DNA from: Kocuria rosea
Lineage (GTDB): Bacteria; Actinomycetota; Actinomycetes; Actinomycetales; Micrococcaceae
Assembly: GCF_006094695.1 (NCBI RefSeq)
Contig: NZ_CP035103.1
Coordinates: 1,922,001 to 1,986,000 of the forward strand
Length of the DNA stretch: 64,000 bases
Direction of reading: 5' to 3'
The notes below the pieces were generated by a model. The model did not search any database and was not told the DNA's origin. It saw only the letters and a list, made by a program, of their open reading frames with translations. Positions 1 through 64,000 of the stretch are shown here, piece after piece (position 1 is the stretch's first letter; every line of letters starts with the position of its first letter). The position numbers and the translations under genes are program-made.

Positions 1-269
1 CGTTCTCCGCGATCGACGCCTACGTGTACGGGTTCGCGCTGACGTGGACGAGCCTGCCGTTCGAACCGGGGGACGGCGCCGAGGAAGCGTTCGCCCTCAA
101 GGTCGCGGCGTCGGCGGAGCTGTATCCGCACATTGCGCGCTCGCGCGCCGAGCTGCTGGGCGATGGCGCCTACGCGTTCGCGGACGAGTTCGACTATGGG
201 TTGGAGCTGCTCCTGGAGGGCCTGGAGCGCCGGGTCGCCGACGAGAGCCCCGCGCGAGGCGAGTGCTAG
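1..269 (+). CDS. TetR-family transcriptional regulator, C-terminal part (5' end outside window)
   Basis: The frame is open from base 3 and ends at a TAG at 267-269; the first visible residues are FSAIDAYVYGFALTW. This pattern of a helix ending in YGFxL followed by an acidic stretch and a final helix resembles the ligand-binding C-terminal domain (TetR_C type) of TetR/AcrR repressors. The DNA-binding helix-turn-helix would lie upstream of the window. A GTG at 24 opens an 81-residue frame but is unlikely to be the true start, because the same frame is open before it. The stop is 17 bases before the ATG of the oxidoreductase at 287, so the two are probably one transcript and the regulator may control it. 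Family assignment rests on the C-terminal domain alone. Confidence 0.6.
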   Translation, partial: FSAIDAYVYGFALTWTSLPFEPGDGAEEAFALKVAASAELYPHIARSRAELLGDGAYAFADEFDYGLELLLEGLERRVADESPARGEC

Positions 270-286
270 CGCATGGCCGTGCGGAC

Positions 287-1252
287 ATGAGAGCGATCGT
301 CCATGACCGCTACGGGTCGCCCGATGTGCTGCGGCTCGACGATATCGCCACGCCGACCCCGGGGAGAGGCCAGGTGCTCGTGCGGGTAATCGCGACCTCG
401 GTCAATCTGAGCGATTGGGAGGGGCTGCACGGGTCGCCCGCCTATGCCCGATTCGGCGGCCTGTTCAGACCCGCCCGCCGCACACTCGGTTCGGACATCG
501 CGGGAGTGGTCCAGGCAGTGGGCGCAGGGGTCACGCTGTTCCGGGTCGGTGACGATGTCTACGGCGACAATCTCACTCTGAAAGGCGGCTTCGCGGAGTA
601 CGCCGTGGCGCCCGAGCACGCTCTCGCGCTCAAGCCGGCCGGACTGTCATTTGCCGAGGCGTCGACACTGCCGCAGTCGGGGGCGATCGCGGTGCAAGCC
701 GTTGCGCGCGCGAAGCCCGGTGAGCGGATGCTGATCAACGGCGCAGGCGGAGGAACTGGGGCGTTCGCGCTCCAGCTCGCCGCTGCTTCCGGCATCCGTG
801 TCACGGCCGTGGACAACGCCGGCAAGCTCGACTTCATGCGATCCCTGGGGGCCGCCGAGGTCATCGACCATCGCGCCGACGACTTCACGCGCACCGGTCC
901 GTACGACCTCATCATCGACCTCGTCGCCCGACGGTCGGTGTTCGCGTATCGCCGTGCGCTCGCCCCCGGTGGCACGTACCTGATCGTCGGCGGGACGACG
1001 CGCGCCCTGCTGCGAGTGGTGACGGTCGGCGCACTGATCGGCGCGATGACGGGTCGGCGTTTGGGGGTTCTTGCCGTCAAGCCGGGGCCGGCGCATTTCT
1101 CGCCTCTTGCCGACCGATGCATCGCGGGAGATGTCCGTATCTACATCGACCGCGTGTTCCCGCTCGAGCAGGTGCCCGAAGCGCTCACCTACGTCGGCGA
1201 CGGGCACGCGCTCGGCAAAGTGGTGGTCGAGGCGGGGACAGGTGCCGACTGA
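287..1252 (+). CDS. Zinc-independent MDR alcohol dehydrogenase / quinone-oxidoreductase-like protein
   Basis: A 321-residue medium-chain dehydrogenase/reductase. Residues 1-120 form the GroES-like N-terminal domain ([23 protein letters not shown]) and residues 120-300 the Rossmann domain with the nucleotide-binding loop INGAGGGTGAFALQLA. The catalytic-zinc cysteine/histidine pattern is absent, which fits the quinone reductase-like branch, usually NADPH-dependent. The ATG at 287 gives the standard beginning MRAIVHDRYGSPDVLRLDD; the frame is open further upstream, but that would add unrelated arginine-rich sequence overlapping the TetR gene. It lies 17 bp behind that regulator, so it is a likely target of it. 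The substrate cannot be told. Confidence 0.85.
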   Translation: MRAIVHDRYGSPDVLRLDDIATPTPGRGQVLVRVIATSVNLSDWEGLHGSPAYARFGGLFRPARRTLGSDIAGVVQAVGAGVTLFRVGDDVYGDNLTLKGGFAEYAVAPEHALALKPAGLSFAEASTLPQSGAIAVQAVARAKPGERMLINGAGGGTGAFALQLAAASGIRVTAVDNAGKLDFMRSLGAAEVIDHRADDFTRTGPYDLIIDLVARRSVFAYRRALAPGGTYLIVGGTTRALLRVVTVGALIGAMTGRRLGVLAVKPGPAHFSPLADRCIAGDVRIYIDRVFPLEQVPEALTYVGDGHALGKVVVEAGTGAD

Positions 1253-1472
1253 AGACCGCGCGAACCGACGAGAGGGTCAATCCCCACACTTCGGGGAGCC
1301 GGAAGGCCGCGGCGACGAACAGCAGACCGGTTTGCACGAGGTCTTCGAACCGGTCGATGATGCCGGCGAACAGCAGGACGACCACGACCGTGGGGGCCAC
1401 GTACAGCCACAGATCTTGGATGTGGAATCGCGCCCCGACCCCGGTCCAGGGCTGCTGCAGCACCACGACCAT
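1185..1472 (-). CDS. Possible small membrane protein or membrane-protein remnant
   Basis: A 95-residue frame with one or two hydrophobic segments (around LWLYVAPTVVVVLLFAG and TGLLFVAAAF) followed by an arginine-rich tail that overlaps the end of the dehydrogenase gene on the other strand. The frame is open back to the TAG that ends the DUF1990 gene and has the same phase as it. The beginning is therefore uncertain, and this may be a leftover of a longer membrane gene. GAGGAG directly abuts the ATG, too close for a normal ribosome binding site. The family is not recognised; it may not be expressed. Confidence 0.3.
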   Translation of the reverse strand: MVVVLQQPWTGVGARFHIQDLWLYVAPTVVVVLLFAGIIDRFEDLVQTGLLFVAAAFRLPEVWGLTLSSVRAVFSRHLSPPRPPLCRARARRRRR

Positions 1473-1556
1473 CTCCTCGGTGTGCTGATGGCTGAGGCCT
1501 TCAGCGCCGAGGACGCGTTCCCTTGCGGCGCATGCTCCCCAGGTATCGGCGGGGCG

Positions 1557-2063
1557 CTACAGAGCGTGGAGGTATCGCCGGGTGTATTGCTGCTGCAGGC
1601 GATGGCTGATCGGTGCCAGGGCGCGGGACCACCAGACGCCTGGCCGGGAGAAGGCGGTGATGGTGAACACGACCGCGTCATCGTCCCGCCAGTCGAGGCA
1701 GAACCTCTCCTCGCCCTGCTCGGGGTGGCCTTGCAGGGTCCCGTAGGCGAAGCCCCGCCGGCGCTCCTCCTCCACCACGTAGATCACCTGGCATCCGAAG
1801 GAGATCCGCAGCATGTGCCGGCCCAGGCGCAGACGGACGCGGCTACCCTGCTCGACCCGGGGTGTGGTGGCCTCGACGGTTAGGCCGGCTGCTCGGTGCA
1901 TCTGCCAGCTCATCAGGCGTTCGGTGGCGCGGCGGAACATCGACTCCCCGTGTCCGAGGACTCGCTGGGCCCTCAGATGGTCGTATCCGTCGGGCAACTG
2001 CCCGGCGGTAGCGCCGACCTCCGGGTAGGTCAGTGGGCGGTCGAGCAAAGTCATAGCGCTCAC
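1557..2063 (-). CDS. DUF1990 family protein
   Basis: A 168-residue protein, about the full length for DUF1990, with family features: N-terminal LTYPEVGATAG, the central RVLGHGESMFRRATERLMSW stretch and a late FAYGTLQGHPEQGEERF segment that resembles a ligand-binding cup. The biochemical function of the family is unknown. The first codon is GTG at 2063; an ATG three codons in (2054) would give MTLLDRPLTYPE and is equally plausible. Upstream is the 3' end of the NAD(P)-binding protein gene on the same strand, 121 bp away, so it could be read through from there. Confidence 0.75.
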   Translation of the reverse strand: MSAMTLLDRPLTYPEVGATAGQLPDGYDHLRAQRVLGHGESMFRRATERLMSWQMHRAAGLTVEATTPRVEQGSRVRLRLGRHMLRISFGCQVIYVVEEERRRGFAYGTLQGHPEQGEERFCLDWRDDDAVVFTITAFSRPGVWWSRALAPISHRLQQQYTRRYLHAL

Positions 2064-2184
2064 TATGCCAAGGGAGCGCTTTGCATATGGCCTGGCTGCC
2101 GGTCACGGCCTATGAGGGGGACGTTGCAGAATGGGTTGGTTTTCACCGTGTTTGCCAGGAAGCGGGCCAAAGGGTCTTACGGGT

Positions 2185-2931
2185 TCAGATGAAGAGGGCG
2201 CGGTTGAGGCGTACGCCGTATTCGGCGTCGAGGTTGGTGGTGGCGTCCCCGACTCGTTCCTGGATGGCGGCGACGGCCAGGTCGCGTCGCGTCGGCGATC
2301 GCCTCGCGTCCGCTGCCCCCCACTGCTCCGGCATCTCTTCGAGGGCGAGGTCGGTGCAGTAGCACGGGGTGCCCGGCTGCTGGCGCCACGGCTGCGTCAA
2401 CGGGCCCGCGTCGAAGGCGTCGAAGCCGGTGGCTTCGACGAGGGCCATGCCCACGGCCCGGTGGTGGTCGTCATCGGCTGCCACGGGGATGGCGATGCGG
2501 TCCGGACTGCCTGCCGGTTGACCCTTGGCTGCGAAGGAGGGGGAGCCGATGGCGTTCCACGCCTTGACGACCGGTCGCCCCAGCTGTTCGGCCACCCACA
2601 GGCTCTCGACCTGACCGGCCTCGATGGCCTCGATCCTGCCGTCGCGCTGCGGATAGTAGTTCGAGGTGTCGATGACCACGGTGCCGGACGGCAGAGCGGT
2701 GAGCAGCGGCGCGAGCTGCGGAAGACGGTGCAGGGGAACGGAGAGGATCACGACGTCGACATCGATGACCGCTTCGGCCGCCAGGACCGCACGTCCGCCT
2801 GAGGCCAGCACCTCGGCCCCGATCGTTTCGGGCCCGCGCGAGTTGGCGACCTCGACGTCGTGTCCGGCTGCGCTCAACCGCTGGGTCAGGGTGGTGCCGA
2901 TGTGCCCGGTGCCCAGAATGCCGATCTTCAT
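2185..2931 (-). CDS. NAD(P)-binding oxidoreductase, F420-reductase-like (first of two paralogues)
   Basis: A 248-residue Rossmann protein beginning MKIGILGTGHIGTTL, with the GxGxxG loop at the extreme N terminus, then NSRGPETIG (dinucleotide phosphate-recognising loop) and DTSNYYPQRDGRIE. This architecture is that of the NADPH-dependent F420 reductase / ProC-like NADP oxidoreductase family. The C-terminal half is longer than in archaeal Fno, and I see no definite F420-binding signature, so the cofactor is open. It follows the DHA2 pump by 53 bp on the same strand and is probably co-transcribed. A paralogue with the same motifs sits at 5793-6509 on the other side of tetR. Confidence 0.75.
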   Translation of the reverse strand: MKIGILGTGHIGTTLTQRLSAAGHDVEVANSRGPETIGAEVLASGGRAVLAAEAVIDVDVVILSVPLHRLPQLAPLLTALPSGTVVIDTSNYYPQRDGRIEAIEAGQVESLWVAEQLGRPVVKAWNAIGSPSFAAKGQPAGSPDRIAIPVAADDDHHRAVGMALVEATGFDAFDAGPLTQPWRQQPGTPCYCTDLALEEMPEQWGAADARRSPTRRDLAVAAIQERVGDATTNLDAEYGVRLNRALFI

Positions 2932-2984
2932 GGTCTGTCTCCTTTGCTGCAGGTGGATGCCCGATGGGGGCGAGGGGGTGTGGG

Positions 2985-4520
2985 TCAGGCCGTTGCGGCC
3001 GGGGCCGTGAGTGTGGGTTCCGCGGGGGTGTGCGGGTCGACCGATCGGGGGCGGCGCACGAACAGGGTGGCGAGAGCCGAGGCGGAGGCGACGACGGCCG
3101 CGGCGGTGAAGGCGGCTTGTGCGGCCGAGACGGACTGGGCCAGGTCCAAGGGGCCGGTGCCGTGTGCGGTGGACCCAAGGGTGTAGGCGGAGACGAGCAC
3201 GGCGGTGCCGGCCGCGCCACCGAGCTGCTGGATGGTGCCGAAGGCCGCGCTGCCGTGGGGGTACAGATGGGCGGGCAGTGCCGACAGTGCGGCCGTGGTC
3301 AGCGGGCTCCACATCAGTGCCTGCCCGATGATCATGGTGATGTAGGCGATGAGCAGCGTCGAGACGGCCGTGCCGGAGTCGATGCGGCTCAGGAACCACA
3401 GGGAGGCGGCCACGATGAGTGCCCCGGGGACCGCCAGGGGCCGGGGGCCGAGGCGGTCGTAGAGCCGCCCGCCGCTGGCCGAGACCACGGCGATCGTGAT
3501 GCCACCGGGCACGAGGAAGAGCCCGATCTGCAAGGTGCCCAACCCGCTGACACTGCTCAGCAGCAGCGGGAAGACGACTCCCGTGCCGAAGGCCGTCATG
3601 GTCAGGGCCAGCATCACCAGCAGCGGCACCGTGAAGGACTTCACGGCGAAGATCCGCACGTCCAGCAGCGCGTCGTCGGTGCGCTGGAGCGCCCGCTGCC
3701 GCAGGACGAACGCGGCGACGCCCAGGACGCCGACGAGGATCGGCAGGGAGGGGGAGACGGGGGTGTGGCCCGAGGTGGACTCCCCGATGGTGGCCAGCCC
3801 GTAGACCAGTGCGCCGAACCCCGCAGCCGAGAGAACGAGGGAGAGCACGTCGAGCTTGATCGGCTCCGGTGTGGTGATGTTGCGCAGCTTCACCGCGCCC
3901 AGCACGAGCCCGGTCAGGGCGACCGGCACCATCAGCAGGAACAACCACCGCCAGCTCAGCTGGGACAGGACCAGGCCCGAGACCGCCGGGCCCAGGGCCG
4001 GTGCTGCGGAGGAGACGATCACGACCAGCGCCATGAACCGGCCCTGGCGGGCCGCCGGAACCAGGCGCATGGTGGTGGCCATCAGCAGCGGCAGGAAGAC
4101 GGCGGTGCCGATGGCCTGGATGATCCGGCCGGTGAACAGGACCCCGAAGCCGGGGGCGAGGGCGGCGAGCACCGTCCCTGCAGTGAAGAGCGACATCGCG
4201 GTCAGGAAGACGGTGCGCAGGTGGAACTTGCGCATCACGAAGCCGGTGGCCGGGATCAGGACGGCGAGGGTGAGCAGGTAGCCGGTGGTCAGCCACTGCC
4301 CGGTCGTCGCGGTGATCGCCAGCTCCTCGATGAGGGTGGGCAGCGCGACCCCCAGCAGCATCTCGTTCAGCAGCACGATGAAGGTCGAGGCCATCAGCAG
4401 CCCCAGGACGAGGCCATCACCGGGGGCCAGTTTGTCGCGCGCATCCACGACCTGGGAAGTGCTCAGAACGGGGGGCTCGGTGTCGGGCTGTGGGTCGATC
4501 GACGCCTGGCGGGTGGTCAT
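2985..4520 (-). CDS. MFS drug transporter, DHA2 (EmrB/QacA-like) family
   Basis: A 511-residue integral membrane protein with about 14 hydrophobic segments, typical of 14-TM DHA2 drug:proton antiporters. Visible landmarks are the first helix ending LLNEMLLGVALPTLIEEL, the TGQWLTTGYLLTLAVLIP segment (motif D-like), the loop 2-3 RKFHLRT and the antiporter-type helix 5 with SAAPALGPAVSG. ATG at 4520 is preferred over an in-frame start at 4574 because it is preceded by GAAAGAGAG and gives a normal short N terminus. Its promoter carries two copies of the CGGAG-N5-CTCCG operator, so it should be derepressed with the flavin monooxygenase when the TetR protein at 4984 binds its effector. Confidence 0.88.
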   Translation of the reverse strand: MTTRQASIDPQPDTEPPVLSTSQVVDARDKLAPGDGLVLGLLMASTFIVLLNEMLLGVALPTLIEELAITATTGQWLTTGYLLTLAVLIPATGFVMRKFHLRTVFLTAMSLFTAGTVLAALAPGFGVLFTGRIIQAIGTAVFLPLLMATTMRLVPAARQGRFMALVVIVSSAAPALGPAVSGLVLSQLSWRWLFLLMVPVALTGLVLGAVKLRNITTPEPIKLDVLSLVLSAAGFGALVYGLATIGESTSGHTPVSPSLPILVGVLGVAAFVLRQRALQRTDDALLDVRIFAVKSFTVPLLVMLALTMTAFGTGVVFPLLLSSVSGLGTLQIGLFLVPGGITIAVVSASGGRLYDRLGPRPLAVPGALIVAASLWFLSRIDSGTAVSTLLIAYITMIIGQALMWSPLTTAALSALPAHLYPHGSAAFGTIQQLGGAAGTAVLVSAYTLGSTAHGTGPLDLAQSVSAAQAAFTAAAVVASASALATLFVRRPRSVDPHTPAEPTLTAPAATA

Positions 4521-4619
4521 CGGGGGCTCTCTTTCATCACGCTGTGGTTCGGCCTCGAGGAGGAATCCGGGCAACCCGGGTCCCTGTGGTCAATGGCGGG
4601 GGAGAGGCGTAACCTCAAA

Positions 4620-4667
4620 CGGAGAACGCCTCCGCATCAGTAAAGCGGAGAGTAACTCCGTTTGACA
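4620..4667 (-). promoter_or_regulatory. Efflux-pump promoter with two TetR operators
   Basis: Two copies of a 15-bp palindrome CGGAG-N5-CTCCG lie at 4646-4660 (spacer AGTAA) and 4620-4634 (spacer AACGC), 26 bp centre to centre. On the minus strand the first sits between a TTGTCA -35 (4667-4662) and a TTTACT -10-like hexamer 18 bp on, so a bound repressor would block polymerase directly. The second lies downstream of the -10. The same arrangement is seen before the monooxygenase gene. Confidence 0.75.
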
Positions 4668-4943
4668 AGTGGTTGCCTCTCTCCCTGCCGGTGATCGTGG
4701 CCACGTCTCGGGTGGGGGTTGGCGACTGGGGTCTGTGGGTCAATGGCGCAGCATCGGTGGCGTTGGTGCGGGGGTCATGCCCGGAGTGCGTGCCGCAGTT
4801 CCCAGATCGAGTCCCCGGCCGTGGTGCAGTGCGGTGGCTGGGGCTGAGCTGGTTCTGCAGGTGGCCGGAGGTGTGGATCCTGCCGGGCGGAACACCGCGG
4901 GTCTTGATGTAAAAGACGCCCTCGCTTGCCCTCGACGACCATG

Positions 4944-4958
4944 CGGAGATAGTCTCCA
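4944..4958 (+). promoter_or_regulatory. TetR operator before tetR itself
   Basis: CGGAG-ATAGT-CTCCA, matching the operator consensus with one change in the last base, 26 bp before the tetR start codon. It suggests autoregulation. It is a single and weaker copy, in line with a repressor that keeps a basal level of itself. Confidence 0.65.
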
Positions 4959-4983
4959 CTTACTCGAGGAGAGGAGCCCGACC

Positions 4984-5586
4984 ATGACCGAGGCAGAGAC
5001 CGGCACGCGCCGGCCGCGCACCGACGCACGGCGCAACCGCACACGCATCCTCGAAGTCGCCGAAGAGTTCTTCGCCGAGGCCGGCATCACCGGGTCCCTG
5101 GACGCGCTGGCCAAGCGGGCCGGCGTGGGAGCCGGAACCCTCTACCGGCACTTCCCCAACCGCGACGCCCTGCTGGCCGCCCTGCTGCAGGCCCGCAACG
5201 AGGAGCTGGAGGCCCAGCTCGAGGCCCTCAGGCAGGAGACCGACGCGGCGGTTGCTCTGGAGCACTGGCTGGACGCGCTGGGGGAGTGGGTGACCGCCTT
5301 CGACGGACTGCCCGACCCCCTGCGGGCGGCACTGTCCCAGGAGTCCTCCCCGCTGGCGATCACCTGCCAGGGCTTCATTGCGACCACCGAGGAGTTCCTC
5401 GGCGCGGCCCAGCGCGAGGGCACAGCCCGGTCGTGGGTGCGCGGGCGGGACCTGTTCCTGGCCGCCCTGGCCACGGCCTGGGTGCGCGGGGCAGCCATGG
5501 CCGACGAGGCCTCGGCCCAGGCCGTGCGCGAGATGATCCGCTCCGGCTGGGCCACACCCCGACCCGAAGACGCCCCTGCGAACTGA
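4984..5586 (+). CDS. TetR-family repressor of the local efflux/monooxygenase module
   Basis: A 200-residue TetR regulator. Residues 15-65 hold the DNA-binding domain: RTRILEVAEEFFAEAG, then SLDALAKRAGVGAGTLYRHFPNRDALL, with the GTLYRHF recognition-helix signature. The remainder is an alpha-helical ligand domain of the SACE_7040/TetR_C type. ATG at 4984 has a strong GAGGAGAGGAG ribosome binding site. The gene sits between divergent targets. All three promoters carry CGGAG-N5-CTCCG palindromes, which is the size and symmetry expected for a TetR dimer. Inducer unknown; probably a hydrophobic or electrophilic compound handled by the pump and oxidoreductases. Confidence 0.88.
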   Translation: MTEAETGTRRPRTDARRNRTRILEVAEEFFAEAGITGSLDALAKRAGVGAGTLYRHFPNRDALLAALLQARNEELEAQLEALRQETDAAVALEHWLDALGEWVTAFDGLPDPLRAALSQESSPLAITCQGFIATTEEFLGAAQREGTARSWVRGRDLFLAALATAWVRGAAMADEASAQAVREMIRSGWATPRPEDAPAN

Positions 5587-5792
5587 CCAGCACGGGCAGC
5601 CACGGGACCGCCCACGCAGCCCAGCGTCGAGCGCGGTGTTCCTCGGAACGAAGCGGCAACGACCGCGGAGTCCATGGGGAGTCCCAGACATCGGCCCGCC
5701 GGCACGTCGTGAACCGCCAACGACGGGACCTGCGCCCCAGTGAACGTCACCACCCCGACCCCATTCCACCTATCCCGGAGCGAGGACTCGTC

Positions 5793-6509
5793 ATGCCCAC
5801 CCTTGGAATCATCGGCAGCGGGAACATCGGTGCGGCCATCGCCCGCCTGGCGACAGCGGCCGGCACCCCGGTCGTCGTCGCCAACTCCCGCGGTCCCGAA
5901 ACCCTCATCGATCTCGTTGCCGAGTTGGGCCCGCTGGCCACCGCCGGTGCCGTCGAGCAGGCGGCTGCCGCCGGGGAGTTCGTGGTGCTGTCCGTGCCGC
6001 TGACCGCGACGACCGCGATCCCGGCGGCCCTGCTGGAGGGAAGGACGGTGGTCGACACCAGCAACTACTACCCGTTCCGCGACGGGCGCATTCCCGTCCT
6101 CGATGCGGACGAGTTCACCACCGGCGAGCTCGTCCAGCGCCACTTCGCCGGAGCCCAGCTGGTCAAGGCGTTCAACAACATCCTCGCCCACCACATCCCC
6201 GCCCTGGCCCGCCCCGCCGGGGTGCCTGACCGCACCGCACTGCCCATCGCGGGCAACGACGCCGCGGCGAAGACTCGAGTGGCGGCACTGATCGATCGGT
6301 TCGGCTTCGACACCGTCGACACCGGCACCCTGGCCGAGAGCTGGCGGTTCGAGCCTGAGGCCGCCGCCTACACCCGCCTCTACCTCGCCGATCCCACCAC
6401 CCCCGATGAGCGCCTGCTCGAGGCCCCCGCCGGGACCGTGCCGGCCGCCCGGCTGGTCTCCGCCCTCGAGGGCGCGCAGCGGGTACGGGTGGCCGAGCGC
6501 ACCTTCTGA
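5793..6509 (+). CDS. NAD(P)-binding oxidoreductase, F420-reductase-like (second paralogue)
   Basis: A 238-residue Rossmann protein beginning MPTLGIIGSGNIGAAIARL (GxGxxG), followed by NSRGPETL and DTSNYYPFRDGRIP, the same signature pair as in the protein at 2185-2931. The match marks the two as paralogues. The ATG at 5793 follows GGAGCGAGGACTCGTC and starts directly at the nucleotide-binding strand, which is normal for this family. It lies 206 bp behind tetR and could be read from the tetR promoter. Function is likely reduction of a carbonyl or a deazaflavin/flavin cofactor with NADPH. F420 use is an open guess. Confidence 0.72.
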   Translation: MPTLGIIGSGNIGAAIARLATAAGTPVVVANSRGPETLIDLVAELGPLATAGAVEQAAAAGEFVVLSVPLTATTAIPAALLEGRTVVDTSNYYPFRDGRIPVLDADEFTTGELVQRHFAGAQLVKAFNNILAHHIPALARPAGVPDRTALPIAGNDAAAKTRVAALIDRFGFDTVDTGTLAESWRFEPEAAAYTRLYLADPTTPDERLLEAPAGTVPAARLVSALEGAQRVRVAERTF

Positions 6510-6611
6510 CCCGGCCGGAGGTCGGCACGGTGGCCCACTGATTTCACCGCGACATCTGTCCCCGCGGTTGCCCAGCGCTCGTCCACCTTCCGGAGCAGGG
6601 TTCCCGGCCCT

Positions 6612-6669
6612 TTGACAATCCGGAGACTTTCTCCGTATCGTTGGAGCGAGTATACGGAGAAAGGCTCCG
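6612..6669 (+). promoter_or_regulatory. Monooxygenase promoter with two TetR operators
   Basis: A consensus -35 TTGACA (6612-6617) is followed 18 bp later by TATCGT (6636-6641). Operator CGGAG-ACTTT-CTCCG (6621-6635) fills the spacer. A second perfect copy CGGAG-AAAGG-CTCCG lies at 6655-6669, 34 bp centre to centre and 30 bp before the ATG. The layout mirrors the efflux-pump promoter. Confidence 0.8.
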
Positions 6670-6699
6670 TTTAAGTGCCCTCTCACTGGAGACTCCTCG

Positions 6700-8034
6700 A
6701 TGACCAGCCCGCAGATGATCCTCGGCATGCAGCTCGGCAACGGCTACGGCTCCCAGCCCGCCGCCTGGCGGGCCCCCGGGGTGGACCCGTCCAACTACAC
6801 CGACTTCGACGCCCAGGTCCGCTACGCCCAGGCCGCCGAACGCGGGAAGTTCGCTTTCCTGTTCCTGCCCGACTTCCTGGCCCTGAGCGGGGACCCGGAG
6901 CACGAGGCACCCATGCTGACCCTGGAACCCATGATGACGCTGGCGGCGATCGCTCGGGGCACCCGGCGCATCGGGCTGGTGGCCACCGGCTCGACGACCT
7001 TCAACGAGCCCTACAACCTCGCCCGGCAGTTCAAGGCCCTGGACGTGATGAGCCACGGCCGGGCCGGCTGGAACGCGGTGACCACCAGCGACCCCAGCTC
7101 CGCGGCCAACTTCGGCCGCCAGATCGCCGCCCGACCACAGCGCTACCAGCGCGCCCACGAGACCATCCAGATCACCCAGGCGCTGTGGGGCAGCTGGCAG
7201 CCCGACGCCTGGCACAAGGACCCCGCCACCGGGCGGTTCGCCGACCCGGGCAAGATCCAGGCGATCAACCTGGGCGGGGAGCACGTCGCCTCCCAGGGGC
7301 CGCTGCCCATTCCGCCTTCGGAGCAGGGCCAGCCGGTGATCTTCTCCGCCGGCGGCGGGGCGAACGGGCTCGAGATAGCCGGCCGGTACGCCAGCGCGGT
7401 TATCGGCGCGGTGTTCACCATCGAGGACGCCCGGGCCCAGCGCGAAGCCATCAGGGACGCTGCACGACGGGCCGGACGGAACCCTGACGAGGTGAAGTTC
7501 TTCGCCGGGGTGATGCCGGCCATCGGCCCCACCAAGCGCGCCGCCCTGGACCGCCGCGTGGCCCTGGGCGAGCTCATATTCCCGGCCCGTGTCCCGTACC
7601 TGGGGTCCATGCTGGGACTGGAGCTGGAGGTCGGTCAGCTGGACCGGCCGCTGACTCCCGCCCAGCTGGCCGCCGCCCGCCCCAACCCCTTCGATCCCCG
7701 CTCCCCGCGAGCGCTGGAAGTCGCCCGCGAAGGGTGGACCATCCGCGACGTTCTCGCCCACGGGGTCATCGACTACCACCCGACCCCGGTGGGTCCTGCC
7801 TCCGTGACCGCCGACCACCTGCAGGAGTGGTTCGAGGCCGGGGCGGCCGACGGCTTCTGGGTCTCCATCGACGTCTACGAGGACGGGATCGACACCTTCG
7901 TCGACGAGGTCGTGCCCATCCTGCAGGAGCGCGGGCTCTACCACCACGACTACGAGGGCCCCACCCTGCGCGAGAACCTGGGAGCCCACGAGCAGTACGG
8001 GTTGGACGCCCGGCTCACGGACCCGGCCCGATGA
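6700..8034 (+). CDS. LLM-class flavin-dependent monooxygenase (NtaA/SnaA/DmoA family)
   Basis: A 444-residue luciferase-like monooxygenase, full length for the NtaA/SnaA/SoxA group. It uses FMNH2 from a partner reductase to oxidise small molecules such as dimethyl sulfide, aminopolycarboxylates or thioethers. Seen in the sequence: YAQAAERGKFAFLFLPD near residue 50, TFNEPYNLARQFKALDVMSHGRAGWNAVTT around 110-140 (the family's FMN-barrel motif with GWNxVTT), and VIFSAGGGANGLEIAGRYA near 220. The ATG at 6700 is preceded by CTGGAGACTCCTCG. The last codon overlaps the start of a truncated flavin reductase (ATGA), a typical coupling of oxygenase and reductase. Controlled by two TetR operators. The substrate cannot be inferred. 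Confidence 0.88.
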   Translation: MTSPQMILGMQLGNGYGSQPAAWRAPGVDPSNYTDFDAQVRYAQAAERGKFAFLFLPDFLALSGDPEHEAPMLTLEPMMTLAAIARGTRRIGLVATGSTTFNEPYNLARQFKALDVMSHGRAGWNAVTTSDPSSAANFGRQIAARPQRYQRAHETIQITQALWGSWQPDAWHKDPATGRFADPGKIQAINLGGEHVASQGPLPIPPSEQGQPVIFSAGGGANGLEIAGRYASAVIGAVFTIEDARAQREAIRDAARRAGRNPDEVKFFAGVMPAIGPTKRAALDRRVALGELIFPARVPYLGSMLGLELEVGQLDRPLTPAQLAAARPNPFDPRSPRALEVAREGWTIRDVLAHGVIDYHPTPVGPASVTADHLQEWFEAGAADGFWVSIDVYEDGIDTFVDEVVPILQERGLYHHDYEGPTLRENLGAHEQYGLDARLTDPAR

Positions 8035-8222
8035 CCCCGGCCATGCAAACAGCAGCCGACCGGCAGGACATCGACCCCCGGGCCTTCCGGGACTCCCTGG
8101 GGCACTACGCCTCCGGGATCACGATCATCACCGGCCATGATGAGCAGGACCCGAACGCGCTCGAACCTCTGCTGTATTTCCAGGGACGGTACCGCCGCCT
8201 GGGCCCGGACGAGACACCCTGA
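8031..8222 (+). pseudogene. Flavin reductase with internal in-frame deletion
   Basis: A 63-residue frame whose two halves match the two ends of HpaC/NtaB-type flavin reductases. Residues 17-36 (PRAFRDSLGHYASGITIITG) are the usual N terminus. Residues 44-58 (LEPLLYFQGRYRRLG) are the usual C terminus (family form EPLLYFRGxYRxL). From family knowledge roughly 100 residues, including the flavin-binding barrel, are missing between them, and the junction stays in frame. The start overlaps the monooxygenase stop (ATGA), so the pair was once translationally coupled. The product cannot bind flavin; the monooxygenase must rely on another reductase or be idle. Confidence 0.75.
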
Positions 8223-8575
8223 GGCACATCACCGTGCACTGAGGGCGAGGGCTCCACCACACCTTCAGGGCCGGAACAGTCGCTGATTGACTCGTGGGCA
8301 GTGGAGTCAAGAGCGGCTTCTTCCCCACCGCTTCACAAGTGGCCCGTTAGCGGCCTACCGTGCTGCGGTAGAGGTTGCTCACCGCTGCGGCTCGTCCGCG
8401 GCGCGCCCGGCGCCCCCGGAACAACCGGTGGCCACCGGGTTCTGCGGAGGGGAGCAGCCGACGAGCCTGGGCGGCCAGCCGCGGACGTGCCTGTGACGAT
8501 CATGAGATCCGCTGACCTGTGCTGTGGGGTCGGCCGGCTGTTGGCACCGCCCTTCGACGTCCAGGAGAACCAGCC
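8223..8575 (+). other. Intergenic stretch, nothing recognised
   Basis: A 353-bp gap behind the truncated flavin reductase. Open frames here are short and have no family features or ribosome binding sites. It may be scar sequence from the rearrangement that shortened the reductase, but no insertion-sequence ends are visible. Confidence 0.5.
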
Positions 8576-9145
8576 ATGAGTCCCCGCATCCGCCCCGCTG
8601 CGACTTCTGACCTGGACGCTGCGGCACGGGTCCTCGCCGCTGCCTTCGAGACGTACTCGTGGACGCGGTGGACCGTTCCCGCAGACGGCTACCGCACGCG
8701 TCTGGAGGAGATCCAGCGACTGTATCTGTCGCACACCCTCGAGCACGGCCTCGTGCTCGTGGACGAGCAGGTGAGTGCGGTCGCCGCTTTCCTCCCGGCG
8801 GATGCGGCGGACCCACCAGCACCGACACAGCATCGGATCGCCGAACTCCTCGGGGCACGTCTGACTGCCCTCACCGGCCTGGATCTGCCTGCCGCCCCGG
8901 TGGGCTCATGGACCCTCGAGACGGTCGGCGTTCACCCTGCCCGGCAAGGCGCGGGTTTGGGAACAGCGGTCATCGTAGCGGGCCTGGCACTGATTGACCG
9001 GCGCGGGGAGCCCGTCGTACTGGAGACCTCGGACGAACGAAACGTGCACCTCTACCAGCGTCTTGGATTTGCCACCACCGCCACCACTGCGATCCCGGCA
9101 GGTCCCGTCGTCTACTCGATGAGCCGCACGGCGTCGCGTGGGTGA
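8576..9145 (+). CDS. GNAT-family N-acetyltransferase
   Basis: A 189-residue GCN5-related acetyltransferase. The N terminus SPRIRPAATSDLDAAARVLAAAFETY is the usual beta1-alpha1 of the fold. The acetyl-CoA-binding motif A is at about residues 115-135 (ETVGVHPARQGAGLGTAVIVAG, with the Q-x-x-G-x-G pyrophosphate loop). The C-terminal motif B region reads LETSDERNVHLYQRLGF. ATG at 8576 is preceded by CAGGAGAACCAGCC; an in-frame codon at 8519 is less likely. Acceptor substrate unknown: such proteins acetylate amines of drugs, small metabolites or protein N termini. Confidence 0.85.
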   Translation: MSPRIRPAATSDLDAAARVLAAAFETYSWTRWTVPADGYRTRLEEIQRLYLSHTLEHGLVLVDEQVSAVAAFLPADAADPPAPTQHRIAELLGARLTALTGLDLPAAPVGSWTLETVGVHPARQGAGLGTAVIVAGLALIDRRGEPVVLETSDERNVHLYQRLGFATTATTAIPAGPVVYSMSRTASRG

Positions 9146-9269
9146 AGGAGCGCCTTCCCTCTCCCCGAGGATCCTCTGGGCACGGACGGTAGAACGCACG
9201 CTCGGGGTTCGAAGCGGGCTCATCACTCATTGATGCCCACAACTGTGGTGCCGGCCTCGACGTCAGTGC

Positions 9270-10226
9270 TCACCACGGCGCCGGCGCGGACGTGGCGAAC
9301 GAGACCCCGGCGAGTTCCTCGGAGACCCTCCAGATACGTTCGGCCGCCTGCAGATCGCGCAGGGGGCGGAACAGGGCGTGCCGGCCCGGGCCGCCGCCGA
9401 GATTCCCCGGTCCCTTCGGCCCGTACAACAGCCCGCCGCGGGCCTGCAGCGAGGTAGCAGCCATCAGCGCCGGCAGCTGCGCACTGTCGACGGTGCCCGC
9501 CAGGATCCCCGCTCGGGACAGGCGGCGGATCACGGCGATGTTGGGGGTGTCCCGCTCCCTGCCGATCTCCGGCCGCGCCGCCATCAGGCTCGTCGGGGCG
9601 ACACCAGGGTGCGAGAGATTGCTGGTGATGCCCCAGCCGCAGGCGCCGCTGCGCCGGTCCAGCTCGAGCCCGAAGAGGCCCAGGGCGATCTTCGACTGGC
9701 TGTAGGCGCGCATGCCGGCGTAGGAGGTCTCCCAGTTCATGTCGCTCCAGTTCACCTCCCCGCTTCTGGCCGCGATGCTGATCTGCGAGGTGACCCGGGC
9801 CCGGCCCGCGACGAGCAGCGGCAGCAGGTGCGCCACCAGCGCAACGTGTCCGAGGTGGTTGGTGCCCAGCTGCAGCTCGATCCCGTCGTCGGTGACCTGG
9901 CGCTCCGGCGGGGTCATCACCCCGGCGTTGTTGATCAGCAGATGGATGGGGTGCCCCTCACCGCGCAGCTGCTCGCCCAGGGCGGCCACCGAGCGCAGCG
10001 AGGACAGGTCCATCTCGCGCAGTGACACCTGGGCGGTCGGGTGCTCGGCACGGATGCGGGCGACGGCGGCTTCGCCCTTGGCGCGGTTGCGGACCGGCAG
10101 GACCACCTCGGAGCCGGCGGCGGCGAGCCGACGCGCGATGCCGAAGCCGATCCCGTCGCCGGCTCCGGTGACGACGGCGCGCCGCCCGGACAGATCGGGC
10201 ACGGTGTACTGCGGTGTGCGAGGCAT
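9270..10226 (-). CDS. Short-chain dehydrogenase/reductase, retinol-dehydrogenase/WWOX-like
   Basis: A 318-residue SDR with all hallmark residues: cofactor loop [12 protein letters not shown] (residues 21-32), RNRAKGEAA (NADP-preferring arginines after beta2), NNAG near residue 97, a serine in the [10 protein letters not shown] strand and the catalytic Y-x-x-x-K as YSQSK. Length and the LSHPGV segment after the active site place it with the larger SDRs annotated as oxidoreductases similar to protochlorophyllide or retinol reductases. It is about 58 bp upstream of the 3' end of a DUF3159 gene on the same strand. Substrate unknown. Confidence 0.85.
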
Positions 10227-10283
10227 GACGTTGCTCCTGTGGTCGTGGTGATCGGGCGTGAACGGCGTCAGGGTCGGATGGTG

Positions 10284-11075
10284 TCAGGGGCGAGCGGGGC
10301 GGGGGGCGCGGGGCGTGGACCCGGTGGTGGGCCTGCCCACCGCGCGGCGGGCGAGGACCACGGTGACGGCGAAGTGGACGGCGAACAGCGCCGGGACGCC
10401 GACCTGGATCGCGGCCAGGACCGCGAGCTGGCTTTCGAGGTAGAACAGCACCCGCACGAGCAGGTTCGCGCTGGCCATGACCAGGATGACCAGCGTGCTC
10501 ACGGTGTACACCCGGCGCAGGTCGCGGTGCTCGCGCCACGCGCTGGGCCCGCCGACCAACGGGTTGACGACGATGCCCATCAGCGGCCGCCGGGCGATCA
10601 GCGAGACGACGTGGGCCGCGACGAAGACCGCGGGCAGGAGCGTGGTGGGCAGGAAGAAGGCACGCGCCTCACCCGCGAGGGCCGCCACGCCCGCGCAGAC
10701 CGCCGCAACCAGCACCCCGGCGATCGCGACCCCCGGCGGCTCGTGGCGCGCCAGGCGCACCGCGCAGGCCAGCACCGCGGTCACGGCCAGCGCAATGAGT
10801 GCCGTGCCGAGCCCGGCGACGGCCTCGGCGGCCACGAAAGCGATGGTCGGGGCCGCGGCCACTGCCAGGCCGACCGGTCCGCCCAAGCGGTCCAGGGTCC
10901 GGTGTGCGACGGCGCGCCCCGCGGAGCGCTCCACGGGCTCCGGCAGCTCGAGCACGCGGCGCGCTCGCGCGCTGGCACCGGGCGCTGCCTCGCTGGTCCG
11001 GGGGCGGCTGAACGGCTCCTTGCCGGGCCGGGGGTGCTGAGGCCGGCGGGTGTCGACGGGCGATGGATTGGCCAC
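10284..11075 (-). CDS. DUF3159 family membrane protein
   Basis: A 263-residue protein with about 65 hydrophilic residues, then six or so hydrophobic helices (VGLAVAAAPTIAFVAAEAVAG; ALIALAVTAVLACAVRLA; and later pairs). Typical DUF3159 landmarks are the RRPLMGIVVNPLVGG segment and the WREHRDLRRVYTVSTLVILVM helix pair. GTG at 11075 is chosen because AGGAGG lies five bases before it; the open frame continues upstream but has no such site. Function of the family is unknown. Its gene ends 57 bp before the SDR, so the two are likely co-transcribed. Confidence 0.78.
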   Translation of the reverse strand: MANPSPVDTRRPQHPRPGKEPFSRPRTSEAAPGASARARRVLELPEPVERSAGRAVAHRTLDRLGGPVGLAVAAAPTIAFVAAEAVAGLGTALIALAVTAVLACAVRLARHEPPGVAIAGVLVAAVCAGVAALAGEARAFFLPTTLLPAVFVAAHVVSLIARRPLMGIVVNPLVGGPSAWREHRDLRRVYTVSTLVILVMASANLLVRVLFYLESQLAVLAAIQVGVPALFAVHFAVTVVLARRAVGRPTTGSTPRAPRPARP

Positions 11076-11304
11076 GGTGTCCTCCTGGATGGGTCGGGCT
11101 GTGCCTCCAGCCTCGGCCGCGGCGCCGACCCCAACCAGGGCCTGTCGATCCACCCCTGGCGCGAACCCGCCGCGCCCGCCACGGTGGTGCCGTTCGCTGT
11201 GCCGGCTCAAGGTGGGATCGGCGGGCCGTGGCTGAAGGGTGGTTCTGTGCTGTACGAATGAGCGGGAGGGACGAGGAGCCTTGAGTCGACGGAGAGGTGG
11301 GCCG

Positions 11305-12174
11305 ATGATCGACCGGGCAGGAACCGACAGGACAGTGATTGATCGGGCGGGGCTGGCGGAGTTCCTGCGCCGGCGGCGCGAGGCGCTGCAGCCGGAGGAC
11401 GTGGGGCTGCCTCGGGGGCGGCGCCGGCGGACCAGCGGCCTGCGCCGTGAGGAGGTCGCCGCGCTGTGCCACATGTCGACCGACTACTACGCCCGCCTGG
11501 AGCGTGAGCGCGGCCCGCGCCCCTCCGAGCAGATGATCGCCGCCATCGCGCAGGGCCTCCACCTGAATCTGGACGAGCGCGATCACCTCTTCCGCCTCGC
11601 CGGGCACCACCCGCCCACGCGCGGAGCGCTCAGCGAGCACATCAGCCCTGGCCTGCTGCGCATCCTCGACCGCCTGGTCGACACCCCCGCCGAGATCGTC
11701 ACCGAGCTGGGTGAGACGCTGCGCCAGACCCCGATGGGCGTCGCGCTCACCGGCGACGCCACCGGATACACCGGCCCGGCCCGCAGTCTGGGCTACCGCT
11801 GGTTCATCGACCCTGGCGCCCGGGCCCTGTACGCGCCCGAGGACCACGCGTTTCTCTCGCGCCTGTACGCCTCGCACCTGCGCACGCTCGTCACCCGGCG
11901 CGGGCCCGCCTCCCGGGCAGCGCAGCTGGCCGAGCTGGCCCTGGCGCGCAGTGAGGAGCTGCGGAACCTGTGGGACGCGCACGAGGTCGGTGTCCGGCCC
12001 GAGGAGGTCAAGCGCTTCGTGCATCCGCAGGTCGGGACGCTGGAGCTGAACTGCCAGACGCTGTTGGACCCGCAGCAGTCGCACCTGCTGCTGGTGTACA
12101 CCGCGGTGCCTGGCACCGAGAGCTACGAGAAGCTGCAACTGCTCTCCGTCCTCGGCGCGCAGGAGATCAGCTGA
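11305..12174 (+). CDS. Helix-turn-helix regulator with MmyB-like ligand-binding domain
   Basis: A 289-residue regulator. Residues 13-80 are an XRE-type helix-turn-helix ([20 protein letters not shown], then RTSGLRREEVAALCHMSTDYYARLER), with the R-RT-GLRREEVA signature of the actinobacterial MmyB group. Residues 105-285 are the MmyB-like (PAS-type, fatty-acid-binding) domain. ATG at 11305 has GGAGAGG ten bases upstream. It is divergent from the DUF3159/SDR pair with 229 bp between starts. In actinobacteria such regulators commonly control a divergent short-chain dehydrogenase, so the SDR-DUF3159 unit is its likely target (inference from arrangement). Confidence 0.87.
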   Translation: MIDRAGTDRTVIDRAGLAEFLRRRREALQPEDVGLPRGRRRRTSGLRREEVAALCHMSTDYYARLERERGPRPSEQMIAAIAQGLHLNLDERDHLFRLAGHHPPTRGALSEHISPGLLRILDRLVDTPAEIVTELGETLRQTPMGVALTGDATGYTGPARSLGYRWFIDPGARALYAPEDHAFLSRLYASHLRTLVTRRGPASRAAQLAELALARSEELRNLWDAHEVGVRPEEVKRFVHPQVGTLELNCQTLLDPQQSHLLLVYTAVPGTESYEKLQLLSVLGAQEIS

Positions 12175-12201
12175 CACGTGCCGTGCGGCACGGTTGCCGG
12201 C

Positions 12202-12471
12202 TCAGGCGTTGTCGCGGGCGTCGAGTTCGCCCAGGACGTCGTGGAGCCGGTCGGTGGTGCAGGGGTGCGGTCCGTGCGGTGTGGTGAGGTACTCACGCTC
12301 GAGCTGGCGGCAGATCCGGGAGTGCAGCACCTGCAGCTCGGCCAGGCTCAGGCCACCCAGCTCATCGGGGAAGGCCTCCTCCGGTCCCAGGCAGGAGCGT
12401 ACCCTGCGGTGCGGGCCAGGGGATCGGGCTGGATCGCTCCGATCCGAGGTGAGGGTGGTGGATGCGCTCAT
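12202..12471 (-). CDS. Small conserved-looking protein, unknown function
   Basis: An 89-residue protein with a disordered first 30 residues and a helical second half (FPDELGGLSLAELQVLHSRI). Near the end are TPHGPHPCTTDRLHDVLGELDAR. The regular charged-hydrophobic pattern and consistent codon use suggest a genuine gene. No enzymatic motif is visible and the family is not recognised. ATG at 12471 is preferred over upstream in-frame codons, which would add arginine-rich non-coding-like sequence. It lies tail to tail with the MmyB-type regulator. Confidence 0.5.
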   Translation of the reverse strand: MSASTTLTSDRSDPARSPGPHRRVRSCLGPEEAFPDELGGLSLAELQVLHSRICRQLEREYLTTPHGPHPCTTDRLHDVLGELDARDNA

Positions 12472-12641
12472 GATCGTGTCCTTGTGGCGGAAGAGGCTGT
12501 TCTTGCCGGGCGCGGAACTTTCGCGGAGACGGCCGGGAACCTCCCGGCGCGTTCTTCGTGGCCCTGGCCCACAGGGTGAACGAGAACCGACCCTTGTACC
12601 CGGAAACCGTCTCGGTGAGAGGTCCTCTGCTGGTCGGGGGG

Positions 12642-12845
12642 TCAGCGCACACGGAGGTCGTAGCTGAGCACGTCGAGCATCTTGCGCTGGCCGGTGCCGG
12701 ATTCGCGGATCCACAGCACCCCCAGTTCGGGCAGTTTCTCCTCCACGATCCCGAGGTGGTGCAGCACCCCGTTGGACCAGGCCTCCAGTCGGTTCCCGAC
12801 GTGCACGGTGGTGAGGTCGTCGATGGACGACACGGTGTCAGCCAT
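12642..12845 (-). CDS. Small protein, unknown function
   Basis: A 67-residue acidic protein starting MADTVSSIDDLTTVHVGNRLEAW, with a GVLHHLGIVEEKLPELGVLWI core and a C terminus ending in RKMLDVLSYDLRVR. The VHVGNRLEAWSNGVLHHLGIVEE pattern looks like a small beta-rich domain. AAAGGGG precedes the ATG at 12845 by about ten bases. No known family is recognised. It shares strand with the 89-residue gene 170 bp downstream. Confidence 0.55.
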   Translation of the reverse strand: MADTVSSIDDLTTVHVGNRLEAWSNGVLHHLGIVEEKLPELGVLWIRESGTGQRKMLDVLSYDLRVR

Positions 12846-12955
12846 GGTGTCCAACCCCTTTCTAGGTCGAGTTGAGCCCTCAGCCTGGGCCACGCCCATG
12901 ACCAGCCGGTGAGCACCGGGTGGATGGATGGTGGACGCGCAACGGCGCCCGCGGG

Positions 12956-13089
12956 TCAGTATTCCTCCGTCGTCGACACTCCGCCTGCCGCGAGCAACCC
13001 CACCGTCACGCCCAGGGTGCGGGGGATGAAGGGCGCCTTGGCCTGTTCGTATCCCTGCTGGCGGCGGCTCCAGTGCACGGAGCCGCTGG
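12956..13089 (-). pseudogene. Possible C-terminal gene fragment cut by the IS21 element
   Basis: Directly left of the insertion a minus-strand frame reads ...SVHWSRRQQGYEQAKAPF, then IPRTLGVTVGLLAAGGV and ends in TTEEY and a TGA (12956-12958). Composition looks coding and the frame runs right up to the insertion point. On the other side of the element the same phase stays open, but its sequence is rich in Pro, Arg and Gly and does not look like a convincing N-terminal continuation. The target gene is therefore not identified. Confidence 0.3.
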
Positions 13090-13139
13090 TGTCGGTTCCG
13101 GTCGAATAGGTAGCTGAAGTTCCGGTCGAAAAGTGAGCA
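13090..13139 (+). repeat. IS21 left inverted repeat
   Basis: The 50-bp left end; it matches the reverse complement of 15217-15266 at 37 of 50 positions, including the outer ten (TGTCGGTTCC) and the inner AGTGAGCA. A GTTCCGGTCGAA unit occurs twice inside it, the internal repetition typical of IS21 multiple transposase-binding sites. Confidence 0.88.
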
Positions 13140-14389
13140 GCTCGTCCAACGATTGGAGAGTGATCACTGTGGAGGATTGGGCGCTGATCCGTCAGCTGCA
13201 GCGGGTGGAGGGCTTGTCGCAGGCGGCGATTGCCAGGAGGTTATCGCTGTCGCGGAACACGGTCGCGAAGGCGCTCCGTTCCACGGACCCGCCGTCCTAC
13301 GCACCGCGCCCGCCGGTGGAGGGGGCCTTCAGCGAGGTCGAGGCCGCGGTGCGGGATCTGCTGGGCCGTTTCCCGTCGATGCCCACCGCGGTGCTCGCCG
13401 AGCGGGTCGGCTGGACCGGGTCGAGGTCGTGGTTCTACGCCAACGTGGCCCGGTTGCGCCCGGGCTACCGACTCGCGGATCCGGCGGACCGGCTGATCCA
13501 TCATCCCGGGGAGCAGATCCAGTGCGATCTGTGGTTCCCGGGCCGGCTGATCCCGGACCACGCCGGGGTGGCCCGGGACTTCCCGGTGCTGGTGATGGTT
13601 GCCTCCCACTCCCGCTACGCGTCGGCGGTGGTGCTGCCCAGCCGCAGGACCGGGGACCTGCTGGCGGGGATGTGGTGGTGCCTGGCCGAGGGCTTCTCCG
13701 CGGTGCCGCGGCAACTGTTGTGGGACAACGAGGCCGGCATCGGCCGCGGCGGCAAGCTCGCCGAGGGCGTGGCCGGGTTCTGCGGGGCACTGGGGGTGCG
13801 CCTGGTGCAGGCCCGCCCCTACGACCCCGAGACCAAGGGCGTGGTCGAGCGGTTCAACGGGTACCTGGCCACCTCGTTCCTGCCCGGGCGCACCTTCGCC
13901 GCCCCGGGGGATTTCCAGGACCAGCTCACCGGCTGGCTGGTCATCGCCAACCAGCGCACCCACCGCACCACCCGCACCCGCCCGGTGCAGGCCATGGCCG
14001 CCGAGCGGAACACGATGGGGCCCCTGCCACCGGTGGACCCGGTGTACGGGCACCGGTTCACCACGCGCCTGCCCCGGGACTACTTCGTCACTGCCGGCGG
14101 GGCCGCCTACTCCGTGCACCCGGGCGCGATCGGGCGCCTGGTCGAGGTGGTCGTGGACCTGCACACCGTCACCGTCACCTGTGCTGGGCGCACTGTGGCC
14201 GCCCACCAGCGGGCCTGGGGATCCGGGGCCACCGTCACGGACCCGGCCCACGTGGCCGCCGCGGCCGCGATGCGCCGGACCCACCAGGCCGCAGCCACCG
14301 CCGGCACCACAGGCACCGGCCGCAGCGGGCAGGTGGAGGTCGCCGATCTCGGGGTCTACGACCGGCTCTTCGGGATCGAGGTCGCCTGA
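13133..14389 (+). CDS. istA: IS21 family transposase IstA
   Basis: A 418-residue DDE transposase. Residues 11-55 hold the N-terminal helix-turn-helix (TVEDWALIRQLQRVEGLSQ followed by AAIARRLSLSRNTVAKAL). The integrase core includes QCDLWFP (first Asp), LWDNEAG (second Asp) and PETKGVVERFNGYL (catalytic Glu), giving an intact DDE triad. The C-terminal region has the Mu-type beta-barrel FVTAGGAAYSVHPGAIGRL. The GTG at 13133 lies inside the inverted repeat; a GTG at 13160 giving VITVEDW is closer to the usual IstA beginning, so the start is uncertain. It ends on TGATG with istB. Confidence 0.92.
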   Translation: MSSSSNDWRVITVEDWALIRQLQRVEGLSQAAIARRLSLSRNTVAKALRSTDPPSYAPRPPVEGAFSEVEAAVRDLLGRFPSMPTAVLAERVGWTGSRSWFYANVARLRPGYRLADPADRLIHHPGEQIQCDLWFPGRLIPDHAGVARDFPVLVMVASHSRYASAVVLPSRRTGDLLAGMWWCLAEGFSAVPRQLLWDNEAGIGRGGKLAEGVAGFCGALGVRLVQARPYDPETKGVVERFNGYLATSFLPGRTFAAPGDFQDQLTGWLVIANQRTHRTTRTRPVQAMAAERNTMGPLPPVDPVYGHRFTTRLPRDYFVTAGGAAYSVHPGAIGRLVEVVVDLHTVTVTCAGRTVAAHQRAWGSGATVTDPAHVAAAAAMRRTHQAAATAGTTGTGRSGQVEVADLGVYDRLFGIEVA

Positions 14390-15201
14390 TGCGCCCGACC
14401 ACCGAGCCCGCTGGACGGGCGCTGACGGATGCGGACAAGCAAATCCTCCACCACGCCCGGGAACTGAAGGCCCCCCGGATCGCCGCCGACTACGCCCGGA
14501 TCGCCGACACCGCCCGGGCCCAGCAGTGGAGCCTGGAGGAGTACCTCGCCGCCGTACTGGGGACCGAGGCCGCCGCCCGGGCCGCCTCGGGGGCCGCGCT
14601 GCGGATCAAGGCCGCCGGATTCGAGGCGATCAAGACGCTCACCGACTTCGACTTCACCGCCCAGCCCTCCCTGGACCGCGGTGTGATCGCGCGCCTGGAA
14701 GCCGGGGCGTACCTGGTGCAGGCCGGCAACGTGGTGCTGCTGGGGCCCCCGGGAACCGGCAAGACCCACGTGGCCACCGGGTTGGGGATCGCCGCGGCCC
14801 GGACCGGGCACCGGGTCGCGTTCAACTCCGCCACCGGTTGGATCACCCGCCTGCACACCGCCCACGCCACAGGGCGCCTGGAGGCGGAACTGGCCAAGAT
14901 CGCCAGGATCCCGCTGGTCATCATCGACGAGCTGGGCTACGTGCCGATCGAGGCCGAGGCGGCGAACCTGTTCTTCCAGCTGGTCTCGACCCGCTACGAG
15001 AAGGCCTCGCTGATCATCACCTCGAACCTGCCCTTCTCGAGATGGGGCGAGGTCTTCGGGGACACCACGATCGCCGCGGCCATGATCGACCGCATCGTCC
15101 ACCACGCCGAGATCATCACCACCAAGGGCACCAGCTACCGCATCCGGCACACCAGCATCGAGACCCTGCCTTCCGTCACCGAGACCGGACCGACAAACTA
15201 G
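14389..15201 (+). CDS. istB: IS21 helper ATPase IstB
   Basis: A 270-residue AAA+ ATPase of the DnaC/IstB type, required with IstA for transposition. Walker A is GPPGTGKTHVA near residue 122, Walker B is LVIIDELGYVP near residue 181, and the sensor region reads SLIITSNLPFSRWGEVF with a later Arg finger in the MIDRIVHHAE helix. The N-terminal 90 residues are the IstA-interacting helical part. ATG overlaps the istA stop (TGATG), so the two are translationally coupled. Length and motifs are complete. Confidence 0.92.
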   Translation: MRPTTEPAGRALTDADKQILHHARELKAPRIAADYARIADTARAQQWSLEEYLAAVLGTEAAARAASGAALRIKAAGFEAIKTLTDFDFTAQPSLDRGVIARLEAGAYLVQAGNVVLLGPPGTGKTHVATGLGIAAARTGHRVAFNSATGWITRLHTAHATGRLEAELAKIARIPLVIIDELGYVPIEAEAANLFFQLVSTRYEKASLIITSNLPFSRWGEVFGDTTIAAAMIDRIVHHAEIITTKGTSYRIRHTSIETLPSVTETGPTN

Positions 15202-15216
15202 AACAACCCCGCGAGG

Positions 15217-15266
15217 TGCTCACTATTCGCACGGACAAACAGCTCAAACTTCGAGCGGAACCGACA
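15217..15266 (-). repeat. IS21 right inverted repeat
   Basis: The right end of the element. Read on the minus strand it starts TGTCGGTTCCGCTCGAA and ends ATAGTGAGCA, pairing with the left end. It is followed immediately by the target repeat GCTGG. Confidence 0.88.
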
Positions 15267-15570
15267 GCTGGTCCGATGTGGTCGTGGTGTGCCGGCACCT
15301 TGTGGTGATCCGCCACAATCCGGTTCCCCGTGACAGCCTGTCCAGGACCACGAAGGGCGCAGGCGGGCTCCGCCCGGTGGGCTCTGTCCTGGCACTGGCA
15401 TCGTGCTGGCACAGCCCCAGTCTGCGACGCGTCGATGACCTCCCGGTGGCCATCGGATGGACAACAGGTGCGGTGTCTCACCCCGAAGTGCCCGGGGTGC
15501 CCGTCTCTGCGATCTCATTCGCACGCCATGATCACGATGCGCGGTCGGTGTCAGCCGGTGCAGAACACCC
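15267..15570 (+). other. Gap between IS21 element and next gene, no clear gene
   Basis: About 300 bp beginning with the target duplicate GCTGG. Several frames are open on both strands, as expected at this GC content, but none has a family motif or ribosome binding site. A short plus-strand stretch with CPGC and HSHA motifs near 15495 could be a remnant of a zinc-finger protein, but is too short to assign. Confidence 0.45.
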
Positions 15571-16956
15571 ATGACGGTCTGCCCGCTCCCTGCGCCGACG
15601 CCAGGAGCCCGACGGGGGCGCGGGGAACGGTCCGCTGGATCCGCCCTGGTCAGCGACCGCCGTCCGGCCTCCGTATCCGGAGCAGTCCCCGCAGAGACCA
15701 CACCGTGGGCAACCACCCGTGCGGGAGCCCCCGAAGGGACAACCTCCGACGACGCCACGGAAGCTGCCGCCGCCGCCGGCGGCAAGCGGCGGCTGGTCGG
15801 GATCGACGCGGCCCGCGGCCTGGCACTGATCGGCATGGTCTCCATCCACATCCTGCCCGCCTGGGACCCGGAGACCTTCGCCCCCACCGCCCAGTGGACG
15901 CTCTTCGCCGGACGCTCCGCCGCCCTGTTCGCGCTGTTGGCCGGGGTGAGCCTGGCCTTCACCTCCGGAGGACGCACCGCCCACACCGGCCGGGCGATGA
16001 ACGCCACTGGGGCCGGGATCCTGGTCCGGGCCGGGTTGATCACCGCCCTGGGCCTGGCGATCAACCCGCTGATCCCGGGCGCCACCGCCGAGGAGATCCC
16101 GGCGATCAACATCCTGATCTACTACGGGACCTTCTTCGTCCTGGCCATCCCGTTCCTGAGCCTGTCCGCCAAGGCCCTCTTCCGCTGGGCGGCGGTGTTC
16201 GCCCTGGCCGCCCCGGTGCTCATGCACGCCACCCGTGAGGCCCTGCCGGCCGCCGCGGCGCTCAACCCCGGCTTCGCCGACCTGGCCGCCGACCCCGGGG
16301 CCACCCTCGCCCACCTGCTGCTGACCGGCACCTATCCGGCCCTGCCGTACCTGGCCTACCTGCTGGTCGGTCTGGGGATCGGGCGGCTGAACCTGGCCGG
16401 CATCCAGGTCCAGGCCGGCCTGCTGCTGGTCGGCCTCGGGGTCGCCGTGGTGGCGTGGCTGGCCTACTGGGTGCTGATCCTCCAGGCCGGCGGCTACGAC
16501 CAGCTCATGACCCACACCCCGGCCCTGACCGAGGACGGGATCGACGACATCATCGTCTTCGGCCCGGACCCGGTGCTGCCGACCACCACCTGGTGGTGGC
16601 TGGCGATTGCGGGTCCGCACACCAACACGCCCCTGGCCCTGGCGATGGGCCTGGGCTCGGGGGCGGCCGTGCTCGGGGGCTTCCTCCTGCTCACCCGCCG
16701 CTTCGGGAGCTGGGTGCTGCCGCTGAGCGCGATGGGCACCATGACCCTCACCCTGTACTCGGCTCATCTGCTGGCCCTGTCCGCCGAGGTGCACTACGAC
16801 CAGCCCTACCTGTGGATCTTCCTCCAGATCGGGGTGGCCGCGCTTTTCGCCACCGCCTGGCACCGCACCCTCGGACAGGGACCTCTCGAACGCGTCGTGG
16901 CCCGTGGCGCAGGCCTCACCCGCCGCCTGGTCCTCGCCGGGCGGCGCACGCGCTGA
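15571..16956 (+). CDS. DUF418/DUF1624-like multi-pass membrane protein (HGSNAT-like acyltransferase fold)
   Basis: A protein of up to 461 residues with about ten hydrophobic helices. The first helix begins RRLVGIDAARGLALIGMVSI, the signature of the heparan-alpha-glucosaminide N-acetyltransferase/DUF418 group, which is thought to pass acyl groups across the membrane. Later landmarks are the GRSAALFALLAGVSLAFTSGGR turn and the SAMGTMTLTLYSAHLL helix near the end. The first 75 residues are low-complexity and probably partly untranslated; a later start within this stretch is likely, but no clear ribosome binding site decides it. Substrate unknown. Confidence 0.75.
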   Translation: MTVCPLPAPTPGARRGRGERSAGSALVSDRRPASVSGAVPAETTPWATTRAGAPEGTTSDDATEAAAAAGGKRRLVGIDAARGLALIGMVSIHILPAWDPETFAPTAQWTLFAGRSAALFALLAGVSLAFTSGGRTAHTGRAMNATGAGILVRAGLITALGLAINPLIPGATAEEIPAINILIYYGTFFVLAIPFLSLSAKALFRWAAVFALAAPVLMHATREALPAAAALNPGFADLAADPGATLAHLLLTGTYPALPYLAYLLVGLGIGRLNLAGIQVQAGLLLVGLGVAVVAWLAYWVLILQAGGYDQLMTHTPALTEDGIDDIIVFGPDPVLPTTTWWWLAIAGPHTNTPLALAMGLGSGAAVLGGFLLLTRRFGSWVLPLSAMGTMTLTLYSAHLLALSAEVHYDQPYLWIFLQIGVAALFATAWHRTLGQGPLERVVARGAGLTRRLVLAGRRTR

Positions 16957-17133
16957 CAGCACGGCATCTGCACGCCGACGGACACCGGGCGATCCGACAG
17001 GCCAGTTGCCCTCGGCGTCGATGACGGACGATGCCGGTCACCGTGCACAGGGCGTGGGAAGGGCGCAGGGAGGGCATCAGGTGCCGGCAGTAGCATCGTC
17101 GACAGTTGATGACGAATCTCAGGAGGTGTGGTC

Positions 17134-17910
17134 ATGGATCGTTCCCGTCCGGAGTGCTGGTTGACGGACATGGACGGGGTGCTCGTCCGTGAGGGCGAGG
17201 CCCTTCCGGGCGCCGCTGACTTCTTGCAGCGCCTCGTCGACCAGGAACGCCGTTTCCTGGTGCTGACCAACAACTCGATCTACACCCCCCGAGACCTCGC
17301 GGCCCGGCTGGCCAAGAGTGGGCTGACCGTGCCCGAGGAGTCGATCTGGACCTCTGCGCTGGCCACCGCCGGGTTCCTCGCCGACCAGGTCCCCGGTGGC
17401 TCGGCGTACGTGGTCGGTGAGGCAGGCCTGACCACCGCGCTGTACGAAGTGGGCTACACCCTCACCGATGTCAGCCCCGACTACGTGGTCCTGGGGGAGA
17501 CCCGGACGTACTCCTTCGAGGCCATCACCAAGGCGATCCGGCTGATCGAGTCCGGGTCGCGCTTCATCGCGACCAACCCGGACGCCACCGGACCCTCAGC
17601 CGAGGGGCCGCTGCCGGCGACCGGTGCGGTCGCGGCCCTGATCACTCGGGCCACCGGTGCCGTTCCGTACTTCGTCGGCAAGCCCAACCCGATGATGTTC
17701 CGCAGTGCGATGAACCGCATCGAGGCCCACTCCGAGACCACGGTGATGGTCGGTGACCGGATGGACACCGACGTCGTCGCGGGCATCGAAGCCGGGCTGG
17801 AGACGATTCTGGTGTTGAGCGGATCCACACAAGCATCCGACATCCCCACCTACCCGTACCGCCCCGGACGGGTCCGGGACTCGATCGCCGACGTCATCGA
17901 GCTCATCTGA
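17134..17910 (+). CDS. HAD-IIA family hydrolase (NagD-like sugar-phosphate phosphatase)
   Basis: A 258-residue haloacid-dehalogenase phosphatase of subfamily IIA. Motif I is LTDMDGVLV (nucleophile Asp near residue 12; the usual DxD is D-M-D). Motif II is VLTNNS. Motif III and IV follow as GKPNPMMF (Lys) and MVGDRMDTDVVAG (acidic pair). A C2-type cap lies between. ATG at 17134 is chosen because AGGAGGT ends seven bases before it; GTG at 17128 lies inside that site. Likely dephosphorylates small sugar or nucleotide phosphates in the cytoplasm. Monocistronic, convergent with the esterase behind it. Confidence 0.87.
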   Translation: MDRSRPECWLTDMDGVLVREGEALPGAADFLQRLVDQERRFLVLTNNSIYTPRDLAARLAKSGLTVPEESIWTSALATAGFLADQVPGGSAYVVGEAGLTTALYEVGYTLTDVSPDYVVLGETRTYSFEAITKAIRLIESGSRFIATNPDATGPSAEGPLPATGAVAALITRATGAVPYFVGKPNPMMFRSAMNRIEAHSETTVMVGDRMDTDVVAGIEAGLETILVLSGSTQASDIPTYPYRPGRVRDSIADVIELI

Positions 17911-17984
17911 CACAGGACCCCCACGACCTCCGGTCACCCGGGGCGCCATCCACTGACGTCTGTTCGGCCTGCCCCGGGCAGCGG

Positions 17985-18009
17985 CCACAGCCCCGGCCCG
18001 GGGGTGTGG
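17985..18009 (+). terminator. GC hairpin between convergent genes
   Basis: CCACAGCCCCGG (17985-17996) can pair with CCGGGGGTGTGG (17998-18009) with one mismatch. It lies between the HAD gene and the esterase, which converge, so it could end transcripts from both sides. No U-tract follows. Confidence 0.45.
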
Positions 18010-18172
18010 TCGCGCAGCCGCCGGCTGGCCTGTGGACGCCGGGGCCGGACACGGATCGTTTCGACGACGTCGCGTCAGGCCCGGTTCAAGGCCGGCAAGC
18101 GATGGACATCCTTGCTGCTGCCCTCCTCCTGCCCAGTCGCTCCGGTCCCGTCGGTGCGGTGTCGCGCCGGGA

Positions 18173-18892
18173 TCACCGCGGCCATCCCAATGCGGACAGC
18201 CATGCCGCGCACAGTCCCGGCCAGGCTTCTGGCTCCCCGCTGCCCTCGGCCAGTCCGAGGCCGTGCGTCCCTGCGGGAAAGACGTGCAGAGCGTGGGGTA
18301 CGTCCGCGTTTGCCAGGGCCAGAGCCAGAAGGTAGGAGTGCTGCACCGGCACTGACGGGTCGTCGGCGGTGTGCCAGATGAAGAACGGTGGTGCCGTCGT
18401 GGTCACCAGGCGGTCAAGGGACGTTGCGACCCGTTCCTCGGTGCTGGGGGAGGGACCCAGGAGTTCCTCCTGGCTGCCCTTGTCGGTGTCGAGCTCCATG
18501 GACACCACCGGATAGCAGAGCATCACCGCGTCGACTCGCTCGAGGGCGGAAGGTGCAGCGCTCAGGGCGGCATGGCCGGCCAGGTGCCCGCCGGCGGACG
18601 ATCCGAGCAGGGCGACCCGTTCGGCACCGTTCGTCCGGATCCGGCGGATCTCGGCCCGTACCGCTTCCAGCGGACCCGGGTGCCTGGTGTGCACCGGATA
18701 GCGGAACACGCTCGTTGACAGTCCGAGCTGCCCGAGCCACTCGGCGATGGGCTCCGCTTCGTTGTCGGCGTGACCGGCGTACCCGCCTCCGGGAAGGACG
18801 ATGACGTGCGTGGCCGGGTCCGGCTCGGCGGGGCGCGTGGCGGTCTCGGCCGAGGTAACAGCGCGATCCGCCGAGGACTGTGGTGAGTTCAT
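18173..18892 (-). CDS. Alpha/beta hydrolase, esterase-like
   Basis: A 239-residue alpha/beta hydrolase. The oxyanion region is the HGGGY-like VLPGGGYAGHADNE near residue 38. The nucleophile elbow is LLGSSAGGHLAGHA (G-S-S-A-G, serine near residue 103). The acid is in HTADDPSVPVQHS and the catalytic histidine in FPAGTHGLGLAEG. This spacing matches the BD-FAE/acetyl-xylan-esterase-like group. ATG at 18892 is divergent from the isomerase gene; the frame is open upstream but would run into its promoter. Between the two starts lies the GntR operator, so this gene may also be controlled by that regulator. Confidence 0.85.
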   Translation of the reverse strand: MNSPQSSADRAVTSAETATRPAEPDPATHVIVLPGGGYAGHADNEAEPIAEWLGQLGLSTSVFRYPVHTRHPGPLEAVRAEIRRIRTNGAERVALLGSSAGGHLAGHAALSAAPSALERVDAVMLCYPVVSMELDTDKGSQEELLGPSPSTEERVATSLDRLVTTTAPPFFIWHTADDPSVPVQHSYLLALALANADVPHALHVFPAGTHGLGLAEGSGEPEAWPGLCAAWLSALGWPR

Positions 18893-18983
18893 GACGTCAG
18901 CATTCCAGGGTCTGTGGTCCCCGCGCGGGTTGGGCGCAGCCCTTTGGCTTCCTGACGAAAGAGTCACACCGAGATGACGAATG

Positions 18984-19013
18984 TTGACTGTCAACAGTCG
19001 GCCGCGATAGCGT
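18984..19013 (+). promoter_or_regulatory. Isomerase promoter with GntR operator
   Basis: GACTGT-CA-ACAGTC (18986-18999), a perfect 6-2-6 palindrome, overlaps a TTGACT -35 (18984-18989). A TAGCGT -10-like hexamer follows 18 bp later (19008-19013). It matches the operators at 23235 and 24776, so the same regulator is expected to bind here. Confidence 0.72.
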
Positions 19014-19060
19014 GATGCACAGCACACGTTCTCGACGGCTACAGGCAAGGACGGCATCGC

Positions 19061-19885
19061 ATGATCTCTTCCCGGTTGGGCTGCTCGTCCATCAGCTTCC
19101 GGCACCAGCCGCTGCCCGAGGCGCTACGCACCATTGGAGGGCTCGGCTTCGAGGAGATCGATCTGGGGGCCCTGCCGGGGGTCTGCGACCACGTCCCCTA
19201 CGTGCTGGACGCCGCTGCCGTCGAGCAGGTCGCCGCCGACGTGCACCACTCGGGTCTGCGCGTGCGCTCGGTCAACGGGGACGTGGGTGATCTCAACGTG
19301 GTCCTGGACGAGGCGCAGCGTGCAGAGCGCGCGGACCACCTCGACATGCTCCTCGAGCTCACGGCCGCCGTCGGCGCCGAGGCCCTCGTCCTGCCCTGCG
19401 GGGCGCTGGACCACGAGCCGATCCGCTCCCTCGAGGAGGACGTCCGTACGGTGGCCGGGGAACTGGCCCAGGCATCCCGGCGGGCCGCGGCGGCCGGCGT
19501 CGAGCTGTGGTGCGAGTCGTTGCACTTCTTCCGGCTGTGCTGGAACGAGGACCGCGCGCGGCGGCTGGCGGACGAGCTCGAGGGCACCGGCGTGGGTGTG
19601 GTCATGGACTTCAGCCACATCGTGGCCTCCGGCGGGGATCCGGTGCGCTTCGTGGAGAGCTTCGCCGAGCAGCTCACCCACGTGCACCTGCGCGACGCCA
19701 CCGCGGGAAACATCAACCTGAGCATCGGCAACGGCGAGGCCGACTTCGCCGCCGGCCTGCGGGCTCTGGAGCGTGTCGGGTACACCGGCCACTTCTCGCT
19801 CGAGCTCGAGACCCGCGACGTCAGCCACGACCAGCGCCCGGCGGCCGCCCGCGTGGCCGCCGCGCACATCACGTCACTGCTGTAG
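19061..19885 (+). CDS. Sugar phosphate isomerase/epimerase family protein (TIM barrel, AP-endonuclease-2-like)
   Basis: A 274-residue xylose-isomerase-like TIM barrel. Landmarks in order are FRHQPLPEALRTIGGLGFEEIDLG (first strand and helix), LPCGALDH near 110, WCESLHFF near 150 (metal-binding Glu), VVMDFSHIVASG near 185 (Asp and His ligands), LTHVHLRDA near 205 and FSLELETRDVSH at the end (final Glu). These are the divalent-metal ligands of the family. It is probably a keto-sugar or acid-sugar isomerase. First gene of an operon with the SDR 29 bp behind; its promoter carries the GntR operator. The exact substrate cannot be inferred. Confidence 0.87.
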   Translation: MISSRLGCSSISFRHQPLPEALRTIGGLGFEEIDLGALPGVCDHVPYVLDAAAVEQVAADVHHSGLRVRSVNGDVGDLNVVLDEAQRAERADHLDMLLELTAAVGAEALVLPCGALDHEPIRSLEEDVRTVAGELAQASRRAAAAGVELWCESLHFFRLCWNEDRARRLADELEGTGVGVVMDFSHIVASGGDPVRFVESFAEQLTHVHLRDATAGNINLSIGNGEADFAAGLRALERVGYTGHFSLELETRDVSHDQRPAAARVAAAHITSLL

Positions 19886-19914
19886 AACCCATCATCACTC
19901 ACCCTAGGAGCACC

Positions 19915-20688
19915 ATGTCGATCGTTCAGCGCACCGCCGTCATCACCGGAGCCACGTCCGAGAAGGGCATCGGAGTCACCACAGCCCGCCGTTTCGCTCG
20001 TGAAGGATGGGGGGTGGTGATTCTCGATCTCGACGCCGAGAAGTCCGCCCGGGTCGCCCAGGACATCGGGCAGGAGTGCGGCGTGCCGGCCTTCGGCCAC
20101 GCGATCGACGTCGCGGACGAGGCCTCGGTGACCGCCGCCCACGACGCGGTGGCCGCCGAGGTCGCTGCCGGCGCCCTTCCGCCGGTGGGGGCCGTGGTCA
20201 ACATCGCCGGGATCACCTCCCCGGTCCCGTTCCTGGAGACCACCCTGGAGCTGTGGCACAAGGTCATGGACGTCAACGCCACCGGCACCTACCTGGTCAC
20301 CAAGGCGTTCCTGCCCGAGATGATCGAGCAGGGCTGGGGCAGGGTCGTGAACATGTCCTCCGTGTCCGCCCAGCGCGGCGGCGGGGTCTTCGGCAAGGTG
20401 CCCTACTCCGCGGCCAAGGCCGCCATCCTGGGCTTCACCAAGGCGCTGGCCCGCGAGCTGGGCACGACCGGGGTCACGGTCAACGCGGTGACCCCCGGGG
20501 CGGTCGACACCAACATCCGCGTGGGCAGCACCGACGAGCAGGAGGCCGCCATCGCCGCGGGCATCCCGGTCGGGCGCACGGCCACCACCGAGGAGATCGC
20601 CGCGTCCATCACCTTCCTCGCCTCCGAGGACTCCTCCTACCTCACGGGAGTGACGCTGGACATCAACGGCGGGAGCCACATGCACTAG
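19915..20688 (+). CDS. SDR-family oxidoreductase of the carbohydrate island
   Basis: A 257-residue classical SDR. The cofactor loop reads TGATSEKGIGVTTARRF, two residues longer than the standard TGxxxGIG. NIAG (for NNAG) is near residue 97, the catalytic serine is in VVNMSSVSAQRG and the active site is YSAAK. The proline-glycine turn TPGAVDTNIR and the end TGVTLDINGG are typical. ATG at 19915 has TAGGAG seven bases before it. It is co-transcribed with the isomerase, so it probably oxidises or reduces the same sugar or acid sugar. A NAD preference is suggested by the Asp in ILDLDAEKS after beta2. Confidence 0.87.
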   Translation: MSIVQRTAVITGATSEKGIGVTTARRFAREGWGVVILDLDAEKSARVAQDIGQECGVPAFGHAIDVADEASVTAAHDAVAAEVAAGALPPVGAVVNIAGITSPVPFLETTLELWHKVMDVNATGTYLVTKAFLPEMIEQGWGRVVNMSSVSAQRGGGVFGKVPYSAAKAAILGFTKALARELGTTGVTVNAVTPGAVDTNIRVGSTDEQEAAIAAGIPVGRTATTEEIAASITFLASEDSSYLTGVTLDINGGSHMH

Positions 20689-20763
20689 AGCGTTCTGCCC
20701 GCCACGTGCCCGCCGCCTCCCCGCACCTGCGGGGAGGCGGCGGAACCATACCCAGGAGAACCC

Positions 20764-21018
20764 ATGCTTCGCCCCGTCCAGCCCCGCTCCGCCGCCGCCC
20801 TGGGCCGCCCGTCCGGGACGGGTGTGCAGATCCGTGCCGTGTCCGACCTCCGTGTCGGTGACGTCGTCGAGATCCGGACCTGGGACACGGTCCACTGCCG
20901 CGGAGAGGTCGACGCGGTCTGTCCCCGGCTGGGAGTGCTGTGGGTCCTCGACGGAAGACTTCGAGATCGGATGATGGTCGAGGCCTCCGGGCACACCGTG
21001 TGGAGGCTGCCGCGCTGA
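20764..21018 (+). CDS. Small protein, unknown function
   Basis: An 84-residue protein beginning MLRPVQPRSAAALGRPSGTG. The core VRAVSDLRV-type strand reads IRAVSDLRVGDVVEIRTWDT, followed by CRGEVDAVCPRLGVLWVLDG, a pattern of short beta strands like a small SH3-type barrel. AGGAGAA precedes the ATG by six bases. It lies 75 bp behind the SDR and ahead of the strong hairpin at 21155, so it is the last gene of the isomerase operon. No family recognised. Confidence 0.55.
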   Translation: MLRPVQPRSAAALGRPSGTGVQIRAVSDLRVGDVVEIRTWDTVHCRGEVDAVCPRLGVLWVLDGRLRDRMMVEASGHTVWRLPR

Positions 21019-21154
21019 CCGGGTCCGGCCTCCCGCACCGTGGCAGGAGAGGCGCCGTGCTCGGCGCTCTGGGAACCGCGGGGCGGTGAGTTGCCGGTCG
21101 GCCGGATCGGACGGGTCGCGAGATCGGCGCAGCATCTGAGGTCCGGGCAACGAC

Positions 21155-21201
21155 AGCGGTGGGGGCCGGACGGAGAAGTTCTCCGTCCGGCCCCCACCGC
21201 T
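21155..21201. terminator. Long bidirectional terminator hairpin
   Basis: AGCGGTGGGGGCCGGACGGA (from 21155) and its complement ending at 21201 form a stem of about 22 bp with a tiny loop at 21177-21179. It separates the plus-strand isomerase operon from the minus-strand transketolase genes and would stop transcription from both sides. Confidence 0.8.
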
Positions 21202-21225
21202 GTGCCGTGCTGCTCGGTGCCGTGC

Positions 21226-22257
21226 TCAGTCCACGCGTTCCGTGTGCCGCGGGTGGAGCAGCGTCCTGACCTTCTCGGCGATCTTGGTCGTGGAGACCCC
21301 GTAGCGGTCGTTGAGGGTGGGCAGGGCGCCGGCGTCGAGGAACTCGTCGGGCAGCCCGATGGGGGTGATCTGCCGCAGGACGCCGTCGCGGACGGCGGTG
21401 TGGGCGACCGCGTCGAAGAGGCCTCCGATGACGGTGTGGTTCTCGCAGGTGAGCACCAGCCGGTCCTTGGCGAGCTCGGCCAGGATGGTGGCCTCGTCGA
21501 GGGGCTTGAGGGTGGGCACGTGCAGCACGGCGACGTCCACCTTGTCGGCCTCCAGGGCCTTGGCGGCTTCCAGGGCGCGTTCGGTCATCAGGCCGGTGGA
21601 GATCAGCAGGACCTCGGCCCCGTCGCGGATCAGCTTGGCCTTGCCGAGCTCGAAGGTGTAGTCGTACTCGTCGAGCACCCGCGGGACCTTCCCGCGCAGG
21701 ATCCGCATGTAGGTGGGTCCGTCGTGGGCGGCCAGCTGGGCGACGGCCTGCTCGATGTCCACCGCATCGCAGGGGTCCACGATCGTGAGGTTGGGCATTC
21801 CCCGCAGGATCGCCACGTCCTCGGTGGCCTGGTGGGAGGGCCCGTAGCCGGTGGTGAGCCCGGGCAGGGCGCAGACCATGTTCACGTTGAGGTTCGCCTC
21901 GGCGATGTCCAGGCACAGGAAGTCGTAGGCCCGGCGCGTCGCGAACACGGAGTAGGTGGAGGCGAAGGGCACGAAGCCCTCCATGGCCAGCCCGGCGGCG
22001 GCCCCGAGCAGGGCCTGCTCGGCCATGCCGACCTGGTAGAACCGGTCGGGCATCGCGTCGCGCAGGATGTGCAGGTCGGTGTACTTGGCCAGATCGGCCG
22101 ACAGGCCCACGACCCGGTCGTCGCGTTCGGCGAGCTCCACCAGGGCGTGGCCCAGGGGAGCGGCGGTGGTCCGCTGCCCTTCCCGGGCCAGGGAGGCGCT
22201 CATCGCGTCCGAGGTCAGCCGCTTCTTCTGGGTGGCGGTGTTCGGGGTGGTGTTCAT
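21226..22257 (-). CDS. Transketolase, C-terminal subunit
   Basis: A 343-residue protein with the pyrimidine-binding domain of transketolase (GLSADLAKYTDLHIL; YQVGMAEQALLGAAAGLAMEG with the thiamine-activating Glu; FASTYSVFATRRAYDF) followed by the C-terminal domain (VLLISTGLMTERALEAAKAL). Together with the next gene upstream it forms a split transketolase, the arrangement common in sugar-degradation clusters, not in the pentose-phosphate enzyme. ATG at 22257 overlaps the stop of the N-terminal subunit (ATGA), so the two are made in equal amounts. It would transfer a two-carbon ketol group from the sugar or acid sugar handled by this island. Confidence 0.9.
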   Translation of the reverse strand: MNTTPNTATQKKRLTSDAMSASLAREGQRTTAAPLGHALVELAERDDRVVGLSADLAKYTDLHILRDAMPDRFYQVGMAEQALLGAAAGLAMEGFVPFASTYSVFATRRAYDFLCLDIAEANLNVNMVCALPGLTTGYGPSHQATEDVAILRGMPNLTIVDPCDAVDIEQAVAQLAAHDGPTYMRILRGKVPRVLDEYDYTFELGKAKLIRDGAEVLLISTGLMTERALEAAKALEADKVDVAVLHVPTLKPLDEATILAELAKDRLVLTCENHTVIGGLFDAVAHTAVRDGVLRQITPIGLPDEFLDAGALPTLNDRYGVSTTKIAEKVRTLLHPRHTERVD

Positions 22258-23117
22258 GCCTGGGACGACTCCTTCAGTCGGTCGTGGGCCTTCTGCCACT
22301 CGTCGGCGGCGACGGTCATGAAGTGCAGCTTCTCGCGGTTCTCCAGGAAGTCCACGCCCTTGCCGAGCTTGGTGTTGGCGATCAGGCACCGCGGCTGGTT
22401 CGCCTCGATGGTCCGCAGTTCTTCCAGGGCGGTCAGGACGGCGGCGACGTCGTTGCCGTCGACCCGGCGGATGATCCAGCCGAAGGCCTCGAACTTGCCC
22501 TCGATCGGCTCCATGCCGAGCATGTCCTGGCTCTTGCCGTCGGCCTGCTGGTCGTTGAAGTCCACGATCGCGATCAGGTTGTCGAGCTCGTGGTGGGCGG
22601 CCACGGCGGCGGCCTCCCAGGTGGAGCCCTCGTTGAGCTCTCCGTCGGAGAGGATGTTGTAGACGAACGCCGGGTTGTTCTTGCGCTTGAGCCCCAGGGC
22701 CACGCCGTTGGCGACCACCAGGCCGTGGCCCAGGGACCCCCCGGAGATCTCCACCCCCGGCGTGTAGGACGCCATCGCCGACATCGGCAGCCGGGAGTCG
22801 TCGGTCGCGTAGGTCTCCAGCTCCTCCAGCGGCAGGAACTTCGCCTCGGCCAGGGCGGCGTACAGGGCGATGGCGTAGTGGCCGATCGAGAGCAGGCACC
22901 GGTCCCGGCCCTCCCACTCCGGGTCCTCCGGGCGCAGGTTCAGCTGGTCGGCGTAGAGCACCGCCAGGACGTCGGCGATGTCCAGGGCCTGGCCGATGTA
23001 GCCCTGCCCCTGCACCTCGCCCTGGATCAGTGCGTTGGTCCGGATGCGGAAGGCCGCCTCCTTGATCCGGGTCAGACGCTCGGGCTCGACCGGAGCGATA
23101 TCAGTCGTTGGCTGCAT
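22254..23117 (-). CDS. Transketolase, N-terminal subunit
   Basis: A 287-residue thiamine-diphosphate-binding subunit. The family pattern is clear: GQGYIGQALDIADVLAVLY, LSIGHYAIALYAALAE, GVEISGGSLGHGLVVANGVAL, then the ThDP/Mg motif ILSDGELNEGSTWEAA (GDG-type, here SDGELNEG) and IVDFNDQQADG. ATG at 23117 begins MQPTTDIAPVEPERL. It is first in a two-gene operon whose promoter carries the GntR operator at 23235-23248. Confidence 0.9.
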   Translation of the reverse strand: MQPTTDIAPVEPERLTRIKEAAFRIRTNALIQGEVQGQGYIGQALDIADVLAVLYADQLNLRPEDPEWEGRDRCLLSIGHYAIALYAALAEAKFLPLEELETYATDDSRLPMSAMASYTPGVEISGGSLGHGLVVANGVALGLKRKNNPAFVYNILSDGELNEGSTWEAAAVAAHHELDNLIAIVDFNDQQADGKSQDMLGMEPIEGKFEAFGWIIRRVDGNDVAAVLTALEELRTIEANQPRCLIANTKLGKGVDFLENREKLHFMTVAADEWQKAHDRLKESSQA

Positions 23118-23220
23118 GGGTTTCCCCTCATGTGGTGGTGGTCGGATCAGCCGGTCGCGCGATACGGCGTCCTGGTGGCCGCGGAACTGGTGCCTGTCGA
23201 CACGGTCTGTGGTTGGCATC

Positions 23221-23250
23221 ACAGTACGCCGTTCAACTGTTAACAGTCAA
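23221..23250 (-). promoter_or_regulatory. Transketolase promoter with GntR operator
   Basis: AACTGT-TA-ACAGTC (23235-23248) is the operator palindrome with one changed base in the left arm. Read on the minus strand it overlaps a TTGACT -35 (23250-23245), followed 18 bp later by TACTGT (23226-23221). A repressor here would block the transketolase operon. Confidence 0.75.
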
Positions 23251-23313
23251 CAGAAAAGATGACATCTTGATCCTCCCGGAGAAGTGCCGCCCCCGCACAT
23301 CCGGCTCGGTCAA

Positions 23314-23323
23314 CGGTTAACCG
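23314..23323 (+). promoter_or_regulatory. Possible weak GntR operator before gntR
   Basis: CGGTTAACCG is a perfect 10-bp palindrome with the same GTTAAC centre as the main operators but with G/C in place of T/A next to it. It lies 190 bp before gntR and might allow autoregulation. Weaker evidence than the other three sites. Confidence 0.35.
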
Positions 23324-23503
23324 GGCCCGTATGATCGAGGGGTGAGTCGCAGTCACTGTGCGGCGGTACGTTCATGGCACTGATGTCGTCAGCGGAGCCG
23401 ACCGGGCCGACACTTCCGGGGTTCCGTTCAACGCGCGGCAGGAGGCGGCGGTGCCCCCGCCGCGTCCGACCAGTCCACCTCCAGCTTCCGAAGGATGACC
23501 ACG

Positions 23504-24163
23504 ATGACCTCTCAGACAGCGGCCCTGGCCGGACTGGCCAAGGTGAACCTGCGCCAGCAGGCTCTGACGGCGCTGCGTCGGGCCATCACCACCGGCGAGC
23601 TGCCCCCGGGCACCCACCTGGTGGAGACGGAGCTGTCCGAGCAGCTGCAGATCAGCCGGGGCACCCTGCGTGAGGCCATGCGCCAGCTCCAGCAGGAGGG
23701 GCTGATCGCCGCCGGAGCCCGTGGCCGGCTGTCCGTGCGCAGTCTGGATGCCAAGGAGATCGTCGACATCTTCGCCGTCCGGGCGGCCCTCGAGTCCCTG
23801 GCCGTGCGCACGCTCAGCCGAGCGGAGCATCGCGATGCGGCCGTGGCCACACTGCGTGACGCGGTGCGGGCCATGGATGAAGCCGTCGGCCACACGTTGG
23901 AGGAGCGGATCGAGGCGGACCTGAACTTCCACCGAACGCTGTGCCGCCTCACGGACAACGCCATGCTCCTGCACTCGTGGCAGGCCCTGGAGGGGTCGAT
24001 CCGGATGTCGTTCATGTGGGCCGGCATGGACCGGGCCGTGGGCAACATGCGCGTGGACCGGCACACCGCCATCGTCGATGTCATCGCGGCCGGGGACGCC
24101 CCGGCAGCCGCCGACTACATGCTCTCCCACATGGACGAAGCCGCGGCCAACCTCGTCTCCTGA
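23504..24163 (+). CDS. GntR-family (FadR subfamily) regulator of the carbohydrate island
   Basis: A 219-residue regulator. Residues 12-75 are the winged helix (LRQQALTALRRAITTGELPPG and LSEQLQISRGTLREAMRQLQQEG). Residues 85-215 are the all-helical FCD domain, whose Asp/His metal site is represented by DLNFHRTLCRL, VDRHTAIVDVI and YMLSHMDEA. Such domains bind organic or sugar acids. ATG at 23504 is preferred since GAAGGA lies eight bases before it; an in-frame ATG at 23495 overlaps that site. Operators with ACTGT-TA-ACAGT symmetry before the isomerase, transketolase and permease genes make it the likely local repressor. Confidence 0.88.
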   Translation: MTSQTAALAGLAKVNLRQQALTALRRAITTGELPPGTHLVETELSEQLQISRGTLREAMRQLQQEGLIAAGARGRLSVRSLDAKEIVDIFAVRAALESLAVRTLSRAEHRDAAVATLRDAVRAMDEAVGHTLEERIEADLNFHRTLCRLTDNAMLLHSWQALEGSIRMSFMWAGMDRAVGNMRVDRHTAIVDVIAAGDAPAAADYMLSHMDEAAANLVS

Positions 24164-24775
24164 GCACCGGCTGTCGAGGTGCCGCCTCCGGCCGATCGCC
24201 TCGGACTCGCAGGCCCGGGCACTGCGATGCCCAGCCGGGGGCCGACGGCCCGGAACCGGATGACGTCTCGCCGAAACTGAGCTGACCGGTCGACGCGAGC
24301 CCCTCTGTCTACGGGGGCGGTCGGACGAGCCCGGACGGATCCGCACCAGCACCCCGCGAACTGCGCCATGTCATCCCCCCGCGCGGCATATTGCGGGCCG
24401 GAGACATCGCACGGCTCCGTATGCCGTCCGCAACTCGCACGGCTGTCAGCCCTTCTGACCCAGGGAGCTGGTGCTCCAGCCCGTCGTGGACCCTGACGGT
24501 GGGCCTGCCAGACCCATCGGCCGACTTCGGCCTGTCCGCCCTGTCCAGCGGGCCACGGCTGTGCTGCCGGTCTTCGCCCGGTTGCGGCTCTGGCTGCGGC
24601 TCCCGCCTGCGCCGGGGAACCGATGGGCTTCTTGGGCGGCATCATGCGGAGGTTTGCCGGAGGGGCCGCCCCCCGCAACCGGAGAAGCCCGTCACCAGGG
24701 CTGGATGGACCTATCCCATCTCGTCGATCAATCATTGCGTCTCGTGTGTGCTCTGTGCCACACTTCCAGCAACAG
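24164..24775 (+). other. Long gap between gntR and permease gene, no gene seen
   Basis: About 610 bp without a credible gene. Open frames on both strands are unrelated to known families and lack ribosome binding sites. No insertion-sequence ends, tRNA or riboswitch fold were recognised. Confidence 0.5.
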
Positions 24776-24799
24776 CAGTTGACTGTTAACAGTCAACTG
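24776..24799 (+). promoter_or_regulatory. Permease operator: perfect 24-bp GntR palindrome
   Basis: CAGTTGACTGT-TA-ACAGTCAACTG is perfectly symmetrical over 24 bp, the longest and best copy of this operator. It includes TTGACT as a possible -35 (24779-24784). The permease ATG lies about 250 bp downstream, so there is a long leader. Confidence 0.78.
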
Positions 24800-25047
24800 A
24801 AGTCGTGGTCAGTGGTGAGCCGGCCGAGGACAGATATGCGTCCGCCCGAGCCCGTGCCGGGAACCGCCGCTCTCGGGTGGTAGGACCGGTCGGGTCAGGC
24901 GGCGGTGTTTCGGTGCAGTGAAGCCCGATCACCGGTCGCTGCGGCCTGCCACGGCCCTGCTCGCCTCCGTCATGCGGAGCACCGCCCGTGTGACCCGACC
25001 ACCATCCGCTTGCCGGTCCGTCCGGCGTCATCCACAGAGGAGCAGAC

Positions 25048-26475
25048 ATGGACACGCTCGTCCTGGTCCATCTCGCCATCTCGGTCATCGGCATCGTCCT
25101 GATGATCGTCTGGGCGAAGATCAACCCCGTCGTCGCACTCGTCGTCGGCGCACTGTACCTGGGCGTCGCCGCCGGGCTCGGCTTCACCGAATCAGTGGCC
25201 GCCGTCAATGCCGGCTTCGGGGCGCTGATGGCCGAAGTGGGCCTGATCATCGGCTTCGGCGTCATGATCGGCACCACGCTGACGGCCACCGGCACGATGC
25301 AGCGTGTCGTCGACGGGCTGCTGAAACTCGTCGGGCCCAAGCGGTCGCCCTACGTCCTGGGACTGACCTCGGGCATCATCTTCCCGTCGATCTACTTCGA
25401 CGTCGCCCTGGTCATCCTCGCCCCGATCGCCGGTGCCATCGCCAAGCGCACCGGCAAGAGCATCGCCACCCTGGCCGGTTCACTGGCCATCGGCCTCGAG
25501 GTCGGGCTGCTCATCGTGGTACCCGGTGTGGCGGCGATCGCCGTCGCCGGACCACTCGGCGTGGAGATCGGCACCATGCTGATCTGGGGCATCCCCCTGG
25601 GCATCTTCTTCATCATCTCCAGCATCTTCGTGCACGACCTGATGATGCGGAAGATCTTCGACCCCGCCACGGACCAGGACCACAGCTTCGACGACTCCAT
25701 CTTCGGCGAGTCGATCGAGGAGGAACGCGCCCGCCTCGAGACCCAGCGCGAGACGGGCCCCACCACCGTGGGCACCACCGAGGTCGCCGGCACCTCGGCG
25801 GGCACCCTGACCGTGACCGCCCCGACCCGGCAGATGCCACTGGTCGTCGCCATGCTCCCCGTGATCGTGCCGATCCTGCTCATCATCCTGGACACCGTCA
25901 CCGGACTCATCGGCCAGGAAGTCCCCGTCCTCGGCTTCCTCGGCAGCCCCGTCGTCGCCCTGCTCATCGGCCTGCTCATCGGCATCGTCCTGGCGGTCCC
26001 CGCCGTGACCCGCGACGGCATCGACGACCTGCTCACCCGGGGTGCCCAGACCTCCGGCTCGATCCTCCTGTTCACCGGCGTGGCCGGGTCCCTGGGCCAG
26101 GTGATCACCGAGGTCGGCATCGGCGACATGATGGCCGCCCTGTTCCAGGCCAACGCCGCGATCCCGGTGCTGCTCACCTGGACCGTGGCCGCCGTCCTGC
26201 GCATCGCCCAGGGATCGGCCTCGGTGGCCGCGATCACCGCGGCGACCCTGCTCGCCCCGATCATGGGCTCCATCGAGGCCGCGCCGATCCTGATCCTGCT
26301 GGCCGCCGGCACCGGCGCCGCGTTCGGCGCCCACGTCACGGACAACACCTTCTGGATCTTCAAGCAGATGCTCGGGTTCACCACCAAGGGCACGTTCAAG
26401 ATCTACACGCTCGCCCAGTCCACCTTCGCCGTGATCGGTCTGGGTGTGTGCCTGCTGCTCGACCTGTTCATCTGA
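25048..26475 (+). CDS. GntP-family permease (gluconate/organic-acid:H+ symporter)
   Basis: A 475-residue membrane protein with about 12-14 hydrophobic helices. Family landmarks are NAGFGALMAEVGLIIGFGVMIG near residue 55, GIIFPSIYFDVALVILAPI near 110, the helix LRIAQGSASVAAITAATLLAP near 390 (the RxAxGSATVA motif of GntP proteins) and GAAFGAHVTDNTFWIFKQML near 430. A hydrophilic loop of about 60 residues (around 205-265) is longer than usual. ATG at 25048 has GAGGAGCAG before it. It probably imports an aldonate-like sugar acid, giving the substrate for the island. Controlled by the GntR palindrome at 24776. Confidence 0.9.
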   Translation: MDTLVLVHLAISVIGIVLMIVWAKINPVVALVVGALYLGVAAGLGFTESVAAVNAGFGALMAEVGLIIGFGVMIGTTLTATGTMQRVVDGLLKLVGPKRSPYVLGLTSGIIFPSIYFDVALVILAPIAGAIAKRTGKSIATLAGSLAIGLEVGLLIVVPGVAAIAVAGPLGVEIGTMLIWGIPLGIFFIISSIFVHDLMMRKIFDPATDQDHSFDDSIFGESIEEERARLETQRETGPTTVGTTEVAGTSAGTLTVTAPTRQMPLVVAMLPVIVPILLIILDTVTGLIGQEVPVLGFLGSPVVALLIGLLIGIVLAVPAVTRDGIDDLLTRGAQTSGSILLFTGVAGSLGQVITEVGIGDMMAALFQANAAIPVLLTWTVAAVLRIAQGSASVAAITAATLLAPIMGSIEAAPILILLAAGTGAAFGAHVTDNTFWIFKQMLGFTTKGTFKIYTLAQSTFAVIGLGVCLLLDLFI

Positions 26476-26510
26476 GTCCGCCCTGCCCCTCACGCCCTCA
26501 GGAGGCTCCC

Positions 26511-27386
26511 ATGTCACCCGTTCCACCGCCCCGGATCACCTTCATCGGAATCGGAGCCATCGGCCTGCCCATGGCCGAGCAGCTCCTCGAAGCCTGATTC
26601 GACGTCACCGGTGTCGACCCGTTCGCCGAGCAGCGGGCGAAGGCCACCGCACGGGGCCTGCGCGCCGAGGAGACCCCGGAATCCGCGGCCGCGGCCGACG
26701 TCGTCGTGTGCATGGTCGCCACACCGGAGCAGCTGCGGGCGGCCACCCTGGGCGAGGCAGGAGTGCTCCGGCAGATGCCGGCCGGCAGCGTCCTGGTGGT
26801 GATGAGCACCGTCGGCCCCCGTGCGGTGCGTGAGGTGGCCGCCGCGGCCCAACCTGCGGTGAGCGTGCTCGACGTTCCCGTCACCGGCGGAGTAGCCCGC
26901 GCGCTCACCGGGGAGCTCAGCCTGTTCGCCGCCGGCGACCCCACCACGATCGACGACGTGCGGCCGGTCCTCGACGCACTGGGGGCGATCATCGACTGCG
27001 GCCCGGAGATCGGCCAGGGCCAGGCCTACAAAGCGGTCAACCAGCTGCTGTGCTCGGTGCACATCGTGGCCGCCGCCGAGGCACTCGCGCTCGCGGAGGA
27101 GCTCGGACTGGACCCGGAGAGGGTGCTGCCCGCCGTCGCCGGCGGTGCCGGGGGGTCCTGGATGCTCTCCGACCGCGGCCCGCGCATGCTGCAGGGCCTG
27201 GACGCCGAGGTGACGAGCACCATCGGCATCTTCGTGAAGGACTCGACCCTGGTGAAGGACATCGCCGACGAGATCGGCTTCGACGCCCCGATGATCAGCG
27301 CCGCCCAGGCGAGATACCAGGCCGCCAAGGACGCCGGCTGGGACCGGAAGGACGACTCCCAAGTCATCCAGACCTACCGACGGTGA
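26511..27386 (+). pseudogene. 3-hydroxyisobutyrate/threonate-dehydrogenase-like gene with an in-frame stop
   Basis: The frame starts at ATG 26511 after AGGAGGCTCCC and encodes the Rossmann start RITFIGIGAIGLPMAEQLLEA. It hits TGA at 26595-26597 and continues without shift for 263 codons. The next residues FDVTGVDPFAEQ are the normal continuation, where the family has a glycine (LLxAGFxVxGxD), so a GGA to TGA change explains the stop. Later motifs are intact: DVPVTGGVARALTGELSLFA, the catalytic-lysine segment GQGQAYKAVNQLL, and FVKDSTLVKDI. Without the stop it would be a 291-residue beta-hydroxyacid dehydrogenase. It lies 35 bp behind the permease, probably in one operon. Restart downstream or readthrough is possible but unproven. 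Confidence 0.85.
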
Positions 27387-27511
27387 TCCGCCCGCCCACC
27401 CCACCACGTCCATACGAGCACCATGGGTCGGCGCCCCGGACATGAGACGGCGAGAGAGATCGCCGCGTTGCCTGCGGCCCGGTCGGCGGCGGACCAACGT
27501 TGCAGTGGGGG

Positions 27512-28731
27512 TTCGGCGGATTCTGGTGGTCATTGCAACAGCAGGTCGCCGATCACTTCGATCGGTTTCTGGAACTCTAGGCGTTTGCGGGGACGGTCGT
27601 TGAGCTCCTCGGCGACCGCGTCGAGCTCTGCGGCAGTGAACGCTGAGAGGTCGGCGCCTTTCGGGAAGTATTGGCGCAAAAGGCCGTTGGTGTTCTCGTT
27701 GATACCGCGTTGCCAGGGCGAGTGTGGGTCGCAGAAGAAGATCTCGATCCCGGCGTCCACCCGCACCTGCTTCCAGTCGCGCATTTCCGTGCCTTGATCC
27801 CAGGTCAGCGACCGTCGCAGCGCCTCCGGCAGTGTCTTGATCTTCGCGGCCAGCCCGTCACGGACCTGTTCGGGTTTGTAACCCTCGGGCAGGTGAACAA
27901 GCATCGTGTAGTTGGTGGTGCGTTCCACCAGGGTTCCGATGGCGCTCTGATTGTTCTTGCCAATGATCAGGTCACCCTCCCAATGGCCCGGCACTGCGCG
28001 GTCCTTGGCCTCAGCGGGCCGGTCGCTGATGTTGATCATGTCCGGGACCCGGTTCTTGCGTTGCCCGGCCTTGCGGCAGGGCCGGCGCACAGCTCGTCCG
28101 GTGCGCAGGTATCGGGTCAGCTCCTGTTTCAGGGCCCCACGGGACTGCACGTAGAGGGACTGGTAGATCGTCTCGGTCGACACCCACATCTCCGGCTTGT
28201 CGGGGAATTCTCGTCGCAGGCGCCCAGCGATCTGCTCCGGCGAATACTTCTTGGCGAGGTCTCTCACGACGATCGCACGCACCTCGGGATGGGTGTGCAG
28301 CTTCGCTGGCTTCGGGCGCGCTGCTCTTTCATAGGCCAGCACGTGCGCTGTCGTGGCCCGATAGCCGCCTTGGGCGGTGGCGTTACGTCGCAGCTCTCGA
28401 GAGATCGTCGACGGTGATCGGCCGATCGCCGCCCCGATCTGCCGCAAAGACTGTCCCTGAACGCGCAACAGGGCGATCTCCTCCCGCTCGGCGAAGCTCA
28501 GGCACCGGCCCTTGAGGTCGCGTCCGCGGCGTGGCCGCACCCCACCGGCCTCCTCCAGGACCCGGGCCCCGGTGCGCCGGCTTGTACGGATAGCTGCCAC
28601 CGCCCCGGTGATGAACTCCCCGGCCTGCATCCGCTCCCAAAACACCTGGAGCAGATCCGGCCTGATCAAGATCGAGTACCCACCCACAACACCACCCCCA
28701 ACGCTCAGTGTTGCAACCACCGCAAGAACCC
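27512..28731 (-). mobile_element. IS30-family insertion sequence (approximate ends)
   Basis: A single transposase gene flanked by related sequences. The left edge reads ATTCTGGTGGTCATTGCAAC; the right edge read inward is GGTTCTTGCGGTGGTTGCAAC. They share the TTGCAAC ends and most of the preceding bases, consistent with imperfect IS30 inverted repeats. The outermost base of each end and any target duplication could not be fixed by eye. It lies between the dehydrogenase pseudogene and an MFS gene. Confidence 0.75.
27530..28720 (-). CDS. IS30 family transposase
   Basis: A transposase of up to 396 residues, full length for IS30. The N-terminal helix-turn-helix is LSFAEREEIALLRVQGQSLR then QIGAAIGRSPSTISRELRRN. 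The DDE core is complete: HWEGDLIIGKNNQSAIGTL (first Asp), LTWDQGTEMRDW (second Asp) and PWQRGINENTNGLLRQYFP (catalytic Glu), all typical of IS30. The first codon (GTG at 28720) lies within the probable inverted repeat; a later start near MQAGEFITGA cannot be excluded. No frameshift, so it may be functional. Confidence 0.92.
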   Translation of the reverse strand: MVATLSVGGGVVGGYSILIRPDLLQVFWERMQAGEFITGAVAAIRTSRRTGARVLEEAGGVRPRRGRDLKGRCLSFAEREEIALLRVQGQSLRQIGAAIGRSPSTISRELRRNATAQGGYRATTAHVLAYERAARPKPAKLHTHPEVRAIVVRDLAKKYSPEQIAGRLRREFPDKPEMWVSTETIYQSLYVQSRGALKQELTRYLRTGRAVRRPCRKAGQRKNRVPDMINISDRPAEAKDRAVPGHWEGDLIIGKNNQSAIGTLVERTTNYTMLVHLPEGYKPEQVRDGLAAKIKTLPEALRRSLTWDQGTEMRDWKQVRVDAGIEIFFCDPHSPWQRGINENTNGLLRQYFPKGADLSAFTAAELDAVAEELNDRPRKRLEFQKPIEVIGDLLLQ

Positions 28732-28766
28732 GGGGTTCCTCGTCCGCGCCAGAAGTGTCTGAGGCA

Positions 28767-29930
28767 TCAGTTCACCTGCGGCCCGGCGGTGCGACGCCGC
28801 AGCGCGAGCGGCAGAGTCAGCAGTGAGATCGCACCCGTGATCAGCAGCGCGGTGCTGAACGAGGTCCCTGCGGCGACCATGCCCACCAGGACCGACCCGA
28901 GACCGGTCCCGATGTCGAAGCCGATGTTCCACACCGCGCTGGCCGTGCCGTAGTGCGGCCGGCTGACGGCGTGGAAGGTCACGACCAGGGTGAGGTTCTG
29001 CAGGCCGCCGTAGCTGGTGCCCACCATCGCTGCTCCGATCATCAACATCGGGGCCTCGGTGGCCTGGGGATCGCGGACCGCCCAGGCGATGGTCGTCATG
29101 CCGGCCGTGGTCAGCAGCACCAGCGGCGCGATGAACCGGCGTGGGCCGTACCTGTCGGACAGTGCGCCGATCCGCCAACGGGTGAGTGCGGCGGCGAGGT
29201 TCATCAGCAGCAGCGCCAGGGCGGTCAGCGCGGCACTGCTGCTCATCTGGGCCATGAAGGTGATCAGCGCGCCGCCGGCCAGGGTGACTCCGGTCAGCAG
29301 CGCCATCGGAGGGAGAAGGCGCAGGTAGGGCGCACGCTCTTCCTCCTCGTCCCCCTCCGGGACGCCGTCCAGCATCCGGGCCAGACCGATCGCGGGCACG
29401 ACGGCGACAACGGGCAGGGCTGCCAGGGTGAACACGACCCAGAATCCGAGCTGTTCGGCGATCCAGGGTCCCGCCGACAGGAACAGGATCTGCGGTCCCG
29501 CGATCGCCAGGCCGTAGGCACCGATCGCCTTCCCGCGCCGCTGTGGCTCCACCAGCTCGGCCACCAGGGCACTGCCGGTCACGGTCAGTACGCCGAATCC
29601 GAGCCCGCGCACGGCGGAGAGCACCAGGGTCGGCCCCAGGGCGTCACTGACGCCGTGGGCCAGGGCGGGCAGTCCCAGCAGGAGCATGCCCGTCACGAGG
29701 ACCGGCGCCCAGCCGAAGCGGCGCAGGGCCCTGGGGACGAACAGCTGGGTGAGTACGGTGAAGAGCATGAGCACGCCGTTGACCAGCCCCGCGCCGGCGG
29801 TGTCGGCGCCGCCGTGCACCGCCCACAGTGGCGCGACGGCCAGCAGCGCGGCATACCCCGAGAAGCCCAGGGCGGTCATCGTCAGCATCAGCGGCATCCC
29901 CGGCGCCCGCCAGACCGAGTTGTTCACCAT
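28767..29930 (-). CDS. MFS transporter
   Basis: A 387-residue, 12-helix major facilitator. Visible features are the first helix LMLTMTALGFSGYAALLAVAP, the loop 2-3 PRALRRFGWAPVL, helix 4-5 with GFGVLTVTGSALVAELVEPQRRGKAIG, a charged central loop with EGDEEEERAPYLRL and the second-half motif GALSDRYGPRRFIAP. Such 12-TM proteins in actinobacteria export drugs or metabolites. The ATG at 29930 is divergent from the B3/B4 gene with about 260 bp between. Substrate cannot be predicted; the nearby IS30 ends 36 bp from its stop codon and has not cut it. Confidence 0.85.
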   Translation of the reverse strand: MVNNSVWRAPGMPLMLTMTALGFSGYAALLAVAPLWAVHGGADTAGAGLVNGVLMLFTVLTQLFVPRALRRFGWAPVLVTGMLLLGLPALAHGVSDALGPTLVLSAVRGLGFGVLTVTGSALVAELVEPQRRGKAIGAYGLAIAGPQILFLSAGPWIAEQLGFWVVFTLAALPVVAVVPAIGLARMLDGVPEGDEEEERAPYLRLLPPMALLTGVTLAGGALITFMAQMSSSAALTALALLLMNLAAALTRWRIGALSDRYGPRRFIAPLVLLTTAGMTTIAWAVRDPQATEAPMLMIGAAMVGTSYGGLQNLTLVVTFHAVSRPHYGTASAVWNIGFDIGTGLGSVLVGMVAAGTSFSTALLITGAISLLTLPLALRRRTAGPQVN

Positions 29931-30191
29931 CGATCGTGGCCCGTGACGACGGCCCCGCCCTCGTGGCGCGCCTCAGCGGGGGCTGTGCGGCGTAGCGGCC
30001 CTGCGGGTGACTGCTGGTCGCGGACAATGATGATCGACATGATGACGCCAGCCTATGTCCGGCATCCTTCGATCCCTCGACCTGGGGGATCGCGACAGGG
30101 CCGGTCGCCAGCACGGGTGCCGGGCCGGCCCGGTTCTCGCTGACCGTCTGCGAACCGGGCGTGGGCCCGGGACACCACCAGGAGGATTCCC

Positions 30192-30731
30192 GTGACTGAA
30201 CCGAACACGCTGGAGCGGTTGCTCGAGGAGGCCTGGGTCGAGGCCGAGGTGTTCGCGCTGCGCCCGGACTACCGGGCCGTGCTGCTGGCCGTCGACGGGC
30301 TGATCCCGCGCCCCAGTGACGCGGCCGGTGAGGCGTTGCTGCAGGAAGCCGAGGCCGCCACCGCCCGTGCCCTGACCGGCTACCACGGGGCGCCGCGGCT
30401 GGTGCGCGCCACCGGCCAAGAGCCCTTCGACACGGTGGCCGGCGGTGTACCGGTGATCGAGCACCCCGAACCGGGCGAGGTGGTGTGGTGCGACGAGGCC
30501 GGGGTGACCTGCCGGCGCTGGAACTGGCGCCAGGGACGGCGCCCCCAGTTGCGTGAGGACACCACCACGGCCCTGTTCATCGTCGACGCCCTGGCGCCCA
30601 TGACGGACGAGGCCCGGTACGCCGCCGCCGAGGACCTCGCCACCCGCCTGGCCGACCTCGGCCCCGATGTGCGGAGCGCTCGCCGCCTGCTCACTGCCGG
30701 CGACCGGCACACCCCAGGAGACCCGTCATGA
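30192..30731 (+). CDS. B3/B4-domain protein lacking its centre
   Basis: A 179-residue relative of the B3/B4 (tRNA-editing-like, PheT-related) family. The N-terminal part VFALRPDYRAVLLAVDGLIP and the C-terminal part GEVVWCDEAGVTCRRWNWRQGRR with TALFIVDALAPMTDEA are clear. From family knowledge a central block with the HPxxAAWREAYRAFG and LPxINxLVDLYNAVSL motifs should lie between; here ALTGYHGAPRLVRATG joins the halves directly near residue 63. About 60 residues are gone without loss of frame. The GTG has GGAGGA six bases before it. Its stop overlaps an ATG at 30728 in the reading frame of the next gene. Activity is doubtful; it could be a pseudogene. Confidence 0.7.
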   Translation: MTEPNTLERLLEEAWVEAEVFALRPDYRAVLLAVDGLIPRPSDAAGEALLQEAEAATARALTGYHGAPRLVRATGQEPFDTVAGGVPVIEHPEPGEVVWCDEAGVTCRRWNWRQGRRPQLREDTTTALFIVDALAPMTDEARYAAAEDLATRLADLGPDVRSARRLLTAGDRHTPGDPS

Positions 30732-30802
30732 CCATTCGTCGCCCTTCCCCCACGGCGGTGCCGCCGCGATCCGCCATCCGTGCCACCGAAGGAGACAGCA
30801 CC

Positions 30803-31702
30803 ATGTTCACCGGCCTGAGCGCCTTCCCCCTCACACCCCTGGCCAACGATGCGGTGGACGAGTCCGCGTTCGCGGGCCTGATCCGACGGCTGGCGGCGGC
30901 GCAGGTGGACTCCATCACCGCCCTGGGCTCCACCGGTTCCTACGCCTACCTCAGCACCGAGGAACGACGCCGTGTCGCCCACCTGGCCGTCGAGCACGCC
31001 GGGGACGTCCCGGTGTTCGTCGGCATCGGGGCCCTGCGCACCTCCCAGGTCCTCACCCATCTCGAGCACGCCCAGCAGGCCGGAGCCGCCGCGGTGCTGC
31101 TGGCCCCGATGAGCTATCAGCCGCTGACCGACGACGACGTGGTCGGGCTCTTCGACACCGTCACCGCGCACTCCTCGGTGCCGGTGATCGTCTACGACAA
31201 CCCGGGCACCACCCACGTCACCTTCAGCACCGAGCTCTACGGCCGCATCGGGCAGCTGACCGGTATCGCCTCCCTCAAGATCCCCGGCGTGCCCGCCGAC
31301 CCCCAGCAGGCCCGGGCGCGGGTGCGCGAGATCCGCGCGGTGGTCCCGGCCCACGTGAGCATCGGCATCTCCGGGGACGCCACGGCCGCCGCCGGACTGA
31401 GCGCCGGCTGCGACGCCTGGTACTCGGTCCTCGCCGGCACCCTGCCGGACCCGGCCCTGCGCATCGCCCGGGCCGCCCTGGCCGGACGGGCCGAGGAGGC
31501 CGTGGCCGCCTCCGACCGGCTGGCACCGCTGTGGGAGCTGTTCGGCGAGTTCGGGAGCCTGCGGGTCGTGGCCGCGGTCGCCGAGCAGCTGGACCTGGTC
31601 CCCAGGGCCTGTCTTCCGCTGCCCCTGCAGGGCCTCGACGAGGGGCAGCGCGATCGGGTGGCCCGGGTGGTCGACGACCTCGGACTCGACGATCAACCCT
31701 GA
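30803..31702 (+). CDS. DapA/NAL-family aldolase (dihydrodipicolinate-synthase-like)
   Basis: A 299-residue class I aldolase. LTPLANDAVDES is the usual N terminus, ALGSTGSYAYLSTEERR carries the G-x-T-G-x pyruvate-binding motif, VIVYDNPGTTHV holds the catalytic Tyr and GIASLKIPGVPAD the Schiff-base Lys. ATG at 30803 is preferred to one at 30728 because AAGGAG lies nine bases before it and it gives the normal family length. The housekeeping dapA is typically elsewhere and this one is linked to a B3/B4 gene, so it more likely cleaves or forms another 2-oxo acid. Likely co-transcribed with the B3/B4 gene. Confidence 0.85.
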   Translation: MFTGLSAFPLTPLANDAVDESAFAGLIRRLAAAQVDSITALGSTGSYAYLSTEERRRVAHLAVEHAGDVPVFVGIGALRTSQVLTHLEHAQQAGAAAVLLAPMSYQPLTDDDVVGLFDTVTAHSSVPVIVYDNPGTTHVTFSTELYGRIGQLTGIASLKIPGVPADPQQARARVREIRAVVPAHVSIGISGDATAAAGLSAGCDAWYSVLAGTLPDPALRIARAALAGRAEEAVAASDRLAPLWELFGEFGSLRVVAAVAEQLDLVPRACLPLPLQGLDEGQRDRVARVVDDLGLDDQP

Positions 31703-31789
31703 CAACCGGCTTCTCCCAGGGCGAGATCGCCGGGGCGCAGCACTGGCACGATACGTCTTCGCCGCGACAGGTGCGGCCCGCTGCGCCGC

Positions 31790-32068
31790 ATGCTCGGGCC
31801 CACCATCACGGTCGCGTTCTCCGTGGCCACGCTGCCGATCTTCGCGGTCACCCTGGCCGCGCGCAGCGAATACGCACCCGTAGAGTCCCGGGTTCAGGTC
31901 TTCATCTGGGTGGGCGCGCTCAAGATCGCCGCAGGCTCAGCAGGCACCGCTGCCGCCGGCGCCACCACCACCCATGCGGCCTGGGTGCCGCTGGTAGTGG
32001 TGAGTGCTCTGACCGTCGCCGCTGCCACTGCCACTGCCAGCATCGTCGATCGATCCCGCCCGCGCTGA
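31790..32068 (+). pseudogene. C-terminal remnant of an MFS transporter
   Basis: A 92-residue frame with three hydrophobic stretches. The pattern GPTITVAFSVATLPIFA, then ESRVQVFIWVGALKIAAGSAG and WVPLVVVSALTVAAATATA, corresponds to transmembrane segments 10-12 of arabinose-efflux-type MFS proteins. No N-terminal two thirds is present in any frame upstream, where the DapA-like gene ends 87 bp before. Likely inactive. A small independent membrane protein is the alternative. Confidence 0.5.
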
Positions 32069-32186
32069 ACCAGGCCACAGCCCACGCCGCCCCCCGCTTC
32101 CCATAGGGCCCGCTGCCGGTCACTGCCCACGAGAACGACGTCACCGTTGAGGTTTCGTTCCGGTATGGGCCCAGGCGTTGGCGTGG

Positions 32187-32546
32187 CTATGTCTTGGCCG
32201 GGGGTGCTTGATCGGCAGTAGCGGCTGGGTCGGGGCGGCCGAGGGTTTCGACCGCGGTCATGAAGGCCTCCCACTGGTCGTTCAGTTCGTGGAGCTGTTC
32301 GAGTCCTGCGGTGGTCAGTGCGTAGACCTTCCGCGCGGGGCCCGGTCCGCTCTGCTCCCACCGTGCGGTGATCGCACCATCGTCTTCGAGCCGTCCGAGG
32401 GCGGGATAGAGCTGAGCTCCCTTGATGGGTTGAAGTCCTGCCGAGACGAGCGCCTGGGAGATCCCGTACCCGTGCCGCGGTGCCACCGCGAGCACACGGA
32501 GGAGGAGCATCGGCAGGGATGCGCGCTGCCACGCGGGGAGGGTCAT
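32187..32546 (-). CDS. PadR-family transcriptional regulator
   Basis: A 119-residue winged-helix protein of the small PadR-s2 type. Seen are LLLRVLAVAPRHGYGISQAL (helix 2 with the HGYxI motif), LQPIKGAQLYPALGRLEDDG (recognition helix), WEQSGPGPARKVYALTTAG (wing) and the C-terminal dimerising helix. ATG at 32546 overlaps the stop of the membrane protein before it (ATGA). The two are thus one operon, transcribed from the promoter at 33554-33588 whose palindrome is its probable operator. PadR-plus-membrane-protein operons are often cell-envelope or drug-stress sensors; no inducer is evident. Confidence 0.87.
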   Translation of the reverse strand: MTLPAWQRASLPMLLLRVLAVAPRHGYGISQALVSAGLQPIKGAQLYPALGRLEDDGAITARWEQSGPGPARKVYALTTAGLEQLHELNDQWEAFMTAVETLGRPDPAATADQAPPAKT

Positions 32547-33544
32547 TGCCTCGCCCTCCAGGGTCGGTCGCCCCAAGCGGTGCCCAGCACCACGGCCGCG
32601 GACAGCACGAACGCCAGCGCGACCGGGATCGTCAGCGCCCCCCAGCTGTGGGCGGTGACGATGAGGGCGGCGATGACCAGGGGTGTGAGCGTGCCGGCGA
32701 GTGTGAGGACCCACCAGCGCCGTGTCCGAGCGATCCGATGGGTCGCGGCCAGATCGCGCGCCAGCACCAGCGGGTGCCCGAACTCGGCGTAGGCCGAGGT
32801 GCCGGACAGCTCCAGGGCCTGCTCGATCTCGGTGACGTGGTCCCGAACGGATCTGGAGGGCACCAGGCGGGTGCGCAGCCCGCTGGTGAAGCGACGCAGC
32901 CACTGCTCGTCGTTCCATTCCTGGCGAAGCACCTGTTGCGGCATCCGCTGGGAGACCGCCAGCAGGACCACCCCGGGGGTGAGCATCGCCGAGGCCAGCA
33001 GTACCACGGGGACATCGCGTGCCGCGTAGTGCCCGGATCCCAGGTTTGCCGCGAAGGCGATTCCCGCGACGACGACCGCGCCGAGGACGACAGAGACGCT
33101 GATCGTCACCCCCGCTCGGCCGGCAACGAATAGAGCTCGAAGCACCACCCACCCGAGGAAGGCCAGGAGCACACTGGCGGCGACGAGCACATGGGTGATG
33201 TCGACGTCGATGGACCACCCGTGGCGCAGGACCATGAGCAGCGCCGCGACAGCGCTGATGCCCGTCAGCCTGCCGCCGATCTCCTGCAGTACCGGCCGCA
33301 GCCCTGCGCCGAGGGAAGTTCGTACCTCTTCCTCGACTGTCGCAAGTTCAGCGGCATCTTCCGTGGCCAGTGCCGTGGGATCACCGAAGAGCTCGGCAGC
33401 AGAGACCTGGGCCACCCGGACCGCGTCGAGCAGCTCGTGCTCACGTTCCTGGAGCGAGGACTCCGGGACGTGCTTGCCCGTCATCACCGTTCGGTAGCGC
33501 GAAGCCCATCCCCGGTCCTGCGCCGACCACTGATCCGCATCCAT
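32543..33544 (-). CDS. DUF1700-like membrane protein linked to PadR
   Basis: A 333-residue protein with a soluble N-terminal part of about 90 residues rich in acidic residues and alpha-helical (SLQEREHELLDAVRVAQVSAA). Four to five hydrophobic helices follow (residues about 95-200: LTGISAVAALLMVL, VLVAASVLLAFLGWVVL, GVTISVSVVLGAVVVAGIAF, VPVVLLASAMLTPGVVLLAVS). A second soluble loop holds LRTRLVPSRSVRDHVTEIEQAL, and two final helices end the protein. ATG at 33544 has AAGGTGG seven bases upstream; the GTG at 33553 lies in that site. Co-expression with PadR suggests a membrane-bound partner or target, as for the HAAS/DUF1700 proteins usual next to PadR. Exact family not certain. Confidence 0.68.
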   Translation of the reverse strand: MDADQWSAQDRGWASRYRTVMTGKHVPESSLQEREHELLDAVRVAQVSAAELFGDPTALATEDAAELATVEEEVRTSLGAGLRPVLQEIGGRLTGISAVAALLMVLRHGWSIDVDITHVLVAASVLLAFLGWVVLRALFVAGRAGVTISVSVVLGAVVVAGIAFAANLGSGHYAARDVPVVLLASAMLTPGVVLLAVSQRMPQQVLRQEWNDEQWLRRFTSGLRTRLVPSRSVRDHVTEIEQALELSGTSAYAEFGHPLVLARDLAATHRIARTRRWWVLTLAGTLTPLVIAALIVTAHSWGALTIPVALAFVLSAAVVLGTAWGDRPWRARQ

Positions 33545-33553
33545 GCTGGCCAC

Positions 33554-33588
33554 CTTGTATCTAGGTCAAAAACGTATCTACATACAAG
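33554..33588 (-). promoter_or_regulatory. Palindromic operator of the PadR operon
   Basis: CTTGTATCTAG (33554-33564) and CTACATACAAG (33578-33588) form inverted 11-bp arms with one mismatch and a 13-bp spacer. The site ends ten bases before the ATG of the membrane protein and must overlap the promoter. Long AT-rich arms of this kind fit PadR operators; this is the lowest-GC spot in the region. Confidence 0.65.
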
Positions 33589-33901
33589 CACGAGGCGGCG
33601 GTGTTGGCAACGTCCTGCCGGTCGGGTGTGGCGGATGGGTCTGTGGCAGGGCGTGCGCCCGATCTCCACCGACTCCCAGTTCCGCAGCGCCCTACAGTTG
33701 ATCTAGAGGCGGGGAGCCGGCCACCCAGGTCGCCCGCCATCTGGACATCTCTGGAGCGGCCTTGTACCCCCGGATACTGGGATCGGCCATCTGGATGCCG
33801 CTGCGGACGCACGGCACTCCTGCGGGACCATGCCGTCCTGAGGGCCACGCACGGATTCCATCGAATACTCCACCCTCGGTGGAGCAGAGGAGGGACAACT
33901 C
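33589..33901 (+). other. Gap between PadR operon and small membrane gene, nothing recognised
   Basis: About 310 bp of normal GC content. Reading frames are short and contain stops in the likely directions. No transposase or RNA gene pattern was seen; a divergent promoter for the gene at 33902 must lie near its right edge. Confidence 0.45.
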
Positions 33902-34186
33902 TTGGTGAAGGCTCCGGTTCGCGAGAAGCGGAAGCGCATCCTGGCGACGATCGCCTGGGCGTCTTTCCCGGTCTCCACCGCGCTGACGCTGATGCTCCTC
34001 GATTGGCAGGGCACGGGAGTGGCCAAGCCGCTGTGGACGTTCGCGCTGCCCCCGGTCAGTGGACTGGTGGGTGGCATTGCCGGATTCCGCGCGCAGAAGG
34101 AGATTCTGGGGGCTGTGGCTGTCGCCTTCGGTCTGCTCTGCGTTCCGGTGGCGATCTTCGTCGTCGGACTGGTCTACGGGCCCTGA
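33902..34186 (+). CDS. Small two- to three-helix membrane protein, unknown function
   Basis: A 94-residue protein: basic N terminus (APVREKRKR), hydrophobic helix ILATIAWASFPVSTALTLML, helix ALPPVSGLVGGIAGF and final helix LGAVAVAFGLLCVPVAIFVV. AGGAGGGA precedes TTG at 33902 by about eight bases and GTG at 33905 by eleven; either could be the start. The predicted topology is cytoplasmic N terminus by the positive-inside rule. No family recognised. Confidence 0.6.
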   Translation: MVKAPVREKRKRILATIAWASFPVSTALTLMLLDWQGTGVAKPLWTFALPPVSGLVGGIAGFRAQKEILGAVAVAFGLLCVPVAIFVVGLVYGP

Positions 34187-34321
34187 CCATGAGCACGATG
34201 GCGATCCGCAGCTCGGGTTCCCGACGGGTGCTGCACGGCAGTCGCCGTTGAGGGTCCGTCCTTCGGAACATGAAGACGCGTCGGCAGGACCGGATTGCCG
34301 CGGCTCGGTACGATGCACCAC

Positions 34322-34759
34322 ATGTCCATCAAGTTCGAGAACGTCGGTATCGCCGTCCGTGACCTCGACGCGGCGATCGCCTTCTTCACCGACCTCGGAC
34401 TGACCGTCCTGGGCCGGGACACGGTCAGCGGGGAGTGGGCGGACACCGCCGTCGGTCTCGACGGCAACCACGTCAACATCGCCATGCTCCAGACCCCGGA
34501 CGGCAACGGTCGCCTCGAGCTCTTCGAGTACATCCACCCGGAGGCGATCGAGACACAGCCCACCCGGCCTCACGAGATCGGCATGCACCGCGTCGCCTTT
34601 TCCGTCGACGACATCGACGACGCCCTCGAGATCGCCGCGAGGCACGGCTGTCACCCGCTGCGCGGGGTAGGGACCTACGGGGACGCCTACAAGCTCGCCT
34701 ATGTCCGCGGCCCCAGCGGCATCATCGTGATGCTCGCCGAAGAACTGCACAGCCGCTGA
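34322..34759 (+). CDS. VOC-superfamily protein (glyoxalase/dioxygenase fold)
   Basis: A 145-residue vicinal-oxygen-chelate protein. MSIKFENVGIAVRDLDAAIAFF is the typical first beta-alpha-beta unit, LELFEYIHPEA the middle metal-binding Glu segment, MHRVAFSVDDIDDALEIAARHG the second repeat and LAYVRGPSGIIVMLAEEL the final Glu. It could be a lactoylglutathione-lyase-like or resistance protein. The ATG at 34322 lies nine bases after a TACGAT -10-like hexamer (34308-34313), so the message may be leaderless or nearly so. Confidence 0.85.
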   Translation: MSIKFENVGIAVRDLDAAIAFFTDLGLTVLGRDTVSGEWADTAVGLDGNHVNIAMLQTPDGNGRLELFEYIHPEAIETQPTRPHEIGMHRVAFSVDDIDDALEIAARHGCHPLRGVGTYGDAYKLAYVRGPSGIIVMLAEELHSR

Positions 34760-34766
34760 CGACGGG

Positions 34767-35022
34767 TCAATCCGGACGTTGCCAGGGGTTCTCGGCCTGC
34801 TGCTCCCAGCCGGCCTCCTCGAGGGTGCCGATCGAGGGGTCCTCGATGCCGGCAGTCATGCCCTTGCGCACCACCCAGTAGAACAGCAACAACGAGCCCA
34901 GATCGCGGCGATGCCGGTGTCCGGAGCCGTGCGGGACTCGAGCACGAAGTGTGCACCCACGTGGTGCGCTGCGTCTCGAGCGGGACCTCGATGCCGGGCA
35001 CCTGCGCGAACCGTCCTGACAT
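34767..35022 (-). pseudogene. Small gene broken by two frameshifts
   Basis: Reading starts at ATG 35022 with MSGRFAQVPGIEVPLETQRT then TWVH in one frame. It continues HFVLESRTAPDTGIAAIWA in a second frame, where a duplicated AC near 34950 shifts it. It ends LLLFYWVVRKGMTAGIED, PSIGTLEEAGWEQQAENPWQ and a TGA in the third frame, after another shift near 34888. The three pieces join into a sensible protein of about 84 residues with one hydrophobic segment. No single frame contains it all. Family not recognised; a sequencing error is the alternative. Confidence 0.6.
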
Positions 35023-35026
35023 GCGC

Positions 35027-37564
35027 CTATTCTCCGGGTGCGGCCGGGCCCGGTCGCCCGGCCCGATGTGCTCGTGCGTCCGGGTCGTCCAGGGGCTGCG
35101 CACCGCCGGCCGTGCCGTGCATCCGGATCAGACCCGTGGCGCCGTCGATGGTGACCACCTGCCCCTCGGTCAGCAGGGTGGTGGCGTCGGGCACGCAGAT
35201 GACGGCCGGGATGCCGTACTCGCGGGCCACAGTCGGGCCGTGGGCGATCGTGGAGCCGGTCTCCGTGATGAGTCCGCCGAGGGTCAGGAACAGCGGGGTC
35301 CAGCCCGGGTCGGTGGTCGGGGCGACGAGGATGTCACCGGGCTGCAGCCTCGCCTCCGACGGGTGGTGGACGATCCGCACCGGCCCGGTCACGATCCCGG
35401 TGGCCGCCGGCTGGCCGACCAGCACGTCCGGCCCGTGCTCAGGCGCGGTGTCGTCGGGCAGGGCCTGGGGGTTCGTGCCGTCGGACAGCAGCAGGCCGGG
35501 GACCTGCCGCCGTCGGGCCTCGCGGTGGTGCTCCCTGCGCCGACCGGTCACCACCGCGCGCAGGTCCGCGCCGTGCGAGGCGTCGAGGGCCTCGTCCAGG
35601 GTCAGGAACATGATGTCCTCCGGCTGCTCCAGCAGGCCGCGCCCGGTGAGCTCGGCCCCCGCGGCGAGCAGCTGCCGGCGCACCTCGGCCAGCGGGGTCA
35701 GCCAGAGGAACTTCGGCAGCTCGCGCAGGCCGGCCAGCTCCCGGCTGCGGCGCAGCATGGACCCGGCAAGGCGGGCCCGCAGCGGCCGGGTGCGCCTGGC
35801 GCGTGCGACGAGGTCAGCCAGGGCGGCCTCGGCCTCGACGGCGGCGCGGGCGAACCGGGCCGGCGGGGCCTGGTCCGGGTCGGTCACCTGCAGGTACCCG
35901 GCCAGGGCGGCGAACACGGGAGTGGGGTCGTCGGCCCACCGGGGGGAGCCGACGTCGATCTCGGCGCTGCCGCGGATCCCGTACTCCGCCAGGAAGGCCG
36001 ACAGGCCGAACTCGGGCAGCTCGCCGCGCGAGAAGCGCGCGGCGAGCTCGTCCGGGGCAGCGCCGACCAGCAGATCGCGGTGCGGGCGGGCGGCCTCGGC
36101 CACGGACCAGAGCTTCAGGTCCATCTGGGTGGTGACGTTGTGGGGCATCCCGCGCAGGGTCGCGTTCAGCTCGCCGGGCTGCAGGATGCCGTCCAGCAGC
36201 CAGCCGGCCACCCCCTGGGCGATGAGCGCCGCCCACAGGGGCGGCAGGGAGCGCATCATCGGTCCGGTCATCGTCGCGTCCTGCAGCCCGGCGGCGGAAC
36301 GGACCCTTTCCGCCGTGTCCGCCGGTTCGGTCCGGGGCTGCCGGCGGACCTGTTCGAGCTCGTGGAACGCGCGCTCGCGGGCGGCGGCGGGCCGGGCCAG
36401 GGCCCGCAGCGCGCCGAGCAGCGAGGCGGGCACGGTGGCCAGGAGCACCCGCGCGGTCGCACCGGCGGAGAACACGCGCTGGCCGGGACGGGCGGGACGG
36501 GGCGCGTAGCGGGGGTCGTCCAGGACGCGCCGCACGCCCCGCGCCACGGCCGGACCGTAGACCTGCACCATCTCGGGGACGCGGGAGTGCAGGCGCGGGC
36601 TGCGGACGAGGCCGGTGAGGTCCATGAACAGCCGGCCGCCGATCTCGACGAGGAACGGATCGACCACGGCGTCGTCGACGCCGATGATCTGCAGCCAGCG
36701 GCGGGTCGTCTCCCGCAGCACGGACACGCCCATGGGGGTGACCGGGCGCCGCAGGCCCTGCATGTGGCCGACCTCCATGTAGACCCGCGGGTCGCCCTGC
36801 ACCGGGTCGGTCCCGGCCGGGAGCGGGAAGAGCGTGGTGATGGGCCGGGACTGCAGCAGCCAGAGCGTGCCCTCGGCGTCGTAGGCGAACTCGATGTCCT
36901 GCGGGCTGCCGAGGGCGCGCTGCACCCGCTGCCCGGTCGCCTGGAGCTCGCGGAGCTGGTCGGGGGAGAGGCAGCCGTGCTCCTGTGTCCGGGGGAGCGG
37001 ACCCTGGCCGGGCAGGACGTAGTGGTCGGTGTCCATGGTGCCGTCCACCACGCCGGTGCCCAGCCCCGGGACCGCGTCGATGACGGTCTCCGTGCGGGTG
37101 CCGGTCAGCGGGTTGGCCGTGAACATCACCCCGGCGGCCGCCGGGGCGATCATGCGCTGCACGACGACGGCCATCGCGAGGTCGCCGGTCTCCAGCCCCT
37201 GACCGGCCCGGTAGGCGACGGCGCGCTCGCCGTGCACGGAGTCCCAGCACTGCCGGATGGCCTCGAGCAGTGCGTCCCCGCCCTCGACGTCGAGGACGGT
37301 GTCCTGCTGGCCCGCGAAGCTGGCGTCCGGCAGGTCCTCGGCCGTGGCGCTGGAGCGGACGGCGACGGGACCACCGCCGAGGTGCTCGTAGGCCGTCAGC
37401 ACCGCCCGCTCGGGGACGGCGCCCGAGCGGTAGGCCTCGGTGGTCAGGCAGAACCCGTCCGGCACGCGCTCGCCCGCGGACAGGAGGGCTCCGAGACCGA
37501 CGGCCTTGCCCCCGACGAGCGCGGTGGTCGCCGAGGTGATGTGGGCCAGGTCGATCACGTCCAT
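35027..37564 (-). CDS. PEP-synthase / rifampin-phosphotransferase-like enzyme
   Basis: An 845-residue three-domain phosphotransferase. The N-terminal ATP-grasp (PPDK_N) has GGKAVGLGALLSAG, AVRSSATAEDLPDASFAGQQ and MIAPAAAGVMFTANP. A central helical domain follows from about residue 330. The C-terminal swivel domain carries the phosphohistidine motif GSTIAHGPTVAREYG. This layout and length match both stand-alone rifampin phosphotransferase (Rph, about 865 residues) and PEP-synthase relatives. The absence of the TIM-barrel pyruvate domain rules out classical PpsA. ATG at 37564 has GAGAGG nine bases before it. Rifampin inactivation by phosphorylation is possible, but sequence motifs alone do not prove it. 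Single-gene transcript. Confidence 0.8.
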   Translation of the reverse strand: MDVIDLAHITSATTALVGGKAVGLGALLSAGERVPDGFCLTTEAYRSGAVPERAVLTAYEHLGGGPVAVRSSATAEDLPDASFAGQQDTVLDVEGGDALLEAIRQCWDSVHGERAVAYRAGQGLETGDLAMAVVVQRMIAPAAAGVMFTANPLTGTRTETVIDAVPGLGTGVVDGTMDTDHYVLPGQGPLPRTQEHGCLSPDQLRELQATGQRVQRALGSPQDIEFAYDAEGTLWLLQSRPITTLFPLPAGTDPVQGDPRVYMEVGHMQGLRRPVTPMGVSVLRETTRRWLQIIGVDDAVVDPFLVEIGGRLFMDLTGLVRSPRLHSRVPEMVQVYGPAVARGVRRVLDDPRYAPRPARPGQRVFSAGATARVLLATVPASLLGALRALARPAAARERAFHELEQVRRQPRTEPADTAERVRSAAGLQDATMTGPMMRSLPPLWAALIAQGVAGWLLDGILQPGELNATLRGMPHNVTTQMDLKLWSVAEAARPHRDLLVGAAPDELAARFSRGELPEFGLSAFLAEYGIRGSAEIDVGSPRWADDPTPVFAALAGYLQVTDPDQAPPARFARAAVEAEAALADLVARARRTRPLRARLAGSMLRRSRELAGLRELPKFLWLTPLAEVRRQLLAAGAELTGRGLLEQPEDIMFLTLDEALDASHGADLRAVVTGRRREHHREARRRQVPGLLLSDGTNPQALPDDTAPEHGPDVLVGQPAATGIVTGPVRIVHHPSEARLQPGDILVAPTTDPGWTPLFLTLGGLITETGSTIAHGPTVAREYGIPAVICVPDATTLLTEGQVVTIDGATGLIRMHGTAGGAQPLDDPDARAHRAGRPGPAAPGE

Positions 37565-37802
37565 GGATGCCTCTCTGGTGCCCCGGGGCCGACGGGAGGT
37601 GCGGAACGGGCAGCGCCATGGGGCGTCCGGTGGCCCGTTCACAGCCGATGATCCGGTCGGCCGGTCGGCAGGTCAACCTCCCCGTGCCGTGAGGAACCAG
37701 CGTGACGGCGCGGCGGTGCCGGTGGTCGACACGGACCGGTTCGGCCGACGTGGCCCGTGCCTCCACCCCGGTCGTTCCGGCCGGCCGCGCGGGGGAGTCC
37801 GC

Positions 37803-38495
37803 TCAGATCCAGGTGGTGAGCACGGGGACGGTGGTCATCAGGCCCAGCGCCACGAAGACCGCCCCGGAGGTGAGCTCGATCCTGCGGGCCACGGTGGGAC
37901 GGTTGAGCCAGGTGCCGGCGGTGTGGGCGGCCAGGGCCACGAGGAGCAGGTAGATCCCGATGGTGGCCGCCACCGTCCCGCCCATCACCACCACGACGAA
38001 CAGCGCCCCGGCCCCGGGCGGGGTGAACTGGGGCAGCAGGGCCAGGAAGAACAGCCCGGTCTTCGGGTTGGTGAGGCAGCACACCAGCCCTGCGGCGAAC
38101 GCCGATCGCGCCCTCGGCCCGGAGGGCTCCCGGCGGTCCGGGGCGGCGGTGACGGTCGACCCCGCGGTCCGTGCCAGGCCGACGGTCATCGGCACGGCGG
38201 CGGCCGGGGCGGGAGCGTGGGCGGTGATCGCCCGGTAGCCCAGGTAGAACAGGTAGGCGCCCCCGAGGATCCGCAGAGCCTGGAAGGCGGCCGGGGAGCT
38301 GTCCAGGAAGGCGGCCACGCCCACCGCGACCAGCCCCGCCCAGGCGAAGACCCCCACCGCGGACCCGGCGGCGGCCAGCATCCCGGCCCGGCGCTGCCGC
38401 AGGGCGCAGCCCAGGGTCAGGACGGTGTCGGGTCCCGGGGTGAGGGCCAGGACCACGGCCACGCCCAGCAGGGCCAGATAGCTCGAGGTGTCCAC
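37803..38495 (-). CDS. LysE/RhtB-family amino-acid exporter
   Basis: A 230-residue protein with six hydrophobic helices. The N terminus YLALLGVAVVLALTPGPDTV carries the family's PGP motif, followed by GSAVGVFAWAGLVAVGVAAF, LRILGGAYLFYLGYRAI and the second-half motif FAAGLVCCLTNPKTGLFFLALLP. The GTG at 38495 has AAGGAG seven bases before it; the frame is open upstream but without a site. It is divergent from the LysR gene, 112 bp between starts, the classic lysE-lysG type layout. It probably exports an amino acid or analogue under LysR control. Confidence 0.9.
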   Translation of the reverse strand: MDTSSYLALLGVAVVLALTPGPDTVLTLGCALRQRRAGMLAAAGSAVGVFAWAGLVAVGVAAFLDSSPAAFQALRILGGAYLFYLGYRAITAHAPAPAAAVPMTVGLARTAGSTVTAAPDRREPSGPRARSAFAAGLVCCLTNPKTGLFFLALLPQFTPPGAGALFVVVVMGGTVAATIGIYLLLVALAAHTAGTWLNRPTVARRIELTSGAVFVALGLMTTVPVLTTWI

Positions 38496-38607
38496 GGCAG
38501 CTCCTTGTCGGTCAGTGGTCCGCAGACCTCCACCGTGCCACCGCGTCACCCTTCAGCACCAGCAATGATTTCCGTGGCATTGGCAGGAGAAAGCGTACGA
38601 TCGGGGC

Positions 38608-39528
38608 ATGCTCGATCCACACCGGCTCACCATCCTGCGCGCGGTCATCGCCGCCGGCTCGATCCACGCCGCCGCCCGGAACCTCCACCTGGCCCCGGCC
38701 ACCGTCAGCCAGCACCTCCGCGCCCTGGCCCGGCAGACCGGGCTGGTGCTGTTCGAGAAGAGCGGCCGGGGCATCGAGGCCACCCCGGCCGCCCGGCACC
38801 TGTGCGAGGCCAGCGCGGAGACCCTCAGCAGCCTGGAACGCCTCGAGCGCACCGTGGAGGATCTGCGGCAGGGCCGGGCCGAGCAGATCGCCGTCGCCTG
38901 CTTCGCGTCCCTGGCCCAGGCCTGGATGCCCGGGGTGGTGCTCGCCCTGCGCGCTCGGTCCCCGGACGTGGTGGTGGAAATCAGCATCAACGAGCTGCAC
39001 TCCACCGGAGGCCGCCGGGCCCCCGACGTCGACGTGCGCAACGAGTCCCTCGACGGGCCCCTCGTCCACCTGGGGGGATACCAGCGCCATGCCCTGCACG
39101 AGGAGGACTTCTGCGTGGTGCTGCCGGTCGACCACCCGCTGGCCGCACGCCCCGCGGTGACGATGGCCCAGCTGCGCGACGAGCCCTGGATCGACCACGA
39201 CATCCACGACGGCCCCACCGGGCGCATCATCACCCGTGCCTGTCACGCCGCCGGCTACACCCCGCACTACGTCGCCCGTCTCGACGACCACCATGCGGCC
39301 ACCAGCCTCGCCGCGGCCGGGCTGGGCATCACGGTGCTGCCCCGGATCGCGCTCGCCGGGCTGCCGGCGGCTCTCACCTCGAGGCCGCTGGTCGACCCGG
39401 CCGTGCACCGGCGCATCGTCGCCCACACCCGCACCCACCCCACCCGGGCGCGGCTGATCCACACGGCCCTGACGGCGCTGCGCGAAGCCGCTCGACGGAG
39501 CCGCCCGGCACCACCGGACGAGCACTGA
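38608..39528 (+). CDS. LysR-family regulator, divergent to lysE
   Basis: A 306-residue LysR regulator. The N-terminal winged helix reads HRLTILRAVIAAGSIHAAAR and NLHLAPATVSQHLRALARQT. The effector domain starts with AEQIAVACFASLAQAWMPGVV and has the GLGITVLPRIAL hinge. Divergence from the exporter at 37803-38495 suggests it activates that gene when an amino acid accumulates, as LysG does for LysE. The intergenic region of 112 bp would hold its T-N11-A box; I could not single out one site with confidence. Confidence 0.9.
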   Translation: MLDPHRLTILRAVIAAGSIHAAARNLHLAPATVSQHLRALARQTGLVLFEKSGRGIEATPAARHLCEASAETLSSLERLERTVEDLRQGRAEQIAVACFASLAQAWMPGVVLALRARSPDVVVEISINELHSTGGRRAPDVDVRNESLDGPLVHLGGYQRHALHEEDFCVVLPVDHPLAARPAVTMAQLRDEPWIDHDIHDGPTGRIITRACHAAGYTPHYVARLDDHHAATSLAAAGLGITVLPRIALAGLPAALTSRPLVDPAVHRRIVAHTRTHPTRARLIHTALTALREAARRSRPAPPDEH

Positions 39529-39602
39529 CTCCGCGACCGCTCGGACGGACCCCGTGCTCGCATCGCGCCCCCGACGCCGGACGCGGACGGCAGGACGCCC
39601 GC

Positions 39603-39989
39603 TCAGGGCTGTGCTCCGGTGCGCATGTGGCGCAGCACCGGGCGCTTGGCCCGGGGGAGTCCTTCGACGACGAGCTCGTAGGCGTTCAGCACCAGCTCCT
39701 CGACGAGGTCCGGGGTGATCCCCGGGCCGGCGGCGAGGGAGATCCAGTGCTGCTTGTTCATGTGGTAGCCGGGGGTGATCGTGGGGAACTCCTGGCGCAG
39801 CGCCATCGCGTGCGGGGGCTCGCACTTGAGCGTCACGATCGGCTTCCCGGGTGCTTCCGTGGTCATCAGGAAGATCCTGCCCACGACCTTGAACACCTCG
39901 TGGTCCGGGCCGAAGGGGCAGGTGTGCGTCACGGCCGGCAGTCCGGCGGCCGCCTCCATGGCGATCTGCTGAAGTCTCGTCCCGTCCAC
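39603..39989 (-). CDS. MmcQ/YjbR family DNA-binding-like protein
   Basis: A 128-residue protein of the MmcQ/YjbR family. Its landmarks are VTHTCPFGPDHEVFKVVGRIF, LKCEPPHAMALRQEFPTITPGYH and MNKQHWISLAAGPGITPDLV, with the C-terminal LVVEGLPRAKRP. The fold is like the CyaY/double-wing domain; its biological role is not settled. GTG at 39989 begins VDGTRLQQIAMEAAAGLP, the usual N terminus. It starts seven bases after the stop of the RibD-like gene, so the two are an operon. Confidence 0.83.
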   Translation of the reverse strand: MDGTRLQQIAMEAAAGLPAVTHTCPFGPDHEVFKVVGRIFLMTTEAPGKPIVTLKCEPPHAMALRQEFPTITPGYHMNKQHWISLAAGPGITPDLVEELVLNAYELVVEGLPRAKRPVLRHMRTGAQP

Positions 39990-39996
39990 GCCGCTG

Positions 39997-40572
39997 CTAT
40001 CCGCGGGACCGGGGGTGGCGGACCTCGTAGCCGACCTGGACCATGCCGTTGTCGAAGCGGCGCTCCCGGAGGAGGCGCAGCTCCAGGGACAGTCCGTCGG
40101 GGAAGACCGGGGTGCCGCCGCCCACCGTGACCGGGCACAGCAGGAGCTCGACCACGTCGACCAGCCCCAGCCGCAGGGCACTGCCGGCGAGGGTCGGGCC
40201 CTCGATCGTGAGGTCGCCGGACGCCTCGGACCTCGCGCGCTCGAGAGCCGCGGCGGTGAACTCCCGCTCGAGCCGGGTGCGCTCGGTCCAGGTCCGGCCG
40301 AGGGAGGAGGAGAAGACGATCTTCTCGGCGCGCTTCCAGGTCTCCGCGAAGCGCGCCGACTCCGGGGACCACGTCGCCGCGGACGGGTCGGTCTCCCAGA
40401 CGGCCATGGTCTCGTACATGCGCCGCCCGTAGAGGTAGGTGCTGACCGGTGCCAGGTCCGTGGTCAGGGCGGCGACGACGGCCTCGTCGGGCACGGCCCA
40501 GGAGAAGCTGCCCTGCTCGTCCGAGTTGTAGCCGTCCAGCGAGGAGGCGACGGAGTAGATCACTTTCCCCAT
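39997..40572 (-). CDS. RibD C-terminal / dihydrofolate-reductase-like protein
   Basis: A 191-residue reductase-fold protein (RibD_C, DfrA-like). VIYSVASSLDGYNSDEQGSFS is the typical first strand, LYGRRMYETMAVWE the NADPH-binding helix, KIVFSSSLGRTW the second Rossmann strand, LTIEGPTLAGSALRLGLVDVVELLLCPVTVGGG the active-site strand pair. Such stand-alone proteins are common in actinobacteria and their substrate is unknown. ATG at 40572 begins MGKVIYSVASS. Operon with the MmcQ gene. Confidence 0.85.
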   Translation of the reverse strand: MGKVIYSVASSLDGYNSDEQGSFSWAVPDEAVVAALTTDLAPVSTYLYGRRMYETMAVWETDPSAATWSPESARFAETWKRAEKIVFSSSLGRTWTERTRLEREFTAAALERARSEASGDLTIEGPTLAGSALRLGLVDVVELLLCPVTVGGGTPVFPDGLSLELRLLRERRFDNGMVQVGYEVRHPRSRG

Positions 40573-40654
40573 GCCCCCACTCAACCCGCCGGAGCCGCCC
40601 GGGCACAAGAGGGGCAGCGGATCCGAGGTCCGTCGTGCGTCCAGCGGCGGGTCG

Positions 40655-40984
40655 TCAGCTGTGTCCGTCCCGGTCCTCGCCGCGTCGGGTCGCCTCCGCT
40701 CGCGCGGCGGCACGCACGTGCGGGTCGGTGGCGTTCTCGGCCGCGTGGCGACGGTCGGCGGCGCTCAGGTGGTCGCTGCCGAGCGCGGCAGCCGCCACGT
40801 CGACGTCGCTGTGGTGCAGGGCGATGTCGAGCAGCTCTGCCGTGTCCGTCAGCTCCTCGACGCCGTCGGTGGTCCAGGCCTGGACCCGGCGTCGGTGGTC
40901 GGCCTCCTTCTGCGCCAGCTGCCGCATCAGCTCACCCGTGTTGATGACAGAGGTGATGGGCTGGGAGTCGTCGTGCTTCGTCAC
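40655..40984 (-). CDS. Small helical protein, unknown function
   Basis: A 109-residue, highly charged, predicted all-helical protein. Its N terminus is VTKHDDSQPITSVINTGELM, its centre QLAQKEADHRRRVQAW and its end reads AARAEATRRGEDRDGHS. GTG at 40984 is favoured since AGGAGG lies six bases upstream; an ATG at 41020 is in frame but lacks a site. It has a His- and Asp-rich composition but no metal or catalytic motif can be named. Confidence 0.55.
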   Translation of the reverse strand: MTKHDDSQPITSVINTGELMRQLAQKEADHRRRVQAWTTDGVEELTDTAELLDIALHHSDVDVAAAALGSDHLSAADRRHAAENATDPHVRAAARAEATRRGEDRDGHS

Positions 40985-41278
40985 CGTGTCCTCCTGGGGG
41001 TCCGTCCGTGGTCGTTCCATTCATAGCCCACGACGCCGTCCCCTGTGGGGAACCGGCCGTCCCCGGAGGCGGAAAGCAGCCCCGCGGGCCCGGGTCCGCC
41101 GCGTCGCGGAGCCCTGGGCTGCGGCTTCTGCGAGATCAGCCGCTCCCGCGTGTCGCGCCCTGGCCCGGCGATCTCCCGCCGCCGCGTCACGGTCGCCCAC
41201 TGATCGCCGGACCCCGAACAGGGTCCCTCCGCCCGCTCCGGGTGGCGGGGCCCTCGGGGTGGGAGGACGGTGCAGGAG

Positions 41279-41770
41279 TCAGCGGACTTCGCGGAGGGAG
41301 CCGTCGGTGACGTCGTAGACGAAGCCCCGCACGCTGTCCCGGTGCGGGACGAAGGGGTTCTCGGTGATCCGCGCCATGGACCGGCGGACGTCGTCGTCGG
41401 GATCGGTGAAGGACTCCGGTGACCACGGCGGGCGCATCCCGGTGTCGGCCTCGATCTGTGCCGTGAAGGCGTCGTCGGTGAAGGTGAGCATGCCGCAGTC
41501 GGTGTGGTGGATGAGGATGATCTCCCGGGTGCCCAGCAGTCGCTGGCTGATGACCAGGGACCGGATCTCGTCGTCGGTGATCACCCCGCCCGCGTTGCGG
41601 ATGACGTGGGCGTCGCCCTCGCTCAGCCCCAGCAGTCCGTAGGGGTTGAGCCGGGCGTCCATGCAGGCCACCACGGCCACCGGCAGGGCCGGGGGCATGG
41701 GCAGATCGCCCTTGGTGAAGGCGGCGGCGTAGGCCTCGGCGTGGTGCAGGAGGTCGTCGGTGGCGCTCAT
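41279..41770 (-). CDS. Beta-carbonic anhydrase (Rv1284-type)
   Basis: A 163-residue beta-class carbonic anhydrase, interconverting CO2 and bicarbonate in the cytoplasm. Zinc ligands are Cys36 (VVACMDARLN), His89 and Cys92 (IHHTDCGM), with the catalytic Asp38-Arg40 pair in CMDAR and the substrate loop VIRNAGGVI. Length and ligand spacing agree with the short mycobacterial Rv1284 enzyme. ATG at 41770 begins MSATDDLLHHAEAY. It is a single gene, flanked by about 200 bp gaps on both sides. Confidence 0.9.
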   Translation of the reverse strand: MSATDDLLHHAEAYAAAFTKGDLPMPPALPVAVVACMDARLNPYGLLGLSEGDAHVIRNAGGVITDDEIRSLVISQRLLGTREIILIHHTDCGMLTFTDDAFTAQIEADTGMRPPWSPESFTDPDDDVRRSMARITENPFVPHRDSVRGFVYDVTDGSLREVR

Positions 41771-41979
41771 GGCGGGTCCTTTCCTCGACGGGTGCGGCGG
41801 ACCGCGTCCCGGGGGCCGGCTTCGGTCCCCGGTGTCCCCGGGCGCTGCGGTCCGACCCGTCCGGAGCCGCCCGGTCCGCTCCTCACCCTAGGACCGGGCG
41901 TCGCCCGTGCACACCCCTCCCGTGGTCATCGTTCGCGACGCGGAGGCCGGTTCCGGGGCCCGGCGCTGCGACCGGCTCC

Positions 41980-42909
41980 TCACTCCGGACCGCCCCGCAG
42001 CACGTCCACGTGCACGTGGTCGAGGTGGCGCAGGATCTCGTTGCCGGGCTCGGGCGCGTCGTAGTCCCGCCACCGCCCCCGCGAGCTGTGCACGCTCCAG
42101 AAGCGGTCGTCGAAGATGACGTACTGGACGTCCAGGTCCTCGGCGTGCGCGACCAGCCAGTGGGCCAGCAGCCACCCCTCGCGCCGGTTCTCCTCGGTCA
42201 CGGGGCGGAAGAAGACGTCGACGGCGCGGCCGTCGTAGTGCGTCGACTCCTCGCCGTGCCCCTGGCCGACGCCGCAGGGGGCGAACCCGCCCAGACTCTG
42301 CTCTCCGAACACCTCGGTCATCGCTGCGCGCACCCGCTCGGCGCGCGGGGTCAGGCCGGTTGCGGTCAGCTGCTGCTGCGGCAGGTCGTCGGCCGCTGAG
42401 CCCCGGCAGCTCAGGCTCGCGCCGGCGTCCTCGGGTGGTCCGTCGGCCAGGCGCCGCAGCACCGCCGGGTCGAGGCCGGAGGTGTCCGGGGCCTCCACCC
42501 CGCGGGCGGCGAGCGCCACCGCGGTCGTGGCCCGCTTCGCCTCCTCGCGGTCGAGCCCGACCGCTCCGTCCGCGGTCTCGACGACGCACTCGGCACCCCA
42601 GGTCAGCCCGCCGTCTCCGGTGCGCAGGCCGCTGATCAGGCCGGGCCCGAGGAGCACCAGTGCTCCCGCCAGCATCCCGAGCACGAGAAGCAGTGCGAGG
42701 AGCGAGCGCAGGGGGCGGCTCCGGTCCCGGTGCGCGGTGCCGGCGGTTCTGGTGGTTCTGGCGGCGATGATGCACCTGCTTCCGCTCGGGGTGTGGGGAT
42801 GCCGGCTCCAGCACAGCAGGCGGACCTGGCGAGAACCTGCACGAGACGTGCAGGAAACCGGCTCGTGGCCCCTTGACAGCCCGGTGTGATCCGTATCATG
42901 CTGGACCAC
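41980..42909 (-). CDS. Membrane-anchored protein with ARB_07466-like C-terminal domain
   Basis: A protein of up to 309 residues. A hydrophobic anchor lies at about residues 67-92 (LRSLLALLLVLGMLAGALVL). Residues 190-305 form the ARB_07466-like domain: LTPRAERVRAAMTEVFG, THYDGRAVDVFFRPVTEEN, then VQYVIFDDRFWS and ILRHLDHVHVDVL. The conserved His/Asp residues (HYDGRAVDV, DHVHVDV) resemble the zinc-binding residues of M15 D,D-peptidases. Possible role in cell-wall handling outside the membrane. The start is uncertain: ATG at 42909 would overlap the promoter of the divergent GntR gene, but I see no better start before the anchor. Confidence 0.7.
   Translation of the reverse strand: MVQHDTDHTGLSRGHEPVSCTSRAGSRQVRLLCWSRHPHTPSGSRCIIAARTTRTAGTAHRDRSRPLRSLLALLLVLGMLAGALVLLGPGLISGLRTGDGGLTWGAECVVETADGAVGLDREEAKRATTAVALAARGVEAPDTSGLDPAVLRRLADGPPEDAGASLSCRGSAADDLPQQQLTATGLTPRAERVRAAMTEVFGEQSLGGFAPCGVGQGHGEESTHYDGRAVDVFFRPVTEENRREGWLLAHWLVAHAEDLDVQYVIFDDRFWSVHSSRGRWRDYDAPEPGNEILRHLDHVHVDVLRGGPE
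42873..42899 (+). promoter_or_regulatory. Promoter of the asparagine operon with a possible GntR operator
   Basis: TTGACA (42873-42878) is followed 15 bp later by TATCAT (42894-42899), a good -10 at short spacing. TGAT-CCGT-ATCA (42887-42898) is a palindrome covering the spacer and -10, a plausible site for the GntR protein it precedes. Confidence 0.5.
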
Positions 42910-42937
42910 ATGAACCTGTCAGACAGCCGGACAGCCG

Positions 42938-43597
42938 GTGGAGCGCTTCAGTGCGGCGGAGGCCGTCTTCAAGGACCTGCTCGCGCAGATCCGGGAGGGG
43001 CGCCTCGCCGTGGGGGAGAAGCTGCCCTCGGAGGCTGCGCTGGCCCAGGGGTACGGCGTGAGCCGGTCCGTGATCCGCGAGGCGCTGCGCTCCTGCGCGG
43101 CGCTGGGCCTGACCGTCAGCCGCACCGGCAAGGGGACGTTCGTCGTCTCCCAGCGGGTGGCCGAGGACCTGGCCCTGGGCGCGTACTCGGCCCGGGACCT
43201 GCACGAGGCCCGGCCGCACATCGAGGTCCCCGCGGCCGGTCTCGCCGCGCGCCGCCGCACCGAGGAGGACGTGCGCTTCCTGCAGGACGTCGTGGCGGCG
43301 ATGGCGGCCGAGGACGACCCCCAGGCCTGGGTCGAGCTGGACACCAGCTTCCACGCCGCCGTCGCCCGGATCAGCCACAACCGGGTGTTCGAGAAGGTCA
43401 TCGCCGACATCCGCGAGGCGCTCTTCCACCAGTCCGAGACCCTCAACGTGGTGGCGGCCCGCCAGAAGCGCTCGGACGAGGAGCACCTGCGCATCTTCCA
43501 CGCGATCCGCGACGGCGCGGCCGACGAGGCGGAAGCGGCCATGCAGGACCACCTCGCGGCCGTGCGCGGCGCCCTCGGCGCCATCACCGGCGAGTAG
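42938..43597 (+). CDS. GntR-family (FadR subfamily) regulator of asparagine use
   Basis: A 219-residue regulator. Residues 7-70 form the winged helix (FKDLLAQIREGRLAVGEKLPS, then LAQGYGVSRSVIREALRSCA). The helical FCD effector domain follows with the metal-binding pattern ELDTSFHAAVARISHN, SDEEHLRIFHAI and AMQDHLAAVRGAL. The start is GTG at 42938 with only a poor ribosome binding site; the beginning MERFSAAEAVFKDLL fits the family. First gene in a cluster with asparaginase, aspartase and permease, so probably a repressor sensing Asn, Asp or a related acid. Confidence 0.87.
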   Translation: MERFSAAEAVFKDLLAQIREGRLAVGEKLPSEAALAQGYGVSRSVIREALRSCAALGLTVSRTGKGTFVVSQRVAEDLALGAYSARDLHEARPHIEVPAAGLAARRRTEEDVRFLQDVVAAMAAEDDPQAWVELDTSFHAAVARISHNRVFEKVIADIREALFHQSETLNVVAARQKRSDEEHLRIFHAIRDGAADEAEAAMQDHLAAVRGALGAITGE

Positions 43598-43781
43598 CCC
43601 GCCGGCCGTCCCGGCCACTGTTCCGGCCTCCCCGGCCTCCGCCCGGGCAGCCGCGGTCCTCGCCCTGCTCGCCCGTCCTCCTGCCCTCGACCCTGCCCTC
43701 CGTTCCGCGCGGGGCGCCCTCCGGCGCCTCCCTCCGGCGCGCGCCCCCGCCCGCACCGATCACCTCCAGCAAGGACCCAGC
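43598..43781 (+). other. C-rich, G-poor leader before the asparaginase gene
   Basis: 184 bp without a gene. From 43605 to 43770 the plus strand has far more C than G (for example CCTCCTGCCCTCGACCCTGC), unlike the neighbouring coding DNA. Unstructured C-rich RNA is typical of Rho loading sites, so this may be a place of Rho-dependent control. Inference only. Confidence 0.35.
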
Positions 43782-44780
43782 ATGACCACCGCAGCCCTCG
43801 GGGCACCCCTGTCCACCGCCCGCCCGCAGCACGTGCCCGTCGCCGAACAGGTCCGCGACGGCGTCGTCGAGAGCGTCCACCACGGCTCGCTCGTGGCCAC
43901 GGACGCCGCCGGGCGGATCCTGCTCGAGGCCGGAGACCCCCTGGCCCTCTTCTACCCCCGCTCCTCCCTCAAGCCGCTGCAGGCGGTGGCCATGCTCCGC
44001 GCCGGCCTCGAGCTGCCCGGGCCCCTGCTGGCACTGGCCGCGGCCAGCCACTCCGGGGCGCCCCGGCACCGCGACGGCGCGCGCCGCATCCTCGCCGGCC
44101 ACGGCGCGGACGAGACCGCCCTGGAGAACGTGCCCGACCTGCCGTACGGGCCCGCCGAACGGGCCGCCGCCCTGCGCGCCGGCGAAGGGCCCACCCGCCT
44201 GGCCCAGAACTGCTCCGGCAAGCACGCCGCCATGGTCGCCACCTGCCGGGTCAACGGCTGGCCCGTGGCCGGCTACACCGACCCCGGCCACCCGCTGCAG
44301 CTGCTGATCGGCGAGGTCGTGGCGGAGCTGACCGGCGAACCGCTGGGGCCCGGCAGCACCGACGGCTGCGGCACCCCCCTGCACGCCGTCACCCTCCGGG
44401 GCATGGCCACCGCCTTCGCCCGGCTGGCCTCCGCCGCCCCGGGCACGCCCGAGGCCTGGGTCGCGTCCGCCATGACCGGGCACCCCGAGCAGGTGGCCGG
44501 CGAGGGCCGTGACGTCACGGAGCTCATGCGCAGGGTCCCCGGTCTGCTCGCCAAGGACGGCTTCGAGGGCCTGCAGCTCGTGGGCCTGCCGGACGGGCGC
44601 GGTCTGGCCGTGAAGATCGCCGACGGCGCCGACCGCGCCCGGATGCCGGTGACCGTGCAGGCCCTGCAGCGGCTCGGGGTGGACCCCGCGGCGCTCGCCG
44701 GCCTGGGCCGGGTCCCCGTGCTCGGCGGGGGCCGCACCGTGGGGTCGCTGCACGCCGTCGCCCTCGCCGCCGCCCCCTGA
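43782..44780 (+). CDS. Asparaginase (thermolabile, Rhizobium AnsA-like class)
   Basis: A 332-residue asparaginase of the type 3 family, not related to E. coli AnsA/AnsB. Family motifs are FYPRSSLKPLQAVAM (the S-S-x-K catalytic pair), AAASHSGAPRHRDGARRIL, QNCSGKHAAMVATCRVNGW (Cys-Ser-Gly-Lys, metal and active site) and STDGCGTPLHAVTLRGMA. It hydrolyses Asn to Asp and ammonia. The ATG at 43782 follows CAAGGACCCAGC. Operon context with aspartase and an Asn permease supports the assignment strongly. Confidence 0.9.
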   Translation: MTTAALGAPLSTARPQHVPVAEQVRDGVVESVHHGSLVATDAAGRILLEAGDPLALFYPRSSLKPLQAVAMLRAGLELPGPLLALAAASHSGAPRHRDGARRILAGHGADETALENVPDLPYGPAERAAALRAGEGPTRLAQNCSGKHAAMVATCRVNGWPVAGYTDPGHPLQLLIGEVVAELTGEPLGPGSTDGCGTPLHAVTLRGMATAFARLASAAPGTPEAWVASAMTGHPEQVAGEGRDVTELMRRVPGLLAKDGFEGLQLVGLPDGRGLAVKIADGADRARMPVTVQALQRLGVDPAALAGLGRVPVLGGGRTVGSLHAVALAAAP

Positions 44781-44822
44781 GCCACTGCTCGCTGTCCCTC
44801 CCGCTCCATGAGAGACCGCCCT

Positions 44823-44864
44823 CGTCCCGCTGACCCACCGTCCCGCTGACCCACCGTCCCGCTG
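44823..44864 (+). repeat. 16-bp tandem repeat, 2.6 copies
   Basis: CGTCCCGCTGACCCAC occurs at 44823-44838 and 44839-44854, with a partial third copy CGTCCCGCTG at 44855-44864. It lies in the C-rich spacer between the asparaginase and aspartase genes and does not code for protein. It may be prone to copy-number change. Confidence 0.85.
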
Positions 44865-44905
44865 CCGTCCACCACCTCGTGACACCCGAGAGAACCGAGA
44901 GAACC

Positions 44906-46309
<1,404 letters not shown>

Positions 46310-46351
46310 CCCGTCCACGAGCTCTTCCGCCACCACCCAGGAGACCGAGCC

Positions 46352-47884
46352 ATGCCACCTGTGTCCGTCCACCACCCGGACCGGCGCCACGCCACCCCGG
46401 CCCAGCCGCCGACCGCCGCCCTCGACGTGCTCCACGCGGAGGACGAGGGCTACCACAAGGGGCTCAAGCCCCGGCAGATCCAGATGATCGCGATCGGCGG
46501 CGCCATCGGCACCGGCCTGTTCATGGGCGCCGGCGGGCGGCTGGCCAGCGCCGGGCCCGCCCTCGTGCTCGTCTACGCGGTCTGCGGCTTCTTCGCGTTC
46601 CTCATCCTGCGCGCCCTGGGCGAGCTCGTCGTGCGCCGCCCGTCCTCGGGCTCCTTCGTCTCCTACGCCCGGGAGTTCTACGGCGAGAAGGCGGCCTTCT
46701 TCACCGGCTGGCTGTACTGGCTCAACTGGGCCATGACCGCGATCGTGGACATCACCGCCGTGGCGCTGTACATGAAGTTCTTCGCCCGGTACTGGGCTCC
46801 CGTCGGGGACGTCCCCCAGTGGCAGTACGCCCTGGCCGCCCTGCTGCTCGTCCTCGGGCTGAACCTCGTCTCGGTCAAGGTCTTCGGCGAGCTCGAGTTC
46901 TGGTTCGCCCTCATCAAGGTGGCCGCGCTCTCCGCCTTCCTGGTGGTCGGGATCTGGCTGGTGCTCTTCGGCACCCCGGCCGACGGCCAGGAGGTGGGCC
47001 TGTCCCTCATCGGCCACAACGGCGGGCTCCTGCCCAATGGTCTGCTGCCGGCGGTCGTCGTGATCCAGGGCGTGGTCTTCGCCTACGCGTCCATCGAGCT
47101 GATCGGCACCGCGGCCGGTGAGACGGAGCACCCCGAGAAGGTCATGCCGCGCGCCGTGAACACGGTGATCGTGCGCATCGCGGTCTTCTACGTCGGGTCG
47201 CTGACCCTGCTGTCCCTGCTCCTGCCCTACACCGCCTACAAGGCGGGGGAGAGCCCGTTCGTGACGTTCTTCGGCTCCATCGGCGTGGCCGGCATGGACA
47301 CCGTGATGAACCTCGTGGTGCTCACCGCGGCCCTGTCCTCGCTCAACGCCGGGCTCTACTCCACGGGCCGGATCCTGCGCTCGATGTCCCTGGCCGGATC
47401 GGCCCCCCGCTTCGCGGGCCGGATGAACCGGGCCGGCGTCCCGTACGGCGGCATCGTGCTGACGGCGGCGGTGGCCGTGCTGGGCGTGGTGCTCAACGCC
47501 CTGGTGCCGGCCCAGGCCTTCGAGATCGTGCTGAACCTCGCTTCGGTCGGTATCATCAGCGCCTGGGCGATGATCATGCTCTGCCACCTCCGGCTCGTCT
47601 CCTGGTCCCGGCAGGGCAGGGCGGAGCGCCCCGGCTTCCGGCTCCCCGGCGCGCCCTTCACCGGTTGGCTGACCCTGGCGTTCCTCGTGAGCGTCGTCGT
47701 GCTGATGGCCTTCGACTCCCCGATCGGGACCTGGACTGTCGCCTCCCTGCTGCTGCTCGTGCCGCTGCTGGTCCTCGGCTGGTACCGGTGCCGGGACCGG
47801 GTGCACGCGATCGCCGCGGCCCATGCCGCCGTCGCCCGGACCGCCCCGGCGGCCTCCGCGGAGACGGGGCCGCCCGTCCGGTAG
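46352..47884 (+). CDS. ansP: L-asparagine permease (APC amino-acid transporter)
   Basis: A 510-residue APC-family transporter with 12 hydrophobic helices. The N-terminal [20 protein letters not shown] followed by FMGAGGRL is the usual first helix with the GAIGTGLF substrate motif. Later come [20 protein letters not shown], the [15 protein letters not shown] helix, [20 protein letters not shown] and [19 protein letters not shown]. These are closest to AnsP. It imports Asn by proton symport. 42 bp behind aspA; last gene of the operon. The GC-rich start region offers no strong ribosome binding site except AGGAGACC. Confidence 0.92.
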
Positions 47885-47921
47885 GGCCCCGCCCCGGGGG
47901 CGCGGCATCCGCGCACCCGGC

Positions 47922-48647
47922 TCACGGACGTCCGGACCCCCGGCTCGCCTCCGCCCGGCCGGCGGCGATCTGGGCGGCCCAGCGCACCCGGAAGGGCCGC
48001 CGATCCGGGTCCGTCGTCCGCGGCGGCTCGACGGCCGGCTCCGCGGCCCCGGTGTCCGTCCCGGCGGTCTGCTGCCGGGGCCGAGGGGAGGCGTGGCGTC
48101 GGGCGGCCGCCACCGCCTCTGCCCGGCGCTGCTCGGCCTCCGCCGCGGCGCGCTGGTCCGGCGAGCGCATCGGGGTGCCGTCCTGGTGGGTCCAGGTGCG
48201 CAGGCGGGCGGCGAACCAGGCGCCTGGGTTCTCGATCCCGGTGACCGAGTCGTGGGTGTAGCGCACGCTCTGCGGGGTCCAGTCCAGGGCGTGCAGGACG
48301 TCTGCGACGGTCCACCCGGCCTCGAAGTGCGGCCCGGCCACGGCCACGGCGTAGGCGGTGGTGATCCGGCGCAGCACCAGCGCGTGGTGCTGGAGCTCCA
48401 GTCCGGCCCGCCGGAGCACCTGTTGCCGGTCCCGCCGGGTCGGCGCCGTCGTCGTCGGCCGCACTGCCGCGTGGGCCGGCCACAGCGGAGCTGTCCGCCG
48501 GGCCAGGGCGGCCTTGACCTCCCGCCGCTGCGCGTCGGCTCCGGCAGCGGGCCGGGGCGCGGCAGGGGCCCTCGAGGCAGGCTCCGCGCGCACGTGCGGG
48601 GGAGGGCCCGACCTTTCCGTGGGAACCGGGTCGACGTTGCGATCCAC
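47922..48647 (-). CDS. Helical DNA-binding-like protein, replication-protein-like, unknown function
   Basis: A 241-residue protein of mostly charged, Ala/Arg-rich sequence. Its core GWTVADVLHALDWTPQSVRY, THDSVTGIENPGAWFAARLR, TWTHQDGTPM looks like a compact helix-turn-helix domain, similar to the C-terminal half of actinobacterial plasmid replication or transfer proteins (PGAWxxxRL pattern). The first 80 and last 70 residues are low-complexity. GTG at 48647 has AGAGGAGG eight bases upstream. Convergent with ansP. The role is unknown; an origin as part of an integrated plasmid is possible but no other such genes are near. Confidence 0.6.
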   Translation of the reverse strand: MDRNVDPVPTERSGPPPHVRAEPASRAPAAPRPAAGADAQRREVKAALARRTAPLWPAHAAVRPTTTAPTRRDRQQVLRRAGLELQHHALVLRRITTAYAVAVAGPHFEAGWTVADVLHALDWTPQSVRYTHDSVTGIENPGAWFAARLRTWTHQDGTPMRSPDQRAAAEAEQRRAEAVAAARRHASPRPRQQTAGTDTGAAEPAVEPPRTTDPDRRPFRVRWAAQIAAGRAEASRGSGRP

Positions 48648-48726
48648 TGGCGTTGCCTCCTCTGCCGAATCGTCGGTGGTGTTCTCCGGACCCGGGGCCG
48701 GCCCGTGGGCAGGAGCCCAGGATCCC

Positions 48727-49119
48727 TCAGTCCGCACCGGACTGGACGACCAGCAGCATCGTGCCCTCGGGATCACGGACGTAGGCGACGGTCTCGCCCC
48801 ACGGCATGGCCTCCGCATCGACAGGCACGGCCGCACCGGCCCGGCGGGCGGCGTCGAGGACGGCCGGAAGGTCCTCGACGTAGACGCACAGGTCCACCGC
48901 GTGGCCGGTCGCGGGCAGCGGGGTGTCGCCGTACCGTGCCGCCGTGGTGCCGACGCCCAGGCCCAGCTGACCGTCTCCCACCCGCAGGACGAGGAAGACC
49001 GGCTCTCCCGTTCCGGGGAACCGGTACGTCTGTTCGGCGTGGAACACCTCTTCGTAGAAGGCCCCGGTGCCGACCAGATCCGCACAGTTGACGATGGGGA
49101 ACAGCTCCTGCCCGGTCAT
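48727..49119 (-). CDS. VOC-family protein (glyoxalase-like)
   Basis: A 130-residue glyoxalase-fold protein. The N-terminal half holds IVNCADLVGTGAFYEEVFHA, the centre FLVLRVGDGQLGLGVGT and the end ETVAYVRDPEGTMLLVVQSG. The divergent, shortened metal sites (His/Glu not clearly aligned) favour a bleomycin-resistance-type binding role over a lyase. ATG at 49119 begins MTGQELFPIVN. The next gene in the same direction starts 79 bp on. Function not further defined. Confidence 0.82.
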   Translation of the reverse strand: MTGQELFPIVNCADLVGTGAFYEEVFHAEQTYRFPGTGEPVFLVLRVGDGQLGLGVGTTAARYGDTPLPATGHAVDLCVYVEDLPAVLDAARRAGAAVPVDAEAMPWGETVAYVRDPEGTMLLVVQSGAD

Positions 49120-49155
49120 GGTCCGACAGTACCGGGATGTGCTCTACTCGGTCGC

Positions 49156-49950
49156 ATGAGCGGTGACTCCCTGCCCGAGGTCCCCACGGCCGACGACTTC
49201 CGCGCACTGGCGCGCAGCTCGCCGTGGCGGTTCACCACCGTGCACTTCACCCACCGGCGGCAGCGGGACGCCGGGAGCACTCCGGACGGCGAACCGGTCG
49301 AGGCCTGGCTCGACCGGCGGCTCGGCCGTGTGGTCGTCCGCTCCTCCGGGGGCGTCGAGGTCGCCGAAGGGCCTCCCTACGGTGCGGCGGTGAGTCTGGT
49401 GACCTGCGACGACGACGCGGAGGGCGCCGTTCCGTCACCGCCGCCGCCGGAGCCGGAGGTGGTGCTGCGCCCGGACGGTCTGGTCGCCCGGCGCCCGGAG
49501 GACTGGCACTTCGACCACGGTGATCCGATGTGGCAGGACTACCGGTGGACGGCCATGCTCGACCCGGCCGAGCTGAGCCGGGGAGTGGACGTCAGCGAGG
49601 TCGTCGCCACGACACTGCGGGGCCGCCTCACCTGGTCGGCCGCCTGCCGGCCGCTGCTCGGTGCCGGCGAGGACAGGGAGAACGGCTACACCCCGCGGTG
49701 CGGGTGCTGCCCTCTGCTGGACAGTGCCGCCAGCCGGATCCACGAGTACGGCCGTGAGGACCCGACCCTCACCAGCGGCGACCTCGCCACGGTCTACCGC
49801 GTGCACCTCGACGTGCAGACGGGCATCGTCGTGGACATCACCCCGCTGGACGGCCTCGACGGCACCGGCCTCAGCAACGAGCTCCACGCCGTCGACGCAC
49901 CGCTGGACCCTCCGCCGCAGGGACCGGAGCAGCCGGGCCGCCCTGCCTGA
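49156..49950 (+). CDS. Hypothetical protein with CGCC motif
   Basis: A 264-residue soluble protein. It starts MSGDSLPEVPTADDFRALAR, contains WRFTTVHFTHRR, a WxxDHGDPMWQDYRWTAMLDP stretch near residue 125 and a cluster TPRCGCCPLLDS near 185. The C-terminal part LATVYRVHLDVQTGIVVDIT is regular beta-rich. The CGCC cluster could bind metal, but a full ligand set is not visible. The family is not recognised, though the sequence looks like a coherent globular protein. ATG at 49156 is divergent from the VOC gene, 36 bp between starts. Confidence 0.62.
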   Translation: MSGDSLPEVPTADDFRALARSSPWRFTTVHFTHRRQRDAGSTPDGEPVEAWLDRRLGRVVVRSSGGVEVAEGPPYGAAVSLVTCDDDAEGAVPSPPPPEPEVVLRPDGLVARRPEDWHFDHGDPMWQDYRWTAMLDPAELSRGVDVSEVVATTLRGRLTWSAACRPLLGAGEDRENGYTPRCGCCPLLDSAASRIHEYGREDPTLTSGDLATVYRVHLDVQTGIVVDITPLDGLDGTGLSNELHAVDAPLDPPPQGPEQPGRPA

Positions 49951-50026
49951 GGCGGCCGCCGTCGAGGACCTCGTGGACCGGGCCTGACCCGAGGGCACGG
50001 CGCGGCCGAGGGCCTCGACCCTCCGG

Positions 50027-50329
50027 TCACCGCCGCGAGGCGCGCCGGCCCAGGAGCCAGCCGGCGCAGAAGGCCCACAGGACGAGCCCGGCCACCACAC
50101 CGGCCCACCCCGCCGTGGCCTCCGGGGTCACCAGGGTCATGGCCGGGAACGCCGCGTCGCCCGGCGAGGCTTCCGCGAACCACCCGAACGACGCCTCCGC
50201 CGGGTGGAGCAGCACCAGCAGCGCCCCGCCCAGCACCAGGAGACCGCCGAGACACGCCAGGACCACCCACCAGGGCGGCATGCGGCGAGGCGGAACGGAC
50301 GGAGGGACGGCGGGGCCGGCGGCGTTCAT
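50027..50329 (-). CDS. Small two-helix membrane protein, unknown function
   Basis: A 100-residue protein: Pro-rich N terminus ([15 protein letters not shown]), hydrophobic helix VVLACLGGLLVLGGALLVLL, an exposed loop of about 30 residues rich in acidic and aromatic residues, then helix WAGVVAGLVLWAFCAGWLLG and a basic tail RRASRR. By the positive-inside rule both ends are cytoplasmic. Divergent from murT; no family recognised. Confidence 0.55.
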   Translation of the reverse strand: MNAAGPAVPPSVPPRRMPPWWVVLACLGGLLVLGGALLVLLHPAEASFGWFAEASPGDAAFPAMTLVTPEATAGWAGVVAGLVLWAFCAGWLLGRRASRR

Positions 50330-50487
50330 GGTCCGACCCTACGGCCGGTGCGCCGCCCGTCCACAGCACCCCGCCGCGACACCGTGTCGTGCGTCGTCGT
50401 CGCCCGTCCCCCCTGCGGCCTGGGGGGACGCGCGGACCGCCCGCCCCAGGCGCACCCGGGTGCCCGCCGCCGCCGGGGCGCAGACCA

Positions 50488-50493
50488 TAGGAT
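50488..50493 (+). promoter_or_regulatory. murT -10 element, message probably leaderless
   Basis: TAGGAT lies eight bases before ATG 50501, so transcription would start at or one base before the start codon. This favours 50501 over the in-frame ATG at 50492 and means no ribosome binding site is needed. Confidence 0.45.
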
Positions 50494-50500
50494 GGAGCGC

Positions 50501-51799
50501 ATGTCCAGACCCCACGTGCGCCTGCTCGGCCAAGGCATCCGGTACCTGACCACCCTGCGCGGCGGAGGCTCCGCCTTCCCCGGCCTCGTGATGGAGCGGC
50601 TGCACCCCGGGTTCGTGGCCGAGGAGCTCGCGAAGCTGCCGCACGGCGTGGTGCTCATCAGCGGCACCAACGGCAAGACGACCACCACCAAGATGGCCGT
50701 CCAGCTGCTGCGCTCGCAGGGCTACAGGGTCTTCACCAACCGCACCGGCTCCAACTTCGTGCGCGGCGTGGCCGCCGCCCTGCTCGGGGAGATGAGCCTC
50801 ACGGGCCGCCTCGACGCGGACGTCGCCGTGCTCGAGCTCGACGAGGCGCACGCCGTGCACTTCGTCAAGCAGGTCAAGCCCCGCCACGCGCTGCTGCTCA
50901 ACGTGATGCGCGACCAGCTCGACCGCTTCGGCGAGATCGACACCACCCGGCGGATGCTCGCCCAGATCGCGGCGGCCACCACGGGCACCGTGGTCCTCAA
51001 CCGGGAGGACCCCCGGATCGTGTCCCTCGCGGAGCACGTCCCCGAGGGCACGCAGACCCGCTGGTTCGGGCTGTCCGCCCCGCTGCGGCCCATGTTCCCC
51101 TCCGACGACGACATGCGCTCGGCCGGCGGTCCCGACGCCGAGGCCGACCACGAGGCGGAGCTGGCGCCCCGGCCGGCCGCCGACGTGGAGCTGACGTCCT
51201 TCGAGGCGAACCGGGTCCGGCTCACGGTGGGCGGGGAGGCCGTCGAGACCACCGTGGAGCTCTACGGCGTCTACAACATGTACAACGCGGCGGCCGCGCT
51301 CGCGCTGGCGCTCGCCGTGGCCGGCCCCGACGCGGACCGCGCCGCGCTGGTGGACGAGCTCTCCCGCGTCACCCCCGCCTTCGGCCGCGGGGAGACCATC
51401 ACCGTGGACGGCCGGCCGCTGCAGCTGCTGCTCGTGAAGAACCCCGCCGGGTTCCGCCTCTCGCTGGCCTCGGCGCGGCCGGGCGACTACGCCACGATGA
51501 TCGCCATCAACGACGAGTACGCCGACGGCCGCGACGTCTCCTGGCTGTGGGACGTGGACTTCCACTCCCTGCGCTCCGGCGGCGTGGACGTGGTCTCCGG
51601 CACCCGGGCGTGGGACATGGCCCTGCGCCTGGACTACGACGAGGTCACGGTGCGCGACGTGGTCCCGGGCCTCGGCGACGCCCTGCGGCGCTTCGTCGCC
51701 GGGGCCGGGGACCGGCCGATGCGCGTCTTCTGCACCTACACGTCCATGCTCGAGCTGCGCCGGGAGCTGTCCCGCGTGGCCGAGGTCGCCGAGATCTGA
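50501..51799 (+). CDS. murT: Lipid II isoglutaminyl synthase, MurT subunit
   Basis: A 432-residue Mur-ligase-family protein that with GatD amidates the D-Glu of lipid II. The ATP-binding loop is VLISGTNGKTTTTKMAVQLL near residue 50, then VLELDEAHAVHFV and LLNVMRDQLDRFGEIDTT. The C-terminal DUF1727 domain has MIAINDEYADGRDVSWLWDVDF, which includes the Asp used for catalysis. The protein contains only one cysteine, near its end. The four-cysteine zinc ribbon expected between the central-domain strands (residues about 190-230) is replaced by an acidic linker (PSDDDMRSAGGPDAEADHEA). It ends 11 bp before gatD. Confident in identity; the missing ribbon is unusual. Confidence 0.92.
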   Translation: MSRPHVRLLGQGIRYLTTLRGGGSAFPGLVMERLHPGFVAEELAKLPHGVVLISGTNGKTTTTKMAVQLLRSQGYRVFTNRTGSNFVRGVAAALLGEMSLTGRLDADVAVLELDEAHAVHFVKQVKPRHALLLNVMRDQLDRFGEIDTTRRMLAQIAAATTGTVVLNREDPRIVSLAEHVPEGTQTRWFGLSAPLRPMFPSDDDMRSAGGPDAEADHEAELAPRPAADVELTSFEANRVRLTVGGEAVETTVELYGVYNMYNAAAALALALAVAGPDADRAALVDELSRVTPAFGRGETITVDGRPLQLLLVKNPAGFRLSLASARPGDYATMIAINDEYADGRDVSWLWDVDFHSLRSGGVDVVSGTRAWDMALRLDYDEVTVRDVVPGLGDALRRFVAGAGDRPMRVFCTYTSMLELRRELSRVAEVAEI

Positions 51800-51810
51800 G
51801 CGGAGCCCCC

Positions 51811-52533
51811 GTGACCGACCGCACCGTCCACCTCGTCCAGCTCTACCCCCGGGACATGAACATCTACGGAGACTGGGGCAACACCCTCACTCTCAAGCGC
51901 CGGCTGGAGAAGTACGGCTACGCCGTGCGGCTGAGCGACCACAACCCCGGGGACCCGTTCCCGCCCGACGCCGACCTGCTGGTGGGCGGCGGCGGCCAGG
52001 ACTCGGGACAGTTCCGGGTCCAGGAGGACCTGCAGCGGATCGCCCCCGAGCTGCGGGCCATGGCCGCCGACGGCGTGCCGATGCTCGCGATCTGCGGTCT
52101 CTACCAGCTCTTCGGCCACGAGTTCCGCACCGGCGCCGGCGAGACCCTGCCCGGCATCGGCATCCTCGACCTGACCACCGTGGGCGGACCCACGCGCCTG
52201 ATCGGCAACATCGTGCTGGAGTCCCCGGAGTTCGGGACCGTCGTCGGCTACGAGAACCACTCCGGGGTCACCCGGCTCGGCCCGGACCAGACGCCGCTGG
52301 GACGGGTGGTGAAGGGCGCGGGCAACAACGGGGAGGACGGTACCGAGGGCGCCCGCGTGCACCACGTGGTGGGCTCCTACCTGCACGGGTCGATGCTGCC
52401 CAAGAACCCCGCCGTGGCCGACCACCTCATCCGCGCCGCGGTGGAGCGCCGGCTCGGCGTCTTCGACGCCGCACCGCTGGACGACACCCTGGCCGAGCGG
52501 GCCCGGGAGGTCGCGCAGGCCCGGCCCCGCTAG
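51811..52533 (+). CDS. gatD: Lipid II isoglutaminyl synthase, glutamine amidotransferase subunit GatD
   Basis: A 240-residue class I glutamine amidotransferase that supplies ammonia to MurT. HLVQLYPRDMNIYGDWGN is the usual start, LLVGGGGQDSGQFRVQEDL near 55, the nucleophile is in MLAICGLYQLFGHEF (Cys near residue 95) and the catalytic His in HHVVGSYLHGSMLPKNP near 190. The third residue of a CobB/CobQ-type dyad is typical for this group. GTG at 51811, 11 bp after murT, begins TDRTVHL. Co-transcribed with murT. Confidence 0.93.
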   Translation: MTDRTVHLVQLYPRDMNIYGDWGNTLTLKRRLEKYGYAVRLSDHNPGDPFPPDADLLVGGGGQDSGQFRVQEDLQRIAPELRAMAADGVPMLAICGLYQLFGHEFRTGAGETLPGIGILDLTTVGGPTRLIGNIVLESPEFGTVVGYENHSGVTRLGPDQTPLGRVVKGAGNNGEDGTEGARVHHVVGSYLHGSMLPKNPAVADHLIRAAVERRLGVFDAAPLDDTLAERAREVAQARPR

Positions 52534-52561
52534 GGCCCCGGCCGGGGCGGCGCGCACCCGG

Positions 52562-52567
52562 TAGAAT
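52562..52567 (+). promoter_or_regulatory. yebC -10 element
   Basis: TAGAAT, 28 bp after the gatD stop, is a good actinobacterial -10 hexamer and gives yebC a leader of about 105 bp. No clear -35 is visible. Confidence 0.5.
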
Positions 52568-52674
52568 GGACCAGGACTTCTCCGGCCCGTCCCGGCCACT
52601 GCCGGGGCGGGCCGTGCCGGGACGACGCACGACGCGTCCCGGCCGACCGCGAACGACTTCCCGAGGAGGGACGC

Positions 52675-53436
52675 ATGTCAGGACACTCCAAGTGGGCCAC
52701 GACCAAGCACAAGAAGGCCGCGATCGACGCCAAGCGGGCGAAGGCCTTCGCCAAGTACATCAAGGGCATCGAGGTGGCCGCGCGCATGGGCGGGCCCGAC
52801 ACCGCGGGCAACCCGGCGCTGGACCTCGCCGTGTCCAAGGCCAAGAAGAACTCGGTGCCGGTCGCGAACATCGACCGCGCCGTCAAGCGCGGCGCCGGCC
52901 TGACCGGTGAGGTCGTCGACTACACCGAGATCCTCTACGAGGCCCGCGGCCCGCAGGGCACGGCGCTGTACATCGAGTGCCTCACCGACAACAAGAACCG
53001 CGCCGCCTCCGAGGTGCGCGTGGCCGTGACCCGCAACGGCGGCACCATGGCCGACTCCGGCTCCGTGGCGTTCCTCTTCGAGCGCAAGGGCGTCGTGGAG
53101 GTCACCCGCACCGACGGGCTGACCGAGGACGACGTCCTCATGGCCGTCCTGGACGCCGGCGCCGACGAGGTCGTGGAGCAGGAGGACGTCTTCGAGGTCG
53201 TCTCCGAGGCCACCGACCTGCCCGCGATCCGCGCGGCCCTCGACGAGGCCGGGCTCGAGTACAACAACGACGACCCGCAGTTCCGCCCGAGCATGCTCGT
53301 GGAGCTCGACGCCGAGGGCGCCCGGAAGTTCCTGCGCCTCGTCGACGCCGTCGAGGAGCTCGACGACGTGCAGAACGTCTACGCCAACGCGGACATCCCC
53401 GCCGAGGTCCTGGCCCAGCTCGACTCCGAGGACTGA
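52675..53436 (+). CDS. yebC: YebC/PmpR-family protein
   Basis: A 253-residue YebC protein, full length. [20 protein letters not shown] is the diagnostic N terminus, then [51 protein letters not shown] and the last domain [13 protein letters not shown]. YebC proteins help translation elongation at problematic sequences and some act as transcription regulators. ATG at 52675 follows GAGGAGGGACGC. It overlaps ruvC by four bases at the stop, as is typical of actinobacterial yebC-ruvC-ruvA-ruvB arrays. Confidence 0.94.
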
Positions 53437-54059
53437 CCACGGCCACGCAGCGGATCCTCGGGGTCGACCCGGGACTGACGCGGTGCGGGTTCGGCCTGAT
53501 CGACATGGCCGGCAACCGCACCGCGTCCTTCGTGGACGTCGGGGTGGCCGGCACGGACGCCGCCGACCCGCTCGACGTGCGCGTGCTGCGGATCTGGGAG
53601 GCCACCGAGCGGTGGATCGAGCGCTACCGTCCCGACGCCCTCGCCCTGGAGCGGGTGTTCGCCCAGACCAACGTGAACACCGTCATCGGCACGGCCCACG
53701 CCTCCGGCGCCGTGATCGCCTCGGCCGCCCGCCACGGCGTTCCGGTGGCCTGGCACACCCCGTCCGAGGTCAAGGCCGCGGTGACGGGGGAGGGACGGGC
53801 CGACAAGGCATCCGTGGCCCGCATGGTGGTGCGCATCCTCCGGCTCGACGAGGCGCCCCGGCCCGCCGACGCGGCCGACGCCCTGGCCATCGCCATCTGC
53901 CACGGCTGGCGCGGCGGCGGCACGGGCGTGGACGCCACGGCCCGGACCGAGACGCACCAGGGCGCCCGCCCCCTGGCCGCCGCCCGCTCCGGCATGACCC
54001 CCGCCCAGCGGGCCTGGGCCGAGGCGGAGCACCGCGCCAAGCGGGGCGGGCGCCGCTGA
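53433..54059 (+). CDS. ruvC: Crossover junction endodeoxyribonuclease RuvC
   Basis: A 208-residue Holliday-junction resolvase. The first catalytic Asp is in [18 protein letters not shown], the Glu in [14 protein letters not shown] and the final acidic pair in [15 protein letters not shown]. There is no ATG, GTG or TTG in frame between the yebC stop and the first strand. The likely start is CTG at 53433, overlapping the TGA of yebC (CTGA), with CCGAGGA just before it. Family members begin two to six residues before RxLGVDPG, so a start here is right in position. The 40-residue C-terminal tail is longer than in E. coli. Confidence 0.88.
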
Positions 54060-54074
54060 GCCGGCGCCCACTGC

Positions 54075-54105
54075 TAGAGTGGTCGTCATTCGTAGATCTG
54101 TTCGA
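54075..54105 (+). promoter_or_regulatory. ruvA promoter with LexA-like box
   Basis: TAGAGT (54075-54080) is a possible -10. TCGTAG-ATCT-GTTCGA (54090-54105) matches the actinobacterial SOS box TCGAAC-N4-GTTCGA at 10 of 12 arm bases, with a perfect right arm. It lies in the 90-bp gap between ruvC and ruvA and would give ruvAB damage-induced expression apart from yebC-ruvC. Confidence 0.6.
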
Positions 54106-54149
54106 TCGACCGTGCACGGCCCCCGCCGGGCACGGGAAGGAGTTGCGCG

Positions 54150-54794
54150 GTGATCGCGTCCATCACGGGACAGGTCGAGCACGTCGGCCTCACCACCGCC
54201 GTCGTGGCGGTGGGCGGGTTCGGCGTCCAGGTCCAGGCGACGCCGGAGACCCTGTCCGGCCTGCGGATCGGCGGGGAGGTCCGGCTCGACACGGCGTACG
54301 TGGCGCGCAAGGACGAGTCCCCGCTGCTCTTCGGCTTCCGCAGCCCCGCCGAGCGCGAGGTCTTCGAGATCATGCTCGGCGTCAGCGGCGTGGGCCCCCG
54401 CACCGCACTCGCGGTGCTCTCCGTGCTCGGCCCGGACGCCGTCCACCGCGCCATCGCGCAGGGGGACGCCAAGGCGTTCACCACCGTCCCCGGCATCGGC
54501 CCCAAGGGCGCCCGCCGGATCGTGCTGGAGCTGGCCGACAAGCTCATCGTCCCGGACCGTCCCGCCCAGCCGGCCGCGGCCGCCCCGATGGAGCCGTGGC
54601 GGGAGCAGGTGCTCGAGGCCCTCGTGGGCCTGGGCTGGAACGAGAAGGACGCCGCCCGGGGCATCGCCGACGCCCTCTCCGGCAGGGAGGAGCTCGCCGC
54701 CTCCGGTGACGTGCCCGCGATCCTGCGCACCGTGCTCGGGTGGCTCGGCGCGGCCAAGGCCGGGCCCCGGGTCCCGGCGGAGCGAGGAGCCTGA
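54150..54794 (+). CDS. ruvA: Holliday junction branch migration protein RuvA
   Basis: A 214-residue RuvA. Domain I starts [20 protein letters not shown], domain II carries the helix-hairpin-helix pairs [20 protein letters not shown] and [20 protein letters not shown], and domain III near residue 155-200 ([18 protein letters not shown]) is the RuvB contact. GTG at 54150 with AAGGAGTTGC upstream. RuvA binds four-way junctions and positions RuvB. Two-base gap plus GTG to ruvB. Confidence 0.95.
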
Positions 54795-54796
54795 GC

Positions 54797-55918
54797 GTGG
54801 CCCGCGACGACGGCGCCGCCGTGAACTCCCGGGACCGGCTGGTCTCGGGGGAGGACGAGCCCGACGAGAAGCAGCTCGAGTCGGCGCTGCGGCCCGCGAA
54901 CCTCGACGAGTTCGTGGGGCAGAAGCGGGTGCGCCAGCAGCTGTCCCTGGTGCTCGAGGCCTCGCGGCTCCGGGGCCGCTCCGCCGACCACGTCCTGCTC
55001 TCCGGTCCGCCCGGTCTGGGCAAGACGACCCTGGCCATGATCATCGCCGAGGAGATGGGCGCGCCCCTGCGGATCTCCTCCGGCCCGGCCATCCAGCACG
55101 CCGGCGACCTCGCCGCGATCCTGTCCTCCCTGACCGAGGGGGAGGTGCTGTTCCTCGACGAGATCCACCGCATGTCCCGGCCCGCCGAGGAGATGCTCTA
55201 CATGGCCATGGAGGACTTCCGGGTGGACATCGTGGTGGGCAAGGGCGCCGGCGCCACCTCCATCCCGCTGGACCTGCCGCCGTTCACCCTGGTCGGCGCC
55301 ACCACGCGGGCCGGTCTGCTGCCCGGCCCGCTGCGCGACCGCTTCGGCTTCACCGGCCACCTCGAGTTCTACTCCGTGGAGGAGCTCGAGCTCGTGCTGC
55401 GCCGCTCCGCCGGTCTCATGGACCTCGCGATGACCGCGGAGGGCTTCTCCGAGGTCGCCTCCCGCTCCCGGGGCACCCCGCGCATCGCCAACCGGCTGCT
55501 GCGCCGGGTGCGGGACTGGGCGCTGGTGCACGGCATCCCCCGGATCGACGCCCGCACCTCCTCCGCGGCCCTCGACATGTACGAGGTGGACACCCGCGGC
55601 CTCGACCGGCTGGACCGCTCGGTGCTCGAGGCGCTCGTGACGAAGTTCGGCGGCGGGCCGGTGGGCCTGTCCACCCTGGCGATCGCCGTGGGGGAGGAGA
55701 CGGAGACGGTCGAGACCGTGGCCGAGCCCTACCTGGTCCGCGAAGGCCTGCTCGGCCGGACCCCCCGGGGCCGGATCGCGATGGCCGCCGCCTGGGACCA
55801 CCTGGGCCTGCGCCCGCCCGAGCACGCGGCGTTCAAGGACCCCGGGCTGCGGGCCGCCTTCGGCGGCACGGCCGCGGCCCCGGCCGCCGAGGACGTCCCG
55901 CCGCTGTTCGAGGACTGA
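54797..55918 (+). CDS. ruvB: Holliday junction ATP-dependent helicase RuvB
   Basis: A 373-residue RuvB. The N-terminal [20 protein letters not shown], Walker [21 protein letters not shown], Walker [17 protein letters not shown], sensor 1 [20 protein letters not shown] and the C-terminal winged helix [17 protein letters not shown] are all present. It pumps DNA through the RuvA-bound junction. GTG at 54797 has GAGGAG nine bases upstream, inside the ruvA end; a longer upstream start would overlap ruvA by over 50 bases. It is co-transcribed with ruvA. Confidence 0.95.
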
Positions 55919-56024
55919 GCGCGGCCGCAGACCCGGGGGCTGCCTCCCGGGTGCCGTCCAGGACGCTGACGGGCCGGATCACCTACCATGGTGAGGACAC
56001 CCACCACCGATCGAACGGAAGTCC

Positions 56025-56477
56025 GTGAGCCCGCTCCTCCTCGTCCAGTCCCTCCCCGCCCAGGCCGCCCAGCCCACGGGAGGCAGCACCGCCTGGCTGC
56101 TGCCCCTGATGCTCGTGGCCATGGTGCTCCTGCTCTGGCTGCCCATGCGCCGACAGAAGAAGGCCGTGGCCCAGGTCAAGGAGAAGCAGGCGGCCATGGG
56201 TCCCGGCACCGAGGTCATGACGAACTACGGCCTCTACGGCACCGTGCGCTCGATCGACCGGGACACCAACAAGGTGGTCCTCGAGATCGCCCCGGGCACC
56301 GCCGTGACCGTGCACCTGCAGACCGTCACCACGGTCGTCGAGGACGAGGCGGCCCCCGCCGCCGAGACCGAGGCGGCGCCGTCGGTGGTCGAGCCCGACG
56401 CCCCCGGCGCGGGATCGACCCCGGTCGAACCCCTCGACGACGACGCCCGGCGCGAGCCCGGGCAGCGCAACGACTGA
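56025..56477 (+). CDS. yajC: Preprotein translocase subunit YajC
   Basis: A 150-residue YajC with the single transmembrane helix at about residues 24-42 (WLLPLMLVAMVLLLWLPM), the basic RRQKK after it, the conserved GTEVMTNYGLYGTV and the strand IDRDTNKVVLEIAPGTAVTV. The acidic Pro-rich tail (about 40 residues) is typical of actinobacteria. GTG at 56025. It binds SecDF to the SecYEG channel. Followed by a stable hairpin before secD. Confidence 0.9.
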   Translation: MSPLLLVQSLPAQAAQPTGGSTAWLLPLMLVAMVLLLWLPMRRQKKAVAQVKEKQAAMGPGTEVMTNYGLYGTVRSIDRDTNKVVLEIAPGTAVTVHLQTVTTVVEDEAAPAAETEAAPSVVEPDAPGAGSTPVEPLDDDARREPGQRND

Positions 56478-56493
56478 CCCCCCACGCGGGACG

Positions 56494-56518
56494 ACGGGCC
56501 GACCACTGGTCGGCCCGT
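56494..56518 (+). terminator. Hairpin between yajC and secD
   Basis: ACGGGCCGACCA (56494-56505) pairs perfectly with TGGTCGGCCCGT (56507-56518). No long U-tract follows, so it may act as an attenuator or RNA-stability element within the operon. Confidence 0.6.
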
Positions 56519-56567
56519 TCCCATGCACAGGCCCGGCCCCACCGGGCCGTCGTTCGTAAGGAAGACC

Positions 56568-58409
56568 ATGGCACTGACCACACGCAAGACCCCCGGTGAC
56601 CCGGGGCCCGCCGCCCCGGACGGCCCGTCCGGGCGGGGCGGCTCGACCGCGCCGGCGCGCTCGGGGGTGCGGGCCGCCCTCTCGACCGCCCGGCGGTCCC
56701 TCATCGGGCTGGCCGTGCTGCTCGCCCTGCTGGCCGGGCTCCTGGCCTGGGGCGCGGGCACCGACCGCACCGGCTGGGGCCCCAAGCTCGCCCTGGACCT
56801 GGAGGGCGGGACTCAGATGATCCTCTCCCCGTCCCTGCAGGGGGAGGACGCCGGCCAGGAGATCACCGCCGAGCAGCTGGACCAGGCCGTCGAGATCATC
56901 CGCCAGCGCGTCGACGGCTCGGGCGTGGCGGAGGCGGAGATCGCCACCCAGTCCGGCAACAACATCGTGGTCTCCATGCCCGGCGTGCCCTCCGCCCAGA
57001 CCCGCGAGCTCATCCAGACCTCGGCGCAGATGAACTTCCGGCCCGTGCTCACCACCGCCGCGGCGGAGCCGGTGCCCGAGGACCAGCGCGTCGCCGAGGA
57101 CGAGGTGCCCGAGCCCACGGCCGAGCCCACCGACGCCTCCGACCCGAACTGGATCACCCCGGACCTGTTCCGGGAGTTCGAGGAGGCCGACTGCACCGTG
57201 CCGCAGTCCCCCGAGGAGCGGGAGGCCCAGGACGCCGACGCCCCGACCATCGCCTGCGAGCCCGAGACCGGCACCAAGTACCTCCTGGGCCCGGTCGAGA
57301 TCCAGGGCACCGGGATCGAGGACGCGTCCTACGGGACGGCGCAGAACTCCACCGGGGTCTCCCTGAACCAGTTCGCCGTGAACCTGCAGTTCGGCCCCGA
57401 GGCCACGGACACCTTCCGGGAGCTCTCCGAGCGGCTCTACGGCATCGGCAGCGCCACGCCCGGCGACCCCCGCAGCCAGTTCGCGATCCTGCTCGACGGC
57501 CAGGTGGTCTCCGCCCCGTCGATGAACGCCGTGATCTCCGACGGCCAGGCCCAGATCACGGGTCAGTTCACCGAGGAGCAGGCGCAGTTCCTGGCCGAGC
57601 AGCTCAAGTACGGCGCGCTGCCCATGAGCTTCGACATCCAGTCCGAGCAGCAGATCTCCGCGACCCTGGGCGCCGACCAGCTGCGGATGGGCATCATCGC
57701 CGGGATCATCGGCCTGGTGCTCGTGTGCGTGTACTCGCTCTTCCAGTACCGGCTGCTGGGCCTGGTGACCATCAGCTCGCTCGTGGTCGCGGGCGTGCTC
57801 ACCTGGCTGGCGATCACGCTGCTGGGCTGGTCCGCGAACTACCGGCTGTCCCTGGCCGGCGTGGCGGGCCTGATCGTGGCGATCGGCCAGACCGCCGACT
57901 CGTTCATCGTCTACTTCGAGCGCATCCGCGACGAGATCCGCAGCGGCCGCTCCATCCCCGCGGCGGTCGACCACGGCTGGCAGCGCGCCCGCCAGACCGT
58001 GCTCGCGTCCAAGGCCGTGAACCTGCTGGCCGCGGCGGTGCTGTACTTCGTGGCCGTGGGCAACGTGCGCGGCTTCGCCTTCACCCTCGGGCTGACCGCG
58101 ATCGCCGACCTCCTCGTCGTCTTCCTCTTCACGCACCCGGTGATGGTCATGCTCGCCCGCACCCGCTACTTCGGCGGCGGCGGGAAGCACTCGGGGCTCA
58201 GCCCCGAGGCCCTCGACGCGGTGCCCCTGTACCGGGGTGCCGGACGGCTGCGCGAGCCCTCCGCGGAGCACGACGGGCTGACCATCGCCGAGCGGCGCCG
58301 GCGCGCGGGACGGACCGCGCCGCAGGACCCCCCGCCCGCGGCGGCACCGGACGGCGCGCCGGTCGGCGCGCCGTCGTCCGCCGCCCGCACCCCCGAGGAG
58401 AACGCCTGA
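56568..58409 (+). CDS. secD: Protein translocase subunit SecD
   Basis: A 613-residue RND-type protein that uses the proton gradient for late steps of protein export. Helix 1 lies at about residues 46-64. [20 protein letters not shown] is the conserved periplasmic beginning (the D1 motif with LDLxGG). The large P1 domain has an acidic, Pro-rich insertion at about 170-240. Five helices lie in the second half, including [20 protein letters not shown] and [20 protein letters not shown] (the D5-type motif with GQTAD in place of GxxVD). ATG at 56568 has AAGGAAG before it. TGATG overlap with secF. Confidence 0.93.
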
Positions 58410-59428
58410 TGTCCCGGTTCGCAGATTTCGGCAACGCCCTGCACAGCGGGCGCACCTCCTACCCCTTCGTGGGCCGGGCCAAGCGGTGGCTCGCGATCGT
58501 GGGCGTCCTCGTGCTGCTCTCCCTGCTCGTGCCCGTCGCCAAGGGTGGCTTCAACCTCGGCATCGACTTCACCGGCGGGTCCGAGTTCACCGTGTCCGCC
58601 GTGGCCGACCCGGACATCGAGACCGGCCAGCAGGCCGTCGCCGGCTCCGCGGACGCCGCGGAGGTCGAGGTCACCAACATCGCCCCGGAGACCGTCCGGG
58701 TGCGCACCGAGCAGCTCGACGACGACCAGACGCTCGCCGTCAAGGACGCCCTGGTCGAGGCCTACGGCGTGAGCGAGCAGGAGGTCACCTCCAACTTCGT
58801 GGGGCCCACCTGGGGCGCCGGCGTCACCAGCCAGGCACTGCAGGGCCTGGTGGTCTTCGTGGTCCTGGCCACCGCCCTGATGGCCCTGTACTTCCGTACC
58901 TGGAAGATGTCCGTCTCGGCGATCGCCGGCATGCTCGCCTCGGTGGCGATCACCGCCGGGATCTACTCGCTCGTGGGCTTCGAGGTCACCCCCTCGGCGG
59001 TGATCGGCTTCCTCACGGTGCTCAGCTACTCGCTCTACGACTCCGTGGTGGTCTTCGACAAGGTCCGGGAGAACACCGAGGGCCTGCTCGACGGCACGGC
59101 CCCGCCGGAGCGGGCCGGACGGAAGTACTCCGACCAGGTGAACCTCGCCGTCAACCAGACGCTCGTGCGCTCGATCAACACCTCCGTGGTCGGCATCCTG
59201 CCGGTGGGCTCGATCCTGTTCATCGGCTGGCTCGTCCTGGGCGCGGGCACCCTCAAGGACCTGTCCCTGTCCCTGTTCGTCGGGATCATCGTGGGCACCG
59301 CCGCCACCCTGTTCGTGGCCGCGCCCCTCTACGCGCTGCTGCGCCGCGGGGAGCCCGCCATCCAGGAGCAGGAGGCCCGTGCGGGGGCGTCCGCCGAGCG
59401 TGCCGCCGAGGAGGCGCTCGCGCACTAG
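58409..59428 (+). CDS. secF: Protein translocase subunit SecF
   Basis: A 339-residue SecF. Helix 1 ([17 protein letters not shown]), then the conserved [20 protein letters not shown], then five helices including [20 protein letters not shown] and [20 protein letters not shown] followed by KVRENTEG, the F4 proton-pathway motif. It forms the SecDF complex with the preceding gene; start ATG at 58409 overlaps secD's stop (TGATG), so translation is coupled. The C-terminal tail of 30 residues is acidic and cytoplasmic. Confidence 0.94.
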
Positions 59429-59431
59429 ACT
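59426..59431 (+). promoter_or_regulatory. Possible relA promoter -10
   Basis: TAGACT overlaps the secF stop codon and fits the TANNNT pattern. A promoter here would give relA a leader of about 135 bp containing the hairpin at 59511-59536. No -35 hexamer is recognisable. Confidence 0.35.
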
Positions 59432-59510
59432 GTAGCCACCGTAGGGCGGGCCGTGCAGGTGCGGACCGCCACAGCAGCACACGTCGGACCCGGACCGGGG
59501 ACGAGGACAG

Positions 59511-59536
59511 GGGCGGCGGCCGCACGGCCGCCGCCC
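59511..59536 (+). other. Perfect GC hairpin in the relA leader
   Basis: GGGCGGCGGCCG (59511-59522) and CGGCCGCCGCCC (59525-59536) form 12 GC pairs around a two-base loop, 32 bp before the relA ATG. It could be a terminator for secF messages or a leader structure; there is no U-tract. Confidence 0.6.
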
Positions 59537-59568
59537 CGCGTGCATCGATTGGGAAGGAAGTCCCGGCC

Positions 59569-61965
59569 ATGAGCTCGTCCGACGACGGGGCCGTCCCCAC
59601 GGGCCAGAGCGCCGCACCGACGCCGCCGCGCCGCTCGGACATGGCCGGCACCCACTACGTGGTGCCCGCGTCCCGGCCGATGCTGGGCCGGGCCGTGTTC
59701 CCGGGCCGCAGCGACCGCACCCGCTCGAGCCTGTCCTACCTCTCCGGCCGGCCCATGGACCACTCGCCGATCCTCGAGCCGCTGCTGCACACCGTGCGCG
59801 CCACCCACCCCGAGGAGGACCTCGAGGTCCTCCAGCGCGCCTTCAAGGTCGCCGAGAAGTGCCACGAGGGCCAGAAGCGCAAGAGCGGCGACCCCTACAT
59901 CACCCACCCCGTGGCCGTGACCACGATCCTCGCGGAGCTCGGTATGACGGGCGCCACCCTGGTGGCCGCCCTGCTCCACGACACGGTCGAGGACACGGAC
60001 TACACCCTGGAGCAGCTGCGCGCCGAGTTCGGCGACGAGGTCGCCGCCCTCGTGGACGGCGTGACGAAGCTGGACAAGGTCCAGTACGGGGACGCCGCGC
60101 AGGCCGAGACCGTGCGCAAGATGATCGTGGCGATGGCCAAGGACATCCGCGTGCTCGTCATCAAGCTCGCCGACCGCCTGCACAACGCCCGCACCTGGCG
60201 CTTCGTCTCCCAGACCTCCTCCTCGAAGAAGGCGCGCGAGACCCTCGAGATCTTCGCCCCGCTGGCCCACCGGCTCGGGATGAACACCATCAAGTGGGAG
60301 CTCGAGGACCTCGCCTTCGCGGCGCTCTACCCCAAGGTCTACGAGGAGATCGTGCGGATGGTGGGGGAGCGCCAGCCCCAGCGCGAGCGGTCGCTGGCCA
60401 AGATCCGCGAGCGGATCGCCCTGGACCTCTCCGAGGCCGGCATCGAGGCGACCATCACCGGCCGCCCCAAGCACTACTACTCGATCTACCAGAAGATGAT
60501 CGTGCGCGGGAAGGACTTCGACGAGATCCAGGACCTGCAGGCGGTCCGGGTCCTGGTGAGCACGGTGCGCGAGTGCTACGCGGCCCTGGGCGCCCTGCAC
60601 GCGCGGTGGCGGCCGCTGCCGGGGCGGTTCAAGGACTACATCGCCATGCCGAAGTTCAACATGTACCAGTCACTGCACACCACGGTGATCGGCCCGGACG
60701 GGCGCCCCGTGGAGATCCAGATCCGCACCCACGAGATGCACCGCCGCGCCGAGTACGGCGTGGCCGCGCACTGGAAGTACAAGGACCAGGCCAACCAGGC
60801 GAACTCCGCGACCCCAAAGGCCATGGAGGGGGACCTCGCCTGGCTGAGCTCGCTCGTGTCCTGGCAGGAGGAGACCCAGGACTCCTCCGAGTTCCTCGAC
60901 TCCCTGCGCTACCAGATCAACACGTCCGAGGTGTACGTCTTCACCCCCAAGGGCGAGGTCATGGCCCTGCCCGCCGGCTCCACGCCCGTGGACTTCGCCT
61001 ACGCCGTGCACACCGAGGTGGGGCACAAGACCATCGGGGCCCGGGTCAACGGCAAGCTCGTGCCGCTGTCCTCGGAGCTCCAGCACGGGGACTGGGTGGA
61101 GGTGCTCACCTCCAAGTCCGAGCACGCCGGACCGTCCCAGGACTGGCTGAAGTTCGTGCAGTCCCCGCGGGCGCGCAACAAGATCCGCCAGTGGTTCTCC
61201 AAGGAGCGCCGCGAGGAGGCCATCGAGAAGGGCAAGGACGCGCTCACCCGCGCCCTGCGCAAGCACCACCTGCCCCTGCAGCGCACGCTCACCCAGGAGT
61301 CCCTGCTCGCGGTGGCGCAGGACTTCCACCGCACCGACATCAGCTCCCTCTACGAGGCGATCGGCTCCGACGTGGTCAGCGCCCAGGACGTGGTCGCGAA
61401 GATCGTGGGCGACCTCGGCGGGGCCGACGGCGCGGAGGAGGACTTCGCGGAGACCACCATCGCCACCCAGCCGGTGCGCCCGCGCGTGTCCGATTCGGGG
61501 GTGACGGTCCAGGGCGCCTCGGACGTCTACGTCAAGCTGGCCCGCTGCTGCACCCCGGTGCCGCCGGACGAGATCATGGGCTTCGTCACCCGCGGCACCG
61601 GGATCTCCGTGCACCGCAAGGACTGCGCCAACATGCTCGCCCTCACCTCCACCGAGCGGGTGGTCGAGGTCGAGTGGGCGCCCACCCAGTCCAGCGTCTT
61701 CCTGGTCGAGATCCAGGTGGAGGCCCTGGACCGCAGGTCCCTGCTCTCGGACGTGACCCGGGTGCTCTCCGAGAACCACGTCAACATCCTCTCCGCGTCC
61801 GTGCACACCTCGAAGTCGCGGCTGGCGATCTCCCGCTTCGCCTTCGAGATGGGCGACCCCCGCTACCTGGACCACGTGCTCAACCAGGTCCGCCGGATCG
61901 ACGGGGTCTACGACGTCTACCGCACCTCGGGCAACCGCCCCATCTCGGAGCCCTCCGGCCGGTGA
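59569..61965 (+). CDS. relA: Bifunctional (p)ppGpp synthetase/hydrolase RelA/SpoT
   Basis: A 798-residue long Rsh protein. The HD hydrolase domain (about 95-245) has [28 protein letters not shown] and [11 protein letters not shown], intact. The synthetase domain (about 290-410) has [22 protein letters not shown] and [20 protein letters not shown], also intact, with the [16 protein letters not shown] end. TGS ([20 protein letters not shown]), the Zn-finger/CC region ([20 protein letters not shown]) and the ACT domain ([20 protein letters not shown]) follow. It makes and removes the stringent alarmone. ATG at 59569 has GGAAGGAAG before it. Confidence 0.95.
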
Positions 61966-61982
61966 GCCGCCCGGCCGCCCCG

Positions 61983-62579
61983 TCAGCGCAGGGGGCGGCC
62001 GATGGCCCGGGCGGCGCGGCGGACCCGCAGCAGCGCCGCCTGCCGGCCGGGCATCCGCTCGAAGCTCTCGAGCGCGGCCTGCACCAGCGGGGGCGGGCAG
62101 TGCAGGTGCGGGGCGTGCATGAGCTTCTCCAGGGCCGCGGTCCCCTCTTTTCCCGGCACGTGCAGGGCCAGGTCCACCGCGGTGCGCAGCGGCGTGGTGA
62201 CGTGCACCGGCCCGGCGTCGTGGACATCGTAGCCGCCCAGCGTGACCTGGTGCAGCGCCAGGCCCTCCGGCACGGGGGACATCGTGGTGCGGCGCAGCTT
62301 GTCCAGCAGCACCGGCAGGATGCTGGGGCGCCCGGCGCAGTCGTAGAACCACGCGGCGGAGAGCCGCCCGAGCACCCCGCGCCGCAGCAGGTGCGGCGGC
62401 AGCTGCGCCTCGAGCGCCGCGACCTTCACCGCCCGGGTCACCGGGCGCCCGCGCAGCACGTGCGCCTCCAGCACCACGGGCACGAGCACTCCGTCCGTGA
62501 CGAGGGCCGAGAGCTCGGCGCGCGAGAACGGCCGTGCGGGCAGGAACAGGGTGTCGGGGTGCCAGGGCGGGGCGTCCAT
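61983..62579 (-). CDS. AbiEi-antitoxin-like protein
   Basis: A 198-residue protein resembling the type IV AbiEi-family antitoxins of actinobacteria: a winged-helix-like beginning (PFSRAELSALVTDGVLVPV), LPPHLLRRGVLGRLSAAWFY, and a nuclease-like C-terminal half with VHVTTPLRTAVDLALHVPGK and LLRVRRAARAIGRPLR. No nucleotidyltransferase (AbiEii) gene lies next to it, so it may act alone or be an orphan. ATG at 62579 begins MDAPPWHPDTLFL. Convergent with relA, 17 bp between stops. Confidence 0.6.
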   Translation of the reverse strand: MDAPPWHPDTLFLPARPFSRAELSALVTDGVLVPVVLEAHVLRGRPVTRAVKVAALEAQLPPHLLRRGVLGRLSAAWFYDCAGRPSILPVLLDKLRRTTMSPVPEGLALHQVTLGGYDVHDAGPVHVTTPLRTAVDLALHVPGKEGTAALEKLMHAPHLHCPPPLVQAALESFERMPGRQAALLRVRRAARAIGRPLR

Positions 62580-62612
62580 GGGCCCACTCTCGTCCACGGC
62601 CGCGGCACGGGA

Positions 62613-62655
62613 AAGGCCCCGCGGCGCGCTGTGGACAGCGCGGTCGCGGGGCCTT
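62613..62655 (-). terminator. Terminator behind the DUF349 gene
   Basis: AAGGCCCCGC (62613-62622) and GCGGGGCCTT (62646-62655) pair, with an inner GCGCTGT/ACAGCGC stem. Read on the minus strand it lies 16 bp after the DUF349 stop and is followed by TTT, as in a Rho-independent terminator. Confidence 0.8.
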
Positions 62656-62670
62656 CCGGGGCGTCCCCGG

Positions 62671-64000
62671 TCAGCGCAGGTCGGCCGCCGAACGGCGCAG
62701 CGTCTCGAGCCACTGGCGGCTGGTGGCGAGCTCGCCCTCCAGCTTGGCCGCGCGCTTGGTGTCCCCGGTGGCCTGCGCCCGGGCCAGCGCGTCCTCCTGG
62801 TCCTCGATCTTCGACTCGAGCTGGGTGAGCATCGAGTTGGACCGTGCCTTCGTCTCCGGGTTGGAGCGCTGCCACTTCTCGTCCTCGACCTGGCGCACGG
62901 CGTCCTCCACGGTGCGCAGCTCGGCCTCGACCCGGCGCATGTGGGCGCGCGGGACCTTCCCCGCCTGCTCCCACCGGTCCAGGATGTCGCCCAGGGCCCG
63001 CTTGGCGGCCTTGAGGTCCGTGACCGGCAGCAGCGCCTTCGCCTCGGCGAGCAGCTGCTCCTTCACGGCGAGGTTGCCCTCGAACTCCTCGTCGATCCGG
63101 TCGTTGTCGGCCTTGCGCGCCGCGAAGAAGGTGTCCTGGGCGGCGCGGAACCGCGCCCACAGGGCGTCGTCGTCCTTCTTGGAGGCACGCTTGGACTCCT
63201 TCCACCGGTCCATCAGACGGCGGTACTCCGCGGCCGTGGCGCCCCAGTCGGTGGAGCCGGACAGGGCCTCCGCCTCGGCGATGAGGGCCTCCTTGGCCTT
63301 CTTCGCCTCGGAGTTGTCGGCGTCCAGCTGCGAGAAGAACGCCCGGCGGTGCCGGTCGAACGTGGTGCGCGCCGTGCGGAACCGCTTCCACAGGGCGTCC
63401 TCCGCGGCCCGGCCCAGACGGATGCCGGACTTCTGGTGGGTCTTCCACTGGTCGAAGAGCTCCGCCATCCGGGCCGAGGACTGCTTCCACTGCGTGCGCT
63501 GCGGGTCCTGGGCGGCGATCTGCTCCGCCTCCGCCACGATCGCCTCCCGGGCCGCGACGTTCTGGGCGCGCTGCGCCTCGTGGGCGGCCCGCTCGGCGGC
63601 CTCGAGCTCCCGGATCGCCGGGCGCAGGGCCTCCAGCCGGGACTCGAGGGCCTTGACGTCCCCGAGCATCTTGCGCTGGCCGACCTGCTCGGCGAGGTGG
63701 TCCACGGTGCTCTGCATGTCGGCCGAGGGCGCGCCCGCGGCCACGCGCTGCTCGAGCAGCGCCACCTGCGCCTCGACGTCGTCGAACTTCCGGGCGAAGT
63801 AGCCCAGCGCCTCGTCCTCGGTCGCGTCCGGGAACTGGCCGCAGAGGACCTCCTCGCCGTCGACGACCACGTAGACGTGCCCGTCCTCCGTGACCCGCCC
63901 GAAGGCCCGGGCGCGGGCCACGGACTCCGGGGAGGCGAGGGCCGGCGCCGCCGCCGACGGGGCCGCGCTCGGGGCCACCGACGGGGTCGCCGCCGGGGTC
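62671..64000 (-). CDS. DUF349 family protein, 5' end beyond the window
   Basis: At least 440 residues of a coiled-coil-rich protein. Several DUF349 repeats are visible, each with a tryptophan followed by charged helix: TQWKQSSARMAELFDQWKTH, TDWGATAAEYRRLMDRWKES and ALGDILDRWEQAG, separated by DALWKRFRTARTTFDRH and DALWARFRAAQDTFFAAR. A Pro/Ala/Ser-rich linker lies at the window edge and the frame is open to base 64000. A GTG at 63978 could be a start, but the linker composition suggests that the gene continues. DUF349 proteins are of unknown role in actinobacteria. Confidence 0.88.
   Translation of the reverse strand, partial: TPAATPSVAPSAAPSAAAPALASPESVARARAFGRVTEDGHVYVVVDGEEVLCGQFPDATEDEALGYFARKFDDVEAQVALLEQRVAAGAPSADMQSTVDHLAEQVGQRKMLGDVKALESRLEALRPAIRELEAAERAAHEAQRAQNVAAREAIVAEAEQIAAQDPQRTQWKQSSARMAELFDQWKTHQKSGIRLGRAAEDALWKRFRTARTTFDRHRRAFFSQLDADNSEAKKAKEALIAEAEALSGSTDWGATAAEYRRLMDRWKESKRASKKDDDALWARFRAAQDTFFAARKADNDRIDEEFEGNLAVKEQLLAEAKALLPVTDLKAAKRALGDILDRWEQAGKVPRAHMRRVEAELRTVEDAVRQVEDEKWQRSNPETKARSNSMLTQLESKIEDQEDALARAQATGDTKRAAKLEGELATSRQWLETLRRSAADLR

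Follow-up and report, generated by a model that had tools for sequence, protein, structure and literature searches.

Background

In the excerpts of the published accounts used here, Tn10-type TetR/tetO systems have 15-bp palindromes in pairs that control both the gene of the repressor and a pump (PMC3511530), and no side chains of TetR other than Arg28 and Gln38 are said to form hydrogen bonds with bases, their partners being guanine +2 and adenine +3 in the 15-bp tetO (PMC7102968). The same 2 residues are tabulated together with Gly35 and Tyr42 in a paper on AmtR (PMC2723105). Divergent actinomycete pairs of TetR with an MFS pump or an enzyme resemble the locus described below, with the repressor adjoining a pump or monooxygenase and with multiple palindromes; in contrast, the operators in the part of Table 2 considered here include no CGGAG-N5-CTCCG (PMC3511530). 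Correlations between residues and operator bases have been used for the same kind of inference in other families, LacI, GntR, MerR, and IclR, as far as the sections of those studies used here go, and no comparable study for the TetR family was found in the literature searched on such correlations.

The locus and its genes

We analyzed a 64,000-nucleotide stretch of Kocuria rosea DNA (genome positions 1922001-1986000), referred to as the window, in which a tetR gene lies beside genes for an efflux pump, a monooxygenase, and 2 NAD(P)-binding proteins (Table 1). The initial annotation had placed CGGAG-N5-CTCCG palindromes before the pump (2 copies), the monooxygenase (2), and tetR (1). All positions and mismatches were found again. 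The distances from site start to start codon are -143 and -117 for the pump (start codon at 4520, minus strand), -79 and -45 for the monooxygenase (6700), and -40 for tetR (4984). Sequence comparison makes it highly probable that the TetR-type repressor binds these 5 palindromes and controls the local pump, tetR, and monooxygenase units.

Table 1. Genes, operator copies, and promoters of the locus, in window positions
Feature	Position	Strand	Description	Basis
NAD(P)-binding protein	2185..2931	-	downstream of pump	comparison with Kocuria locus L016
Efflux pump	2985..4520	-	DHA2/EmrB-type MFS	TIGR00711, 262.5 bits (cut-off 230.2)
Operator copy	4620..4634		perfect; sixth bases A/G; downstream copy at pump promoter	aligns with L016 site 5901
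Presumed pump promoter	4639..4668	-	TTGTCA-18-TTTACT; spacer holds the 4646 copy	reading by eye; not reported by scan
Operator copy	4646..4660		perfect; sixth bases A/T; in presumed pump -35/-10 spacer	aligns with L016 site 5927
Operator copy	4944..4958		one mismatch; sixth bases A/A; before tetR	aligns with L016 site 5961
TetR repressor	4984..5586	+	TetR_N and TetR_C_43 (SbtR-like)	profile matches over cut-off
NAD(P)-binding protein	5793..6509	+	downstream of tetR; F420_oxidored domain	PF03807, 69.3 bits
Monooxygenase promoter	6612..6641	+	TTGACA-18-TATCGT	scan, 10/12 consensus matches
Operator copy O1	6621..6635		perfect; sixth bases A/A; in monooxygenase -35/-10 spacer	
Operator copy O2	6655..6669		perfect; sixth bases A/C; at monooxygenase promoter	
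Monooxygenase	6700..8034	+	NtaA/DmoA family, FMN-dependent	TIGR03860, 390 bits (cut-off 279.7)
Flavin reductase remnant	8031..8222	+	63 aa; overlaps monooxygenase stop	L016 counterpart 175 aa

The TetR protein scored 51.6 bits against PF00440 (TetR_N, curated cut-off 24) and 37.4 bits against PF21597 (TetR_C_43, curated cut-off 27), which places it in both families, and the latter cut-off was also exceeded by 9 of 10 sampled homologues. Its closest named relatives are 2 Kocuria proteins, 89 and 88% identical. The protein encoded at 2185-2931 is 88% identical to its own counterpart in L016 and 39.5% identical to the L016 relative of the 5793-6509 protein. The flavin reductase remnant consists of both ends of the L016 protein, joined in frame and lacking the middle 112 codons.

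The NtaA/DmoA monooxygenase family works with reduced FMN. The 5793-6509 protein was rejected as an NpdG-type F420 reductase (TIGR01915, 33.6 bits versus an equivalog cut-off of 149.8), and no match to the F420 ligase PF01996 was identified in the genome, so NAD(P)H rather than F420 is the likelier cofactor of this protein. A CofD-family match in the genome is not diagnostic, since the same model also matches in E. coli, and F420 dependence of the cassette is not supported.

Within the window's clade, 29 loci (the window among them) were examined for sites up to 260 bp upstream of genes. Such sites preceded tetR in 26 of the 29 loci, the monooxygenase in 15 of 20 matches (with the broken gene of locus L027 counted twice), and the pump in 9 of 12 orthologues, whereas none was identified before the NAD(P)-binding genes (0/18 and 0/9 matches) or the flavin reductase (0/3). 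The initial annotation had tied pump, monooxygenase, and NAD(P)-dependent proteins into one inducible response; since neither NAD(P)-binding gene has its own operator, the two would belong to it only as presumed downstream genes.

An NtaA/DmoA monooxygenase gene was identified near tetR in 6 of 14 annotated plasmid stretches (out of 20 fetched), from Deinococcus, Sphingomonas, Agrobacterium, Pararhizobium, Rhodococcus, and Streptomyces, and several of these 6 add a pump or NAD(P)-binding protein. We infer that the pump-monooxygenase set may be a mobile detoxification or catabolic cassette. Behind intact operator pairs, the monooxygenase gene of L027 (4504-5971) is in several pieces, and L022 has a short fragment (8046-8366).

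Conservation and residue-base covariation

The 250 bp upstream of 80 TetR homologues (the best 80 of 193) were scanned for the operator. A perfect CGGAG-N5-CTCCG was identified in 52 of these best 80 loci, and 53 had at least 2 copies at no more than 1 mismatch; 19 permuted half-sites occurred in at most 1 of the 80 and other spacers in at most 4. In a wider set of 171 homologues, including the window along with further genomes and plasmids, the perfect N5 site was upstream of 67, N4 of 15, and N6 of 6. No N4-N6 site at up to 1 mismatch was identified upstream of 54 of the 171, many of them remote TetRs. Other clades keep the CGGAG half-site with an N4 or N6 spacer. The reading of the palindromes as TetR operators, put forward in the initial annotation, thus gains from their recurrence beside TetR homologues of several phyla and before monooxygenase and pump orthologues, and further from covariation with residue 40 of the repressor.

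A first alignment linked the operator base at +/-2, counted from the dyad centre, to 2 residues of the helix-turn-helix, which in the window protein are Asp40 and Ala50. By mutual information (59 rows), columns 40 and 50 were the top 2 of 183, in that order. The rule is that Asp40 goes with A, Glu40 with G, and Arg40 with C at position +/-2. Among the 47 non-redundant rows of the discovery set, D40 had A in 25, mixed bases in 6, and C in 1, E40 had G in 10, R40 had C in 4, and N40 had A in 1. The 23 held-out rows comprised D40 with A (7), mixed (3), and G (1), E40 with G (3), A (1), and mixed (1), R40 with C (4), N40 with mixed bases (1), and 2 gap rows with A. Adding N4 sites gave 85 rows, a test that is post hoc because these sites were added after being seen: E40 with G in 24, mixed in 2, and A in 1; R40 with C in 9; D40 with A in 32, mixed in 9, G in 2, and C in 1; N40 with A in 2 and mixed in 1; and gap rows with A in 2. 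Loci L135-L137, which repeat L016, L017, and L027, and rows 90% or more identical were dropped from the counts.

We then compared independent pairs on well-supported branches of a 71-row tree built with the helix-turn-helix columns removed, leaving out mixed-base rows and rows with a gap at residue 40. With N4 sites included, the G/E association had 7 independent pairs, of which 6.4 on average were concordant and none ran the other way (median p 0.0156), the C/R association had 4 (3.0 concordant, p 0.25), and residue 50 against G had 7 (4.5 concordant, p 0.0625). Before N4 sites were included, G/A had 5 pairs (4.6 concordant, p 0.0625), and the first tree had 4 (3.8 concordant, p 0.125); these earlier trees also omitted mixed-base rows, and L152 and L165 had too few columns for them.

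As the sole determinant, residue 50 was rejected, classifying G by a single column in 93% of cases versus 96% for residue 40 (baseline 63%). Proteins with E40/P50 still go with G (L142, L214, and L216), and one with R40/I50 goes with C (L199). Exceptions were kept in the counts: L141 (E40, A50) has A, and L155 (D40, I50) has G. Cases that separate the 2 residues favour residue 40, with L141 against. Acetobacter-type D40/I50 proteins have mixed bases or C, and the N6 sites of D40 proteins have G or mixed bases; since D40 with I50 gives mixed bases, residue 50 would matter too.

His44 is the TetR equivalent of the conserved His of the motif. With the conserved Gly, Tyr, and His as reference points, residues 40 and 50 of the window protein would equal Arg28 and Gln38 of TetR, going by the part of the AmtR paper used here (PMC2723105). 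The variable base lies at +/-2, the position of the Arg28 contact, and with R40 the base at +2 is G, as in TetR.

A rather unlikely alternative, which concerns the rule alone, is that it reflects the shared ancestry of clades and not direct contact. The few independent C/R pairs and the mixed bases of D40/I50 proteins leave room for it, as do trees of about 140 columns with several long branches; against it stand the G/E pairs without an opposite case, the first rank of column 40, and the contact of the equivalent TetR residue with the same operator position in the portion of the structural account used here (PMC7102968). It is probable that one TetR subfamily has kept the CGGAG half-site from Actinomycetota to Deinococcota, Pseudomonadota, Acidobacteriota, and Bacillota, with repeated switches of base +/-2 via residue 40 (Asp-A, Glu-G, and Arg-C, of which Arg-C would recapitulate the contact of Arg28 with guanine in TetR) and with spacer changes among N4, N5, and N6, the rule being kept at N4. 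If true, this would be a natural and predictive recognition code, with parallel detoxification switches kept from cross-talk.

In the window, the sixth base is A in 7 of 10 half-sites. The copy at 6621 is predicted to be bound most tightly, because both of its sixth bases are A, as the rule for Asp40 expects.

Several related groups were observed besides. Of the 54 homologues lacking an N4-N6 site upstream, 18 make up a single clade of E40/I50 proteins (L043-type; 14 from Streptomyces and 4 others); CGGAGG half-sites are predicted for these repressors, without such a site upstream, and CGGAGG-N2-3-CCTCCG occurred in none of the 10 of these 18 loci that were scanned whole. L056, L058, L077, L079, L157, and L167 have CGGAG half-sites with a 6-base spacer, where the residue-40 rule is unclear. 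A related longer paired palindrome, CGGAACGC...GCCCCG or CGGGGC...GCTCCG, lies upstream of the homologues L147, L149, L158, and L161.

Promoter architecture and regulatory model

The sole sigma-70-like promoter found by a scan of 2000-9200 was that of the monooxygenase, in the order TTGACA (6612-6617), O1 (6621-6635), TATCGT (6636-6641), and O2 (6655-6669). It can be aligned with the monooxygenase promoter of Streptomyces locus L020 (z 10.6), and a pair like O1/O2 also precedes the monooxygenase at -78/-43 in L020 and at -77/-43 in L228. The pump promoter is weak by consensus. The initial annotation had one copy filling the -35/-10 spacer and a second downstream at both promoters, which holds for the monooxygenase in the scan and for the pump only by eye.

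We compared loci with -35 and -10 hexamers (TTGACA-like and TATAAT-like) sought at fixed offsets around a copy, read away from tetR. A copy was flanked by both hexamers in 62 of 82 loci versus 4.7% of shuffled flanks, a control that is somewhat low because real loci could pick the better of their copies and shuffled flanks could not. Neighbouring copies were 21-36 bp apart in 80 of 83 pairs, with peaks at 24, 31, and 34-35.

In the repression model, dimers of the 4984-5586 protein would occupy the 5 palindromes, with Asp40 reading the base at +/-2. A dimer on O1, within the -35/-10 spacer, would block RNA polymerase at the monooxygenase promoter, and a second dimer would sit on O2, 34 bp beyond O1, where the two might cooperate. 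The pump promoter would have a similar layout, and the single 4944 site before tetR would provide autoregulation. The presumed transcripts are those of the monooxygenase, of the pump, and of tetR, the latter two each including one of the NAD(P)-binding genes. Release of the repressor would follow binding of a small molecule to its C-terminal domain, probably the compound that is exported by the pump and modified by the monooxygenase and reductases; from gene content alone, we infer that this inducer may be toxic or xenobiotic.

Some TetR proteins activate. Activation here, by itself or along with repression, could be accommodated by paired sites of such variable spacing; we consider it highly improbable, given that a copy over the -35/-10 spacer with another downstream fits blocking.

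Specificity within the genome

Within the window, the core at up to 1 mismatch had 22 matches versus 11.9 +/- 3.5 in 100 shuffles, one of which reached 22, and this count is weak evidence. The 3.95-Mb single-contig genome holds 56 perfect cores versus 6 for the same pattern read backwards, and the bare 15-bp core was rejected as a genome-wide marker of the regulon for this abundance. Surroundings were checked for 15 of the 56, and each of these lies inside a frame of 311-1005 codons free of stops; in DNA so rich in GC such frames are common and do not amount to gene calls. Two further perfect cores in the window were rejected as operators: 21171, which sits within a long perfect and terminator-like inverted repeat (21150-21205), and 55437, by its context in a long open frame.

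A whole-genome scan for the core with A/T-rich flanks, TACGGAGANNNNCTCCGNTT, at up to 2 mismatches returned the 5 sites and one further place, 366020, which was rejected as an operator (in a coding frame, GC3 0.92). At 3 mismatches there were 32 and 31 matches on the 2 strands versus 15 and 19 in the control. With the flanked motif confined to the locus apart from 366020, the regulon looks locally restricted, in a scan that more diverged sites would escape. The initial annotation had held that a motif occurring at random throughout the genome would speak against it; on those terms the 56 bare cores would tell against its reading if the flanked motif were not limited to the locus.

The genome has 8 other TetR-like matches, and no comparable site was found in their loci of about 3.2 kb. 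A TetR-like match lies just before the window, at genome positions 1921619-1921831 (170-380 bases ahead of where the window starts), and its locus has no CGGAG-type site. These data bear on the possibility that the palindromes serve a regulator encoded elsewhere and that the neighbouring TetR is not the binder. The link between motif and regulator comes here from position and comparison only, yet the site travels with the TetR subfamily across phyla, its variable base follows residue 40, and the 8 other TetR-like loci lack it, so such a regulator is, by a small margin, even more improbable than activation. Least probable of all are RNA hairpins, terminators, or chance words of GC-rich DNA, for which the frequent core and the repeat at 21171 would speak, given that Rfam has no match in 4400-6800, no terminator-like site is reported at the 5 copies, and the position of a copy between -35 and -10 is conserved in other species.

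Evolution among Kocuria relatives

At E <= 1e-30, 5 genomes out of 27 from the genus had the TetR, counting the one that the window comes from. In the 2 closest Kocuria relatives, L016 and L017, the intergenic region common to tetR and the pump is 206 bp long, compared with 463 bp in the window, and the flavin reductase is full length. Window 4560-4675, which contains sites 4620 and 4646, can be aligned with the part of L016 that has sites 5901 and 5927 (z 14.7); for 4676-4900, the reading as a copy of the intergenic region of Kocuria was not supported (z 1.1). The TTGACA beside the 5961-type site in these relatives corresponds to TCGAGT beside 4944. In the window strain, pump, tetR, and monooxygenase would thus be separately operated units. 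No site at up to 2 mismatches was found before the monooxygenase in L016 and L017; operator pairs precede the Streptomyces monooxygenases of L020, L022, and L228, which suggests that the monooxygenase operators were lost in L016 and L017.

Comparison with known systems

No paper on the CGGAG-N5-CTCCG operator, the residue code, or the regulation of the cassette was found in the literature searched, a search that figure-only motifs and subscription papers would escape; nor did the residue-base rule and spacer changes proposed for this subfamily turn up there. A guess at one locus becomes a testable operator for a large TetR group without a described site in the literature searched, with a residue-to-base rule that can be checked by one substitution. 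The pump-monooxygenase cassette occurs on plasmids of several phyla, and its inducer can be screened for with a simple reporter.

In its C-terminal domain, the window protein is like the SbtR-like TetR proteins (PF21597), scoring above the Pfam cut-off, and its best PDB matches are 3vuq (SbtR), 2q24, 2qwt, and 2rek. SbtR's own site differs from the window operator, and we know of no operator for 2q24, 2qwt, or 2rek.

The type of switch is ordinary and known, and comparison supports it well at this locus. In the part of the Tn10 TetR/tetO descriptions used here, the likenesses are the TetR fold, paired 15-bp palindromes, and a base +2 recognized by the counterpart of residue 40 in the window protein. 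Unlike that system, the window has another half-site, Asp in place of Arg28, a different C-terminal domain, and a putative regulon that includes monooxygenase and NAD(P)-binding genes.
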